Part shown: positions 1-64,000 of the stretch, piece by piece | How the letters are laid out: every line of letters starts with the position of its first letter | Numbering within the stretch: the first letter of the stretch is position 1 | NCBI GenBank assembly: GCA_963971535.1 | Contig: OZ020589.1 | Location: 81,475,184 to 81,539,183 of the forward strand | From: Notolepis coatsorum | Lineage: Eukaryota > Chordata > Actinopteri > Aulopiformes > Paralepididae | Length of the DNA stretch: 64,000 bases | Direction: 5' to 3' | Notes under the pieces: model-generated | What the model was told of the DNA's origin: nothing | The model's input: the letters and a program-made list of their open reading frames with translations, nothing else | Databases searched by the model: none | Position numbers and translations under genes: made by a program

Positions 1-665
1 GTGAACATCAGATTAGTATCATGAGTATGGGTTATGTTATTCCTGGTTGTGTGATGTGTCATCTTCTAATCCTGTTTCTTTTCTCTTTTCCCAGATACCT
101 CTCATCCTCCTGATTGAGCTGATTGCACCTGCTTGGTTACACCTGTGGGCAGTCAGTTGGATGAGTGGATATAACCTGGAAGATGACACACACACGAGGC
201 GCCTCATCGGGAGTCACTGCCACGTCTCAGAGTGGAGTGAGGAGACTGCCTTCTCTCTTAGCTGTCGCGTTGGAAGCGATATAGTGGTGGCGCGGTATTA
301 GTGATCACTGGTTGTGGATCGATCCCCAAATGGTGGTGGTGTTTTATGAAGGACACATAGTTCACTTATTTATTGTTTGTTTGTCTGTATGTGTACCGTG
401 TTTGTTCTCCCCTTACCTTTTTCCCTTTGTGTGATCTGGGTTGAAATCCCCACTGACCACATCCCCTTTTCCCTTCGGGAAAAGGCCGTGGGTTGGAAGC
501 CCCACACATAATAAATCTGATTTGCCATTTGAAAACGTCTCTGTTACTATCTGCCTACCCGGGACTGTTTAAGAAGCATCTTTCTACTGAGGGGGTTGTT
601 TTTTGCTCATGTAACACCTGCCCAGATTACTATCTTGTATGGTCAATAGACCTCTGTACATGACA
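1..665 (+). repeat. 5' LTR (partial, cut by window start)
   Basis: This matches 3744-4408 almost base for base. It ends in CA (TGTACATGACA) directly before the primer-binding site. It contains AATAAA near 510, a plausible polyadenylation signal. The 84-residue open frame inside it is repeated in the other LTR and is not judged to be a gene. Confidence 0.92.
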
Positions 666-683
666 TGGGGGCTCGTTAAGTTT
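666..683 (+). other. Primer-binding site, tRNA-Pro-like
   Basis: The bases right after the LTR read TGGGGGCTCGT. This is the start of the proline-tRNA primer site known from murine leukaemia virus and many Gypsy elements. The match weakens after about 11 bases. Confidence 0.7.
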
Positions 684-1219
684 GCGCAATTGTATGGTTC
701 CTTGTTGGTAAAATAACGGGGTGACTTGTCGATTGAAGCATGTCAGGTGTAATAAGATAGCGTTGTCTAAATTGGTATTGGTAGGGGTCCATTGTCCGTG
801 CACAGTTGATTGATGTAAACCATTATTGTTGTGATGCTCTTAACCATTCTATTTTTCTGCCACATAGGTAACGGGGGGGTCACCTGCTTGGCTAGAGGGT
901 GGGGGGCACGAGTCGTGATTCCGGTGGAGTGCGCAATGAAATCGGTAAGCGACTGAAGATATTTGTAGCCTTTCATCCATCTAGTGGAGTAGTTTATCTG
1001 GGATAGGCTAGAGTGACACAGGTGACTCCTAGTTGAGTGGTTAGGACCATTTGTTATTATTTTCATTTAGTAGATGTGGTCAGTTGGATTGTTTTTGTTA
1101 AGAGGTATGAAAGCAGAATGTGTCTATTATTATTGTGCACGGTCATGGTTAATTAAGTGAGGACGTGATATAATGTATATTTTATTTAATTTTTTCTCAC
1201 ACACACATAAAAACATAAT
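684..1219 (+). other. Leader between primer site and gag
   Basis: This is the untranslated leader of the Gypsy element. No gene, hairpin of note or repeat was recognised. The minus-strand open frame here (767-1066) has no recognisable features. Confidence 0.5.
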
Positions 1220-3457
1220 ATGGCTGTGTCGGTATTTGTTTTTGAAGCCTTTATAGCGGATCCGACAGAGGGTCAAGTGGAAGGTTGCACTAAGGCGGAA
1301 TTAGGCCTTATTGCTAGGCATTATGCTATTGCTGTACAAAATTCCCAATCCAAGGCGGATATGAAGGCAGCTGTTATAGCGGGGTTAGTGGAGCAACCGG
1401 TGTTTAGCCCGGCTCAGGGAGTAGTGAGTCATAGTGATCAGGAGGTTGCACACACTGGCGAATGGGTTAACTCTCCCTTAAGTGATCTTAACATGGATGG
1501 TGGTGCTATTAGGAAGGATGGTAGTACGGCCGGAGCTGAAAGTGAGGCCGCGGGCGATTCGGATAAATACTCCACGTCTTCTGGCCATGCGCGCTCTAGT
1601 CTGCGTTTCCAGATGGAGGAGAGAGCGCTGTTGCGCAGAGAGGACAGAGACAGGGAGGACAGAGCAGCTGACAGAGAGGACAGAGCAGCTGAGAGAGATA
1701 GACGGGACAGAGCTGACAGAGAGGACAAAGCAGCTGACAGGCAAGCTGTACGAGAGAGGGAGGACAGAAACAGGGAAGCTGTACGAGAGAGGGAGGAAAG
1801 AGATAGAGAGCTCCAGATTACACTGAAGAGGATGGAGCTGGGGAGTGTTGGCTCTTCTTCACCCTCATCTGAAGGTGGCCATGGCAGTTTTAATGTTGGG
1901 CAACATATTGCTATGGTTCCTGTTTTTCGAGAATCTGAGGTGGAGACATTTTTTTTGAATTTTGAGCGGGTAGCGGGGGCTGCGAATTGGCCGGAGGATC
2001 AGTGGGCACTATTAGTGCAATATAGGCTCACGGGTAGGGCTCAAGACGCATGCCAGTTTTTATCAAAGGAGGACAGCATGGTATATAAGAAAGTGAAGGG
2101 TGCTGTCTTGCGCGTGTATGAACTGGTGCCGGAGGCGTATAGGCAGCGGTTTAGGGGACTAAGTAAAGCTCCCTCGCAAACACATGTCGCATTTTCCCAT
2201 GAACAACGGATGGTGTTAACTCGTTGGTGTGAAGCGTGTAAGGTGGATGGGGTCGCGGCTTTGAGCGAGTTAATCCTCATGGAACAATTTAAAAAATTTG
2301 TGCCCGAACACATGATAATACAGTTGGAGGAGCGAAAGGTTTCTACCCTCCAGGAAGCTGCAGTTTTGTGTGACGAGTTGGCAATGATCCACAAAAATTT
2401 TTCTGCATCACTTGTTTCTGTACGAAATGGTGTGTATGTAGGAGGGGGCGCGTTTTCTCCGTCGGGGCCGCCGTATCGCGGAGGTGACGAGCGACCATTC
2501 CGAACTCACTCACCGCCGTCTCGAAATACCTTGGGTGACGAGCGAGCATTCCGATCACGCTCTCCGCCGTCTGAAAGGGTGTGTCATTATTGTAAAAAAG
2601 AAGGGCATTTTGTGAAGGACTGTCATGCGCTAAGGGATCGACAGGAGACCAGGGAGTCAGCCCAGGAACCGAAAGGGGTGGGGTTGATTGGTACGGTGTC
2701 ATGTCCTGACCAGCATAGTTCTTTTGAGCCCTTTTTGTTTGATGGTTGTGTGTCCCTGTCGGGTAAAGTTGGGGACTACCATCGGGTGAGAATACTCCGT
2801 GATACAGGAGCCTCTCAATCGTTCATCCTGGCTGATGTATTACCATTGGATGTGGACTCCTGTCGGTCGAGCGGATTGGTGAGAGGTATTGGCATGGGGT
2901 GTGTGCGCGTGCCGTTGCATAAGGTGCATGTACAGTCTGCACTGATCACAGGTTGTTTTCCGGTCGCGGTTCGCCCATGTTTTCCCGTAAAGGGCGTTGA
3001 GTTTATCATGGGGAACGATATTGCTGGGAAAAGTGTGATCCCTGTGTGGGAGGTTGAAAACGCTCCATTAACTGACTTGTGTTCTGATGTATTGATTAAT
3101 AATCACCCCAATGTCCCTTCTATTTGTGCTGTCCCTAGGGATTTTGAGGCGGGGGATGAGGTGTTTATTGTGCTGCCCACGCCTAGTACGGTGCTCACTG
3201 CCCGGTTCTCAGGACCTTATGTGGTAAGAGGAAAGGTCTCTGCCACTAAGTATATGTTGCATACGCTCGGGCGGCGGAGGAGGACACGCTGGTGTCATGT
3301 GAATAGGCTAATAAAAAGTCCTGCCCGCGTCTTGTCGGAGTTGAGATGTGACAGGACTGTTGTTTCACATGCTGTGTTGTGTTCTAATGTGCCTTACAGG
3401 ACGCACAGGGTTGATGTTGGGAGTGCGAACACCATTGAGCAATTTGCGTATGGTTGA
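1220..3457 (+). CDS. Gag-protease polyprotein with integrase tail (Gypsy)
   Basis: The 745-residue frame starts at an ATG in the context AATATGGCTG. Residues about 20-55 look like a SAP-type helix pair. Residues about 130-200 are a highly charged R/E/D-rich, coiled-coil-like stretch. Residues about 230-395 resemble the capsid region from which vertebrate SCAN domains were derived (Gmr1-like Gypsy gag, established knowledge). A CCHC zinc knuckle (CHYCKKEGHFVKDC) lies near 455-468. An aspartic protease active site (DTGASQSF) lies near 530. Near the end, a segment reading FSGPYVV and then CHVNRL is typical of the C-terminal end of fish Gypsy integrases. The frame is open throughout. The element is a fossil, so no function is claimed for the copy. 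Confidence 0.85.
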   Translation: MAVSVFVFEAFIADPTEGQVEGCTKAELGLIARHYAIAVQNSQSKADMKAAVIAGLVEQPVFSPAQGVVSHSDQEVAHTGEWVNSPLSDLNMDGGAIRKDGSTAGAESEAAGDSDKYSTSSGHARSSLRFQMEERALLRREDRDREDRAADREDRAAERDRRDRADREDKAADRQAVREREDRNREAVREREERDRELQITLKRMELGSVGSSSPSSEGGHGSFNVGQHIAMVPVFRESEVETFFLNFERVAGAANWPEDQWALLVQYRLTGRAQDACQFLSKEDSMVYKKVKGAVLRVYELVPEAYRQRFRGLSKAPSQTHVAFSHEQRMVLTRWCEACKVDGVAALSELILMEQFKKFVPEHMIIQLEERKVSTLQEAAVLCDELAMIHKNFSASLVSVRNGVYVGGGAFSPSGPPYRGGDERPFRTHSPPSRNTLGDERAFRSRSPPSERVCHYCKKEGHFVKDCHALRDRQETRESAQEPKGVGLIGTVSCPDQHSSFEPFLFDGCVSLSGKVGDYHRVRILRDTGASQSFILADVLPLDVDSCRSSGLVRGIGMGCVRVPLHKVHVQSALITGCFPVAVRPCFPVKGVEFIMGNDIAGKSVIPVWEVENAPLTDLCSDVLINNHPNVPSICAVPRDFEAGDEVFIVLPTPSTVLTARFSGPYVVRGKVSATKYMLHTLGRRRRTRWCHVNRLIKSPARVLSELRCDRTVVSHAVLCSNVPYRTHRVDVGSANTIEQFAYG

Positions 3458-3691
3458 CTATAGGGTACCGTCATGGCCTCGGTATGAGGAAGGTGCCAGC
3501 CACGTCCGGCGGATGATGCGTCTGGTATTGGGTGAGGTGGTGGTTGACCGTGTGGGCCCAAGATAGGGGCATGTGGTCTATATGGAGTGTGATTTCTATT
3601 TATTTTTGTTCTGTTGGTACTAATCGAATGTTGGTTGATAACGGGTGATAATGTTTTGCTAACCCTGCGGGTTCGCTCTTATGGGGGGAGG
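3458..3691 (+). other. 3' internal region with polypurine tract
   Basis: This short non-coding stretch ends in the purine-rich run GGGGGGAGG at about 3683-3691. That is the expected polypurine tract just before the 3' LTR. Confidence 0.65.
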
Positions 3692-4408
3692 TGTGATGTA
3701 CGTGGGTTGGACATTATCATTATTACTGTATTTGGAAGACCATGTGAACATCAGATTAGTATCATGAGTATGGGTTATGTTATTCCTGGTTGTGTGATGT
3801 GTCATCTTCTAATCCTGTTTCTTTTCTCTTTTCCCAGATACCTCTCATCCTCCTGATTGAGCTGATTGCACCTGCTTGGTTACACCTGTGGGCAGTCAGT
3901 TGGATGAGTGGATATAACCTGGAAGATGGCACACACACGAGGCGCCTCATTGGGAGTCACTGCCACGTCTCAGAGTGGAGTGAGGAGGCTGCCTTCTCTC
4001 TTAGCTGTCGCGTTGGAAGCGATATAGTGGTGGCGCGGTATTAGTGATCACTGGTTGTGGATCGATCCCCAAATGGTGGTGGTGTTTTATGAAGGACACA
4101 TAGTTCACTTATTTATTGTTTGTTTGTCTGTATGTGTACCGTGTTTGTTCTCCCCTTACCTTTTTCCCTTTGTGTGATCTGGGTTGAAATCCCCACTGAC
4201 CACATCCCCTTTTCCCTTCGGGAAAAGGCCGTGGGTTGGAAGCCCCACACATAATAAATCTGATTTGCCATTTGAAAACGTCTCTGTTACTATCTGCCTA
4301 CCCGGGACTGTTTAAGAAGCATTTTTCTACTGAGGGGGTTGTTTTTTGCTCATGTAACACCTGCCCAGATTACTATCTTGTATGGTCAATAGACCTCTGT
4401 ACATGACA
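3692..4408 (+). repeat. 3' LTR, complete, 717 bp
   Basis: It starts TGTGATGTAC and ends GTACATGACA, which form an imperfect terminal inverted repeat with the usual TG...CA ends. It matches the 5' LTR over all 665 bases available, with about four substitutions. Confidence 0.9.
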
Positions 4409-5801
4409 GCTTATCTAATTAGGTGCGGACTAATTAGGAGGCGGCTGTTACAAAGGGTCAGATTAAACCGAATATATATATTTATTACTTGAGATATATT
4501 GTATAGTATTTGTATATCGCCTGATATCCCTTGTATATTCTTTGTACATATACACGGAATATCCCTTTACCTAGTACAGGCCAGACCATAATATTCGTTC
4601 TCCTATTGGACAGCGACCCCCTAGGCGCCACGGCCATACCCCCAATGTCTAGTTCAAAGTCACCGCTAAGACATGTCTCAACATGCCCAGTTTTGCGCAG
4701 TAATACGAGACAGAAATAAGGCTGGTACTAGATTATTCACCTTACGTATAAATACGGTGCAGGTGGATACAGCAGTTTGTTACCCCAATAAGTTGAAGCC
4801 TTCACCACGATACAACGTGCTGTGAAGTGGGCCCGTTTTGTCCCGAAATAGAGCCTTGAGACCGCGTGCGAATTGATAGCTGAAGTGTCAGAGTTTAACG
4901 CTGTATCGTCGAGTTCGACCTATTCTATTATTAATTAATAGTCTATTATGTATAGTGTATCGTGCGGCTACCGTTCTACAGTGACCAGCATTACCAACGT
5001 TTCATCGTACCGAGCTAGTGTGCTTATCCAGGCTGGGCGGCCTAACCTTGTGCCGTCATCCGAGGAGCCCTAGACGAGAACCGTGTGGATATGTACACTG
5101 GATAACCTACACCGACGACTACAGAGCCCTTTTCGGCTGGATTATATTGCTTTGGTCCTGTGGCTGCTGGAGCAGAGAATTGTCTACCCCCACTACCGTG
5201 TGGGATTTACCCTGTGAGGAGCCCCGTCGAGCCCGCCTCTAGGACTCTGAGGCTGGCTAGCTTTCATCCATGCTGCACTGCATACCGGAGAATAGCTGTT
5301 GCTTTGTCTACGGACCAAGGGATTATTGCACTGTCTCCTGTACCTGGAGTCTCTTTATTCCTCGTTGATCCAGACTTTTGCTACCGACAAATCCTCTCCC
5401 CTGCTGGCTTACAACCGGAGGGAACCCCCCTAGTATCTCCAGCTGACCTACGAGTGTACCTTATATAATTCTTATGCTACAGGTGGTATTAATTATCCCC
5501 TTCGTAATATGCTCATGGACTTACGCTCTTGACCTATTCATGCACATTCTTCGCCTTACAAGCGCAACTCTAATTTTCAATAAATGTAAGATAATATTGA
5601 TGCTCTTCTAATAAATATTACAAACAGTACTTTCCTTGTTAAGCCGTGTTATTGTGTGGGTGTTCATCTCATATACATGTGTACTGTATGGCCAGTAGTA
5701 ATGTACATAACTCAGTAGTGGTTTAATGATACCATACTTATTCAATACAGTCAGGGAATTGTACCCCTCAGTTACAATATCAAAAGAAATAAAGATTCAA
5801 C
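4409..5801 (+). other. 5' region of the Tx1/L1-like LINE, or an older non-coding repeat
   Basis: This 1.4-kb stretch has no convincing reading frame. It contains a TATAAATA box (4747-4754) and an AATAAA signal near 5580. It lies directly upstream of LINE ORF1, so a long LINE 5' untranslated region is the simplest reading. The TATA box to AATAAA layout would also fit a non-coding LTR-like unit. I could not settle which. Confidence 0.35.
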
Positions 5802-6853
5802 ATGGGACCTAAGGAAAAGAAAGAGACTGGAAAGAAACACGGAATAGACAGTACAACGGAGCAGGCTGTGACACGCTCATCGAGGGATACAGCAGCGGCC
5901 AGTACAACGGCTCCGATGGTGACTTGCCCCTTAGGGGAGACAGTAGCTGATAATATAACGGGCCCGATGAGGACTTACCCTGTGAGGGAGACAGCAGACG
6001 ACAATACAACGACACCGGTGGGGACGAGCTCTGTTAGAGAGAAAGCAGTGGATTTGAGAAGAAAATATCCGACAACACCGCCGTGATTCCCAACGCTCCT
6101 ACAACCTCAACTGATACAGGCAGGGAGGATACACCACCCGATTTCAAGTCTCTGACTAACCTGATAAAGGATCGGATGGACGACTTCAAATTACACATCG
6201 ATGCTAAATTCTAAGAGTTTAAAATAGCGGCCGCAAATCAATCCGAGCGTATTATTGCAGTGGAAAACACTATGCTTGATATCACATTGAAAGTCGAGGA
6301 GAACAAGAAGACTGTTCACAATGGATTCATGGAGCTAGCGGCGGAGATAAAACAGGTGGACAAAGCGCGTTGGAAGAAAATACAAGACATCGAAGAGGAA
6401 GCAATGGAGAGTCGGCTCGAGACCGAACGTCACTACCGTAGATATAATGTCCGTATTGTGGGATTCGATGAATCAGTCAATTGCACAGACGACACATTTC
6501 CAACAGTGTTAGCTGGAATTCTAGGTAAACAGATCCTCCCCACAGTGCCGTTAGTGGACCATTGTTATAGAATCGGTACACGGGACCCCAAAGGCATCAA
6601 GACGAGGGTTATCATTGCTACTCTGCGCAAAACAGAAATAAGAGACGCGATCATTAGAGAGGCACGCAATCAATGGGGAAGACTGAAATATAATGACAAA
6701 CCAGTGTCTTTCTACGAGGATTTATGCAGGGAGGCCATTTCCCGACGTGCACCTTACAAAGAGGTGCTGCAGAAACTCTACAGGAGAAAACTCAAACCTA
6801 TATTTTTCATTTTTCACACTATTTTTATTACATTAAAAAATAATGTGACATAG
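5802..6853 (+). pseudogene. LINE ORF1 (L1 transposase_22-like RNA-binding protein), broken
   Basis: The N-terminal part (5802-6086) is a low-complexity Thr/Pro-rich segment starting MGPKEKKETGKK. The reading frame then changes between about 6050 and 6090. A TAA near 6212 interrupts the next part, and the frame is open again from 6260 to 6853. The second part has a coiled-coil-like start and then the L1 ORF1p core: YNVRIVGFDES, VDHCYRIGTRDP, and TRVIIATLRKTEIRDAIIRE. The last 20 or so residues do not fit the family, so the end may be replaced by unrelated DNA. In L1 elements this protein binds element RNA and acts as a chaperone. Confidence 0.8.
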
Positions 6854-7161
6854 AGTGACATTCTATTAAATTAGAATGAAAGTTTTAGATCCTATGGCAA
6901 TTAGCATAGGAAGGTTAGGGTTAGAAGGCTCATTTTGGGCAACCCGGTGGCTTAAGGGAGGGAGTCATACACGTAGGATCTGTCTATGGAACACAGTCCT
7001 GTACGACTCTCTGAGGGAGGGGGATTTAGGGGATTATTATTTGTATATATGTATGTTTTTAAGCTCGGCTCTCAACGGGACCTCAATAGTTGGATGTATA
7101 TCCATTGTAGATTCACACTCCAAAAGCATTACCAACAACTACACAACAACATGTATAGATT
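6854..7161 (+). other. Spacer between LINE ORF1 and ORF2
   Basis: There is no convincing gene here. Two small overlapping open frames (6876-7169 and 6986-7174) lack any recognisable motif. The AT-rich start may be a small insertion at the end of ORF1. Confidence 0.4.
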
Positions 7162-7863
7162 ATGGCTAGTTTGAATATAATGATCTGGAATACTGGGGGA
7201 ATAAATAATCAACACAAACGCAAAAGCGTGCTCACACTGATGAAAAACAAACAGGTTGACGTGGCTCTGCTAAGCGAAACACACATTTTAGGGGAAGACA
7301 TAGCTACGTTAGCGGACAACATATACCATAACATTAGTCACTCTTCCTTTCGAACGAGAACCCGTGGAGTTGCCATAGTCGTAAAACGGAAGTTGAATAT
7401 TGAATTGAAGGGAGTATGGTCTGATGCAAATGGTCTGATAACTATAGCTAAGATTGTACACAAGAACAGGAAAATAGCGTTGGTAGCGGTAAACGGCCCA
7501 AATTTGTACGAAGATAATTTCTTCACTACACTTACCAGAACAATGTTAGACCTTCCTGAATACTCATTTATAATTGGTGCGGATTTTAATGCCATTTGGG
7601 ATCCAAGGATGGATAAATCTTATCCCTCCTTTTCCAACGAACAGAAAAATTCATCTAATGCGTTAAAGGATTGGTCAAAGAATACAGGTGTAAATGATCT
7701 ATGGCGATCACTCAACCCCACGACCCGGAAGTACTCTTGTCGATCTGCAAGACATAACACACTATCCAGAATAGATTATGTTTTTGCATCCCGAGACTAT
7801 TTGATAACTATGATGTGGAAATGGTACCCAATGCATTATCAGATCACTGTTATTTACTCCTAA
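7162..7863 (+). pseudogene. LINE ORF2, endonuclease domain (EEP/APE type)
   Basis: The frame starts MASLNIMIWNTGGINNQHKR. This matches the beginning of EEP endonucleases in L1/Tx1 LINEs (N-G-x-x-N region). It continues with a catalytic glutamate segment LLSETHIL, an IIGADFNAIWDP segment (the GDFN motif) and SRIDYVFAS. The expected SDH motif (ALSDHCYLLL) is found just beyond, in a different frame starting near 7815. A frameshift near 7840 therefore breaks the domain close to its end. In working elements this domain nicks target DNA. Confidence 0.85.
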
Positions 7864-7996
7864 AAGGATCATTTGGTATACTGTCATCCCGAGCCCCAAG
7901 ATGGCGATTTAACTCGATGCTGCTTAATAACAAGGAATTCATTACACAACTCAAAGAAGCTCTCTCTGTATTCCTACTGGAGAATGCGAATTCGGA

Positions 7997-10135
7997 ATGT
8001 TATGGATGTTATGGATGTTATGGATGTTATGGATGTTATGGATGTCGGTAAAGGGATTGATCAAGGATTTCACCGATTGCTTTTCCTCCAAAATACGCAA
8101 GAATCGATGTTCAAAACTGGCGGAACTGGAAACGCTTTACTCTACGTTATTTACTTCATTACAATACAACGACTCGGTTCGACTGGAAACTCAAATTAAT
8201 GTGCTAAAAAAAGAGATTAACGCCATTTATAAACAACAATCTGAAGTACAAATACGTAGCACAAGACAACAGCATTACTCTCAAGGTTCTAAACCAAGTC
8301 ACCTACTAGCTATGCGATTAAGAGTCAATGCAAAATTTGCAGATATAACTACCATTAAAGCACAACAAGGACTTGTTACAGACCCTAAAAAAATAAATGC
8401 GACATTCAAAGAGTTCTACTCCAACTTGTATAAATCAGAAACGACCTTCGATCAAAACAAAATGGACACATATCTTAATCAAATTAACCTCCCCAAATGT
8501 TCAGAGGATGACGCTAAACAGTTAGAAACACCCATCACACTAGAGGAACTCAGAAAGGCCATATCCGAAATGCAAAGTGGTAGGGCTCCTGGAAGAGACG
8601 GTATCCCACCAGAAATGTACCTCTCATGTTGGGACATAATTGGACCACTATTACTTAATATGATTTTATACTCAGTCAAGGAGGGGAACTTCCATAAGAA
8701 CGACAATATTGCACTCATAACAGTCCTCCTTAAAAAAGACAAAGACCCCACCGAGTGCGGTAGTTATAGACCCTTAAGCCTCCTCGGAACCGATATCAAA
8801 CTGTACTCTAAGGTATTAGCCATCAGACTTCAAAAGCATATGACGTCTTTAGTTCATCCGGATCAAACTGGCTTCATAAGAGGCCGCTTGATCACGGGTA
8901 ACATAAGACGATTACTACACGTACTAGATGCCAGCAAGGACGACACCACACCTAAGGCGATGCTGTCCCTGGATGCAATGAAAGCTTTTGATAGGTTGGA
9001 ATGGTCGTATCTATGGGCAGTATTAGAAAGGATGGGGTTAGGAAAAGGATTCATTGATATGATTAAAGTATTATACAAAGACCCATCGGCCATGATTACA
9101 ACAGGTATAATCACCTCTGAAATCTTTCCGGTATCACGCTCTTCTAGACAGGGTTGCCCTCTTATTCCCGGACTATTCGACTTATCATTAGAGCCTTTAG
9201 CACAATATATAAGACAATCCCAATCCATAGAACCAATCATAATCAAGGGCACACAACATACAATTTGTTTATATGCGGACGACGTAATACTGTTCATGCA
9301 AAACCCTAACACCGCAATGCCTCATCTTCTCAAGTTGATTGATGACTTTGGCGATCTATCGGGATTTAAGATAAATTGGCCGAAGTCGGCTTTCCTTCCA
9401 CTGAACGCCCCTGCAAAAAAAAATATACTCCTTCCAGAAGAAATACCAATGGTTAAACACTTTAGATGTTTGGGAGTTGAAGTATTCCCTACCATAAGCC
9501 AAACGGTGAAGCACAATTACATAAAAATCCAAAATAAAATAAAATACGACTTTGACAGGTGGTCAAAACTTAAAAACTCAGTACAGGCACGGGTATCAAT
9601 AGTTAAGATGGACGTCCTACCTAGAATCAACTTCATCAGCTCAATGCTACCGTTACCCCCTCCAGATGGTTACTGGAAAAAATTACACTCTTCCGCATAC
9701 AAATTTATTTGGAATAACAAACCACCACGTATAAAAAGATCCACCGCACAGAGAAACAAAGCCGACGGAGGTATGGCATTTCCAGATTTTTTCCACTATT
9801 TTAAGGCGTACACTTTAAGACCACTGACAACCTGGTTTGATCCCCAAGCATCAGTATTCTGGAGAAATATAGTAGCACCACATAGACTGCAGGACTTAGT
9901 ATACACCAAATTATCAATTAAGCAATGCGAACTGAAATTTGGCCCCATTATTACTCATGCGATCCGGATATGGCGTGAAACACAAAAAAAATATTCTAAC
10001 CCACATAAATGGCATAATCATACTCCCTTATTCAATAACAATGCACTCCTGATTGGAAAACGACCTATAAGATTCCCTAGATGGGAAAAGCAGGGCATAC
10101 ATATTATTTTTACGCACAGTTATTGTTATGTTTGA
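7997..10135 (+). pseudogene. LINE ORF2, reverse transcriptase domain
   Basis: After the 9-bp repeats, the frame carries a complete RT: SGRAPGRDGIPPEMY (fingers), SYRPLSLLGTDIKLYSKVLA, HPDQTGFIRGR, LSLDAMKAFDRLEW, SSRQGCPL and the catalytic LYADDVILF near 9270-9290. The order matches L1/Tx1 RTs. The first methionines come from the repeat array and are not a real start. The frame ends near 10135, where a second frameshift leads into the C-terminal piece. The enzyme would copy element RNA at the nicked target. Confidence 0.88.
7998..8045 (+). repeat. 9-bp tandem repeat inside LINE ORF2
   Basis: About five copies of a GTTATGGAT unit lie between the endonuclease and reverse transcriptase domains. 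The unit length is a multiple of three, so the expansion alone does not shift the frame. The frame used before and after the array nevertheless differs. Confidence 0.85.
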
Positions 10136-10854
10136 AGGCTCACGGTGTCCCATTAAGGATACCAATTGTACACCACAGATACCACAAATTATTCTATGAA
10201 AGAGAGACATCGAGAGGTTTTGTATCAGATTTTTATCATCAATTACTAACGTCCTCGTATGAAATCCTCCACCTAGACTCAGTCTGGAGGAGGGATATAC
10301 CAGACCTGGAAATAAATTTTGATTGGCAAGAAGCCTGGGCAAATGTTCGACTTGCGTCACGGAACCCGGACCATCAACAAATCAATCTTAACTATATTCA
10401 TAGGACATACTTGACTCCTATAAGACTGAACAGAATGGGTCTTAAACAAGACTCCAAATGCTCCTTATGTACAAATGGGGATGAGGGTACATTTATGCAC
10501 ATGTACTGGGACTGCCCACCAGTTAAGATATTCTGGAAAGAAGTGACCCAGCAATTATCAAATCTCTTAACTCTGAATATACCTGTACACCCCTCTGTAT
10601 TACTGTTGAATGATGTTTTTGAGTGTGCAGTACCTATACAGCTAAAGAGATTGGTTTTATCTGGTATCACAGCGGCTAAAAAGCTGATAGCATCACGATG
10701 GTTTCAACCGGAAGAAATGTGCCGGAAGGTCTGGATTCTTACATATCTCGATGTGATTTATCTAGAAATATCTACAGCAAGAATTTTGGGTCTCAGTGAA
10801 TCCAAAATTACAATGTGGTTAGAAGTGGTGGAGAGAATAAAAGCTAGCATATAA
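10081..10854 (+). pseudogene. LINE ORF2, C-terminal region with CCHC-like finger
   Basis: This continues ORF2 in another frame. It contains TSRGFVSDFYHQLL and a zinc-finger-like segment CSLCTNGDEGTFMHMYWDC, typical of the C-terminus of Tx1/L1 fish LINEs. It ends at a TAA near 10854. The overlap with the RT frame (10081-10135) marks the frameshift. Confidence 0.82.
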
Positions 10855-11205
10855 TTTTAGTGCCTGGTTAGGAGCGAATGATAATGGATGGATTATCCAA
10901 GGGGGGGCCCGGGGGGGGGGAGCGAGCAAGAGCATAATGTAGGGTATTCAGGGCTGGACTGGGGAAATAATTCATACCGGGAGATATAGCGCAAAATATA
11001 GTCCCAGTCAGGCCACTTTTTAAGCAGGGGGTCTGGGGGTCCCCCACCAGGATTTCCTTTGTTACAAAGACTTAATTTCCTGCATTCTGGTGAATTTTAG
11101 TGCATGTGAATCACAAACTAATGAGCCAACAATTGCTTAGTACAATGTACTGTTATGAACCTCAAATAAAACTGTTGTGGCACTAGCACTAGAACCTGTC
11201 ACAGT

Positions 11206-12280
11206 GGTGTCAGGAGAACTGCCTCTCCCTGAACGTCAGCAAAACAAAAGAGATGATTGTGGACTTCAGGAGGTCGGGGGTCAAGGACTACAGCCCCCTC
11301 AGTATCGACGGGGCACCGGTTGAGAGAGTGAACAGTTTCAAGTACCTCGGAGCCCACATATCCGAGGACTTGACATGGACCACACACATTGACAGTGTTG
11401 TGAAGAAGGCACGACAACGCCTCTACTTCCTCAGGCGCCTAAGGAAGTTCCAAGTCAGTCAGAAGATCCTTAGGAACTTCTACTCATGTACAATAGAGAG
11501 CCTCCTGACCGGCAACATCACCTCCTGGTTTGGGAATAGCACTGCACAAGACCGTAGCAGACTACAAAGAGTGACACGTTCAGCCGAACGCACAATTGGA
11601 GGGGGGCTTCCCACCCTCCAGAACATTTACAACAAGCGGTGCAAGGGGAAGGCTAACAGAATTATTAAGGACTCGAGCCACCCGAACAACTGCCTCTTTG
11701 AACTGCTGCGGTCAGGCAAGTGATACCGAGTCTTAAGGCGAGCACAGAAAGACTCAGAAGAAGCTTCTATCCCCAGGCCATCAGGCTGCTAAACGAACAA
11801 TAATCACTATGCAACAACCATCAAATGCACACAGCACACACACCCACACGCACACACTCACTCAAACAAACAACACACTGCAGCACCCACTCTCCACACT
11901 TTAGATCACACAAACACACTTACACTTTATATTTATTGATAAAGGATTTGCACTACAACTCGTACACCTACTGTGAATTGTACCTAAATTGCACCTCGTC
12001 CCATTTCTCCATTTCTGCCTTGCACTATATAGTATTGTATATTAGTACACTGCACAGTATTGTATATTGTATGGTAACTACGTCTATTCTGCATCGAACA
12101 TTGTACATATGTCTAAACTGAACACTGTGACCTCATTTTTTTTACTCTAATTTTACTATGTTATTTTATTTCATACTTATCTTGTCTTGCACAGTCTCTG
12201 GAGCGCAACAGTAAGAAGCATTTTGTATAAAAGTATTCTGTACTTCTGTATGACAACTATTAAAGAAACTTGAAACTTGA
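11206..12280 (+). mobile_element. CR1/L2-like LINE, 5'-truncated, 3' end complete
   Basis: The 3' part of a reverse transcriptase ORF is followed by about 550 bases of 3' untranslated region ending in repeats of CTTGAAA. The same sequence occurs on the minus strand at 62,916-64,000. The 5' truncation is the usual outcome of LINE insertion. Confidence 0.82.
11253..11723 (+). pseudogene. C-terminal reverse transcriptase fragment (CR1/L2-like LINE)
   Basis: The 156 residues begin MIVDFRRSGVKDYSPLSIDG and continue FKYLGAHISEDLTWTTHI, ARQRLYFLRRLRKF and FYSCTIESLLTGNITSWFG. This is the thumb and connection region found after the YADD motif in fish CR1/L2-like LINEs. The catalytic part is missing. 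The frame stops at a TGA near 11723, although the following bases (to about 11,800) still resemble the family's last segment, so a further break is likely there. Confidence 0.82.
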
Positions 12281-12520
12281 GCAATGCTACTCTCTCCACC
12301 TTCAAAAAGAAAAAAGCAAGAGCACAACATATTTGTCTATTTACTATTATAATACAGTTAACCACTCTCTCCACCTATTCAAACAGAGCAAGAGCACAAT
12401 ACCATATTCACTTTACTGATGCACTACCCATCAACAGTTAAAATAGCCCTTACACAAACATTAAATAACAGACCTTTCATTATTACAAAACTACCTGGCT
12501 CACTGCCTGGCTGTTACAGT

Positions 12521-12974
12521 CATAGATATATATAGAACACTAGATAGCTTACCCGCGCTGCCGGTCAATGGAGAGCGACGTCACTGAACCGCCGCCATCT
12601 TGCTCGGGTCAGCCTTGAGTGAGAGTGAGTGAGCTGCACAGACAAAAATACTCATAACTTGCTGAAATATTGACGGATTTACAAACGGTTTGGTTTATTA
12701 CAAGCATTATTAACGTGGCTATGATTCAAGCGGGTTGTAAAAAAAAACCTTTAAAAAAAATCATTTTTATAAGTATGCAGTATCATAACTACATTTTTGA
12801 TGTTTATAGCAAACCAACCCGTTTGTAAATCCGTCAATATTTCAGCGAGTTATGAGTATTTTTGTTTGTGCAGCTCACTCACTCTCACTCAAGGCTGACT
12901 CGAGCAAGATGGCGGCGGTTCAGTGACGCTGGTGACTCCGCCTTAAGCTATCTAGTGTTCTATATATATCTATG
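12521..12974. mobile_element. Palindromic MITE, 454 bp, 8-bp TSD
   Basis: The ends are perfect inverted copies starting CATAGATATATATAGAACAC. The arms stay alike for about 160 bases on each side of an AT-rich centre. The 8 bases GTTACAGT flank both ends (12513-12520, 12975-12982), which points to hAT-type insertion. Each arm holds a copy of the YY1-like motif (AAGATGGCGGC on the right). There is no coding sequence. Confidence 0.88.
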
Positions 12975-13312
12975 GTTACAGTATTCTGCAGAGTGCCATC
13001 TGCCATTCCATTCGCCGCCTCCACTGTCAATCAGTTGTATCGCCTGGTCCCGCCTCCACCAATCAAAAGCGGCAGCATGGCTCCATTGTGTGTGTGTGAT
13101 CCGAGGGAGAGAGTCAGATAGTTCTCCAACTCTGTCGCAGACAGTGAAATCCTGGTTGTTCCCCACCCACCTAGGTTATCTAACTATCGCGCCGCCGCCA
13201 CAACTAGAAACAATGGCCTGGCAAAATTATAATTTTTATTTTTTTCTGTGCAGGCCAGGCCACCGGGAAAACTCCCGGTGCTCCCGATGGCCAGTCCTGG
13301 CCTGAGGGTATT

Positions 13313-14264
13313 AGATAGCAAGTATTAGGTGTATAATGTATAATACATTTATTTAAATAGTGATTTCATTGGATGTGCACTGTTAATTAATGCTTGTATA
13401 TCTAATTTTATGTTGTTATGTTTATGCTTATGTGTTTGTTTAAAAAATTATAAAAAAATAAAATATAAAAAAATTATAATAGTTTTTCATTCACAGGAAG
13501 TCACTAGTAACTACCTCTCAGGCCGGGGCGAGACATATCGCGCACAGCAGGGCATGCACTGGTTTTATCGCTGTATCCTTGCAGCCAATCAAATAGGTCA
13601 ACGCACGTAACGCACTGTGCGTTGAAATATGATGTAATATGATGGAAGCCGGGCGCGTTTTCAAGCGATCTATATCATCTAAGCAAGCAGCGTCTATACT
13701 TTCCGTAGCCGCATTTCTCGGAGACGCTCTCTGATTGGCCGACGTCAGTTTCTACACTGGTTAGGCTTAGTTACTCTTCGATGTTGGTTAAGGTTAGAGT
13801 TTGTTTTAGAGCATGACGGCAAGTTCTTTCGACAGTTAAGCTTAGGCACTCTTTCAAAGTTGGTTAAGGTTAGAGTTTGTCTTAGAGCAGGGCGATAGAA
13901 CGCCAGGTAGTTTGCAGGCTGTTCGATGCGGAAAGGGGCAAAGACACAGCTCATCACAGTACTTGTGTTGGTGTGCCTAACTTGGCTAACAAGAAGCTAT
14001 TTGGCTAGCTGGATGCAGTCTGGACAGTGGATATACATCAACAGTATGGGACTGTGGGACAGTGGCAGGGCCCGTGAGCGCATCGGCGCGGGCGAGAAAT
14101 CCGCTCTTCGCTCTAGACGGCTTGTTCCGCTCCGCTAATCGCTCATGTTGACCCCGCCCCCATGTCGCTCTCCGCTCGCTCACCGCTCACCTTGAATCGA
14201 GTGCTCCCCGGTCCCCGCTCCACATCGCTCGGCAGATTTTTATTTTATTTTTTTGGAGCATGAT
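13313..14264. other. No gene recognised; 74-bp direct duplication
   Basis: This is AT-rich sequence followed by a GC-rich part with CpGs at 14050-14230. A unit of about 74 bases is duplicated in tandem (13760-13833 and 13834-13905). Both copies share GGTTAAGGTTAGAGTTTG. The 70-residue open frame at 13926-14138 starts with a hydrophobic stretch but shows no family features and is not called. Confidence 0.5.
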
Positions 14265-14305
14265 GTAAATTTGCTTGATTTGACCAAACTACAACAGTCT
14301 ACACC

Positions 14306-14384
14306 CCCTGGTCCCCTTAACAATTGTTTGTATTGAGCCGTATTGTAATTGTACCCATTCTGCAATGTTAAATAACGTTGTTTA
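14306..14384 (+). repeat. Retroposon tail family T, copy 1 (diverged)
   Basis: It contains the family core TTAACAATTGTTTGTATTGA and CCCATTCTGCAATG. It is the most diverged of the seven copies found in this window and lacks the (TTCA)n end. Confidence 0.6.
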
Positions 14385-15013
14385 TAGCTCTACTAAGCGA
14401 TGATAGCTAGCCTAGCCACAATGCTATGGTCGCTGCCATTAACGTTAGCATGTAAGCTAACGACAACAACAATGGCGTCATATACTTTTGTGATGTGAGT
14501 GACGGTTCACCCTTCTCATTGGTTGAAAATGGCCTTCATGTTTGTACATCGCCATCTGTTGCTTTGGCATTGTACTACATGTATATTACATCAGTGTTAA
14601 ACCACTGTGAGCGGGTGACGCATAATGAATGAATGAATGAATGGTAACTTGTTTAAAATGACAAGATATATATATATGTGTTCCAGTGGAGGCTGCTGAC
14701 CAAATTTTTAGGTGAAGCACAAATTATTATATTATATTATATATTAAATTATATTTTTTAAACATCCCCAACGCTGCAACACCCCCATTCCTCCCAGGTG
14801 TCAGGCTCCTCATTCGCTTCCATTCATTTTGGGGACCATGTTTAAATATCATACTTCTGAAGTATAAACAAACTATATTGCTGTGACGATTTCAATAACA
14901 CAGACCATTCTTAGAGTCAATGGTATGCAAAACTGTACATTGGAATATCTAACATGTATTTACCACCTTCCTCTGCACAAGGCCACAGATGGGTTTTATG
15001 TAACACGAGGACA

Positions 15014-15110
15014 ATGAATGAATGAATGAATGAATGAATGAATGAATGAATGAATGAATGAATGAATGAATGAATGAATGAATGAATGAATGAATGAATG
15101 AATGAATGAT
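15014..15110 (+). repeat. (AATG)n microsatellite, about 24 units
   Basis: This is an uninterrupted run of AATG. It joins directly to the tail of family T copy 2, so it probably grew from the (TTCA)n end of that retroposon. Confidence 0.95.
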
Positions 15111-15225
15111 GAATGAAAACTTTATTTAACAGATTGCAGAATGGGTACAATACAGTACGGTTCAATACACACAATTGTTAAGGGGATGCAGACCAGAGAA
15201 AGACTTTCGTCTTGTTTACATCAAT
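15111..15225 (-). repeat. Retroposon tail family T, copy 2
   Basis: Read on the minus strand it runs GTAAACAAGACGAAAGTCTT, then CTGGTCTGCATCCCCTTAAC and TGCAATCTGTTAAATAAAGT. It ends in the (TTCA)n tract. AATAAA is placed as a polyadenylation signal. Confidence 0.8.
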
Positions 15226-15540
15226 TCAGTGCCACATACACACAGTCCTCATATCCATCCTAGTTACACACAGTCATCATTATCCCTCCCATACAATACG
15301 CACAACACAACAGACTAACTCGTCTTGTTCAATACTTGTTTATGAGTTTTAAGAGACAGCACTGTAATCTCTCTCAACCAAAGCTCTACTAGTTAACAAA
15401 GATCTCCACCTTGCTATCTGAAACACTGACACCATCATCAACCTAATAATATCAACCTGATAATATTGAAACATTATCAATATAACGTTAGCTACCAACT
15501 TTAGCAGGGCTCCTAATAACACAAGATACATTTCACTATG

Positions 15541-15681
15541 AATTGAAAATGGGGGACCCTGATGTAAACAAGACGAAAGTCTTTATCTGGTCTGCATCTC
15601 CTTAATAATTATGTGTATTGAGCCGTACTGTATATTGTACCCATTCTGCAATCTGTTAAATAAAGTTTTCATTCATTCATG
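15541..15681 (+). repeat. Retroposon tail family T, copy 3
   Basis: It has the same core as copy 2 on the plus strand, starting near GAATTGAAAATGGGGGACC and ending TTTTCATTCATTCAT. The tail is only about three units long here. Confidence 0.8.
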
Positions 15682-16780
15682 CCTTTTGAAAAGTGACATG
15701 GTCGATGTAGGAGTTATGATGCGGTTTCAATTCGGTTACAGTAACGTTACACAAACTGACATTCTAAAGCCAAGAAGACACGACTTACCCATATCGTTGA
15801 ATAGTGCAGCTTCTCCATGTGACGAGTCCGACTCGAGCCGCTTGCATTAATCCCATGGAAAATGTAAACAATAGTGCATCGCGAGCCAGCTTGTTGCATC
15901 AAATTGATGTTTGGCTTTTGTCTCCCGAGTGACGTTAGAACTACTACACTTCGGCTGCGTCCAGGCTAAGCACTGCAGGCTTTCGTTTTACAACGACTGA
16001 GATAAAAAAAAATATATATCATCAAACGATGCACAATGGAGAGGCATTGTTGTTATTGATATCATCTTCATCAATGTCATCAGCCCTGTTTAGACATTCA
16101 CAAGACTTGCGTAACGACAAGTTATCTTCCTGAGATAAAAATTATTTTGAAAACAAGCTCGCTGCAGAGCCACAGTACGGCACAAGAGAAACCATTATCT
16201 GATTGGGCCACAAGGCTGTCAATCATGCTACCTGCAGAGCCACAGAACAGCCAAAGAGAAACCATTAGCTGATTGGTGGATTGAATGATTGACAGCCTTG
16301 TTATCCATTCAATGGCAAGAGTTTAACTGCACAGACCGTGCTTAGATGAAGTTAATAGCCTATTTTGATTCGCTGTTATTTATTATTTATTAACAATGGG
16401 TCACACCTGTGAAGTTTTCTTCACGAATAATTACTGCAGGCAATACTGCAGTGCAGGCCTGCTCAGAGCTGTCAATTTTGTCCATTTTTTGAAGAAAAAA
16501 AAATTCACTGGCATTTTTTTACAGAGGAAAACATTTATAATAAAAAAATAATAATAATAAAAAAAAATATATATATATATATATAGGTATATGTAAATTA
16601 ATAATAATTATGAATTATGAGTGAATTTGTATTTCACGTGTTGTCATAGAGAAACTTCCACTGATGTGTTCATTATCTGATTGATCATATGTGTACTAGT
16701 GTAGTATGAATGAACTCAACTTAACGTTGGAAACGGGGTAACGTTATGTCGAGACTCGAGTCAGTATTCTCTTGGTCAGC
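15682..16780. other. No gene recognised
   Basis: This is mixed repeat-like DNA. Two similar segments (about 16160-16210 and 16230-16275) share GAGAAACCATTA. GGCTGTCAATCAT at 16212 is matched by the inverted ATGATTGACAGCC at 16295. AT-rich low-complexity DNA lies at 16540-16600. Confidence 0.5.
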
Positions 16781-16790
16781 TGTCCGCTGC

Positions 16791-16818
16791 CCCCCCCCCC
16801 CCCCCTTCACCCCCCCCC
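16791..16818 (+). repeat. Poly-C tracts
   Basis: Two C runs are separated by TTCA. Length calls in such runs are unreliable. Confidence 0.8.
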
Positions 16819-16857
16819 GCGCCCACCCAAATGTAGCTCACACCGGCCGCCACTGAG

Positions 16858-16946
16858 TACTGTCTATCTGTATGTCATGTATGTCATATATGTTACGATG
16901 AATTGAATCTGCAATCTGTTAATACAGTTTTCAATCAATCAATGTA
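16858..16946 (+). repeat. Retroposon tail family T, copy 4 (internally shortened)
   Basis: It starts with ACTGTCTATCTGTATGTCAT, as in the inverse of copy 5. It jumps to CTGCAATCTGTTAATACAGT and ends in CAATCAATCAAT. Confidence 0.65.
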
Positions 16947-16954
16947 TACCATAG

Positions 16955-17192
16955 TGTCTTTATACCTTCATCACTGTACATATTAATACTACAACATACA
17001 TCTGATTAGCACTATTACTCAGTAGTACTAATTTATATATTTTATACCCAGTAGGCCCTACATTGTATATTACTATTGCACTTTACTGTTACATTTGCAC
17101 TCTGGTTGGATGCCAAACGTCTTTTCATTGTACTGTACTTGTGCTGTATAATGACAATATATTTGAATCTAATTTATTCTAATAGACTGTCG
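16955..17192 (+). repeat. LINE 3' untranslated tail
   Basis: The stretch ends with GTGCTGTATAATGACAATAT and TTGAATCTAATTTATTCTAA. This resembles the 3' end of vertebrate LINEs with an (CTAAT)n-type tail. No coding sequence remains. Confidence 0.5.
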
Positions 17193-17296
17193 TATCACAC
17201 TCTGGATGCTTTAGAGAGACACATTTAGCATGTGAGAGAATGGATGGGAGAGGGTGAGAGTGTGTGTGTGAGAGATAATGGATGGGGGATACCACT

Positions 17297-17527
17297 TCAT
17301 TCCTCGTGGGGGTCTCTTGCATCGGCAAGGGACTTGTTGTACATATAGGTTGCAGACCTCACATTTCTCAACACTGTCTGAGAAGGAGTGTATTTGTGAG
17401 CTTGACCACTGTAATTGATTTTGTATGACAGTAAAGCACAAACAGTACTGTTTTCTGTAACAATCTTTTTCACCATACTAAATACCCTTTCAGAGCTGGC
17501 ATTGCTGTGTGGAATGCATAATAAAGC
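17297..17527 (-). pseudogene. hAT transposase, C-terminal dimerisation fragment
   Basis: The minus-strand frame reads LCIPHSNASSERVFSMVKKI and then CALLSYKINYSGQAHKYTPS. HSNASSERVFS is the signature of the hAT C-terminal dimerisation region. The upstream part of the same transposase appears to lie at 24,640-24,900 on the same strand. The gap is explained by a family T retroposon and the DIRS element inserted between them. Only a fragment is left, with no terminal repeats identified for this hAT. Confidence 0.8.
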
Positions 17528-17532
17528 CTTCA

Positions 17533-17925
17533 TTGATTGATTGATTGAAAATTGTATTAACAGATTGCAGAATTGGTACAATACAGTACAGCTCAATACA
17601 CACAATTGTTAAGGGGATGCAGACCATAGAAAGACTTTCGTCTTGTTTACATCATGGTCCCCCATTTTCAATTCATCATAACATATATGACATACATGAC
17701 ATACAGATAGACAGTAGGCCTACTGCTACATCTAGACATTTATGACATACCAGATATACAAATACAGTACTGTTTGTGATACAAAAATGGTCTAAAAAAG
17801 AGAGTATATACATTTGAGGGGGAAGAATCTTCATAGGTCTCGTCAGCTCACTGAACCTCAAGTCCTTGCCTAGAAGGCCCCACAATCTGTAAATTATGTC
17901 TTCTTGGGGGAGTTTTAAAAAGTGT
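17533..17925 (-). repeat. Retroposon tail family T, copy 5 (longest)
   Basis: On the minus strand it ends in TTTTCAATCAATCAAT. Upstream of the shared core it extends about 250 bases further than the other copies. That extra part is partly shared with the copy near 55,200-55,360 (ATACATTTGAGGGGGA). It may be the 3' region of a longer LINE. Confidence 0.7.
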
Positions 17926-17936
17926 TAACTGGAAAC

Positions 17937-18290
17937 GTAAGGTTGTGTATATAACCTAGTTATATGAGTACTGGCTGAGCGTCCCGCTCTTAAGCCTATC
18001 GAGATATACTTCATCCCATGTACCTACTGTACTCCACTAACGAAAAACGAATACGCCCACACCTGCCGGGTCCCGCCCCTATGGAGGTGTAGCCTATAAG
18101 ACACTAGGCATGGTCACCAAACACTCTTCCTCGCCAAAAAACCAGTTTCCAGGAAAAGATTCCTCAAAAAAGGGGACTCAGGGCCGCTAAGAGCGGGACG
18201 CTCAGCCAGTACTCATATAACTAGGTTATATACATAACCTTACGTTATATTATCGTACTTGGCCGCTCTTAAGCCTATCGAGATATGGGG
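17937..18290 (-). repeat. DIRS terminal repeat and internal complementary region
   Basis: The outer repeat includes CTCTTAAGCCTATCGAGATA. The inner part (18186-18245) is the inverse of 17937-18000. It continues with the sequence found at the opposite end of the element (GTTATATTATCGTACTTGGC). Confidence 0.82.
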
Positions 18291-18479
18291 TAGAGCGGAC
18301 GCGAGGCCCAACAAATGTAACCCCTGAGGACCCGTAAGCCCACATCCTTCCTAATGAAGGGGGGGCGCAGTCAACTCCACCTGAGTGCGAGCAAGAGGGA
18401 ACTAGAACCCCTTGAACACACAGCACAGGAGGAACCACATATAACCTAACACACTGTGGCCCATACCCACACACTCCTG

Positions 18480-19016
18480 CTACCCTACCAAAGGACGGGA
18501 AGCAGAAAAGGCCACAGACCCCAGAACCGCCTGGGAGACAGAACCCCTGGTCATGTCCATGAGATAAAACCTTACAAAGGGGCCCGGGAAGGACCATGAA
18601 GCTGCAGCACAGATGTCCTCCACCGAGGCCCCACCCAGCAGAGCGGCAGAGGCAGCCACCCCATCGAACTCACTAGTGTGAGGGGGCGGACGAAACGCCT
18701 GAACCACAATATCCCTGGAGCGGAAGGAACTCGGGATATTCTTAGGCACGAAAGCAGGATTAGGCTGCAGAGTGGCACCGCAATCGGAACGAAAAGACAG
18801 GCACTCTGGACGTACCGAAAGAGCACAGAGCTCACCCACACGTTTAGCGGAGGTGACAGCCAGCAAGAAGGCGGTCTTGAAAGACAGCTGTCCCAACGGC
18901 GCTTGCTCAAGTGGCTCAAACGGGGCCAAGGACAACCGACCGAGGACCAATTGAAGATCCCAACTCGGAGCCAAAGAGCGTTGCACAGGCTTAACGCGTG
19001 GAGGGAGCATGCGCAT
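18480..19016 (-). pseudogene. DIRS tyrosine recombinase region (fossil)
   Basis: The region reads KTAFLLAVTSAKRVGELCAL, the helix with the first catalytic arginine (AKRVGEL) typical of DIRS recombinases. It continues with FRPPPHTSEFDGV and ICAAASWSFPGPFVRFYLMD, the C-terminal part with the tyrosine region (FVRFYLMD). In live elements this enzyme inserts the circular DNA copy. It is part of the broken DIRS element. Confidence 0.75.
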
Positions 19017-19461
19017 TCCGGATGGTATTAACCACAGAAGGGTCCATCCTCTCCAGACCTACCTCCCACCAGCCACACCGACAGGCGTTGGCACAACACC
19101 GGGTACTGGAACAGCGACCCGTGTTGCTGAGAGAGGGCCGTCGCCGACCAAGGAATAACCCAAGGCGGAGCGACGAGTAGCTGGATCAAGACCGGAAACC
19201 ACACTGCCGTGCCACGGTCCGGCGTGACCAGGATCACCGTCCTGCGCTCCCTCCGTATCCGCTCCAACAGCTGACCCAACAGCTGTACAGGAGGAAAGGC
19301 GTACAGAAGACCGGGCGGCCATGGAAAGATCGAGAAGGCATCCACCCCCAACGGGGGATGATCTGCTCGACTGACCGAGAACCACAAGGGGCACTTGTGA
19401 GAGCGTCGGCTCGCAAACAGATCTACCGAGGCCTCCCCGAAACGATCCCAGATCTGTCTGA

Positions 19462-20841
19462 CTATGTCGGGGCAGACTTCCCACTCGTCGTAACGAGGAC
19501 CGCCCGAGACATCATATCCGCGCCCACATTCTCTGCACCAGGGATGTGGAGCGCCCTCAGACTGCGCAGCCTGCGAGATGCCCATAGCCAAAGTTCGACC
19601 GCCGCCCGGTGCAGGCGGATGGAACGAGTCCCACCCTGCCTGTTGATATACGCCACTGCCGTCATACTGTCTGTCCTGACCAAAACGTGCTCGCCTACCA
19701 CCAGGTGGTCGAACCGTTTGAGGACCAGGAGGACCGCCTTCAATTCCAACACATTGATGTGCGGGGTAGACGGGCCAGCACGGATCTTCGTCCAGCTGCC
19801 CCCCACTGCGTGGGTCCGACACGTCCCTCCCCAACCCGTGAGAGAGGCGTCGGTGAAGACCGTGACGTGTGAGCACCTGCTGCCCATGGGGACCCCAATG
19901 GTGAGGATACCCAGCCTCCTCCAATGGGCGAGATCTCCCCATATCGACAAAGGAACCGTCAACCGTTTCCATTTGTCCCTCACCGGATCTATTCCCATAG
20001 AGAAAAACCACCTCTGTATCCTCCTCATGAAGAGGAGGCCAAGAGGAACCACCGTGTGAGCAGATACCATCATACCGAGAAGGCGCATCACTTGCAGCGC
20101 CGTGACCGTCCCTCCCAGACGGAAACCACAGAGCGTGCGAAGGATAGACACCCGCTGCTGCTCCGAGAGGGTTACAATCATGGGCCTTGACCTCAACGTC
20201 AAGCCCAAGTACTCCACCTGTTGACTGGGAAGAGGCGTACTCTTCTTCCAGTTCACAGCAAAACCCAGCCTGGTGAGGAATTCCACCACCAGCCTGGTAT
20301 GAGACCTGGCAACCTCCTCCGAACGACTGAGGAGTAGAATGTCGTCGAGATAGAACAGAACCCGTATTCCCCGACGACGTAAAGGCTCCAGCGCAGTCGC
20401 TACGCACGTGGTGAATGTGCGGGGAGCCAGAGAATAGCCGAACGGCAACCTCTGGTACTCGTACGCTAGTATAGGTCTGACCCCCCCCCCCGTTTTCTTG
20501 GGCACCAGAAAATAACGGGAGTAGACGCCTGACATCGCGTCCTCTCTCAGGACCACAACTACGGCCTGCTTCGCCAACAGAGATTGGATCTCGTCGGCCA
20601 GGGCTGTCACTGCTTCTGACCCTGACAATAGGGTCAGCACCAAACCTGAGAACGGAGGTTGGGGTTGCGCGAACTGCAACACAAGCCCCTCCTTCAACGT
20701 TCTCTCTATCCACCCCCCCAAACGGCATTCTTGTCGCCATATGTGAAAATAATCCCACAGCGCACCCGCCGTCAACTGACGCTGGGCCGCAAGGAACAGT
20801 AGATAGTTGGCCCGGTCCCTCCCGCTGTGCGACGCACCCAA
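19462..20841 (-). pseudogene. DIRS reverse transcriptase and RNase H region (fossil)
   Basis: The 459-residue frame includes SRYFLVPKKTGGGVRPILAY, YQRLPFGYSLAPRTFTTCV and VLFYLDDILLLS, the RT catalytic YLDD. Next is VEYLGLTLRS. The RNase H part has HVTVFTDASLTGWGG, INVLELKAVLLVL and VRTDSMTAVAYINRQGG. HIPGAENVGADMMSR closes it. Order and wording match DIRS1-like elements rather than Gypsy or LINE RTs. The segment is well preserved, but the element as a whole is broken. Confidence 0.88.
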
Positions 20842-21897
20842 GGGGGGACCCCGACAGAAAGGGCCGGTTTGATACGGGAGAAGCTGTCATCAAACTGGTT
20901 GACACACACACCCCCCCTGAACACCCCTCTAGCGCATGCTGAGGAGTTGTTCTACAGCTAGACATGCAAGGCATGAGAACCCCATGGGCTCCTACACGCC
21001 GAAGCCCTGCAGTGATATTGCTATCACCCAAATCACGCTCGCCTCTTCTTTGCAGACCACTGCCGCTCTCACAGGAGTGGGAGGCATCAGCGCGATACCC
21101 CGCCTGGCGAAGGCAAGGCCGGGGTAACCCTTGCTGTGCATTCAACAGAAGAGGCCTCGAGTCCCCCTGCTGACCACTGTAGCTAGTGTCAGCCGTAACA
21201 CCAGGCTCCCCCATCACACACTGTGTGGTGCAGGAGCCACGCGACAGCACAACATTCTCACGGACAGACCCAGGCTCAGCCATCAACTGGGTGTCAGCCC
21301 CTGTCCCCATGAGAAGTGAAGAATGGGGCCGCATGCGCTTCAAAGAAGGTTCGCGGCCTGCAGCCAAATGAAAACGATCAGAGCCCCGCTTCCGTGGGTA
21401 ACAGAGAGAGGATTGAACAGGGAGCGGGCTGCTCGCGGCAGAATGACAACGGCTTGTTTTATCCAAGTCGCATACACCCAAAATGGCCGATCCCTCGGCC
21501 GCCAAGGCTGTCGGCCTTGTGGATCCCTGTTGACTCTCCGCCCAGGGCGCGTGAATATTAAAGGCAACTAACTTGTGTTCAGCTTTTCGTTCAGCGTTTC
21601 TCTGATTGGCCACACGGCCACATGACCGCCCTAGCACACGCCCTTTTCCGCTGAGAGACGCGGCAGAAGCGCTGGTCGAACCAACGCGCTGGTCGAACCA
21701 GTTCAGACAGAGGTGTTTATTTATATTAATAAACATATCTACTAGAAACTCTGGTGTTCTGTTGTGTGACTGTACTAAACTCTTCCACCACATGACCGAC
21801 ATTTGACATACAGTACACCTCCTATCTATGTTGGGATTATGTTTGGTCATGACAAAACAATAAAAATCGCTACCGTTAGTAACGCTGCCACCACCCA

Positions 21898-22073
21898 CTT
21901 CAATGACAGAGCTCTCATATTTGCGAATGCATAAACTATATCTTAAATTATGGCGATGTGTCTAATATGGCTGTCGCGAAGTCATTGATAAGCGACAGCC
22001 ATATTAGACACATAGCCATAATTTAAGATATAGTTTATGCATTCGCAAAATATGAGAGCGCTGTCATTGAAGG
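21898..22073. repeat. Near-perfect palindrome, about 176 bp
   Basis: The arms (CTTCAATGACAGAGCTCTCA on the left) pair around a loop of about 14 bases at 21980. A degraded second copy of the inner half is at 22243-22370, including the same GACAGCCATATTA core. Confidence 0.85.
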
Positions 22074-22104
22074 GCTTCCTACAACGGAGCGCTGCTGCTG
22101 CTGG

Positions 22105-22675
22105 AGCTGAACCGAGTCAAGCCGCGGGCGGCGCACGGAAGCCGGGGATAAACCACCGCGTCGCCCCGCTGGCGCTTCAGCAGCCTCCACGGGCGAAATA
22201 ACATATAACGTTACAGTGTACAGTTCCACACTGATGTACAGTGAGTGTCTAATATGGCTGTCACGAAGTCATTGATAAGAGACAGCCATATTAAACACAT
22301 AGCCATAATTTAAGATATAGTTTATGCATTTGCAAAATATGAGAGCGCTGTCATTGAAGGGCTTCTACAACGGATATGTGGTTTATGACGTTAATTAATA
22401 ATAAACACTGTTAGGACTATCTGACTCTTACTAATAAACACTGTTAGGACTATAAACACTGTGCGCGTGCGGACTATCTGACTCTTAATAATAAACACTG
22501 TTAGGACTATCGATTCACGCGTCACTACTGTAACTAGAAACTCTGCTGGGTGTCACTGTACATCAGTGTGGAACTGTACGCTGTAACGTTATATGTTATT
22601 TCGCCCATGGAGGCTGCTGAAGCGCCAGCGGGGCGATGCGGTGGTTTATCCCCGGCTTCCGTGCGCCGCTGCTGC
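22105..22675. repeat. Inverted repeat pair of about 130 bp
   Basis: 22105-22246 and 22549-22675 are inverse copies. Both include CCCCGCTGGCGCTTCAGCAG or its complement and the TAACGTTA motif. They enclose the degraded palindrome copy and a short tandem repeat of AATAAACACTGTTAGGACTA (22398-22515). Confidence 0.8.
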
Positions 22676-23004
22676 GTCAAGCCACACAATTATGTCTGTA
22701 TTTGATTATGGTGAAATTATGTACATGCATGCCTCTCCCTCTGAAAGCCCATCCACGCTGTGTATCATAGAGACATAGAGCACAGGGTTTTATCACTGGA
22801 GATATATTTCTCACTCACCATTGTATTTTGCGCCATCTGACAATATCATAATGATGTGTTTTCTATATTATATCCACAATCATTCATCTAAAAAATTGAT
22901 GTACAGTGACGAGTGAATCTGGTAGTTGGTTGTTAAAAACGCGAAACATAATAATCAGTCAGCAGCGCTCCACTGCTACCGCAGCTGAACACAAGTTGGT
23001 TGGT

Positions 23005-23066
23005 ACATTTACATTTACATTTAGTCATTTAGCTGACGCTTTTATCCAAAGCGACTTACAAGTTCT
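23005..23066 (+). repeat. Short interspersed fish repeat
   Basis: It contains TTTAGTCATTTAGCTGACGC and TCCAAAGCGACTTACAAGT. The same unit is at 46,752-46,811. This sequence is common in teleost genomes. Confidence 0.75.
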
Positions 23067-23245
23067 GTACGACAAGCCATCAGTACAGCAGCTGAACACA
23101 AGTTGGTTGGTACACAAGTTGGTTGCCCGCGCTGCCGCTTGCTCCTTGGATTTCATTTGGGACGTGGGACGGCTGCCGCTTGCCTGCGCCTGGGGGCGGG
23201 GGGTCGCGGCCAATCAGAGAAAAGCCGAACACAAGTTGGTTGCCT

Positions 23246-24138
23246 TTAATATTCACGCGCCCAGGGCACCACTGGCGGGGGAAACATGGCCGCCTGTCGC
23301 GGGCCTCGCCACAGTCGTTGACGAGGCCGTGCTCCCACCTCTGGCTGCACAGCGTGAGGCGGTGTGGGACCCAGATCAACAACCGCCTGCGCCTCCACAG
23401 ACTGACCAAAAAGACTTTCCGTGGAAAAAGGAGTCGTGAGGAGAGAAAACCTATCCTCTTCCCCAAGAGGAGAGTACTCCAACCAAACATGCCTAACAAC
23501 AAACGTTGATAGCATCCTAATCCTCCCCGCAGTTATAGCTTGCGACTGAGTCAAGATCTCTATAACACCACAAACATGCAACATGTTTACAATGTCGGCT
23601 AGACCCATAGCCCCAATACCCGACGTCAATGTTGTTAGCCCTTTTACCTGTAAAAAAGGTAAATAAGACTCAGCGAAACCCCCCACATTAGCAACCGACT
23701 GACCTTCATCAATGAACCGGGCAAGAGGAGGGAAAAGCGGCAACGTCCCGCGGCGGGGAATATTAGAACAACGACCCATTTCAGCATCAACATTAGCATT
23801 AGCAGTAGCATTAGTAGCATTAGTGTAAGCAGCATGCTCCAGGATAGCCAGGAAATCGTCCACTGCAGTGGAACGTTCACCAAGCCACCGGGCCCTGGCG
23901 CCGAAACACACTTCACAGCATTACTAACACCAACATCAATGCCTGATGACACAGGGCCTACCTGTGTACAAGCTGGCCCGATAGCCAAACCTTGTACGCT
24001 GCTCCTTAGTCTGCTGCCATCAGACGAGGAAACATCAACATAGGCCCGACGTGTCGCTGAAACCTGCCCCGAAGATTCCAGGGGTAAGCAAACCTCCGGT
24101 AAGCTTTCAACATTACGCAATTTCTCTAATCTTTTCAT
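23246..24138 (-). pseudogene. DIRS gag-like region (fossil)
   Basis: This is the first open region inside the right terminal repeat, starting MKRLEKLRNVESLPEVCLPL. Its position upstream of RT is that of gag in DIRS elements. No zinc knuckle was seen. The assignment rests on position more than on motifs, and the end lies in the fold-back insertion. Confidence 0.55.
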
Positions 24139-24367
24139 AACAACTAGTTACATAAGGCGCACTGCGACCGTTATGATGGAAACGAAATAAAGGAAGAGTG
24201 TTTGGTGACCATGCCTAGTGTCTTATAGGCTACGCCTCCATAGGGACGGGACACGGCAGGTGTGGGCGTATTTGTTTTTCGTTAGTGGAGTACAGTAGGT
24301 ACATGAGATGAGGTATATCTTGATAGGCTTAAGAGCGGGACACGATGGCCAAGTACGATAATATAAC

Positions 24368-24640
24368 TTCTTCTAATATCTACCTGTCTTCAACTGGAAA
24401 CTGTTTCTAATATCTACCCGTCTTCAACTGGAAACTATTTCTAATATCTACCTGTCTTTAAAAAGGGTTAACTGGAAACTTCTTCTAATATGTACCTGTC
24501 TTCAACTGGAAACTGTTTCTAATATCTACCTGTCTTTACAAAGGGTTAACTGGAAACGTCCTACATGTCTTCAACTGGGAAACTGTTTCTAATATCTACC
24601 CATCTTTTAAAAGGGTTGAAACTTCTTCTAATATCTAGGC
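24368..24640. repeat. Tandem array interrupted by the DIRS insertion
   Basis: Diverged units of roughly 30-60 bases share TTCTAATATCTACCTGTCTT and CAACTGGAAAC. A further piece (GTTAACTGGAAAC) lies at 17924-17936 on the other side of the DIRS element. Confidence 0.8.
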
Positions 24641-24900
24641 ATTTCTAGGAACTTCTTTGTCACCTCCAGATTGGACTCATCATAAATTCTTGCAAGAATG
24701 ACAAATTCGTAGTTGTTTTTTCTGTTGTTTGATTCGTCGTACAACAATGAAAAAGGCTGAGATTTACATATGCTTGTAACTTCGTCATCAAACTCCACAG
24801 CTATGGCACCTGTTGAGCAAAAGTGTCCAGTGATTAGATTTGATTGTCCTTTATATTTGCAAAACAGTCTATCTATAGATAATTTTCACAGCAGCCATTT
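24640..24900 (-). pseudogene. hAT transposase, catalytic-region fragment
   Basis: The minus strand encodes VEFDDEVTSICKSQPFSLLY, then DESNNRKNNYEFVILARIYD and ESNLEVTKKFLEM. PFSLLxDESN is the segment carrying the first catalytic aspartate of hAT transposases. A splice-acceptor-like CTCAACAG precedes it. It is read as the upstream part of the fragment at 17,297-17,527. Confidence 0.68.
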
Positions 24901-25059
24901 AACAGAAAGCAGAGTAAACCTAGGCTAGTATATTGTCTATTCATTAGTAACGTTAGCTGCTAGCTAGTCTGTGGCTAGTCTTAACAAAGCCATCTTACCT
25001 TTGATGAGCTGGGTGGCTTTCATTTTCCCCGCCGAGTACCTCCGAGTGAGTCAGGGAAC

Positions 25060-25778
25060 ATGTCTGCCTGGTATGGAAACAGCAAGGCACAAGACAAGAA
25101 GGCCCTACAGAGAGTGGTGTGCTCAGCTGAGCGTACTACGGGTATTGCACTACCACCCCTGCAGGTTTTATATAACAAGAGGTGCAAATCCAGAGCCTGC
25201 AGAATAATGAAAGACCCTCACCACCCCAACAACAGCCAGTTCAAGCTGCTGCAGTCAGGCAAACGCCTGCGAACACCAGCAACTAGGACAGAGAGACTCC
25301 GGCTCAGCTTCTTACCCCAGGCCATCAGAGTCTTGAACACTAAACTCTCCACACACAAGCACACATGAGCACACATATAACACACACACTGTATACGCTC
25401 ACACACTAACAGTCACTTTAGCATGAACACACACACATGCACATGCTTCACACGCTCACACTCAACGGTCACTTTACACAATGAAAAGGTCACTTAAAAA
25501 AAAATTTAAAATAAGAGAAAGGGAGTGGCTAACATTGTAATGCACTATCACAGGACCTTAGCATGTCTTACCATGCTTTTTGTAAACTTTATGTACATTA
25601 TACCTGTTATGTCTTATTCTTATTACTTGTATTATTGCACAAATCAAATGTCTTATTCTCATTCCTATTCTTATTACTTGTATTATTGCACAATCGCTGC
25701 AGGCATGACCCCCCGCATTTCACTGTATGCTTGTATACCATCACAAATACAACTCTTTACTTGACTGACTTGACTTGC
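25060..25778 (+). mobile_element. CR1/L2-like LINE, 3' fragment
   Basis: The 102-residue frame at 25060-25368 reads MSAWYGNSKAQDKKALQRVV, TTGIALPPLQVLYNKRCKSR and LPQAIRVLNTKLSTHKHT. This is the extreme C-terminus of the RT ORF, related to but different from the copy at 11.2 kb. A 3' untranslated region follows, ending ACTTGACTGACTTGACTTG. It is 5'-truncated. Confidence 0.78.
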
Positions 25779-26034
25779 TAGGGCTGCAAGATTTTGGGAA
25801 ATATCTAATTGCGATTTTTCTGACAGATATTGCGATTGCGATTAAACCCCTTACCTCCCTCTCCCAAACCGTTCCTACAACAATAACAACAACTTGCAAA
25901 GAAGATCTTGTATCTCAATGGGACTTCCTGGTTAAAAAAAAATATAAAAATTAACTTTTTCTTTTTCTTTCGATTTGCTAATTGCAACATTTCAAACGCG
26001 ATTTCGATTTAAATCGATTAATCGTTCAGCCCTA
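25779..26034. mobile_element. MITE with TAGGGCTG inverted ends (hAT-like)
   Basis: The ends are TAGGGCTGCAAGATT and the inverse of AATCGTTCAGCCCTA. The inside is AT-rich and includes TTAAATCGATTAATCG. No matching target duplication was found, so one end may be diverged. Confidence 0.6.
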
Positions 26035-26261
26035 ATGTCTGCTACGCTCCGGTTAAAATCAACACAAAAACTGAATGCCATGTTGGTTTTTGCACAAAGC
26101 ATGGACATTTTAACCTCGGCTTTGATCACTTGATCTGCCTCTGAAATGTTTATCCGGTCTTCTTCTTCTACGGGTCGCAACCTTCTTCCGGTCTTCCGGT
26201 GCTAACGTTCTAATCTACACTGCTGCCACCTGTCTTCACGGAGGGGAATTGCACCATTTTT

Positions 26262-26376
26262 GTAAGAAGGAAAAATATGGGGACATTTACGGGAAAATAT
26301 TGAAACGGGAGGACGGTGGGAAAGATGGGTCAAATACGGGAGAATCCCGGGGAAAACGGGAGGGTTGACAGGTATG
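26262..26376. repeat. hAT terminal fragment (CATACCTGTCAACC family)
   Basis: The stretch ends CGGGAGGGTTGACAGGTATG, the inverse of a terminal repeat common in fish hAT elements. The opposite end was not found. Confidence 0.45.
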
Positions 26377-27277
<901 letters not shown>

Positions 27278-27470
27278 GATATATGGGTGTGTTTGCGGTG
27301 CACGTGTGTTACGTGTATATCTGTGTGTGTGTGTGTGTGTACTGTGTACAGTCCATGTTTCTTTTCTTTTCATGGAATGTGTGTGTTTGTCGCGATTCAT
27401 CAAAAAAGAAGGCCATTTCACCGGCTTTAGGGAAAGTATGAGTAGGTGAAAAAGGTGTGGAGTGGAGTGG

Positions 27471-27478
27471 AGGAGAGA

Positions 27479-27538
<60 letters not shown>
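27471..27538 (+). repeat. (GA)n microsatellite
   Basis: This is an almost pure GA run. Confidence 0.95.
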
Positions 27539-27540
<2 letters not shown>

Positions 27541-27834
27541 CATACAGAGTGCATTCATCTGCTGTCTCGTTGTTCATGCAGGGACCAATCTATCTTAATT
27601 TAGTTATTTGGCACAGACCCCAATCCTGATCAACCAGGATTTTATTTGGGCAAAATTAAATACTGTGTGCATGTTGCAGCAGTGTTCTGGACCTGGTGTG
27701 GCAACATTCCAGGTCATTCTCTTAGTTTATCTGGCTTCTACAGATGAGGGTTGTTCATGGTCACAGCTATTGGTTGGACAGTCCTACACCTTATGACTAA
27801 CACAGAGGAATTTGCAATAGGCCCATCCTCAACA
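27539..27834. other. No gene recognised
   Basis: This is ordinary-looking unique DNA with no motif I can name. Confidence 0.5.
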
Positions 27835-28544
27835 ATGGCACGTGCACACAGAGAGGCCAAGGGGTGCCTGAGCACCTGCCTTTTTGAGCCTCATCAAAAA
27901 AGTGCCCTTTTTTTTTATCGTTACGCATATAGACTGCCCTTCCAACTGAAAAATGTCAGGATATAATCAAAATATTAGGTAAAGAGAGAGATGCCCCATA
28001 TTCCATTGCAGTTTGCACGGCCTCCTCAGCGTGCCTCTCCGCGGACCTATATATTTTATGCATAGCGTGGGTGGTGATGATGATGATGATAGAAACCGCT
28101 GTTGAATGCTGGTATTACACTCATTGAGGGACACGAAGAAGTCAAGTCCGATGGGATTTGGGAATCTCAAATACAAATCGGGATTGGAATAAAAAATGCA
28201 TTTATATTAAACAATACAGAATATACAGCACTTCTTGGGGTCTGTAGGGTAAGCACTTATTCCCTCCCCCCTGAACATTTATGGAGATGTGTGGGCCTTT
28301 TAAGTCAGTGATAAAAGTGTCTTTCAAGGATAAGTGAGCTCCTGCACTGATTATTATAGTTCAATATTCAATATTTGATCACCAAAAACCCCCAAAAAGC
28401 ATAAAAAGGGGGCTCCCCGCCCGGAAAGGGCCCTTGAAAATCGCCCACGCGCGCTACGTGTGCTCGGTTTATATATACACACAAGTGTAGTGCCCTTTTC
28501 AGCCTTTGAGCACCTGCCCCTCTAAAGTCCTGTGCACGTCCCTG
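27835..28544. mobile_element. Non-autonomous hAT element, copy 1
   Basis: The left end contains GGCACGTGCACACAGAGAGG. The right end, read inverted, is CAGGGACGTGCACAGGACTT. CTCAACA flanks both ends, matching 7 of 8 expected bases. The inside has no coding frame and shares its body with copy 2 at 29,469. Confidence 0.8.
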
Positions 28545-29468
28545 CTCAACATTAAAGGGTAAGTTCAGAGCATTGGACGTTTGACCTTATAGTCTACTCA
28601 CCGATGATGTTCAGTCTATGCTGTACTTCACACTGGGACCAGTCTGTCCAAGGCTGTACAAAGAAAGCACTGAAACATACTTCACAGTAAGGGTGGGAAT
28701 CTTTAGGAATCTCATGATTCAATTGGATTTAGATTATTTTAGGTCACGATTAGATTTTTAAAAATCGATTATGGATTCATCACAATTATCTAGGCAATTC
28801 AATAGATTCTAGATTGGTATTAACCTTCACATTATAAAGCTTGTGTATTGTGTTAGTCGTTCCGCTTGGCTAATCTTGGCAGTCTTGTAGGATTTAGAAA
28901 GCTATCAATTCATAGCTCTACAGTCATGAGTGTTGAAACTATAACACAAGAAAAATTATTTGAGGTATTTATTAATCGATTTTCGAAGACAGAATAAAGA
29001 AAATTAAGATCCCCTTTGATGTGCCTCCACAGCCATATGACCCATATCCAAAAATACCAACTGGTTGGTTTAATCTCACCTCGTGTATTTGAACATGCCA
29101 GTGTGTTTAAAAGGCTGCTGCTGTTGCTTTGTCTGTATCATGCTGTTGCTCTGATCACATAATGCACTTTCCATTCAGCAGGGTATAATTAACATTGATT
29201 TTAGATATCGTCTTAGCTTCATGGCCTTGGTGGCCAAATAACTAGCAATAACCTTCGCACTGTGTGAGTGGGTGTGAACGTGGGCTATAGTTGTGTCGGG
29301 TGATGAAGAGAGAGAAAGAGATAGATGTTTATTTGAAGAGAGAGAAAGAGATACACAGTATGTTTTTTTTTCTTGTAGTGTAATTACTGAGAAATCTCTG
29401 CCTTAATTTTTATAGCAAACCTCCCCCCTCTCTCTCTGTCTCTACCTTCTCACATATGTATATCTGGC
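28545..29468. other. No gene; degraded MITE-like start at 28,687
   Basis: GGGTGGGAATCTTTAGGAAT at 28,687 resembles the end of a fish hAT MITE rich in ATCGATT. A clear opposite end was not found. The rest looks like unique DNA. Confidence 0.4.
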
Positions 29469-30903
29469 CAGGCACGTGCACACATAGAGCCCAAGGGGTG
29501 CTTGAGCACCTGCCCTTTTGAGCCTCATAAAAAAGTACCCTTTTTTTACCGTTACGCATATAGACTGCCCTTCCAACTGAAAAATGTCAGGATAGAATCT
29601 AAATATTAGGTAAAGAGAGAGAGATGCCCCATATTCCATTGCAGTTTGCACGGCCTCCTCAGTGTGCCTCTCCCCGGACCTATATATTTTATGCATAGCG
29701 TGGGTGGTGATGATGATGATGATAGAAACCGTGGTGGCGCATACAGTTGAATGCTGGTATTACACTCATTGAGGGCCACGAAGAAGTCAAGTCCGATGGG
29801 ATTTGGGAATCTCAAATACAAATCGGGATTGGAATAAAAAATGCATTTATATTAAACAATACAGAATATACAGCACTTCTTGGGGTCTGTAGGGTAAGCA
29901 CTTATTCCCTCCCCCCTGAACATATGTATGGGCCTTTTAAGTCAGTGATAAAAGTGTCTTTCAAGGATAAGTGAGCTCCTGCACTGATTATTATAGTTCA
30001 ATATTCAATATTTGATCACCAAAACCCCCCAAAAAGCATAAAAAGGGGCCCCCCTTAACATTTATATTAAACAATACAGAATATACAGCACTTCTTGGGG
30101 TCTGTAGGGTAAGCACTTATTCCCTCCCCCCTGAACATATGTATGGGCCTTTTAAGTCGGTGATAAAAGTGTCTTTCAAGGATAAGTGAGCTCCTGCACT
30201 AATTATTATAGTTCAATATTCAATATTTGATCACCAAAACCCCCCAAAAAAGCATAAAAAGGGGCCCCCCTTAACATTTATATTAAACAATACAGAATAT
30301 ACAGCACTTCTTGGGGTCTGTAGGGTAAGCACTTATTCCCTCCCCCCTGAACATATGTATGGGCCTTTTAAGTCAGTGATAAAAGTGTCTTTCAAGGATA
30401 AGTGAGCTCCTGCACTAATTATTATAGTTCAATATTCAATATTTGATCACCAAAACCCCCCAAAAAAGCATAAAAAGGGGCCCCCCTTAACATTTATATT
30501 AAACAATACAGAATATACAGCACTTCTTGGGGTCTGTAGGGTAAGCACTTATTCCCTCCTCCCTGAACATATGTATGGGCCTTTTAAGTCAGTGATAAAA
30601 GTGTCTTTCAAGGATAAGTGAGCTCCTGCACTGATTATTATAGTTCAATATTCAATATTTGATCACCAAAACCCCCCAAAAAGCATAAAAAGGGGCCCCC
30701 CTTAACATTTATATTAAACAATACAGAATATACAGCAAAAAAAAAAAAAAACCCAAAAAGCATAAAAAGCCCCCCCCCCCCCCCCCCCGCCCGAAAAGGG
30801 CCCTTAAAAATCAGGGTCGCGCACTCGGTTAAAACACACACAGCTATAGTGCCCTTTTCAGCCTTTGAGCACCTGCCCCTCTAAAGTCCTGTGCGCGTCA
30901 CTG
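29469..30903. mobile_element. Non-autonomous hAT element, copy 2, with internal array
   Basis: The ends start CAGGCACGTGCAC and finish GTGCGCGTCACTG. A perfect 8-bp duplication TATCTGGC lies at 29461-29468 and 30904-30911. It is twice as long as copy 1 because an internal unit is repeated about four times. Confidence 0.88.
29841..30739 (+). repeat. 215-216-bp tandem array inside the hAT element
   Basis: Unit starts at about 29841, 30057, 30273, 30489 and 30704 are 215-216 bases apart, and the last unit is partial. Units are nearly identical. Copy 1 of the element has a single unit. Confidence 0.9.
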
Positions 30904-31328
<425 letters not shown>

Positions 31329-31491
31329 ATATCCTTTGCTCTCTCTCTGTCTCACACGCTTTCTCTCCTTCTCATCTCGCTCTCACCCTACACCTCCTCA
31401 TTGTCACCCCCCCACCCTCCCTCTCAACGCCCCCACCCCCTACCCACTAACACTATCCAGGTCCCTCACCGGTCCCTCTCCTCCGTCTTAC

Positions 31492-31496
<5 letters not shown>

Positions 31497-31570
<74 letters not shown>

Positions 31571-31630
31571 AAAGGAGAGGAGAGGAGAGGAGAGGAGAGG
31601 AGAGGAGAGGAGAGGAGAGCAGAGCAGAGC
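31497..31630 (+). repeat. (AG)n followed by (GGAGA)n tract
   Basis: A GA run of about 70 bases passes into a GGAGA pentamer array. It lies just upstream of the candidate host exon. Confidence 0.93.
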
Positions 31631-31788
31631 AGACGCTCGCTATCCGTCGGACTGGGTCGTAGTGTTTTTTTTCTTTTCCCTTCCTCTCCTCCTTCCCCCG
31701 CGTGGCAACACACGCGGCGTGAGCCGGGGAACTGGACTGGACTGTGGCGTTCCGTGGAGGAGGAGGAAGACGAGGAGGAGGAGGGCAG

Positions 31789-31885
31789 ATGGAAGACGGG
31801 ATCCAGCACCTGGGACACTGCATGGTGGAGATGAAAGAGGCGGCCGGGGAGCAGATCGACACACCAGGAGGACTGACCGCAGCTG
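31789..31885 (+). CDS. Candidate first coding exon of an unidentified host gene
   Basis: An ATG at 31789 (context GGCAGATGG) opens a frame of 32 codons, MEDGIQHLGHCMVEMKEAAG and then EQIDTPGGLTAA. It runs into a good splice donor, GCTG|GTGAGA, at 31885/31886, which would leave a phase 1 intron. Upstream, 31640-31788 is GC-rich with CpGs, unlike most of the window, and fits a 5' untranslated region or promoter. The peptide looks like a normal soluble protein N-terminus rather than a repeat translation. I do not recognise the gene, and no downstream exon was identified in the window. It could be chance. Confidence 0.35.
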
Positions 31886-32083
31886 GTGAGACACTGGGTA
31901 TATATACTTTATACGTCTGTCTACCTGTTTTTGTATCTGTCACTGGGTCATCGTGTCCACCATGTTCATCGTCTGTCTGTCTGCCTGTCTGTCTGTTTCT
32001 CTCTCTAAAACTATATCTGTCTACACTTCCCTCTCTCATCCCGTCATATGTCGCCTGTGTCCATGTCCATCTGTCTCTATCCA

Positions 32084-32086
<3 letters not shown>

Positions 32087-32171
<85 letters not shown>
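32087..32171 (+). repeat. (CT)n microsatellite
   Basis: This is a long CT run with one interruption near its end. Confidence 0.95.
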
Positions 32172-32176
<5 letters not shown>

Positions 32177-33530
32177 GGTATTGTGTGTCTGTGTGTCTCT
32201 ATCTATTACATGTCTGTCTGTCTGTCTCCACTTCTATCTCACCTCAAATGTTTCTCCATTCTTCCTTCCTTCTCTCCATCATTCTCACAATCAACATTAA
32301 TTGCCTGCAGCCTGTAGTTGTCCCTCTCCACTCTGCTCAGTGTAGTTCCTCTCCACTCTGCTGTGTAGTTGTCCCTCTCCACTCTGTGTAGTTGTTCCTC
32401 TCCATCTGTATCAGTGTGTATTTGCAGTTGATTGATGTGAGTGATCATGTTACTGCTTCTGTGCAGGATATGCACAGTTTTTGTAAGCTTTTTCCTCTGT
32501 TTGTGTGGGTAATGGTTCAGAGTGGTGGAGAGAGAGAGCGAGAGAGAGAGAGAGAGAGTGTACAGTATGAGGGGTTTGCGGGTGAGTGTGTTCATATGAA
32601 TACATGAATGAATGCATGAACACATGACTGAATTCATTTTATGTTAATATCCTATCGGCTAAATCACAAATGGGTTGATGGCTAGACTCTCGTGGGTGCC
32701 GTCCCTCCCCATAACAAGAGTAGGGTCTATCAGAAATGAAATGAGCCTGGGGAGGGATTGGGGCAGAGGGAATCACATTTCTCAAACGGGTCCCAGGCAG
32801 AGACATCTTATAAGCCCCGCTGTGTCTGAGTAAGTCTTTACTTAGACCAGATTTCATGATTACAAATCAAATAGGAAGCATTCATTAATTATAGTCCCCA
32901 ATTATAATTCAGTTTTACAAGGCATTTGCTGATATTGAGCTGACACAATTAAATGTATCTATGAGGACAACATGTCTTCTTAGCATTGCATTTGACCAGA
33001 TATAGTACTAGCCTAGTTCAGATAAAAAATGGACCACCAGTGGGATTGGGGGAACTTTTTTATTTTGTATTATTATGGATAATATATGAGTTTATAAAAT
33101 ATAGAGGGGATAATGATGCCTGTTTCTGAGGTGTATAACTCACTGTTAAAAAATCCCTTTGGAGTATTTGCTTTGTAAGGTATGTCAAATACTGTGTGCC
33201 AGCTGCTTAAAAAACGGCCATCTGTGTTGGATAAGCTTAAATAATAAACTCAGGTAACTCAACCAGTTCTAGGTTGCAAAAGAGATTACTGAGGAAATGG
33301 GGTCCTTCAGAAAAAAAGTTTAAAAAGCACAGAAGACTCCCAATGAATGTTTACGTAGCTGTTGCAAATACATTATTATCCAACAACCATTGCACCTTGT
33401 GTGTGTGTGTGTCATGGCGATGGGGCATAGCAGCAGAGGAAGGCATAAGCTCAGCGTTGTAATATTTGAACACACACCTGTCATTACTGCTGTCATTAAT
33501 GTAGTTGGATGCAAAATTACTATGTTTTGG

Positions 33531-33532
<2 letters not shown>
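32172..33532. other. No gene; repeat-poor DNA
   Basis: A small duplicated piece (CCTCTCCACTCTG, four times at 32320-32400) and a short (GA)n at 32527-32558 are present. The rest (32640-33500) is low in recognisable repeats and would fit the intron of the candidate gene. No exon was recognised. Confidence 0.45.
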
Positions 33533-33611
<79 letters not shown>

Positions 33612-33639
33612 TGCATGCATGCACACGTGCGTGTGTCTA

Positions 33640-33713
<74 letters not shown>

Positions 33714-33740
33714 TGTGGGTGTGTGGGTGTGTGTGTGTGT

Positions 33741-33781
<41 letters not shown>
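33533..33781 (+). repeat. Compound (GT)n microsatellite
   Basis: Two long GT runs are separated by a GCATGCATGCACACGTGCG spacer. GTGTGGG variants occur in the second run. Confidence 0.96.
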
Positions 33782-34121
33782 TGAGAGACTGCAGTAGAAT
33801 TCCATACAGGCCCGGTCCTGTGGTGAGTAATGAGCTCTGGTAGAGAGTCAGACCAGATACCTCTAGTGTCCATCACAACAGGAGAATGCTAATGAGATTA
33901 TCCATATCAGTGACGCCACAAAGCTGTGCTCGCCAGGGTTAATGCCTCCGCTCACCAAGAGGACAAACACTGCATGCGGTTCTCGCTAAGCATCTGAATT
34001 GGCATGCAGGCTTACAGCTGTCAGCTCTCCCTCGGGCATAAAATAGTGAGAGGAGGAGCTGGAAGAGAGAAAAAAGGGAACGAAGGCATAATATTATTTC
34101 CTCCCACTTTCTGCCTCTCAA
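33782..34121. other. No gene; repeat-poor DNA
   Basis: This is unique-looking sequence with no identified feature. It may be intronic or conserved non-coding DNA. Confidence 0.4.
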
Positions 34122-34304
<183 letters not shown>

Positions 34305-34337
34305 CACCCATTCACATGCATATGTGTGCGTACACAC

Positions 34338-34859
34338 TAGGGCTGACCCCTATTAGTCGATTAGTCTACTAATCGGTCGAAAGGAGCCGTAGTCGACTGG
34401 CCAACCTCTTAGTCGAATATAATTTTTTTTTTTTTTTTTTTATAAATAATTTTTCTTTCTTTATTTTTTATCATTATTTCCAAAAGAAAAGAGGCCTAGA
34501 AGTGTGGCTAACGCTAATGGCACGCATACCAGAGGCTAACTGCCTACGAAAACAGGCACAGAGGCACTGAAAGAGGATTTCACCCATCTAATGAACACAC
34601 TAGACTAGACAAATATCAAGATGTATCCATCAGTGGACCAATTGCATGCTTTTGCAGAGGACAAGAAGCCTTCAGTCGACTCCTTCAGACATTAAGCACC
34701 CCCACAGCCCAAATGGAATCATACAATTTTTTTTATTTTTTTTATTTAAATATTATATAATATATATATATATATTTTTTAGTCGACCAATAGTCGACTA
34801 ACGGCACATTTTGGCCAATAATAGTCGAACATCCAAATCCTTAGTCGGGGACAGCCCTA
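34338..34859. mobile_element. hAT MITE, 522 bp, perfect 8-bp TSD
   Basis: The ends are TAGGGCTGACCCC and, inverted, TAGGGCTGTCCCC. GTACACAC lies on both sides (34330-34337, 34860-34867). The terminal regions are rich in the AGTCGACTA motif. The core has no coding frame. Confidence 0.9.
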
Positions 34860-34977
34860 GTACACACACTCTCACACACATAGACACAATGACATAATGA
34901 CACACACACAACATATGCACCGTCTCAGACACACACACACACACAACATATGCACCGTCTCAGACACACACACACAC

Positions 34978-35086
<109 letters not shown>

Positions 35087-35092
35087 GACAGA

Positions 35093-35174
<82 letters not shown>

Positions 35175-35195
35175 ACCTGACCTGACCTGACCTGA

Positions 35196-35577
35196 CCTGA
35201 CTGCAAACCCTAGATAGCACGTCACAGACAGTGGGGGTGCGTGATCCCATGTGACAGGTGGTGGGAGTGTAGTGGTAATGACAAACACCTCGTCCTGCCG
35301 TGGTTTTATTGTCAGCAGCAGCAGCCTGGGAGATGAAGAAGGAAGGAACAAAGCACATAATTGCCCTTGCTGTATGGCACGAAAAACAGTTTGAGGTGAA
35401 TGTCTTCATCTGCATGTTTCTTTTTTTACTGGATGAGAAAATTATAGTATACAATTATTTTTGTGATTTTATTATTTATATTAACATTGAGGCATTGAGG
35501 TAAGATTTCATAATGTTCTATGCTTTGCCACTAACTAACCCTGGCTGCACCAATAACCACAACTGCAGTATTCTCTG
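35196..35577. other. No gene recognised
   Basis: There is nothing recognisable in this stretch. Confidence 0.5.
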
Positions 35578-36127
35578 CCCCTGGAGAGCTAGACCAATCT
35601 GCCCCAGAGAGCTGGACCAATTTGCCCCTAAAGAGCTGGACCAATCTGCCCCTGGAGAGCTGGACCAATCTGCCCCAGAGAGCTGGACCAATCTGCCCCA
35701 GAAAGCTGGACCAATCTGCCCTAGAGAGCTGGACCAATCTGCCCCAGAGAGCTGGACCAATCTGCCCCTGGAGAGCTGGACCAATCTGCCCCTGGAGAGC
35801 TGGACCAATCTGCCCCAGAGCTGGCCAATTGGCTGGACCAATCTGCCCCAGAAAGCTGGACCAATCTGCCCTAGAGAGCTGGACCAATCTGCCCCAGAGA
35901 GCTGGACCAATCTGCCCCTAGAGAGCTGGACCAATCTGCCATAGAGAGCTGGACCAATCTGCCCTAGAGAGCTGACCAATCTGCCCCTGGAGAGCCTGGA
36001 CCAATCTGCTCCCGGAGAGCTGGACCAATCTGCCCCTGGAGAGCTGGACCAATCTGTCCCTAGAGAGCTGGACCAATCTGCCCTAGAGAGCTGGACCAAT
36101 CTGCCCTAGAGAGCTGGACTAATCTGT
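35578..36127 (+). repeat. Minisatellite, 21-23-bp unit, about 25 copies
   Basis: The unit is close to GAGAGCTGGACCAATCTGCC. Units vary by one or two bases and by small length changes. The open frames across it on both strands reflect the repeat. Confidence 0.95.
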
Positions 36128-37364
36128 GAGAAGGACCTGAACACTATTACTTCCTTAATAACTTCCTGTGCTACTTCCTGACCTCAGGTGTATGTTTCTT
36201 GTCATGTTTCTCTCATAAACAAGGGTTGCAGTGACCTAGTAGCCATGGTTACATCATAATTAGATGTATGTATATGTTTTGTTCTACAAAATAAAAAATA
36301 TTGCATGTGGAGCTTGTACAATCTTGAAGGGGTTAATCGTGCGGTTGCATAGCAGTGACATTGTTGTCACATGTGAAGTGGTGGAAATTAGGAGTCCATT
36401 GAAGGACTCTTCATCGCTCCATGCCCTCCCTGGTTGATTACGAGCACTCCGTCTATCGTCTGCACAATGTCTCGTCAGCAAGGGCCTCCTCGGCACGCTG
36501 TTGCCGGTTCACGCCACTTCATTAAATGCTGGCAACAGAACCATCTATCCCCTCTCAATCTCCCAGGGCGGTAATGTGACGATAACTCACTCTCCCATTC
36601 AGCACCACTTACCTTAATAGGAGGCCGATTTGTGCAAAACATCAATCGAGTTAGAGGTGTGTTTGTAGCCCCTGTGTTGCCAGGACGATGATTGAATCAT
36701 CCGGAAAAAAGGAAGCCCAGGTGTTGTTCGGGCATTTTCCTTCTGCAAGATCGAGACTACGGGCCTGGGGAGGAGGGTGAGGGCTGAGGGAGGAGGGCGA
36801 GGACGCGGTGAGATATGGTTGGATGTAAAGAGAGTGAGGAACGTAGAGAGAGATGGGAAAGAGCGTAATGGGAGGGAGGGTGGGCGTGCGTAAAAGATGA
36901 ATAGAGATATGAAACCCTAAATCGCGTGGCGGTTGTCCCACCCGAGGAAGTGAGTGAAACGTGGATCCCCTACGTTCCTTCGGTTCCAGCTAAACCATAT
37001 TCCAGAGAATATAAACCGTGGCTTCTGGCGCGGGGAGCTCTTAAATGTAATATCTATTCATGAAGAGGATAAGCAGGCGTGATTGGGCTTGCCACTTTTT
37101 GTCAGCGTGTGGGAGGTTTGTCCAATTGCTCCGTTTGGAAATTGCTTGATTTTCTCGTTTGGGCTGGTGCCGTGGCTATCTGATGGGGGATGGAGGGGGT
37201 GTGTTGGGGTGGGGTGACGCCAGGCGGGGATTTTTTGGAATTTCTCCACAATTATTCTCACAGAGCCAGGAATAATCTGCATTCCCGTATGAATACTCTA
37301 CTACCTCCCCGATCTCCTCATATCCTGCCCTAACTCCAATCTCCTCACTTCTCTTTCGATAGTG
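36128..37364. other. No gene; repeat-poor DNA
   Basis: This is 1.2 kb with almost no simple or known interspersed repeats and mixed base use, in contrast to its surroundings. It could include conserved non-coding elements. No exon could be supported. Confidence 0.4.
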
Positions 37365-37672
37365 TGTACCACGGGCGCCTGAGCAATGGAGCAAATGGAG
37401 CAGGTGCATCCCCACAATTAAACTTGGGGGAGCAAACGTGTGCTTTTGTGCCCCCACTTTTTGATCATATGAAAAAATGACATGCCCCCCCCAATATATC
37501 ACTGTACACATAACTATGTAATTTCAGTCCAATTAATAATACGCAATGAAAGAACTTGTGCTGATTATAGACACTTAATAGCGAGTTTTTAAGTGTCCAA
37601 AGATTGCGACCCCCCCCCCCCCCCCCCCCCCCCCGCATTTCGGTTTGATCAACTGCCTCCCACCCCCAGCAC
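37365..37672. repeat. Interspersed repeat family X, copy 1
   Basis: It shares AACTTGGGGGAGCAA, CACTTTTTGATCATAT and AATTAATAATACGCAATGA with 38722-38985. A poly-C run of about 25 bases (37610-37634) replaces the short C run of the other copy. Confidence 0.8.
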
Positions 37673-38128
37673 GCAGTCAGTGGTCCATGATGCAGGTAGG
37701 CTGAGTGTAATCACCGCAACCAGTCTGTCATTGGTGGCAGACTCTTTCAGTAAGTTGTTCAAACAAAGGATATGTTAGACATGTCTTTACTTCTACCACT
37801 CAATACAATAAAACACATTTATAATCATCACCTTCTCTTCATTTTCGCTGCATTGAATTACAGGTCACTCTTTATGTTAGCTAGCGGTTAGCTGACATTT
37901 GCTAGTACCTGGTAGATCGAAGCCCATTAGAGTTTGAGTTTATTAGGATCCCCATTAGCTGTTGCATGACAACTCCTGGGGTCCACACAAAACATTACAT
38001 TCGACAAGACATTTACAGAACAGTAAATAAAAAACTGATTTCCGAAGTCCATTTTCCTTCAAGCATTGACTTTCATATTTTCCATCAAATACCACTTATT
38101 TTCTGATTTTCATTTCATTGGAAAGAAA
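37673..38128. other. No gene recognised
   Basis: 37920-38010 resembles a LINE or SINE end (TTATTAGGATCCCCATTAGC), common in fish. Nothing else was seen. Confidence 0.4.
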
Positions 38129-38263
<135 letters not shown>

Positions 38264-38456
38264 TAAGAATAAAGTACTTACTGTATATCTGCATTTACAG
38301 ATGCCAGCCTTCAATTCTCTTAATATAATGATATAATTATCTTTTTTCTCTTTCTTATTGTCTCAGTATTGCAATTATCATTAATGACAAAAACGTGGCC
38401 TATTTGAAAGGAGATTGATTTAATAAAAATAAAAGAGCAAAGAAAATCGATATACA

Positions 38457-38457
38457 G

Positions 38458-38516
<59 letters not shown>
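38457..38516 (+). repeat. (AT)n microsatellite
   Basis: This is an AT run directly before family Y copy 1. Confidence 0.95.
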
Positions 38517-38518
<2 letters not shown>

Positions 38519-38521
<3 letters not shown>

Positions 38522-38668
38522 TATTATAGTAATTGGCTATCATACTGCAATATAAACTGAGCTTTATAGTGAAAAGAGCAGCTTTATTGGTCAAGATTGA
38601 AGGCTCTATATTGCAGGAAATTGCACATACAGGTGTTCATTAAATAAAAAGAAATCTGCCATGCAGGG
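38519..38668. repeat. Interspersed repeat family Y, copy 1
   Basis: It matches 39766-39965 over TACTGCAATATAAACTGAG and CAAGATTGAAGGCTCTATAT. Copy 2 has an extra segment of about 45 bases after the first GGCTATCATA. Confidence 0.82.
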
Positions 38669-38721
38669 TGTTACGTATTACTTTCACATGGTGGAGGGAT
38701 ACTTACTGTCTGTGGTGCGCA

Positions 38722-38985
38722 TAGGCGCCCACTTAATGGAGCAGAAGATGCGGGTGCTCTAGGACTATTGAACTTGGGGGAGCAAGCTTGTCTTTTTACT
38801 CCCTCACTTTTTGATCATATCATATGATATAAATATCCCCCCCCAATTTATAAATCTTATCGAACCATAACTACGTAATTTCAATCAAATTAATAATACG
38901 CAATGACACTTAATAGCAAGTTTTTAAGTTTCCAAAGATTGTGTGACCCCCCACTTTAATGGTTTGATCCAGTGCCCACGGGCGT
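38722..38985. repeat. Interspersed repeat family X, copy 2
   Basis: This is a diverged copy of 37365-37672, starting GGCGCCCACTTAATGGAGCA. No terminal inverted repeats were worked out. Confidence 0.8.
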
Positions 38986-39514
38986 TTGTCAGCATGACGT
39001 ATACGACATGTTGGGGGAGGCGGCTTTTTCGAACCTTTTTCGAAATTCAGGCTGGATATTGGATAACATTGTGACTCGTGAGGATTATTCTTCGGCGTTT
39101 ACATTAAAATGGAGCAAATCATCACGTAAGTCGAACACTGTGACTGTATACTAAATGCGCAAACAGATTGAAACTGAATATTTCTCGTATGGTGAGCCTC
39201 GGCGCTGAACCGAGTGAATCCAGAGATACGGGATGGTGCGCACTGCGCAGGCGCTGTGATCACCCAACGACGGAAATAATGCCGCTTTGAGCAGTTTATA
39301 AAAAAAATATAAAAAATATTTATTAGCAACGCCGAGCTTTCAAACCATCCCGTATCTCTGTGCGAACCCCTCGTGCAACTGTGAGCACCTTTGTAATGTC
39401 TCTGTGATACTTGTATAACGAACGGTTCGGCCAGAACCAGTCCTTCATGGTAAATCTAGGTTGGTTTCCCATTGAGGAGCAAGTGACTGTGGATTCACTC
39501 GGTGCAGCACAGAC
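38986..39514. other. No confirmed gene; inverted repeats and an ATG-donor motif
   Basis: At 39109 ATGGAGCAAATCATCAC runs into GTAAGT, a strong splice donor, which could be a tiny first exon. CCAGAGATACGGGATGGT (39219) is matched by its near-inverse at 39343. A second pair involves GAACCGAGTGAATCC (39207) and GGATTCACTCGGTGC (39491). This looks like a fold-back element more than a gene. Confidence 0.3.
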
Positions 39515-39634
39515 CCTGATGTAAACAAGACAAACGTCTTTCTCTGGTCTGCATCCCCTTAACAATTGTGTGTATTGAGCCGTACTGTATTTTACCCATT
39601 CTGCAATCTGTTAAATAAAGTTTTCATTCATTCA
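39515..39634 (+). repeat. Retroposon tail family T, copy 6
   Basis: It starts CCTGATGTAAACAAGAC and ends AATAAAGTTTTCATTCATTC. Only about two TTCA units are present. Confidence 0.8.
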
Positions 39635-39765
39635 GCCGCCGTGCTCACTGGGGCTATTGATAGCGTCAATTAGTTGTTGTTGTTACTTGTTGTTGGTGCG
39701 GCGGATGTGAACGGGGCTGGAGGGGCTTTGGGAGGATGGGAAAGTTATTATTATTATTATTATTA

Positions 39766-39965
39766 TAATAGTAATTGGCTATCATACGTGCCTAGCTAGC
39801 GTTAGCTAAAAGAGCCCTCGCAGTGAAGTTATTATAGCTATCATACTGCAATATAAACTGAGTTTTATAGTGAAAAGAGCAGCTTTATTTTGGTCAAGAT
39901 TGAAGGCTCTATATTGCAGGAAATTGCACATACAGGTGTTCATTAAATGTAAAAAAATCTGCCGT
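39766..39965. repeat. Interspersed repeat family Y, copy 2
   Basis: See copy 1 at 38519. It is followed at 39966-40100 by half of the palindromic repeat found at 42912-43072 (CGGACCCCCTCCAAACCACC). Confidence 0.8.
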
Positions 39966-40100
39966 GGAGGGGGTCGTGCCGGACCCCCTCCAAACCACCC
40001 CTTGCAAAATTAAAAAAAAATAAAAATAAAAAAAAAAAGAATAAAAAAAATACTTGCACCCCCACTTTCAACTATAACTAGGCGGCCATGGTGGTGCGTA

Positions 40101-40523
40101 TTCACATTGTGGTTGTAGTGTGTTGTCACTAATGGGTGGTTTGATTGACACACTGTTTTCTTTCTGTTTTGCCTGTGTTTAAAATGGCCGCTTTCTAATT
40201 TATCACAGGTGTGGTGATGAGGCACCACGCCCTACAAATGCAGTGCAGGGAGCAGTTGTCAAGTTTGTCAAGTTCTCACTTCACAGAGCTCGTCCTCGTC
40301 ACAGCCCTCCAGACCTCACCTGCTCACACTGCTTTTTCTCATTTTGACATTTTTGCTGCTTGACCATTTTTTGTTGCTTTATTTTTTACCCTGTGCTTAA
40401 CTTTACTTTTTGTATCCTGAACTAGGGAGTCTGGACCACCCAGCTCGCCATCTTTGCCCTTTAACTCTGTTCCAAATAAATATTGTTATTTTTGATAACT
40501 CTTGTCCAGTGTCCTGTGTCCAC
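40101..40523. other. No gene recognised
   Basis: This is T-rich DNA with AATAAA at 40476. No reading frame could be supported. Confidence 0.45.
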
Positions 40524-40680
40524 CAGGGGCGGATTTAGGATTGTAGGAGATCTAGGGCTTAGCCCAGATAGGATTTTTTTTACTTCGACACCACAACCTT
40601 TAACTTATACCACCACCTTAAAGCGGACAAAAGGCACTAGAGAACACTTAAATTCACACCATTTAATTAATGAAGCAAAC

Positions 40681-40806
<126 letters not shown>

Positions 40807-41443
40807 ACTGTTTGTATAGCACCTTTCATACAAGAATTGCAGCTCAAAGTGCTTCACAGCAGTACAAAAAGACAGGCATAAAATGAGCACAACATTGGCA
40901 GATCAAGAGCAATGCATAAAGTGCAGACATAAAGCATAAAATAGATAGCAGTAAAATAGACAAAGTCAAGGTAAGACATAGAACATTAAATCACATTGTT
41001 TTTCATATTAGGATCTAAGATCTAGGGTTAACTCGCTGAACGTTGAGCGCCAGGACCCCCGAAAACCAGAGTATAGTCGGGTTTTCATCGTTGTTTCTTT
41101 TATTCGATATTTCCATTCATAAAGACATGCCGTCAGCCTGTGTTATCACTGGGGATGGGTCTGAGAACTCAAAAGTCCAATACCGCCGCCTAACACCTTG
41201 CGGCCGCTATTGGATTTCAATATTGGCTATTGGATTTGAAATGGTGTCTGTCATTTTGGAAATGACACCAGACCACCCTGAAACTACACTCATATTCACA
41301 ACGGTATAAACGGAAATGTATGGATGGAAAAAATTATCTGTTTTTTGCATCTTGACCGGAAGAAACTCAATGACAATCGACTATATTATTAGATCCATAG
41401 CTATACTATATAATATAGCTTTAGGCCTGCAAACACAGCCATG

Positions 41444-42405
41444 TTAACCCTTTATCTGCCAGGGATTATTCTGATCATATACCCCTATCTGCCACTGTTG
41501 AAAGTCTATGGAGATGTTCCCCTTCTTTGCAGGGCTATAACTTTTTAAATTGTATTGCTAAATTGACATTACTATGGCCGATTCAACGTCAAGTATCTAT
41601 CGTTTAGGATGTAGCAACGTTCGACTTTTTCATTCACATATTCATACTAAAATATGGTCTAAAGTATAAATATGTTTTTATCGTTTTCTGCAGCATTCTG
41701 CAGAACGTGATTTATAGCCATAAATGCATTATATTGATGATCAAATACAGTTTGATAGCGATCGGCGCCAGATAAAGAAATTCAAATGTACGTGCTTCTA
41801 GAAGTTACTACTCATCATCTGATGTTGACCGGATGGGGGGGGGGGGGTCGTTTATAATTCCGTGGCCAACGTTAGATGATTCATGTAGTGTGGGTGATAT
41901 GATCGTCAGAGCAGTTTGTGTCGAACACGGTAATAATAAACGTTGAAACGTACCCCAGTCTCCTCGGGCCGTTGGGCGATCAGCTTGGAGTAGACAGTTT
42001 GCTATTATGGGATGTTGATCTAGATGAACCATTTCCAGGTTGTATAATACTATATACGTCCAAATAACGTTGTTTATTGAGTTAGGGCGAGCGATTGATT
42101 ATCCAGTGTGTCGAGATGGAGCCCCGGAAGCTATAGCGAGTGGCCGGACCGAATTTGGATGAGCACCACTTTCTGTTTCCGGTTTGCTGTTTGGGCAATC
42201 CGCCGATCGGCCACCAGATGGCGCTCTTGAACCGTTGGAGAGTTGAGAGGAGATCAACAGGAGATCTCAAGTCTCCGCGGGTGAAATATGATTGCCATCA
42301 CATATTTTAGAAATATTGATCTCAATGACATGTTACGGCGTCATTGGCAGATTACGCATGGCGGAGAATGACGTGTTAACTCGTCCTTGGCGATTAAAGG
42401 GTTAA
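41444..42405. mobile_element. piggyBac-like MITE with TTAA target sites
   Basis: TTAA at 41444-41447 is followed by CCCTTTATCTGCCAGGGA. At the other end GGCGATTAAAGGG is followed by TTAA (42402-42405). CCC...GGG ends inside TTAA duplications are the mark of piggyBac insertion. The inside (954 bp) has no transposase. Confidence 0.72.
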
Positions 42406-42911
42406 AAGGCGCTGGCCTTTCAACAGTAACAGTGAAAGTGTTAATATGCGTCTTTGTTTACAGTTTGATTATCACTGATACAAATTAAAATAGTGCAGTG
42501 CAATAAAATAGTTAGTAAAATAGAATAAAATAATGCAATAGTGCATTGCAATAAAATAGTTATCATCGTATTTTTTCGGGAGGCCGGTAAGGAGTGCATT
42601 ACAGTAGTCGAGTCGGCTTGAGATAAAGGCATGGATCTGGTTTTCAGCGTCCTTTTGATTTATAAATGGCCGTACTTTAGCTATGTTTCTAAGGTGGAAG
42701 AATTATATTTTTGTCAACTTGTTGATTGTGATTTAAAGCTTAGGTCTGAGTCTACCATAACACCAAGACTTAACTCACTCAAATACAGTTAGCAGCTGGA
42801 TAGACTACAGATGGAAATTAGCTTCTGCTAAATCTGGTGCAAACATATTTTTGAGCCCAAGTAGCCACCCCCTAGCCCCGCCCCTGGTGTCTACCACTTT
42901 ACATTCAAGGC

Positions 42912-43072
42912 CTACATAGGAACTCATAGTACACAGTATGGCTGCCTAGAAGTTATAGTTGAAAGTGCCGGACCCCCTACAAACCACCCCTTGCCTGTCA
43001 CTTAATAATCTTGCACCCCCACTTTCAACTATAACTAGGCAGCCATGCTGTGTACTATGAGTTCCTATGTGG
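42912..43072. repeat. Palindromic repeat (MITE-like), about 160 bp
   Basis: The arms CATAGGAACTCATAGTACAC and the inverse at 43050-43070 pair over about 55 bases. The centre is CACCCCTTGCCTGTCACTTA. Half of the same repeat is at 39966-40100. Confidence 0.82.
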
Positions 43073-43896
43073 TCACATAGAATAGTGGATGTGTAGTGGT
43101 GGGGGAGGGGGGTGAATGAGAAAATAAGGGTGTTAAATGTTCATCTGCAAGACAGACTATCTGCGTCCCTGTACATTCATTAGCTCTGTCATCGCAGAGA
43201 AATCACCACGGCTCGGGTACTTCCTATACCATTACTCTCTTTCCCTCTCTCTCCCCATTGATACCCCCCGCAGAGACACAGGGGTGATATATTGGAGGTG
43301 TGGAGGGGCTGCGCTGTTATTTCTAGATCCAGATGAAACTGCGGTATTGCGGGCGGGCACACCTCATTTGTTGCGGGCCCCTCTGGGGGGTTCCATCTGC
43401 ATGTGCCTGCCTGCCCGCCTACCTGCTGCCTCACTGAGAAGCCTCATTACCATATTCATGATGCCAGTGGATATCGATTATAAATACCACACCTGTGCCA
43501 CCTTTCCATGCACGCTATCATTCTAGTTTGTTGTTTTTGGTCAGACTCGCTCTCCTAAAGGGGTTGTGACAGACATTAAAAATAGAAGGGGTGAAAAATA
43601 GAACAGGGTCAACCAGGGGGAGACAGACACATGTTGCGTTGCTTGCTGCTTTCTAACCTAACCAAAAGGAAGTCTCTCTGAGTCTTGACTGGTGTGGTGT
43701 TACTTTCATCTTAATCCGTTTTGAAATCCAGCAAATGGTCATCTCAGACCAGAAAACAGGGTAATTTAGACTCAAGCCAGTGATGTCATCCATCCAGAGG
43801 GATCAGATTTGTTTAATTTTCACAAATATTTGGTTGGTTTTCCCCCACTAATAGGACTATACATATCTGACATATTTCAAACCTTTATTTATTCTC
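43073..43896. other. No gene; repeat-poor DNA
   Basis: The 129-residue open frame at 43137-43526 has no family features and is not called. The stretch 43180-43530 is free of obvious repeats. Confidence 0.4.
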
Positions 43897-43912
43897 AAAA
43901 AAGCATTGAGGT

Positions 43913-44388
43913 GGGAGGCTAAGTGGCGCATTGGGCAAGGCGCTCGCCACTAGCGCAGGAGATGCTGGGTTCGAGCCCAGCTCTCAGCGTTGCTACCAGC
44001 TTGGCTGGTCGTTCATACTAACACAATTGGCAGTGTTAGGGGTGGGAAAGCTGGTGGGTGGGGATTGGACGTTGTGGACAGCGACTCCTACAGGTTGTTG
44101 GTGCGCCTGTACAGCAGAATCAGGAAGCATCGGGGGCAGCGTGAGCCTCCCACGCGTTACTCCTCGCCACTGGAGAGATCGTGAAAAGATGCGACAGCTG
44201 CCTCCTCGTGTACCGGAGGGGACACGTGATGCAGGGCTTGGTCCTCACTGCAGCCGACCAGTGGGAGGCATAGTCTAGCAACACTCGAGACAGGGGAGGG
44301 GAGAATTGAAGGGGAGAATTGGCGAGGCGACATTGGGATGGGAGAAAAATTGAAAAATAAGGAGAAAAAGTCGATACAAAATAAATAA
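43913..44388 (+). mobile_element. tRNA-derived SINE with 16-bp TSD, copy 1
   Basis: The head is tRNA-like: an A box around GTGGCGCATTGGGCAAGG and a B box GGTTCGAGCCC at 43968-43978, the spacing of an RNA polymerase III promoter. A 476-base body ends in an A/T-rich tail (AAATAAATAAA). The 16 bases AAAAAAGCATTGAGGT lie on both sides (43897-43912, 44389-44404). It is a recent, complete insertion. Confidence 0.9.
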
Positions 44389-44748
44389 AAAAAAGCATTG
44401 AGGTTTGCCTCACTTACAATGGTGTCCAGATTACATGCATTTTTAAAAGAAAAAAAACTCAATATTTGATTTGATTTGATTTGAAATCTTTATTTCGAAC
44501 ATGCAATGAATACAAACAAACAATAACAAAAGCAAAACACAACTCAATCTACATGTTCGAAAAGGAGTAGGAAGAAGTATACACTTATTTAATCCTACCC
44601 CTTTTCCACTACTCAAATGAGAGTACTATTTTAAAACATAAAAAAATAATATATATATATATATATATATATATGCAAAACAAAAAAACAAAACCTATAT
44701 ATGTAAAACATGAAATAAATAAAATAAAAATGTAAACACCCGTGAATA

Positions 44749-45330
44749 TCAAGTCCCTTCCTCATCCCTGTACCTTGTGAACATAATTTCCTTATGCATC
44801 AGTTTGAATTGTCTCATGTTTGGACATTGCTTTAGCACCACATTTAGACTGTTCCACAGTTTCACTCCACATATCGAGATGCAGTGTCTTCTCATGGTAG
44901 TGCGTACATTAAGCACTTTTAAATTGAGTTCTCCCCTCACATTATAACCCCCCTCCCTATCAAAGAACAGTTCTTGAATGTTTCTTGGAAGTGCATGACT
45001 TTTTGCTTTATACATTAATTGTGCCGTTTTAAATTCCACAAGATCATTTAACTTTAATGTTTTTGACTTTAAAAATAATATGTTTGTGTGATCACGATAA
45101 CCTGCAATGTGAACTATCCTTATGGCCCTTTTTTGGAGTATAAAAAGTGGTTGTAGTGTAGACTTATAATTGTTTCCCCAGACTTCAGCACAGTAATTTA
45201 AATATGGTAAAACTAGTGAACAGTAGAGAATGTAGAGTGATTTTCTATCCAGAATGTGCTTTACTTTACTCATGACTGAAATGCTTCTCGACAGTTTAGA
45301 TGTTGGACATGTTTTATGTGAGGTTTCCAA
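44749..45330 (-). pseudogene. LINE reverse transcriptase C-terminal fragment
   Basis: It includes KTCPTSKLSRSISVMSKVKH, LYILYCSLVLPYLNYCAEVW and LFILQKRAIRIVHIAGYRDH. This is the post-RT segment of fish LINEs of the CR1/I-like group. It overlaps the previous piece in another frame, showing one frameshift in the copy. Confidence 0.83.
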
Positions 45331-45635
45331 CAGATTTTATGGTCTATTATTACACCTAGGCATTTATTGTCATAAACTCTTTCAATAATCACATCATTTA
45401 TTTTAACTTGTACTTGAGTATTTAATCTACAGTTTCCAAATAACATAATTTTAGTTTTGCTCAAGCTCAATGATAATTTGTTTCTATCAAACCATTTTTT
45501 TAATTTCTTCATTTCAGATGTGATGACCTCTAAAAGCTGCTGGATATTCTCACCAGAAAAAAAAAGATTAGTGTCATCCGCAAATAAAATACATTTAAAT
45601 ATATTGGATACTTTACATATCTCGTTAATGTACAA
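45270..45635 (-). pseudogene. LINE reverse transcriptase fragment with FADD motif
   Basis: It reads FKCILFADDTNLFFSGENI, the catalytic FADD of a LINE RT. LKKWFDRNKLSLSLSKTKIM and YDNKCLGVIIDHKICWKPHI follow. The upstream RT motifs are missing. The frame changes near 45300 and continues in the next piece. Confidence 0.85.
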
Positions 45636-45640
45636 GATGC

Positions 45641-46005
45641 ACCAAAGCAGGAGATACTGGTATCGAGCCCAGCTCTCTGCGTTGCTTCCGGCTTGGCCGG
45701 CCGTCGTACTAACACAATTGGCACCTACAGTTTGGTCGGGGCGCCTGCTCAGCGGGGAAAGGATCTAAGGGGGTTAGTGTGATCCTTCCACACGTTACAC
45801 CCTCTCAGTGAGAGTCCGCGCTGCCAGGTGAAAAGAAGCGGTTGATTGGCTACACATGTGTCGGAAGAAGCATGTGATAGCCTCCACTTTCCCAGACCGA
45901 CTGTAGGGGGTAGGTGCGCAGCGACCAGGAAGGGGATTGGGAATTGGCATAATGACTAACATTGGGATGGGAGAAAAAAGGAGGAAAAAGGAGTGGAAAA
46001 AATAT
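45641..46005 (+). mobile_element. tRNA-derived SINE, copy 2 (lacks the A box)
   Basis: It is related to the SINE at 43,913: both share TACTAACACAATTGGCA and ACATTGGGATGGGAGAAAAA. It starts near the B box (TATCGAGCCC), so the head is missing. The body differs clearly from copy 1, so it is an older or different subfamily. Confidence 0.7.
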
Positions 46006-46639
46006 ATAAAAAAAATAAAAAGGAGAGGGAAACTCTGATAATTAGACATTGAATAAATTGGACAAAAGTTAAACACAAAGTTAAAAACGGTTACAAACTG
46101 AAGCAGGGAGATTTGTAATCGTGTTTTTAAATTGTGCATAGGAGTTTAAACTTTCAAGTTTTGTTTTATTTGTCACATATAAGGTAGGCTTATACATTAG
46201 CCTATAGGGAAATGCTTGGTTCTGTATGAGCCCCCTGATATTGTGCTTCATACAGTAAAAAGTTAAAGAATAAAGACCAAACACTATACAAATTGTACAA
46301 TATAAAACTAAAGTACAAAATTAAGTACAAAATGCAAACAATGAAGTACAAAATGCAAACTTTTTAAAAAGCAAAAATGGAAAGCGTAACTTCTCTAGTT
46401 TACAGGGATACCAATACCTTTGTGTTCGCTCAAATATTGAGCGCGCTAGGACCAAGATATTGGTAGAACCTTGATTTTACATGGCGGCCATCTTGAAATC
46501 CATCATGATGCCGTGGCCCTTACCCCAAAAGGAAAGCTATGATGATGGGGAACACGTGGGAAAATTTGGTGCTTTTATCCGCCGCGTCCACATAATTTTG
46601 CTAAGCCACCGGACTAATTGGCTTCTTACAGGAACAGAA
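46006..46639. other. No gene; repeat ends
   Basis: 46150-46330 resembles an old retroposon end on the minus strand (TCAAGTTTTGTTTTATTTGT). ATGGCGGCCATCTTGAAATC lies at 46480 but opens no supported gene. Confidence 0.4.
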
Positions 46640-46968
46640 CCAGCTTTCCAACGATTGACAGAAAGAGGGTTGTTGAAGCAGTTTTTCTATCTGTCTTGGA
46701 TTATGGAGATGTGATTTATAAAAATGCTCCTCCTTCCACTCTGAAACCTCTAGGCAGACATTTACATTTAGTTATTTAGCTGACGCTTTTATCCAAAGCG
46801 ACTTACAAGTTATGTACAAGTCATCAGGAAGGGGACAACTCTATCAGCTGAGTAACAATGTTCATCAAGATTATATCATTCTGCTCTCAGATGTATTACT
46901 CATAATAGATATGGTACTCACCACCGCATCCTGTATGATAAAGTGGGTTGGTCTTCTCTAGCAGAGAG
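46640..46968 (+). pseudogene. LINE reverse transcriptase C-terminal fragment, split by a short repeat
   Basis: The plus strand encodes RKRVVEAVFLSVLDYGDVIY and KNAPPSTLKPL. After an inserted repeat at 46,752-46,865 it encodes YHSALRCITHNRYGTHHRIL and YDKVGWSSLAER. This is the end of a fish LINE RT ORF. It lies head to head with the minus-strand piece at 46,975. Confidence 0.68.
46752..46811 (+). repeat. Short interspersed fish repeat, copy 2
   Basis: It contains TTTAGTTATTTAGCTGACGC and CCAAAGCGACTTACAAGT, as at 23,005. It splits a LINE coding fragment, so it arrived after the LINE. Confidence 0.78.
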
Positions 46969-46974
46969 GTCAAA

Positions 46975-47275
46975 TTAACATTGGTATCTGTTTATCTTTA
47001 AATGTAAATTTCCCATCAAGCCAGATGCCAAGATATTTGTATTCTGTAACTCTCTTGATGTCAGACCCATTCACAGTCGATATATGCAAATTATTGTAAA
47101 CAATAGCTCTAACCCTAGAGAATATCATGAATTTAGTTTTGTTTGCATAAGGCCAATACGTGCATGTTGCAGAGCATTGACAGCCACTGAAAGATGAGAC
47201 AAGAGAACTTGACAGTCACTCAAAGATGAGACGATATCATTAATATAAATGGTAAATAGGACAGGACCCAGGTTT
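46975..47275 (-). pseudogene. LINE reverse transcriptase fragment
   Basis: Minus-strand wording includes LGPVLFTIYINDIVSSLSDC (RT motif before the active site) and KYLGIWLDGKFTFKDK (post-YADD). The catalytic motif itself is missing between them. With the plus-strand piece at 46,640 it suggests one element with an inverted 5' part, a known result of twin priming. Confidence 0.65.
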
Positions 47276-47548
47276 GATCTCTGTATTGTAAAAATGGAGT
47301 AGTATTCAACACAGACAGGTAGTCTACTTGCTCCAGGTGAGTTGGTGCTGTTGTAGTAGACAGCCTTGGAGCGAGTGACATTCCCCAGGTGTGGCACTAG
47401 GGACAGGACCTGACAGCTGTTCTCTGTCTCAGCCCACCTCTGAAAGGGCTCTCTGTCATCCAGACGTATTAAAGTTTCATCAGCACTCGTAGGCCAGGCC
47501 TGGGTGGCAACAACATGAAGAAGAGATGCTATCCCTGAGGAATGTGAC

Positions 47549-47550
<2 letters not shown>

Positions 47551-47613
<63 letters not shown>
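47551..47613 (+). repeat. (GAT)n microsatellite
   Basis: This is a run of about 20 GAT units. Confidence 0.95.
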
Positions 47614-48349
47614 GAGGAGTGTGAAACGAGATGGGGAAGATTATTCAAGGCCAGGAGTTCATATACATACATTACTGTCCCGTGTATGGGTTTATGTACA
47701 TAATTGGCCTAGTGTGTGTCTGTGTGCATTTCATTAATTAGACATTAGCTGTACTTGTGTACAGACCAGACTTCAAGATGTTGCACTCTGTTTCAGTAGG
47801 TCTTGTTTATTTAGTGGTTGCAACTAGAGCAAGCTCTCCAAAAGAGAGCCATGGAGTAATTTGCTGATAATTTGTGTGATCTAATGTTTGCTTCTCATTT
47901 GCAACGTCTTGTTCTATAAATAATAGTGTATGTATACCAGTGGTGGAAAGCAATGAAGTATTTTTACTCAAGTACTGTACTTAAAGGGATAGTTCAGATT
48001 TTTTGGAACCCTAGACCTATTTGCTACTTAACAATGATCAGTGATGTACCTGAACGCGTTCAATGAACGATCGTTCATGAACGCGTTCATATTTTGGGTG
48101 AGCGTGAACTGAACGTACTGTATTTCCGCTAGATGAACGTAATGTGAACGCGTTCATTCTCTGCGCTCTATCACAGTATAACTTTGTCCAAAAGTGTGCC
48201 AGATTTGGGACGTGCGCACACGCACACACACACACCGAAAGGTTGCGCACGGAGAGAGAGACTTGTTACGCGCGACGCGGGCTGCCCCTTCAAGGCAATG
48301 GTAGGGGAAACACTGATAAATAATCACAGTGTGATGGAAATGCCAGTAT
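47614..48349. other. No gene; hAT-like terminal pieces
   Basis: CAGTGGTGGAAAG at 47,940 and AAAGGGATAGTTCAGATTTT at 47,983 resemble common fish MITE ends. CAGTGATGTACCTGAACGCG at 48,041 and GGTAGGGGAAACACTG ending near 48,316 look like two hAT ends, but no target duplication was found. Confidence 0.45.
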
Positions 48350-48863
48350 TCTGATTGTTGTCTGTGGTTCTATATAGTCTGGTCAGTTTAGGCATAATGG
48401 CTGCAAAAAATTATTAACATTTGAGCCAATGTTTTTCTGTTCATTTAGGGCCTGATAAACAAAAAAAGTGGCTTGGGCGCTGATCAATTCAGAGATATAG
48501 TTGGGTCAAGAACCAACATTCTGTGACCATTCTCTGGCTAAGATGTTTTGATGATTGATTTGACTTCTATGGACCTTTTATAAAATATTTAGCCCCCGTG
48601 TCCCTCCGAAAAATCCCGGCATTTTTTGTCAGATGGCCAAATCCAAAATATCTGCTGACGCCATCTTGAAAAATTAACTTTTGATCCAGAGCACCTAGAA
48701 TCATGTATGAATACACTTTTTTGTGTAAGTCAACCATGACGATTCCAATTCTGACATTAGTTTGACTCTATGACATCAATTTAACCCAGAAATCCAAGAT
48801 GGCCACCATCCAGTAGAGCAGAAATGTAGAAAGAGACAGCAGAGCGAAAATGTAACTTTTGAA
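48350..48863 (+). repeat. Left inverted repeat of the nuclease element
   Basis: It pairs with 52496-53178. It contains AAAATCCCGGCATTTTTTGT, TGCTGACGCCATCTTGAAAA and GAAATCCAAGATGGCCACCA. Motifs like AAGATGGC resemble YY1 sites, but this is only a possibility. Confidence 0.88.
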
Positions 48864-49280
48864 TGGGAAAGTAAGATTTGGTGTTTGGGCAGGGCTTCAG
48901 ACTAACAACTTTCCCAATAGCTAGCTAGCTAGCAACAACAACTAGTTAGCTAATATAGTCATTGTAGCCCTGTGTTTGGGGTTTGTTAACCCTTGTGTTG
49001 TGTTCGAAAGCTGTTTCTTTCAGGAGTTATTTTGATGATGTTCTGAGCTTGTGCTCAGCCTTCTGTTTCAAAAGGTATCTTGGACCACGCCATCTCGCCA
49101 TTCCTTGACATGAAGAACTCCTGTTGACCTCGCTCATCCAGGCCTTCTTCTTCAATAGACTGCGAGTGTGTGTGTGTGTGTGTGTGTGTGCGCATACGTG
49201 CGTGTGCACATGTGTGTGTGTGTACGTGCGTGCATGCGTGCACTATCCCTTCATACAATGGGTTTCACGCTGGCTTGAAT

Positions 49281-50495
49281 ATGGAGCAGAGGAAGAGCAA
49301 GGCTTATTTTCATACATCTTACAATAAACCGCCCAACAAGTCAGTTGTGAATGACATCATGGAGAAGCTGTCTACCATCATCGCAACTAAGCACATGCCC
49401 TTCGCCTTCTTAGTGGGAGATCATCCTGTGTACGTCCTCATCACTCTGCTCAAGGCCGAGAACCCAAACAAGTACCATGACATTGTACCCTTTCTTGGTC
49501 CCTTCCATACACAGTGTGTGATGATGAGCGCTATCTACAAGCGCTACAAGGGGAGTGAGCTAGGAGATGTACTTGTGGCAGGAGGAGTTATTGCAGAGGG
49601 CTCCGTCGACCGTGCACTGAAAGGCAAGCATTACAAGAGGGGGCTGCGTTGCTTGAGGCTCATCTATGAGGCACTCATGAGTCAGCTGGTAAAGGGGAGG
49701 CTCATGCCCAACCTGGCTGATGAGACAAGGGAGAACCTTGAGATTCTGAGAGATATGAGTCTCTCCCAAGAACCCCGTGCAGCTGCACATGCGGCACTGG
49801 AGGATGATACTGACCTCGAGAGCCTCATCACCAATTTATTCACCCAGGTGGAGGCCAGTGACATGGCGGACTACTGGAGGGACTTCCTGTCTATGACGGA
49901 TGCATTCATGCAGAATGTGCATGCAGTACATATCTGCAACTTGGATGAGTATGTCAGCTCTCTGCGTGCCATGCTGCCATGGATGGTAGTGTACGACAAC
50001 AATAGGTATGGAAGGTGGCTGCCTGACTTCTGGGCAATGCTGACAGCTCTCCCTGCTGATCAGGTCGCCTTCCTTCGTACTGACTTCACTCAGTCCATCA
50101 CAGGCAACCCCTACTCCAACATGGCCTGGGACATGTGGATCGAGTGTACAATGAACAAGGGCAGCAAAATGAAGTCTGGCTGGCTCTCCATCCTCCAGAA
50201 TGAGAAGCAGCTGCTGGTGCACTCCAGAAATGTGAACAATTTGGCCAAGATCCGGGTGACTCACAATGCCCTGGCCACACACAAAAAAGCCAAGAGGAAG
50301 CACATAGAATGTGGTCTGAAAAGGATGAGAGAAGATGAGCAGCGTGTGCAGGACCTGGTCGCATGCATGAGTTTGATTCCTTCCCATTTGATCCAGCCTC
50401 ACCCACCCTCCGCACACTACAGTCAGCCATGCCTGCCTCTGATGAACTCATCGCGGACTTCAACTCAGCCTATGCTGTGGGAGAGGAGAAGTTGA
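49281..50495 (+). CDS. N-terminal half of the uncharacterised nuclease-element protein
   Basis: The open frame reaches back to 49170 through a (GT)n tract. The first methionine outside it is at 49281 (MEQRKSKAYF). The residues just before (IPSYNGFHAGLN) look like family sequence too, so the true start is probably further upstream, perhaps in another exon: SYFDDVLSLCSAFCFKR at about 49029-49074 lies between splice-like sites. Recognisable segments are FLGPFHTQCVMMSAIYKRYK, VIAEGSVDRALKGKHYKRGL and NNRYGRWLPDFWAML, then FTQSITGNPYSNMAWDMWIE. From memory of animal proteins, these belong to a large uncharacterised family abundant in cnidarians and fish, where the same region reads LGEFHT, GxxxNRxxRAHK and NYARWLP. 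The function is unknown. The frame is overlapped from 50363 by the next one, to which the family sequence passes. Confidence 0.7.
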   Translation: MEQRKSKAYFHTSYNKPPNKSVVNDIMEKLSTIIATKHMPFAFLVGDHPVYVLITLLKAENPNKYHDIVPFLGPFHTQCVMMSAIYKRYKGSELGDVLVAGGVIAEGSVDRALKGKHYKRGLRCLRLIYEALMSQLVKGRLMPNLADETRENLEILRDMSLSQEPRAAAHAALEDDTDLESLITNLFTQVEASDMADYWRDFLSMTDAFMQNVHAVHICNLDEYVSSLRAMLPWMVVYDNNRYGRWLPDFWAMLTALPADQVAFLRTDFTQSITGNPYSNMAWDMWIECTMNKGSKMKSGWLSILQNEKQLLVHSRNVNNLAKIRVTHNALATHKKAKRKHIECGLKRMREDEQRVQDLVACMSLIPSHLIQPHPPSAHYSQPCLPLMNSSRTSTQPMLWERRS

Positions 50496-52096
50496 CCAGC
50501 TTCTTGCAAGACCGAGTGTTCAGTAAGAAAACCTCCCTCCATGCACCTGTCCCTCTGAGCAAACGCTTGACATTTGCCAAGCAGCCCTGCATGGAGAAGC
50601 CCGGGGAGGAACTCAAAGCAAGAGCTGCTGAGATGGAGCGGAGTGCTCTCAAGGCAGTGATCGACCTGGTTGAGGTCAGTCAACTTGTGAATCTCTCAGA
50701 GTTGCTGGAACATCATGTTGTCGAGGAATGTGTGGCCTTATTCAACTCCAATGGCACATATAGGAAGACACAGAAGAGCAAGCTCATTCAGAAGCTCTCT
50801 CTCCAATCTGTAGATCTGCAAGAACCCTACACCGCTCTTGTCGACATGGGCATGATCTGGAGGATGGCAACCCCATCAGCAGAAGATCGGCAGACACAAG
50901 ATGGCACCCCATACAAGTGGTTGGACTATGTCCACAAGGTATCATCCATCATCCTTGCCCGCCATGGTGATGCTGACCGTATTTTCTGTGTAAATGACCC
51001 GTACGACGTAGCATACTCAACTAAAGATGATGAGCGAGATCTGCGGGTACAAGGTAAGGTACATGTCCCCAACACCTACATGAAGCTGGGCGACCCCTTT
51101 CCCTCTGCCAGAGAGTTCAAAACACTGCTGTGTAGCGTCAGCAACAAGGAGCGGCTACAAAAAGTAATATGCAGCTATCTGACTGACCTTGTTGCACAGG
51201 GTGTAGATTCAGATATCGTCTACTCTGTTGGCTCCCACTGCACCAACTTGTCAACCCAGCAACCAATGCAGAACTACAGCTTTGACCAGTCTGAGGCTGA
51301 CACCATCCTCTTCTCTGCTTACACAGTTCTACGTGAGTCAGGCTACAGTGGCCCTGTGGTCATTGATGCAGCCGACACCGATACCTATGTCATGGCAGCG
51401 GCCATCTCTCAACAGCTGCCCGGTATGCTCTGCATCAAGAGAAAGCAGAACACGGTCTTCTGCCGTGGCCTGGTTACTGAGGAGATGGCAGATTGTATTG
51501 TGCAGCTACACTGCATTACAGGCTGTGATGCCAATTCAGGCTTCTATGACAAGGGTAAGTCGTCGGTGTATGACAAGGTGGCAAAGAGCCTTATGGCACG
51601 ACGGCTGCTCTCGCGGTGTGGAGATAGCCTTTACCTTGAGGAGGAGGTGCTAGAGGAGCTGTTCGAGTTCACACGACATGTTATTTATGGCGACAAGAAG
51701 AGTAGCACCATGGCTGAGGCCCGTGCCACAAAGTGGAAGAGAATGAAGAACAAATCATTCATCCATCTCCCTCCAGATGCAGATAGCCTACGCCAACACT
51801 GCCTCCGTGCCAACTACTTGGCATAACTAGTGCGCCACCCCTCCCTGAAGCGACACCCTTCGCCACTCGGACATGGCTGGGAGCTGGTGGGTGGTCGCTG
51901 TCGCCCTGTCCGCCACACACGACCTGCTCTCCCAACACATCTACCTGCACCAGGGCCAGCTGAAGAAAGTGAGGAAGAGGAGAGTGAGGAGGATGATGAT
52001 GAGAAGGGAGATGATGATGTATGGAGGAGGAGGGGTGATTCATTGGAATCTGATGATTCAGAATCTAGTGAGGCAGAATGCTCTGATTCGGACTGA
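50363..52096 (+). CDS. C-terminal half: FEN/XPG/PIN-like nuclease domain and acidic tail
   Basis: The frame is open for 487 codons to a TAA at 51824. The same frame then continues in family-like wording (LVRHPSLKRHPSPLGHGWEL, GGRCRPVRHTRPALP) to an acidic Glu/Asp/Ser-rich end at 52096, so the TAA looks like a single change in this copy. Acidic motifs come in FEN/PIN order: VDMG (D161), VNDPYD with DDERDLR (D212 on), SEADT (E311, D313), VIDAADTDTY (D335, D338, D340) and ITGCDANSG (D389). In FEN1/XPG enzymes the matching places are the first Asp, DG.PP, EAEA, DxD and GCDY. Metal-dependent cleavage of DNA or RNA is inferred, not shown. The overlap with the first frame at 50363-50495 implies a frameshift mutation, a -1 ribosomal shift or an unseen intron. 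Confidence 0.68.
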
Positions 52097-52126
52097 TCAT
52101 GACATGTTTAAAGTGGTTTCATTGTT

Positions 52127-52330
52127 GGGGCGCTCCAGTAGCACACCACATAGCGTGCTGAGTCGCGAAGCGGTCGTCCCGGGTTCATTTCCCAGTCCCG
52201 GCGACCATTTGCTGCATGTCTTCCCTACCTCTCCTCCCGTTCTCCCTCTCTCCCTCTATCGGTCCTGCGTGGCCAGAAAAAGCTGAAAATGCTATAAAGT
52301 TAAAAAAAAAAATAAAAAAAAAATAAAAAA
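52127..52330 (+). mobile_element. tRNA-derived SINE with perfect 14-bp TSD, inside the nuclease element
   Basis: The 14 bases GTGGTTTCATTGTT lie at 52113-52126 and 52331-52344. The head holds a B-box-like GGGTTCATTTCCC near 52170, and the tail is A-rich with AAATAAA units. It is a different family from the SINE at 43,913. It inserted in the space between the reading frame and the right inverted repeat. Confidence 0.86.
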
Positions 52331-52495
52331 GTGGTTTCATTGTTAATCTGTTCAAGTTACAGCTATTTAAGAGAGCGTATTTTGAAGTATAATTAGTTAT
52401 CTTATCATACTGTACATTCATAAATTATTTTGCTGAGATCCTTATGAAGGTAGTTTGTTTAAAGTACAGCAGTACCATGGTAAAATTGGTTTTGA

Positions 52496-53178
52496 CATTA
52501 AAAGTTACATTTTCGCTCTACTGTATGGTGGCCATCTTGGATTTCTGGGTCAAATTGATGTCATAGAGTCAAACTGATGTCAGAATTGGAATCGTCATGG
52601 TTGACTTACACAAAAAAGTGTATTCATACATGATTCTAGGTGCTCTGGATCAAAAGTTAATTTTTCAAGATGGCGTCAGCAGGTATTTTGGATTTGGCCA
52701 TCTGACAAAAAATGCCGGGATTTTTCTGAGGGACACGGGGGCTAAATATTTTATAAAAGGTCCATAGAAGTCAAATCAATCATCAAAACATCTTAGCCAG
52801 AGAATGGTCACAGAATGTTGGTTCTTGACCCAACTAAAAAAAAAGTTTTTCATGAATATCTCAAAAGGTTAAAGGTTTTAGGGCATATGTTTGTTCATAA
52901 CACTAATATAAATGTGGTGTTTCCGCAACTATTGAGCTCAAAATCAACTCTCTGCGACCTCCAGGAGCCGAGATACAAAATGTCAGGTCTAAAAAGTGGG
53001 CGTGGCCGTTTCAGAGACTTCGCCTACCTAATTTTTTGGGCTCCTTGCATTTTTTTCTTTATTGGACCCTAAATGAACAGAAAAACATTGGCTCAAATGT
53101 TAATCATGATTTGCAGCCTTGACCCAATATTTTCCCCAAACTGACCAGACTAATATGGTTTGTGGCAATCATTTTGAC
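52496..53178 (-). repeat. Right inverted repeat of the nuclease element
   Basis: It is the inverse of 48350-48863. It contains an additional 190 bases (about 52842-53030) missing from the left arm, so this arm is the fuller version. Confidence 0.88.
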
Positions 53179-53430
53179 AAATAACAGCTCGCAGCAACGT
53201 ATTGAAAAAATAACTTTAAACTAGTTAATTTTTTGATCCAGGAGGACGGGACTTGGACATCCGGTATAGGATGTGGTAGACGTGTTTCTCCACGCTGCAA
53301 CTCCCCAACTTTTCAAACCTACGCTAAAAAGCCTTGTTGATACTCTTAACTTTATTATTATTTTTCTTTTTTGATACTTTCTTTCTTCGGATATTTTGCT
53401 ACTAATTAATTTTTGGCTGTGACAGGCATA
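53179..53430 (+). other. 5' untranslated region of a LINE
   Basis: GC-moderate sequence leads to ORF1. It includes GGACGGGACTTGGACATCCG and ends GACAGGCATA before the ATG. No other feature was seen. Confidence 0.45.
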
Positions 53431-54245
53431 ATGGCATCGAAATGGCCAAAGAACAAGGACACTAAGGGCACGGATTCACCATCCACAGACAACGCGCCGA
53501 CGGATTTGACGAGCATTGCCATACTAATACAGAACCTCACGCTGGAATTCAGAGTCTCCGCCGCCTCGGCCGACTCCAAACTAGATAACCTCCAGTTATC
53601 CGTAGCTGACCATGCCAAGCGTCTGACATCCGTGGAGGATGGACTAAATACATGGTCCGATAGGATGGTGAGCTTAGAGGCTAGGTGTTTGACTCTGAAG
53701 GAGAGCAACGGCAAACTGAAGAACAAGCTTATCGATGTTGAGTCACGTGGCCGTCGGTCAAACATACGCATAATAGGGCTAGACGAGTCTATCCAAAGCG
53801 ACCGACCCAATGATATTTTTGCCGAGGTGCTGGTGGAAATTCTGGCCAAGGAAGTGCTTGCTACACCACCCGACCTTGATCGCTGTCACAGGGCGCTGAC
53901 GGCCAGACCAGCCCCCGGCTCCAGGCGCAGGGCAGTGATCGCCTGCCTACACTGATTCAGAACCAAGGAGACTATTATTCGGGAGGCTCGGAAGAGGAGA
54001 GGGTCGCTGACCTACAGGTGGAAACCTGTGCTAATATTCGAGGACTACTGTCAGGAAGTGATCGAACAACGTCCCGCTACCGTGATATTATGGGATCCCT
54101 CTACCAGCAGGGATATAAACCATCCTTACAGTACCCAGCGAGACTCTTCATCAAAGACAAAGCCGACGCAAAAAGACATCTTGCTTCACCTAAGGACGCT
54201 ACAGACTTTCTGAAGAAACAACACACATCGACTCCAGCAGAGTGA
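53431..54245 (+). pseudogene. LINE ORF1 (L1/Tx1 type), broken, without ORF2
   Basis: It starts MASKWPKNKDTKGTDSPSTD. A coiled-coil-like stretch follows (LEARCLTLKESNGKLKNKLI) and then the L1 ORF1p core SRGRRSNIRIIGLDESIQSD and DLDRCHRALTARPAPGSRRR. A TGA near 53953 interrupts it, and the frame reopens as FRTKETIIREARKRRGSLTY. A frameshift near 54080 moves to YQQGYKPSLQYPARLFIKDK, which ends at 54245. It is related to but clearly different from the ORF1 at 5.8 kb. No ORF2 follows. Confidence 0.82.
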
Positions 54246-54248
54246 AAC

Positions 54249-54800
54249 TTTGGGTAACACACCGAGCACCACGACTCTATAGTTATATCTCCGTGCTTTC
54301 ATCCTTAGACGGCTAAAGTTGGGACATATGTCGCTGGGGAGCCTCTTCTCTCATTAACTTTTTTTGCTCGTTTTGTTTACAACGTTATATGGATAATTGT
54401 ATCTGCTATTTGCCGGGGTACTAGCGCTATGCTCTCCGTTTCAAGTAAATTGTACATTTGTATTTACTCTGAGCTATGCTTATCGATATTATTTATATTT
54501 TGTATTGCTTTTGTGTATGACACGGTTTATCCTACCCATGTCTACTTTGGGTAACACACTAAACATCACGACTGTCTGTCTATCTCCGTGCTTAGATGGG
54601 TGATGTTGGGACATTGTGTGTCGCTCGGGAACATCGCCCCTTATGTACTTTTTTTGTTATTTATAATAGTTTCCACTGTTTATCGGGGTGCTGACGCTAT
54701 GGTCGCCGTCTCCAAGCAAATTATGCATTTTGTTTACTCTAAGCTATGCTTATCGATATGATTTCTATTTTGTATTGCTCCTGTGCGTGACGCGGATTTA
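54249..54800 (+). repeat. Tandem duplication, about 298-bp unit, two copies
   Basis: TTTGGGTAACACAC occurs at 54249 and 54547. The two units share TACTCTAAGCTATGCTTATC-like text, TCGATATGATTTCTATTTTG and GGGGTGCTGACGCTATGGTC with substitutions. It lies where the ORF1-ORF2 spacer of the LINE would be. Confidence 0.78.
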
Positions 54801-55094
54801 TTGTCTTGTTTATCATGGAGGTATATATATATGATGTTTATGACCGCTGCCGAGTTGCTTCTGCTACAGTCTGCTTACTTATTTCATGAATGGGGGTCTT
54901 GTAATTTCATTGGCCATGCTCTTTCACTATAGTTAAACGTCACGCCCAGCACCTGGCTGCGTTGGCGACCAGACGCGTAACTATCTGCTCATCTACATGT
55001 TGAACTCTGAACTCGCTGTGATGGCGGACGAACTCATGCACATCGCCCCCACCCGGTGCGGCAGACTAATTGCACTACCCCCAAGCTGCAGGCA
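54801..55094. other. No gene recognised
   Basis: This is probably LINE remainder and unassigned DNA. Confidence 0.4.
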
Positions 55095-55365
55095 AAGGTT
55101 TGATTGATTGGTTGGAGGTTTTGCTGACGGATTGCAGAGTGGGTACAATGCAGTATGGCTCAGTGGTTGTTGAGGGGATGCAGACCAGAGAAAGACTGTG
55201 GTCTTGTTTACATCAGGGCCCCCCTTTTTCTTTTTCTTTTTCATTTTCATTTTCATTTTCATTTTCAATCTTAATTCATAACATTTGTTACATGCAGATA
55301 TATAGTGCTGTGGCAACCATACATTTATGACATACAGGAGAATACATACATTTGAGGGGGAGGAA
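55095..55365 (-). repeat. Retroposon tail family T, copy 7 (diverged)
   Basis: The minus strand carries GTAAACAAGACCACAGTCTT and CTGGTCTGCATCCCCTCAAC. The end is CAATCAATCAA. A (TTTTCA)n tract (55227-55265) is inserted beyond the core. Confidence 0.72.
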
Positions 55366-56012
55366 ACTGTACATTGGCAGGTACCCTCTGCTCTGAGTTT
55401 TAAAGAGCATACTTTAAGAAATAACAAACTAATAGTCAATGTTGCGCCCTCCCCAGTTTGCAGGATGTGCTGCCCATTTGTTATCATTCTGCTATCATTC
55501 AGTTGTAGGTGTGTGTGTGTATGTGCATATATGTTTATGTATCTTTATCTTAACATTAACATTACTACTGATCCTGTTCTAGGACTCTTTATTTAAACTT
55601 AATTAAACCCCTACGGTTTAACAATGATGATAATAATTATTATTATTGTTATTATTATTATTTTCTTCTACCTTTAAGAGGCATTTAATTATAAATTTTT
55701 TGTTATTGTTGTGGGAGTGTGGCGTGTAGCCACTGAGAAGGAAGTCTGCTTTTTACCTGGCTGTTTGCGTTTTAGTTTGCAGACGACCAGGTGGGATGCA
55801 GCTTAATCTCCGGATAGGAGAAGTTATAGTAGTGGGAGGGAGGGGGGAGGGAATGGGGGATTGTGTTGTTTTTTGTTTTTCTTTTCAGTCGACTCGCTCT
55901 GTTTTATTTTTGTTTTCACGCTCACGCTCGGTACTCAATGGAACCTTAACAAGTGAATATGTATCTGTTACAGGTACCAGGATATGGCACCTGATAGCAG
56001 ATATATGTTTAA
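55366..56012. other. No gene recognised
   Basis: A short (ATT)n run lies at 55637-55663 and a GGGAGG-rich stretch at 55832-55860. No frame could be supported. Confidence 0.45.
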
Positions 56013-56093
56013 CCTATGAAACAGGTTGTAGTTAGTCATTTGACAAAGGAAGGTGCAGACACGATGTTACTGACTCTGGGTCCTCCCGGTTGT
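56013..56093 (+). repeat. 81-bp direct repeat, left copy
   Basis: CCTATGAAACAGGTTGTAGT through TCCTCCCGGTTGT is repeated without a visible difference at 62561-62641. The two copies enclose the LTR element with about 0.6 kb on each side. Confidence 0.9.
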
Positions 56094-56663
56094 CTTTCAA
56101 CAACGTTTATTTATTCCACAGAATAATCAATCAATCAATCATTGTATCATCATTGTATCATCATTGTATCATCATTGTATAATCATTGTATCATCATTGT
56201 ATAATCATTCAGTTCAATTAGTTACATTACTTTAATACATTCAATTATAATCCCATTCTTGTTATTAATTCAAAAGCATATTCATCATTGCAACACACAT
56301 TCTACCCTTTTTGGATACCCTGGTTCACTTCAATAGCATTTTCCTTTTAAATGTAGTTATCCAGTATTATATACTGTACCTTGTGATTACTTATGTCTTT
56401 ATACATATTTGGCGTCTTAAGTATAAGCACGTGAGAAGAGAAACATTCTCCTGTTAACCTCTGTCTAGACATGTCTAGGCATGTTGGAAGAGACCATCGT
56501 ATGTCTTTTAAACAACACTGTCATTCTCATTGTCTGTCAATCAATTCCTTAAATCACCAATAAGTGTTACCTTTATCATTAGTCATTTATCATCAGTCAT
56601 ATCCACTATTCTCTAGTATACAGAAATACCTCAACACCTCAGTGTTACCCATAGTTGTGTTCC
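56094..56663. other. No gene; short ATCATTGT repeats
   Basis: A tandem TATCATCATTG repeat lies at 56140-56205 after an (AATC)n. The rest is AT-rich unassigned DNA. Confidence 0.5.
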
Positions 56664-56668
56664 GGTTC

Positions 56669-58726
56669 TGTGAGGTTTTGCCCGCTGCTCACTACCTTTT
56701 CTCTGTTTCTTTAAGCCTATACTGTTTATTTCCCTTCTATACTGTTTATTTTCCCTTCTCACTCACTCTCTCTAGCCCCCACCCTCTCGTTCCTTACCCT
56801 TAGTGGCCACACCTGTTCGATATTCTATTATCTCTCGCACCTGTGGTGGCAGGCTAATTAGTTCCCCTGTGGGCTTTAAATACCAGGGCGCTTCCCCTCG
56901 TTTTGGCGTGGGGTCGTGTTGTATACTTGCCGAGTCATATTCTCTAAACATCTAGACTCTTTCGGGAGATCCTCTGTCTGCCTATGCTGTTCCATTCTCC
57001 GGCGTCGAGATGTTTGCTCCTGCCTTCGCCAGCTGTCGCCGTTGCCTGTGGGGGAGACTGGTCTGCGCTCCCTGTACTTCCACGGGAGGCACCCCAGCGT
57101 TCCACTGCAGACCCCCGCGCAGCTGTTCGTCCTGACGCACATCCAGACCAGCGCAGACGCTCTCCAGTCCTCAGCGCGCAACGCGCATCTTCCAGACCTC
57201 CGAGCTTGGCACGCTCCTCCGTACCAGCGCGCACTCCCAGCCTGACGCGCATCTTCTAGACCTCCGAGCTTGGCACACTCCTCCGTACCAGCGCGCACTC
57301 CCAGCCTGACGCGCCTCTTCTAGACCTCCGAGCTTGGCACGCTCCTCCGTACCAGCGCGCACTCCCAGCCTGACGCGCATCTTCTAGACCTCCGAGCTTG
57401 GCACGCTCCTCCGTACCAGCGCGCACTCCCAGCCTGACGCGCATCTTCTAGACCTCCGAGCTTGGCACGCTCCTCCGTACCAGCGCGCACTCCCAGCCTG
57501 ATGCGCATCTTCCAGACCTCCGAGCTTGGCACGCTCTCCAGTCTCCAGCGCGCAACGCGCATCTTCCAAGGATCCTCGTGCTTGGCACACTCCTCCTCGC
57601 AGACGCACCCCGAGGCGTCTCTCTGTTCCGACGCGCACACCAAGGTGTGGCGCGCACTCTGTTCCTCGGCTCCGACAGTCGGCTACCCGGTGACGACACC
57701 TTCGCCACCGCCGCCTGTTCCAGCACCACTCTGTCCTCGGCTCCGACAGTCGGCTACCCGGTGACGACACCTTCGCCACCGCCGCCTGTTCCAGCACCAC
57801 TCTGTCCTCGGCTCGGACTGCCGGCTCCCCGGTGGCGATACCCTCGCCACCGCCATCGCCACCGCCGCCTGTTCCAGCACCACTCTGTCCTCGGCTCGGA
57901 CAGCCAGCCACCCGGTGGCGATGCCCTCGCCCCGTTGCTGTCCCCTTACCATTACGCATACGCTGGGTGAGTTTTGATTGTGATGTCACTCTCCCAGCGT
58001 ATTGCCTCTGTTTTTGGTTCTCACTTAGAATAGTATTTTTGGACTTTACATCTCCCCCTGTGTGTTTGTCACACGAAGATATTATTACTTTGTTCACTTT
58101 GTTATTTGGACTGTTCTGCACCTGCTCTGTTTTTTCCCTTTGTGCATTAACTCTCTCCTCTGTCCTGCAGAGCGGCCCAGATGTTTTCCCACCAGTCCCC
58201 AGTTCTACCTAGTTCCCCTTGTCCCCGTTTCTCCTGTCCCCGTTTCTCCTGTTCCCTAGTTCTCCTAGTCCCTAGTCCTCTATCCCTAGTTCTCCTAGTC
58301 CCTAGTCCTCTATCCCTAGTTCTCCTAGTCCCTAGTCCTCTATCCCTAGTTCTCCTAGTCCCTAGTCCTCTATCCCTAGTTCTCCTAGTCCCTAGTCCTC
58401 TATCCCTAGCTCTCCTAGTCCCTAGTCCTCTCTCCCTAGTTCTCCTTGTCCCTGGTTTACCCAGTCTCTAGTTCCTCTGTCCCAAGGCGTTCCCTTAACC
58501 TTCCCTTAGGCGTTCCCTTACCTTCCCAAGGTGTTCCCTTTTCCTGCCCGCCTCTTAAAGGCACTTTACCTTCCCTTCATTTTATATTCCTGTATTTGTG
58601 ATTCTCCCTTAAAGGGACAGTGCCCTTTTCCCTGTATTTCCCTGTTGTTCAATAAATATCTGTTTCTTGGCAAACCATCATACCTGTCTTGTGTTGTGCG
58701 ATTGGGGTCGGTTACAAACCATAACA
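56669..58726 (+). repeat. 5' LTR, 2,058 bp
   Basis: It has a TATA-like TTTAAATA at about 56876 and AATAAA at about 58650. Inside are three minisatellites: a 64-bp unit about five times (57180-57520), a unit of about 69 bp three to four times (57665-57930) and a 30-bp unit about seven times (58250-58445). Long open frames on both strands arise from these repeats. Confidence 0.9.
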
Positions 58727-59869
58727 GTACGACCCCACCAAGTCTACGACCCCAGCCAGCACAGACTGTGTATGTTGAGTTTGCCTTTTTTTTTTCTTGT
58801 CCCCTCTAGCTCCCCTGTTAGCCCTGTTAGCTTCCCTGTTAGCCCAGTTTAGCTTCCTTGTTAGTCCTGTTTAGCTCCCTTGTTAGCCTGTTACTCCCCT
58901 GTTTGGCCCAGTTTAGCTTCCCTGTTTAGCTTGTTAGTCTCCCCGGTTAGCTCCCCTGTTTGCTTCCCGTTTTGCCCTGTTTGACCCCCCTGTAGCTAGC
59001 CATGCCCTGGCGGCTAGCCAATCCCTCAGTAGAGCCCCTGTCTGCTAGTCTTGCCCCGGCTGCTAGCACAGCCTCTATGTTTATGCAGCCCTTGCTGCTG
59101 GCATGGGCCCTGTAGCTAGCCATGCCCTGGCAGCTAACCCAGTTTCCCTCTGCATGGCCCCGGTCTGCTAGCTTGGCCCCGGCTGTTAGCACAGCCTCTA
59201 TGTTAATGCAGCCTTGCAGCTGGCATAGGCCCTGTAGCTAGCCAGGCCCAAGCAGCTAACCCGGTCCCTCTGCATGGCCTCCACTTTTTTGTGTAGTTTT
59301 TCCCACAGCTAGGACTGTCCTTCCAGCTAGCTTGTTCTCTCATGCTGGTCCAGCCCTGTCTGCCAGCCTAGCTCCGGCAGCTAGCGCAGCCTCTATGTAG
59401 ATGTAGCAGTACAGCTAGCATAGGCCCTGTAGCTATCAGTGCCCTGGCAGCTACCCTTTCCCTCTGCTAGCCTGGCTCCGGCAGCTTGCGCAGCCTCTAT
59501 GTTGATGTAGCAGTACAGCTAGCATAGGCCCTGTAGCTATCAGTGCCCTGGCAGCAACCTTCCCTCTGCTAGCCCTTTCCCGGTGCTACCATGGTTACCC
59601 CTTTGCTACCCTGCTTGCCCCTCAGTTCCTCTAGACCAGTTTGCTCTAGACCAGTTCTCTAGACCCAGTTCCTCTAGACCAGTTCCTCTAGACCAGTTCC
59701 TCTAGACCAGTTCCCCCAGTTACCCCTCGGCGACCCTGTTTCTTTTGCTAGCCCCACTCTTGTGGTGGCTTCCCCTGCTGGCTTGGCCGGTACCTCTTGT
59801 TTTGCCCCCTGCCACTCTGTCTGTATTTGTTTTGGGTCGCCGGGTGGCTCCCGTTGGAGGGGGGGATAC
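58727..59869 (+). other. Internal region of the LTR element, non-coding
   Basis: This is 1.14 kb with no gag, pol or env motif. It is made of loose repeats of GCTAGC-rich units and, near 59630-59720, of CTCTAGACCAGTTC. No canonical TGG primer site follows the first LTR. Confidence 0.75.
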
Positions 59870-61927
59870 TGTGAGGTTTTGCCCGCTGCTCACTACCTTT
59901 TCTCTGTTTCTTTAAGCCTATACTGTTTATTTCCCTTCTATACTGTTTATTTTCCCTTCTCACTCACTCTCTCTAGCCCCCACCCTCTCGTTCCTTACCC
60001 TTAGTGGCCACACCTGTTCGATATTCTATTATCTCTCGCACCTGTGGTGGCAGGCTAATTAGTTCCCCTGTGGGCTTTAAATACCAGGGCGCTTCCCCTC
60101 GTTTTGGCGTGGGGTCGTGTTGTATACTTGCCGAGTCATATTCTCTAAACATCTAGACTCTTTCGGGAGATCCTCTGTCTGCCTATGCTGTTCCATTCTC
60201 CGGCGTCGAGATGTTTGCTCCTGCCTTCGCCAGCTGTCGCCGTTGCCTGTGGGGGAGACTGGTCTGCGCTCCCTGTACTTCCACGGGAGGCACCCCAGCG
60301 TTCCACTGCAGACCCCCGCGCAGCTGTTCGTCCTGACGCACATCCAGACCAGCGCAGACGCTCTCCAGTCCTCAGCGCGCAACGCGCATCTTCCAGACCT
60401 CCGAGCTTGGCACGCTCCTCCGTACCAGCGCGCACTCCCAGCCTGACGCGCATCTTCTAGACCTCCGAGCTTGGCACGCTCCTCCGTACCAGCGCGCACT
60501 CCCAGCCTGACGCGCCTCTTCTAGACCTCCGAGCTTGGCACGCTCCTCCGTACCAGCGCGCACTCCCAGCCTGACGCGCATCTTCTAGACCTCCGAGCTT
60601 GGCACGCTCCTCCGTACCAGCGCGCACTCCCAGCCTGACGCGCATCTTCTAGACCTCCGAGCTTGGCACGCTCCTCCGTACCAGCGCGCACTCCCAGCCT
60701 GATGCGCATCTTCCAGACCTCCGAGCTTGGCACGCTCTCCAGTCTCCAGCGCGCAACGCGCATCTTCCAAGGATCCTCGTGCTTGGCACACTCCTCCTCG
60801 CAGACGCACCCCGAGGCGTCTCTCTGTTCCGACGCGCACACCAAGGTGTGGCGCGCACTCTGTTCCTCGGCTCCGACAGTCGGCTACCCGGTGACGACAC
60901 CTTCGCCACCGCCGCCTGTTCCAGCACCACTCTGTCCTCGGCTCCGACAGTCGGCTACCCGGTGACGACACCTTCGCCACCGCCGCCTGTTCCAGCACCA
61001 CTCTGTCCTCGGCTCGGACTGCCGGCTCCCCGGTGGCGATACCCTCGCCACCGCCATCGCCACCGCCGCCTGTTCCAGCACCACTCTGTCCTCGGCTCGG
61101 ACAGCCAGCCACCCGGTGGCGATGCCCTCGCCCCGTTGCTGTCCCCTTACCATTACGCATACGCTGGGTGAGTTTTGATTGTGATGTCACTCTCCCAGCG
61201 TATTGCCTCTGTTTTTGGTTCTCACTTAGAATAGTATTTTTGGACTTTACATCTCCCCCTGTGTGTTTGTCACACGAAGATATTATTACTTTGTTCACTT
61301 TGTTATTTGGACTGTTCTGCACCTGCTCTGTTTTTTCCCTTTGTGCATTAACTCTCTCCTCTGTCCTGCAGAGCGGCCCAGATGTTTTCCCACCAGTCCC
61401 CAGTTCTACCTAGTTCCCCTTGTCCCCGTTTCTCCTGTCCCCGTTTCTCCTGTTCCCTAGTTCTCCTAGTCCCTAGTCCTCTATCCCTAGTTCTCCTAGT
61501 CCCTAGTCCTCTATCCCTAGTTCTCCTAGTCCCTAGTCCTCTATCCCTAGTTCTCCTAGTCCCTAGTCCTCTATCCCTAGTTCTCCTAGTCCCTAGTCCT
61601 CTATCCCTAGCTCTCCTAGTCCCTAGTCCTCTCTCCCTAGTTCTCCTTGTCCCTGGTTTACCCAGTCTCTAGTTCCTCTGTCCCAAGGCGTTCCCTTAAC
61701 CTTCCCTTAGGCGTTCCCTTACCTTCCCAAGGTGTTCCCTTTTCCTGCCCGCCTCTTAAAGGCACTTTACCTTCCCTTCATTTTATATTCCTGTATTTGT
61801 GATTCTCCCTTAAAGGGACAGTGCCCTTTTCCCTGTATTTCCCTGTTGTTCAATAAATATCTGTTTCTTGGCAAACCATCATACCTGTCTTGTGTTGTGC
61901 GATTGGGGTCGGTTACAAACCATAACA
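59870..61927 (+). repeat. 3' LTR, 2,058 bp
   Basis: It is nearly identical to 56669-58726, including all three minisatellites with the same unit counts. Confidence 0.92.
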
Positions 61928-61932
61928 GGTTC

Positions 61933-62084
61933 AAGTTCTATTGAAACTCAAATGTGCAATGCAAGTGCATTTATATATCTATATATGTATCGGGCCGTTC
62001 TCAACCCTACTAGGAATTTGCTAAACCGTGACCATGGTATAACTCAAGGGAATAGATTTATATTTACATTTAACGGAGGGCGCA

Positions 62085-62171
<87 letters not shown>

Positions 62172-62560
62172 GTGGTACCGCTCCGGTGTTTAGCCACCTC
62201 CCAGGTAGTGTAAGCTAAAGTAATTTCCCTATAACCGTTTTGTACACAATATACACATTTACTACACAGCAATTCAACCCAAAACAGTATGTATTTCAAA
62301 ACATAAACCTTTATAATCCCCTTGGAGATACTTAACTCCGACACGTTAGTGATTAAATGGACAATTGTATTCCAACAGTCTATTTAAATGTACCCCGAAA
62401 CATGGCGCCATCAATAGACGGTCTGCTTCTCAACCACGTTACTTGTCGTCTTAAACTTCTTAAACTTGACTCAAACATCGACAATAGTTACTTAATTTGA
62501 ACCCTCGACATTGCATGTATCCTTGTTAACCTTTATGTGTGTTTTGTAGTATATTACCCA
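61933..62560. other. No gene; (GA)n tract
   Basis: A GA run of about 75 bases lies at 62091-62166. ACATGGCGCCATC near 62400 is a palindromic motif. The rest is unassigned. Confidence 0.5.
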
Positions 62561-62641
62561 CCTATGAAACAGGTTGTAGTTAGTCATTTGACAAAGGAAG
62601 GTGCAGACACGATGTTACTGACTCTGGGTCCTCCCGGTTGT
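62561..62641 (+). repeat. 81-bp direct repeat, right copy
   Basis: It matches 56013-56093 over its whole length. The sequence beyond it on both sides differs. Confidence 0.9.
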
Positions 62642-62915
62642 GAAACTGAGGTCGCCTCGTGCGTCCCTAAGCACAAAGTACGATTCCCTGGAAGGCGAAG
62701 CCACTAAACACCAGTCCTATACTGCCACCTATTGACCAAATTATGTTAATGTCTCTCATTACATATAAATGACTGTTCTACCTTGTTTCTGATGGAGGTA
62801 ATCATGTACCAATATGTTCACACTGTTTTGACACATAATCTAAAGATATTAACGTGATACCACTTCTAGTGGGCATCACATATCTATTATAGTTTTCTAC
62901 TTCAAACGAATTACA
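62642..62915. other. No gene recognised
   Basis: This is unassigned DNA. Confidence 0.5.
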
Positions 62916-64000
62916 TTCAAGTTTCAAGTTTATTTAATAGTTGTCATGCAGAAGTACAGAATACTTTTATACAAAATGCTTCTTACTGTTACGCTCCAGA
63001 GACTGTGCTAGACAAGATAAGTATCAAATAACATAGTATAGCATGTAAATTAGAAGTAGAAATGAGGTCACAGTGTTCAGTATAGACATATGTACAATGT
63101 TCGATGCAGAATAGACGTAACTGAGTTACCATATAATATACAATATAATATGCAGTGTACTAATATACAATACTATATAGTGCAAAGCAGAAATGGGATG
63201 AGGTACAATTTAGGTACAATTTACAGTAAGGTGTACGAGTTGTAATGCAAATCCTTTATCAATAAATATAAAGTGTGGGGAGTGGGTGCTACAGTGTGTT
63301 TGTTTAAAGTGAGTGTGTGCATGTGGATGTGTGTGCTATGTGCGTTTACTTGTGTAGTGTTCATTGTTCGTTGATCAGCCTGATGGCCTGGGGATAGAAG
63401 CTTCTTCTGAGTCTTTCTGTGCTCGCCTTGAGACTCCGGTATCGCTTGCCTGACCGCAGCAGTTCAAAGAGGCAGTTGTTCGGGTGGCTGGAGTCCTTAA
63501 TGATTCTCTTAGCCTTGCCCCTGCACCACTTGTTGTAAATGTTCTAGAGGGTGGGGAGCCCCCCTCCAATTGTGCGTTCGGCTGAACGTGTCACTCTTTG
63601 TAGTCTGCTTCGGTCTTGTGCCATTCCCAAACCAGGAGGTGATGTTGCCAGTCAGGATGCTCTCTATTGTACATGAGTAGAAGTTCTTAATGATCTTCTG
63701 ACTGACTTGGAACTTCCTTAGGCGCCTGAGGAAGTAGAGGCGTTGTCGTGCCTTCTTCACAACACTGTCAATGTGTGTGGTCCATGTCAAGTCCTCGGAT
63801 ATGTAGGCTCCGAGGTACTTAAAGCTGTTCACTCTCTCAACCGGTGCCCCGTCGATGCTGAGGGGGCTGTAGTCCTTGACCCCCGACCTCCTGAAGTCCA
63901 CAATCATCTCCTTTGTTTTGCTGACATTCAGGGAGAGGCTGTTTTCCTGGCACCATCCCGCCAGGACCTTGACCTCTTCCAGGTAGGCCCTCTCGTCGTT
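62916..64000 (-). mobile_element. CR1/L2-like LINE, minus strand, cut by window end
   Basis: It is the inverse of the element at 11206-12280, with the same 3' end (TTCAAGTTTCAAG on the plus strand). It extends further 5' than the first copy and runs off the window. Confidence 0.85.
63509..63907 (-). pseudogene. C-terminal reverse transcriptase fragment (CR1/L2-like LINE)
   Basis: It reads MIVDFRRSGVKDYSPLSIDG, FKYLGAYISEDLTWTTHIDS and FYSCTIESILTGNITSWFGN, almost the same as at 11253. A frameshift near 63600 separates it from its last part, which is seen in another frame. Coding sequence continues 5' (toward 64000) in the same strand, since the plus strand there still reads as the inverse of ENSLSLNVSKTKEMIVDF. 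Confidence 0.83.

Follow-up and report, generated by a model that had tools for sequence, protein, structure and literature searches.

The fish Notolepis coatsorum carries, in the 64,000-nucleotide stretch of DNA analysed here (the window), a gene for a predicted nuclease between inverted repeats, and the question this locus raises is what moves it. The first-pass annotation read positions 48350-53178 as a possible mobile element whose FEN/PIN-like nuclease might supply the mobility. We find that positions 48498-52836 are one truncated, frame-broken copy of a DNA transposon that has recently multiplied. With a probability of about 0.88, we take it to be a non-autonomous copy of a recently active AcademX-type transposon, probably one of fish, as its nearest named relatives suggest.

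Limits of the transposon and the sequence around it

The inverted repeats and their surroundings are laid out as follows.

48375..48467, plus strand: left arm of a putative older host inverted-repeat element, starting TAGTCTGGTCAG..., with ATA before it (48372-48374)
48495..48497, no strand: left flanking triplet ATA
48498..52836, plus strand: transposon, a 5'-deleted derivative of 4339 bp; the matching of other copies ends at these limits
48498..48828, plus strand: left terminal inverted repeat, 331 bp, first bases TAGTTGGGTCAAGAACC
52112..52330, plus strand: SINE-like stretch with an A-rich end, within the element
52506..52836, minus strand: right terminal inverted repeat, 331 bp, 97.9% identical to the left
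52837..52839, no strand: right flanking triplet AAA, the start of an A run
53050..53152, minus strand: right arm of the putative older element, 81% identical to its left arm, followed by ATA (53153-53155)

As had been annotated, two overlapping plus-strand frames lie between inverted arms, which come in two pairs. The inner pair, 48498-48828 and 52506-52836, is 98% alike over 331 nt; the outer pair, 48399-48467 and 53050-53118, is 90% alike over 69 nt, and BLAST extends it to 103 columns at 81%. The alignment comprised 60 loci from the genome, including two (L001 and L031) that correspond to the window's own copy. Where an end is reached in other genomic copies, the match is lost within 16 bp of 48498 or 52836; the exceptions fall at the right end, where L025 ceases to match at 52409 and part of the right repeat is missing from L019. 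Because the match ends near these two positions, the 331-bp pair is the only one that forms part of the gene-bearing element. We rejected the outer arms as transposon ends for the same reason, and the single arm of about 0.5 or 0.7 kb per side that had been proposed is not confirmed. A DNA search of the genome with 48375-48828 returned at least 41 matches (40 scored of 857 candidates), among which the outermost 107 bases of the query were matched by the window's own copy only.

Outside the transposon lie 123 bp on the left and 316 bp on the right, 439 bp in total and with inverted ends. From its sequence, this remainder of ~0.44 kb reads as an older small inverted-repeat element interrupted by the transposon. 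The first bases of the older element (48375-48497 plus 52837-53152) resemble the transposon's own ends, and it may be an old non-autonomous relative.

A SINE had also been noted here. The stretch at 52112-52330 reads as SINE-like from its sequence; since it is common to most copies aligned across it (L007 lacks part), it is a component of the transposon. ARAGORN found no tRNA gene in this stretch, and Rfam at gathering thresholds gave no match in 48000-54500. Further along the window, 53434-53955 holds a frame whose sequence resembles ORF1 of a fish L1-type LINE; its Pfam coiled-coil matches are weak and below cut-off.

Many recent copies with 3-bp target duplications

A protein search of the same 3.42-Gb genome with the 50363-51823 product gave at least 93 matches (88 scored of 2241 candidates), and many near-identical copies lie on many contigs. 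We read target duplications at 30 loci found by the nuclease frame, of which 25 had both ends readable; the remaining five are L012, L019, L023, L025 and L030. A 3-bp duplication flanks 23 of the 25 two-ended copies, with a match length of exactly 3 in all 23. The two misses are the window copy, whose ATA/AAA flanks are an imperfect 3-bp duplication, and L020 (GGT/GGG), and each has a homopolymer run on its right side. These counts bear out the earlier proposals that this is a mobile element and that mobility explains the family's high copy number.

It could be imagined that a host nuclease gene was captured by, or simply lies between, unrelated inverted repeats. Nothing speaks for this beyond the appearance of the single locus, and against it stand copies that are spread over many contigs and share their ends, with duplications in 23 of 25. 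Arms mostly lacking the gene were not seen: the 30 best-scoring arm loci among the 857 candidates, one of them the window's, all extend into the gene-bearing interior, although gene-less arms may occur among the unscored candidates. We give gene capture next to no chance, as the target duplications in effect refute it.

The left and right repeats of a single copy differ by 2-5% (5 copies compared). Between copies, left repeats match the window's left repeat at 97-99.7% and right repeats its right repeat at 98.8-100% (5 copies compared). Because like-sided repeats match so closely, the difference between left and right is mostly inherited and is not a measure of age. Measured against the majority of 30 copies, 29 show a synonymous divergence of 0.3-1.9% and L030 one of 3.1%; such low values indicate that the burst was recent. 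At one site (L018/L055, G000:C24:132615877-132620491), a second, partial terminal repeat adjoins one end, and a TCA duplication flanks the outer one.

One gene, broken in the window

The coding parts of the window copy are these.

48974..49241, plus strand: deletion junction zone, a (GT)n microsatellite in the place of the N-terminal and first-D coding sequence of longer copies
49281..50495, plus strand: frame 1 from its ATG, with the second D (GDHPVY), FH motif, helical insert and E (WIECTMNKGSK) of the DDE part
50363..51826, plus strand: frame 2, a linker and a FEN/EXO1/XPG-like nuclease domain, with an early stop
51827..52096, plus strand: C-terminal tail with an acidic stretch, in frame with frame 2 beyond its stop; uninterrupted in intact copies such as L012

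From stop to stop, frame 1 covers 49128-50495 and frame 2 covers 50339-51826. Eleven of the 30 best-matching loci (L002, L004, L012, L013, L016, L020, L021, L022, L025, L026 and L028) have a single open stop-to-stop frame of 968-1045 codons, which in L012 is 939 codons from the ATG. Judged by these sister sequences, the pair of frames in the window represents a single gene that a frameshift and a stop have interrupted. A programmed frameshift is not favoured, given the single open frame at those 11 loci.

Across 30 copies, the shortened frame has a pooled dN/dS of 0.74 and a pairwise median of 0.75 (381 of 435 pairs, those with more than 5 synonymous differences; Nei-Gojobori counts without transition correction). 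Selection on this frame is not evident, as 0.74 is near neutral, and weak selection is still compatible with the value. The high copy number of the shortened frame is best read as the hitch-hiking of a young derivative.

Longer relatives and the loss of the 5' part

Searching 5.8 billion proteins with the L012 product yielded at least 93 relatives among the 7987 candidates scored, those with the most words in common with the query. The best relative listed is 86% identical over 98% of the query, and several have about 1520 residues. Judged by these relatives, the full-length protein (~1520 aa) consists of an N-terminal cysteine/histidine region, whose clusters appear zinc-finger-like, a D-D-E core, and then the FEN/EXO1/XPG-like nuclease. 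Homology between the window and one long relative (P0004) begins at residue 572, position 49242, so that the first ~570 residues, with the cysteine/histidine clusters and the motif DNDDF, are absent. The other two-ended copies lack this 5' part as well, because at 4.1-4.6 kb 24 of the 25 are too short for it; the last, L010, measures 5.8 kb, and its extra sequence sits within the part after residue 572. L024 has the same repeats and an ATA duplication; it diverges from the common left part at 48973, and its match picks up again at residue 466, just past DNDDF. The L024 type and the window type look like two separate 5' deletions.

A genome search with residues 1-563 gave at least 82 matches (77 scored of 563 candidates), and 12 sites are common to the N-terminal and nuclease tables, among the matches listed. 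A 964-codon frame at C23:53.92 Mb appears in both tables, which suggests one copy with a frame that is already open ahead of the first D and runs into the nuclease. The first D has been kept by older copies that share this left end (L077, L080, L083 and L084, left ends read). L077 encodes residues 83-512, with DNDDF intact, before an internal deletion to 828; L083 and L084 share this layout. L080 combines the left end with residues 4-932, interrupted by stops; L089, at the same place, has residues 940-1440. The window copy thus appears to be a non-autonomous derivative of a longer DDE transposon, its first D lost by 5' deletion. Elsewhere, L086 and L087 (G000:C7 and C29) have a left end built from right-end sequence (~52302-52836, inverted), a rearranged derivative, and several more sites gave nearly the same match in the residues 1-563 search.

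The nuclease domain

FEN1 has a characteristic metal-site pattern, which served as the basis of comparison for the acidic positions of the element. For residue conservation, we hand-picked 30 rows, mostly long, from the 93 relatives, and a second alignment joined the window frame to 29 rows. The C-terminal domain of the 50363-51826 product models as a FEN/EXO1/XPG fold, in agreement with the FEN/PIN-like fold first suggested, and the EADT, DTD and TGCD motifs pointed out then are present and conserved. Seven acidic nuclease residues are invariant in 30 of 30 rows. The predicted domain therefore combines the fold and the acidic metal-site residues by which the FEN/XPG superfamily is recognised. 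Searched by sequence against the PDB, the nuclease part had no match. In a PDB profile search, we took a match to DnaA (E 0.0046) as chance, and another match had E 1.4. A viral-contig scan returned 27 pattern matches, with no relative among them.

The D-D-E core

The first D is conserved in all 25 rows that reach its position (5 of the 30 do not), and the second D, the FH histidine and the E are present in 30 of 30. For the relative P0017, the predicted order is strand-strand-strand-helix-strand(D2)-helix-strand-helical insert-helix(E), which fits an RNase H-like core. A Foldseek search with P0017 returned transposases as weak matches, none of them at E below 1 (ISCth4, E 1.7; Transib, E 2.5). 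Pfam DUF6589 spans the D2-to-E stretch of the element protein, but the match is weak: window frame 1 scores 23.5 bits (E 2.7e-5), under the curated cut-off of 27, while 3 of 5 relatives tested score above it. The literature searched contains no mention of DUF6589.

This core bears directly on the proposal that a FEN-like enzyme stands in place of a DDE, HUH or recombinase enzyme, making this a new kind of element moved by a FEN/PIN-like nuclease alone. The fold appears real, and the coding sequence of the abundant young copies includes the nuclease but lacks the first catalytic D, both as this proposal would have it. However, D1, D2 and E all precede the nuclease in the longer relatives, the first D is retained by older copies that share this left end, and 3-bp duplications are the pattern published for AcademX (accessible parts of PMC10045372). 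We consider it very improbable that the nuclease acts alone; the undeleted relatives instead point to a DDE transposon.

A possible division of labor

In a DDE transposon of this kind, the D-D-E core would nick the ends of the element and attach their 3' ends to the target at cuts offset by 3 bp. The nuclease would trim 5' flaps or the non-transferred strands of the branched intermediate, and window-type copies would be mobilised in trans by the protein of longer copies. Most likely, the nuclease is an accessory and not a new class of transposase. We also suggest, tentatively and as something we think rather unlikely, a stricter form, in which two fused nucleases split transposition: the D-D-E part nicks and joins the 3' ends and the FEN part clears the 5' flaps, leaving a clean insertion. 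The copies with a 939-codon frame but no first D would then provide, in trans, either a flap nuclease or a competing subunit, and be more than junk.

As a young family of AcademX type whose ends, 3-bp duplications and open frames are defined, the element offers a test system for the role of a flap nuclease in a DDE transposon. It also identifies as transposon protein an uncharacterised family that occurs in named fish, in corals and in a few further animals. In Dissostichus eleginoides, seven of these proteins (P0007-P0011, P0020 and P0021) bear the public names U3 small nucleolar RNA-associated protein 10, Serine/threonine-protein kinase ATG1 and Leucine--tRNA ligase, which look like misannotations. 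Two further proteins, P0025 from the gastropod Nucella lapillus (78% identical) and P0076 from the sea spider Nymphon (62%), fall inside a supported clade with four named fish rows and the element. Their rows are partial, with 49% and 28% of the columns, and most other rows of the clade are unnamed. The placement hints, on these sequences, at horizontal transfer between animal phyla, with contamination as the alternative.

Comparison with known transposons and nucleases

The nuclease of AcademX transposons is XPG-like. Academ is counted among the DDD/E superfamilies in the accessible parts of PMC9587614, and corresponding parts of other sources place it in zebrafish, medaka and stickleback (PMC4746887) and in bivalves, with a mean length of 5565 bp (PMC10294476). 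In PMC10045372, as far as its text was available, AcademX is the branch of Academ with an encoded nuclease and target duplications of 3-4 bp. The word XPG is absent from the available text of PMC10045372, PMC9587614 and PMC10294476. The traits of AcademX recur here: terminal inverted repeats (331 bp, 97.9%), a DDD/E triad in the family, with its first D absent from window-type copies, a nuclease encoded with the transposase, and duplications within the 3-4 bp range, exactly 3 bp in 23 of 25 copies. The combination of a nuclease with such duplications was thus already published, and the suggestion that the element is undescribed in kind is not supported.

The AcademX assignment is probable, and rests on described features rather than on sequence comparison with Academ references. 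A nuclease-bearing DDE transposon of some other superfamily, or of an unnamed sister group, is also to be weighed: Academ is matched by description, and the sole notable curated match is the weak one to DUF6589. Against this, a long element, present in teleosts and pairing a nuclease with 3-bp duplications, fits Academ as the accessible sources describe it, and we hold an origin outside Academ to be unlikely. We retain AcademX as the closest described lineage.

AcademH is the sister lineage to AcademX in the same superfamily, but it has a helicase and 9-10 bp duplications, according to the available parts of PMC10045372, whereas the present element has a nuclease and 3 bp. A Pfam scan of five relatives, three of them with 1519-1546 aa, found no helicase at E up to 1. 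KolobokE, KolobokP and KolobokD are likewise DDE transposons with an added nuclease, but theirs are PD-D/ExK, His-Me finger and DEDDh enzymes, as given in the accessible parts of PMC9587614. The domain described here models as FEN/EXO1 and not as any of these three, and this FEN/XPG-like nuclease shares one frame with the transposase core. With FEN1, EXO1, XPG and XRN, it has in common the predicted fold and the seven invariant acidic positions; it differs from them in being part of a transposon protein and in its identity of 10-16% over aligned residues in the rows listed. To AcademX, the likeness extends over the DDD/E triad, nuclease, 3-bp duplication, occurrence in teleosts and long element, and the difference is that window-type copies are 4.3 kb, 5'-deleted and without the first D. 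The element is real, but it is not of a new kind and closely resembles AcademX.
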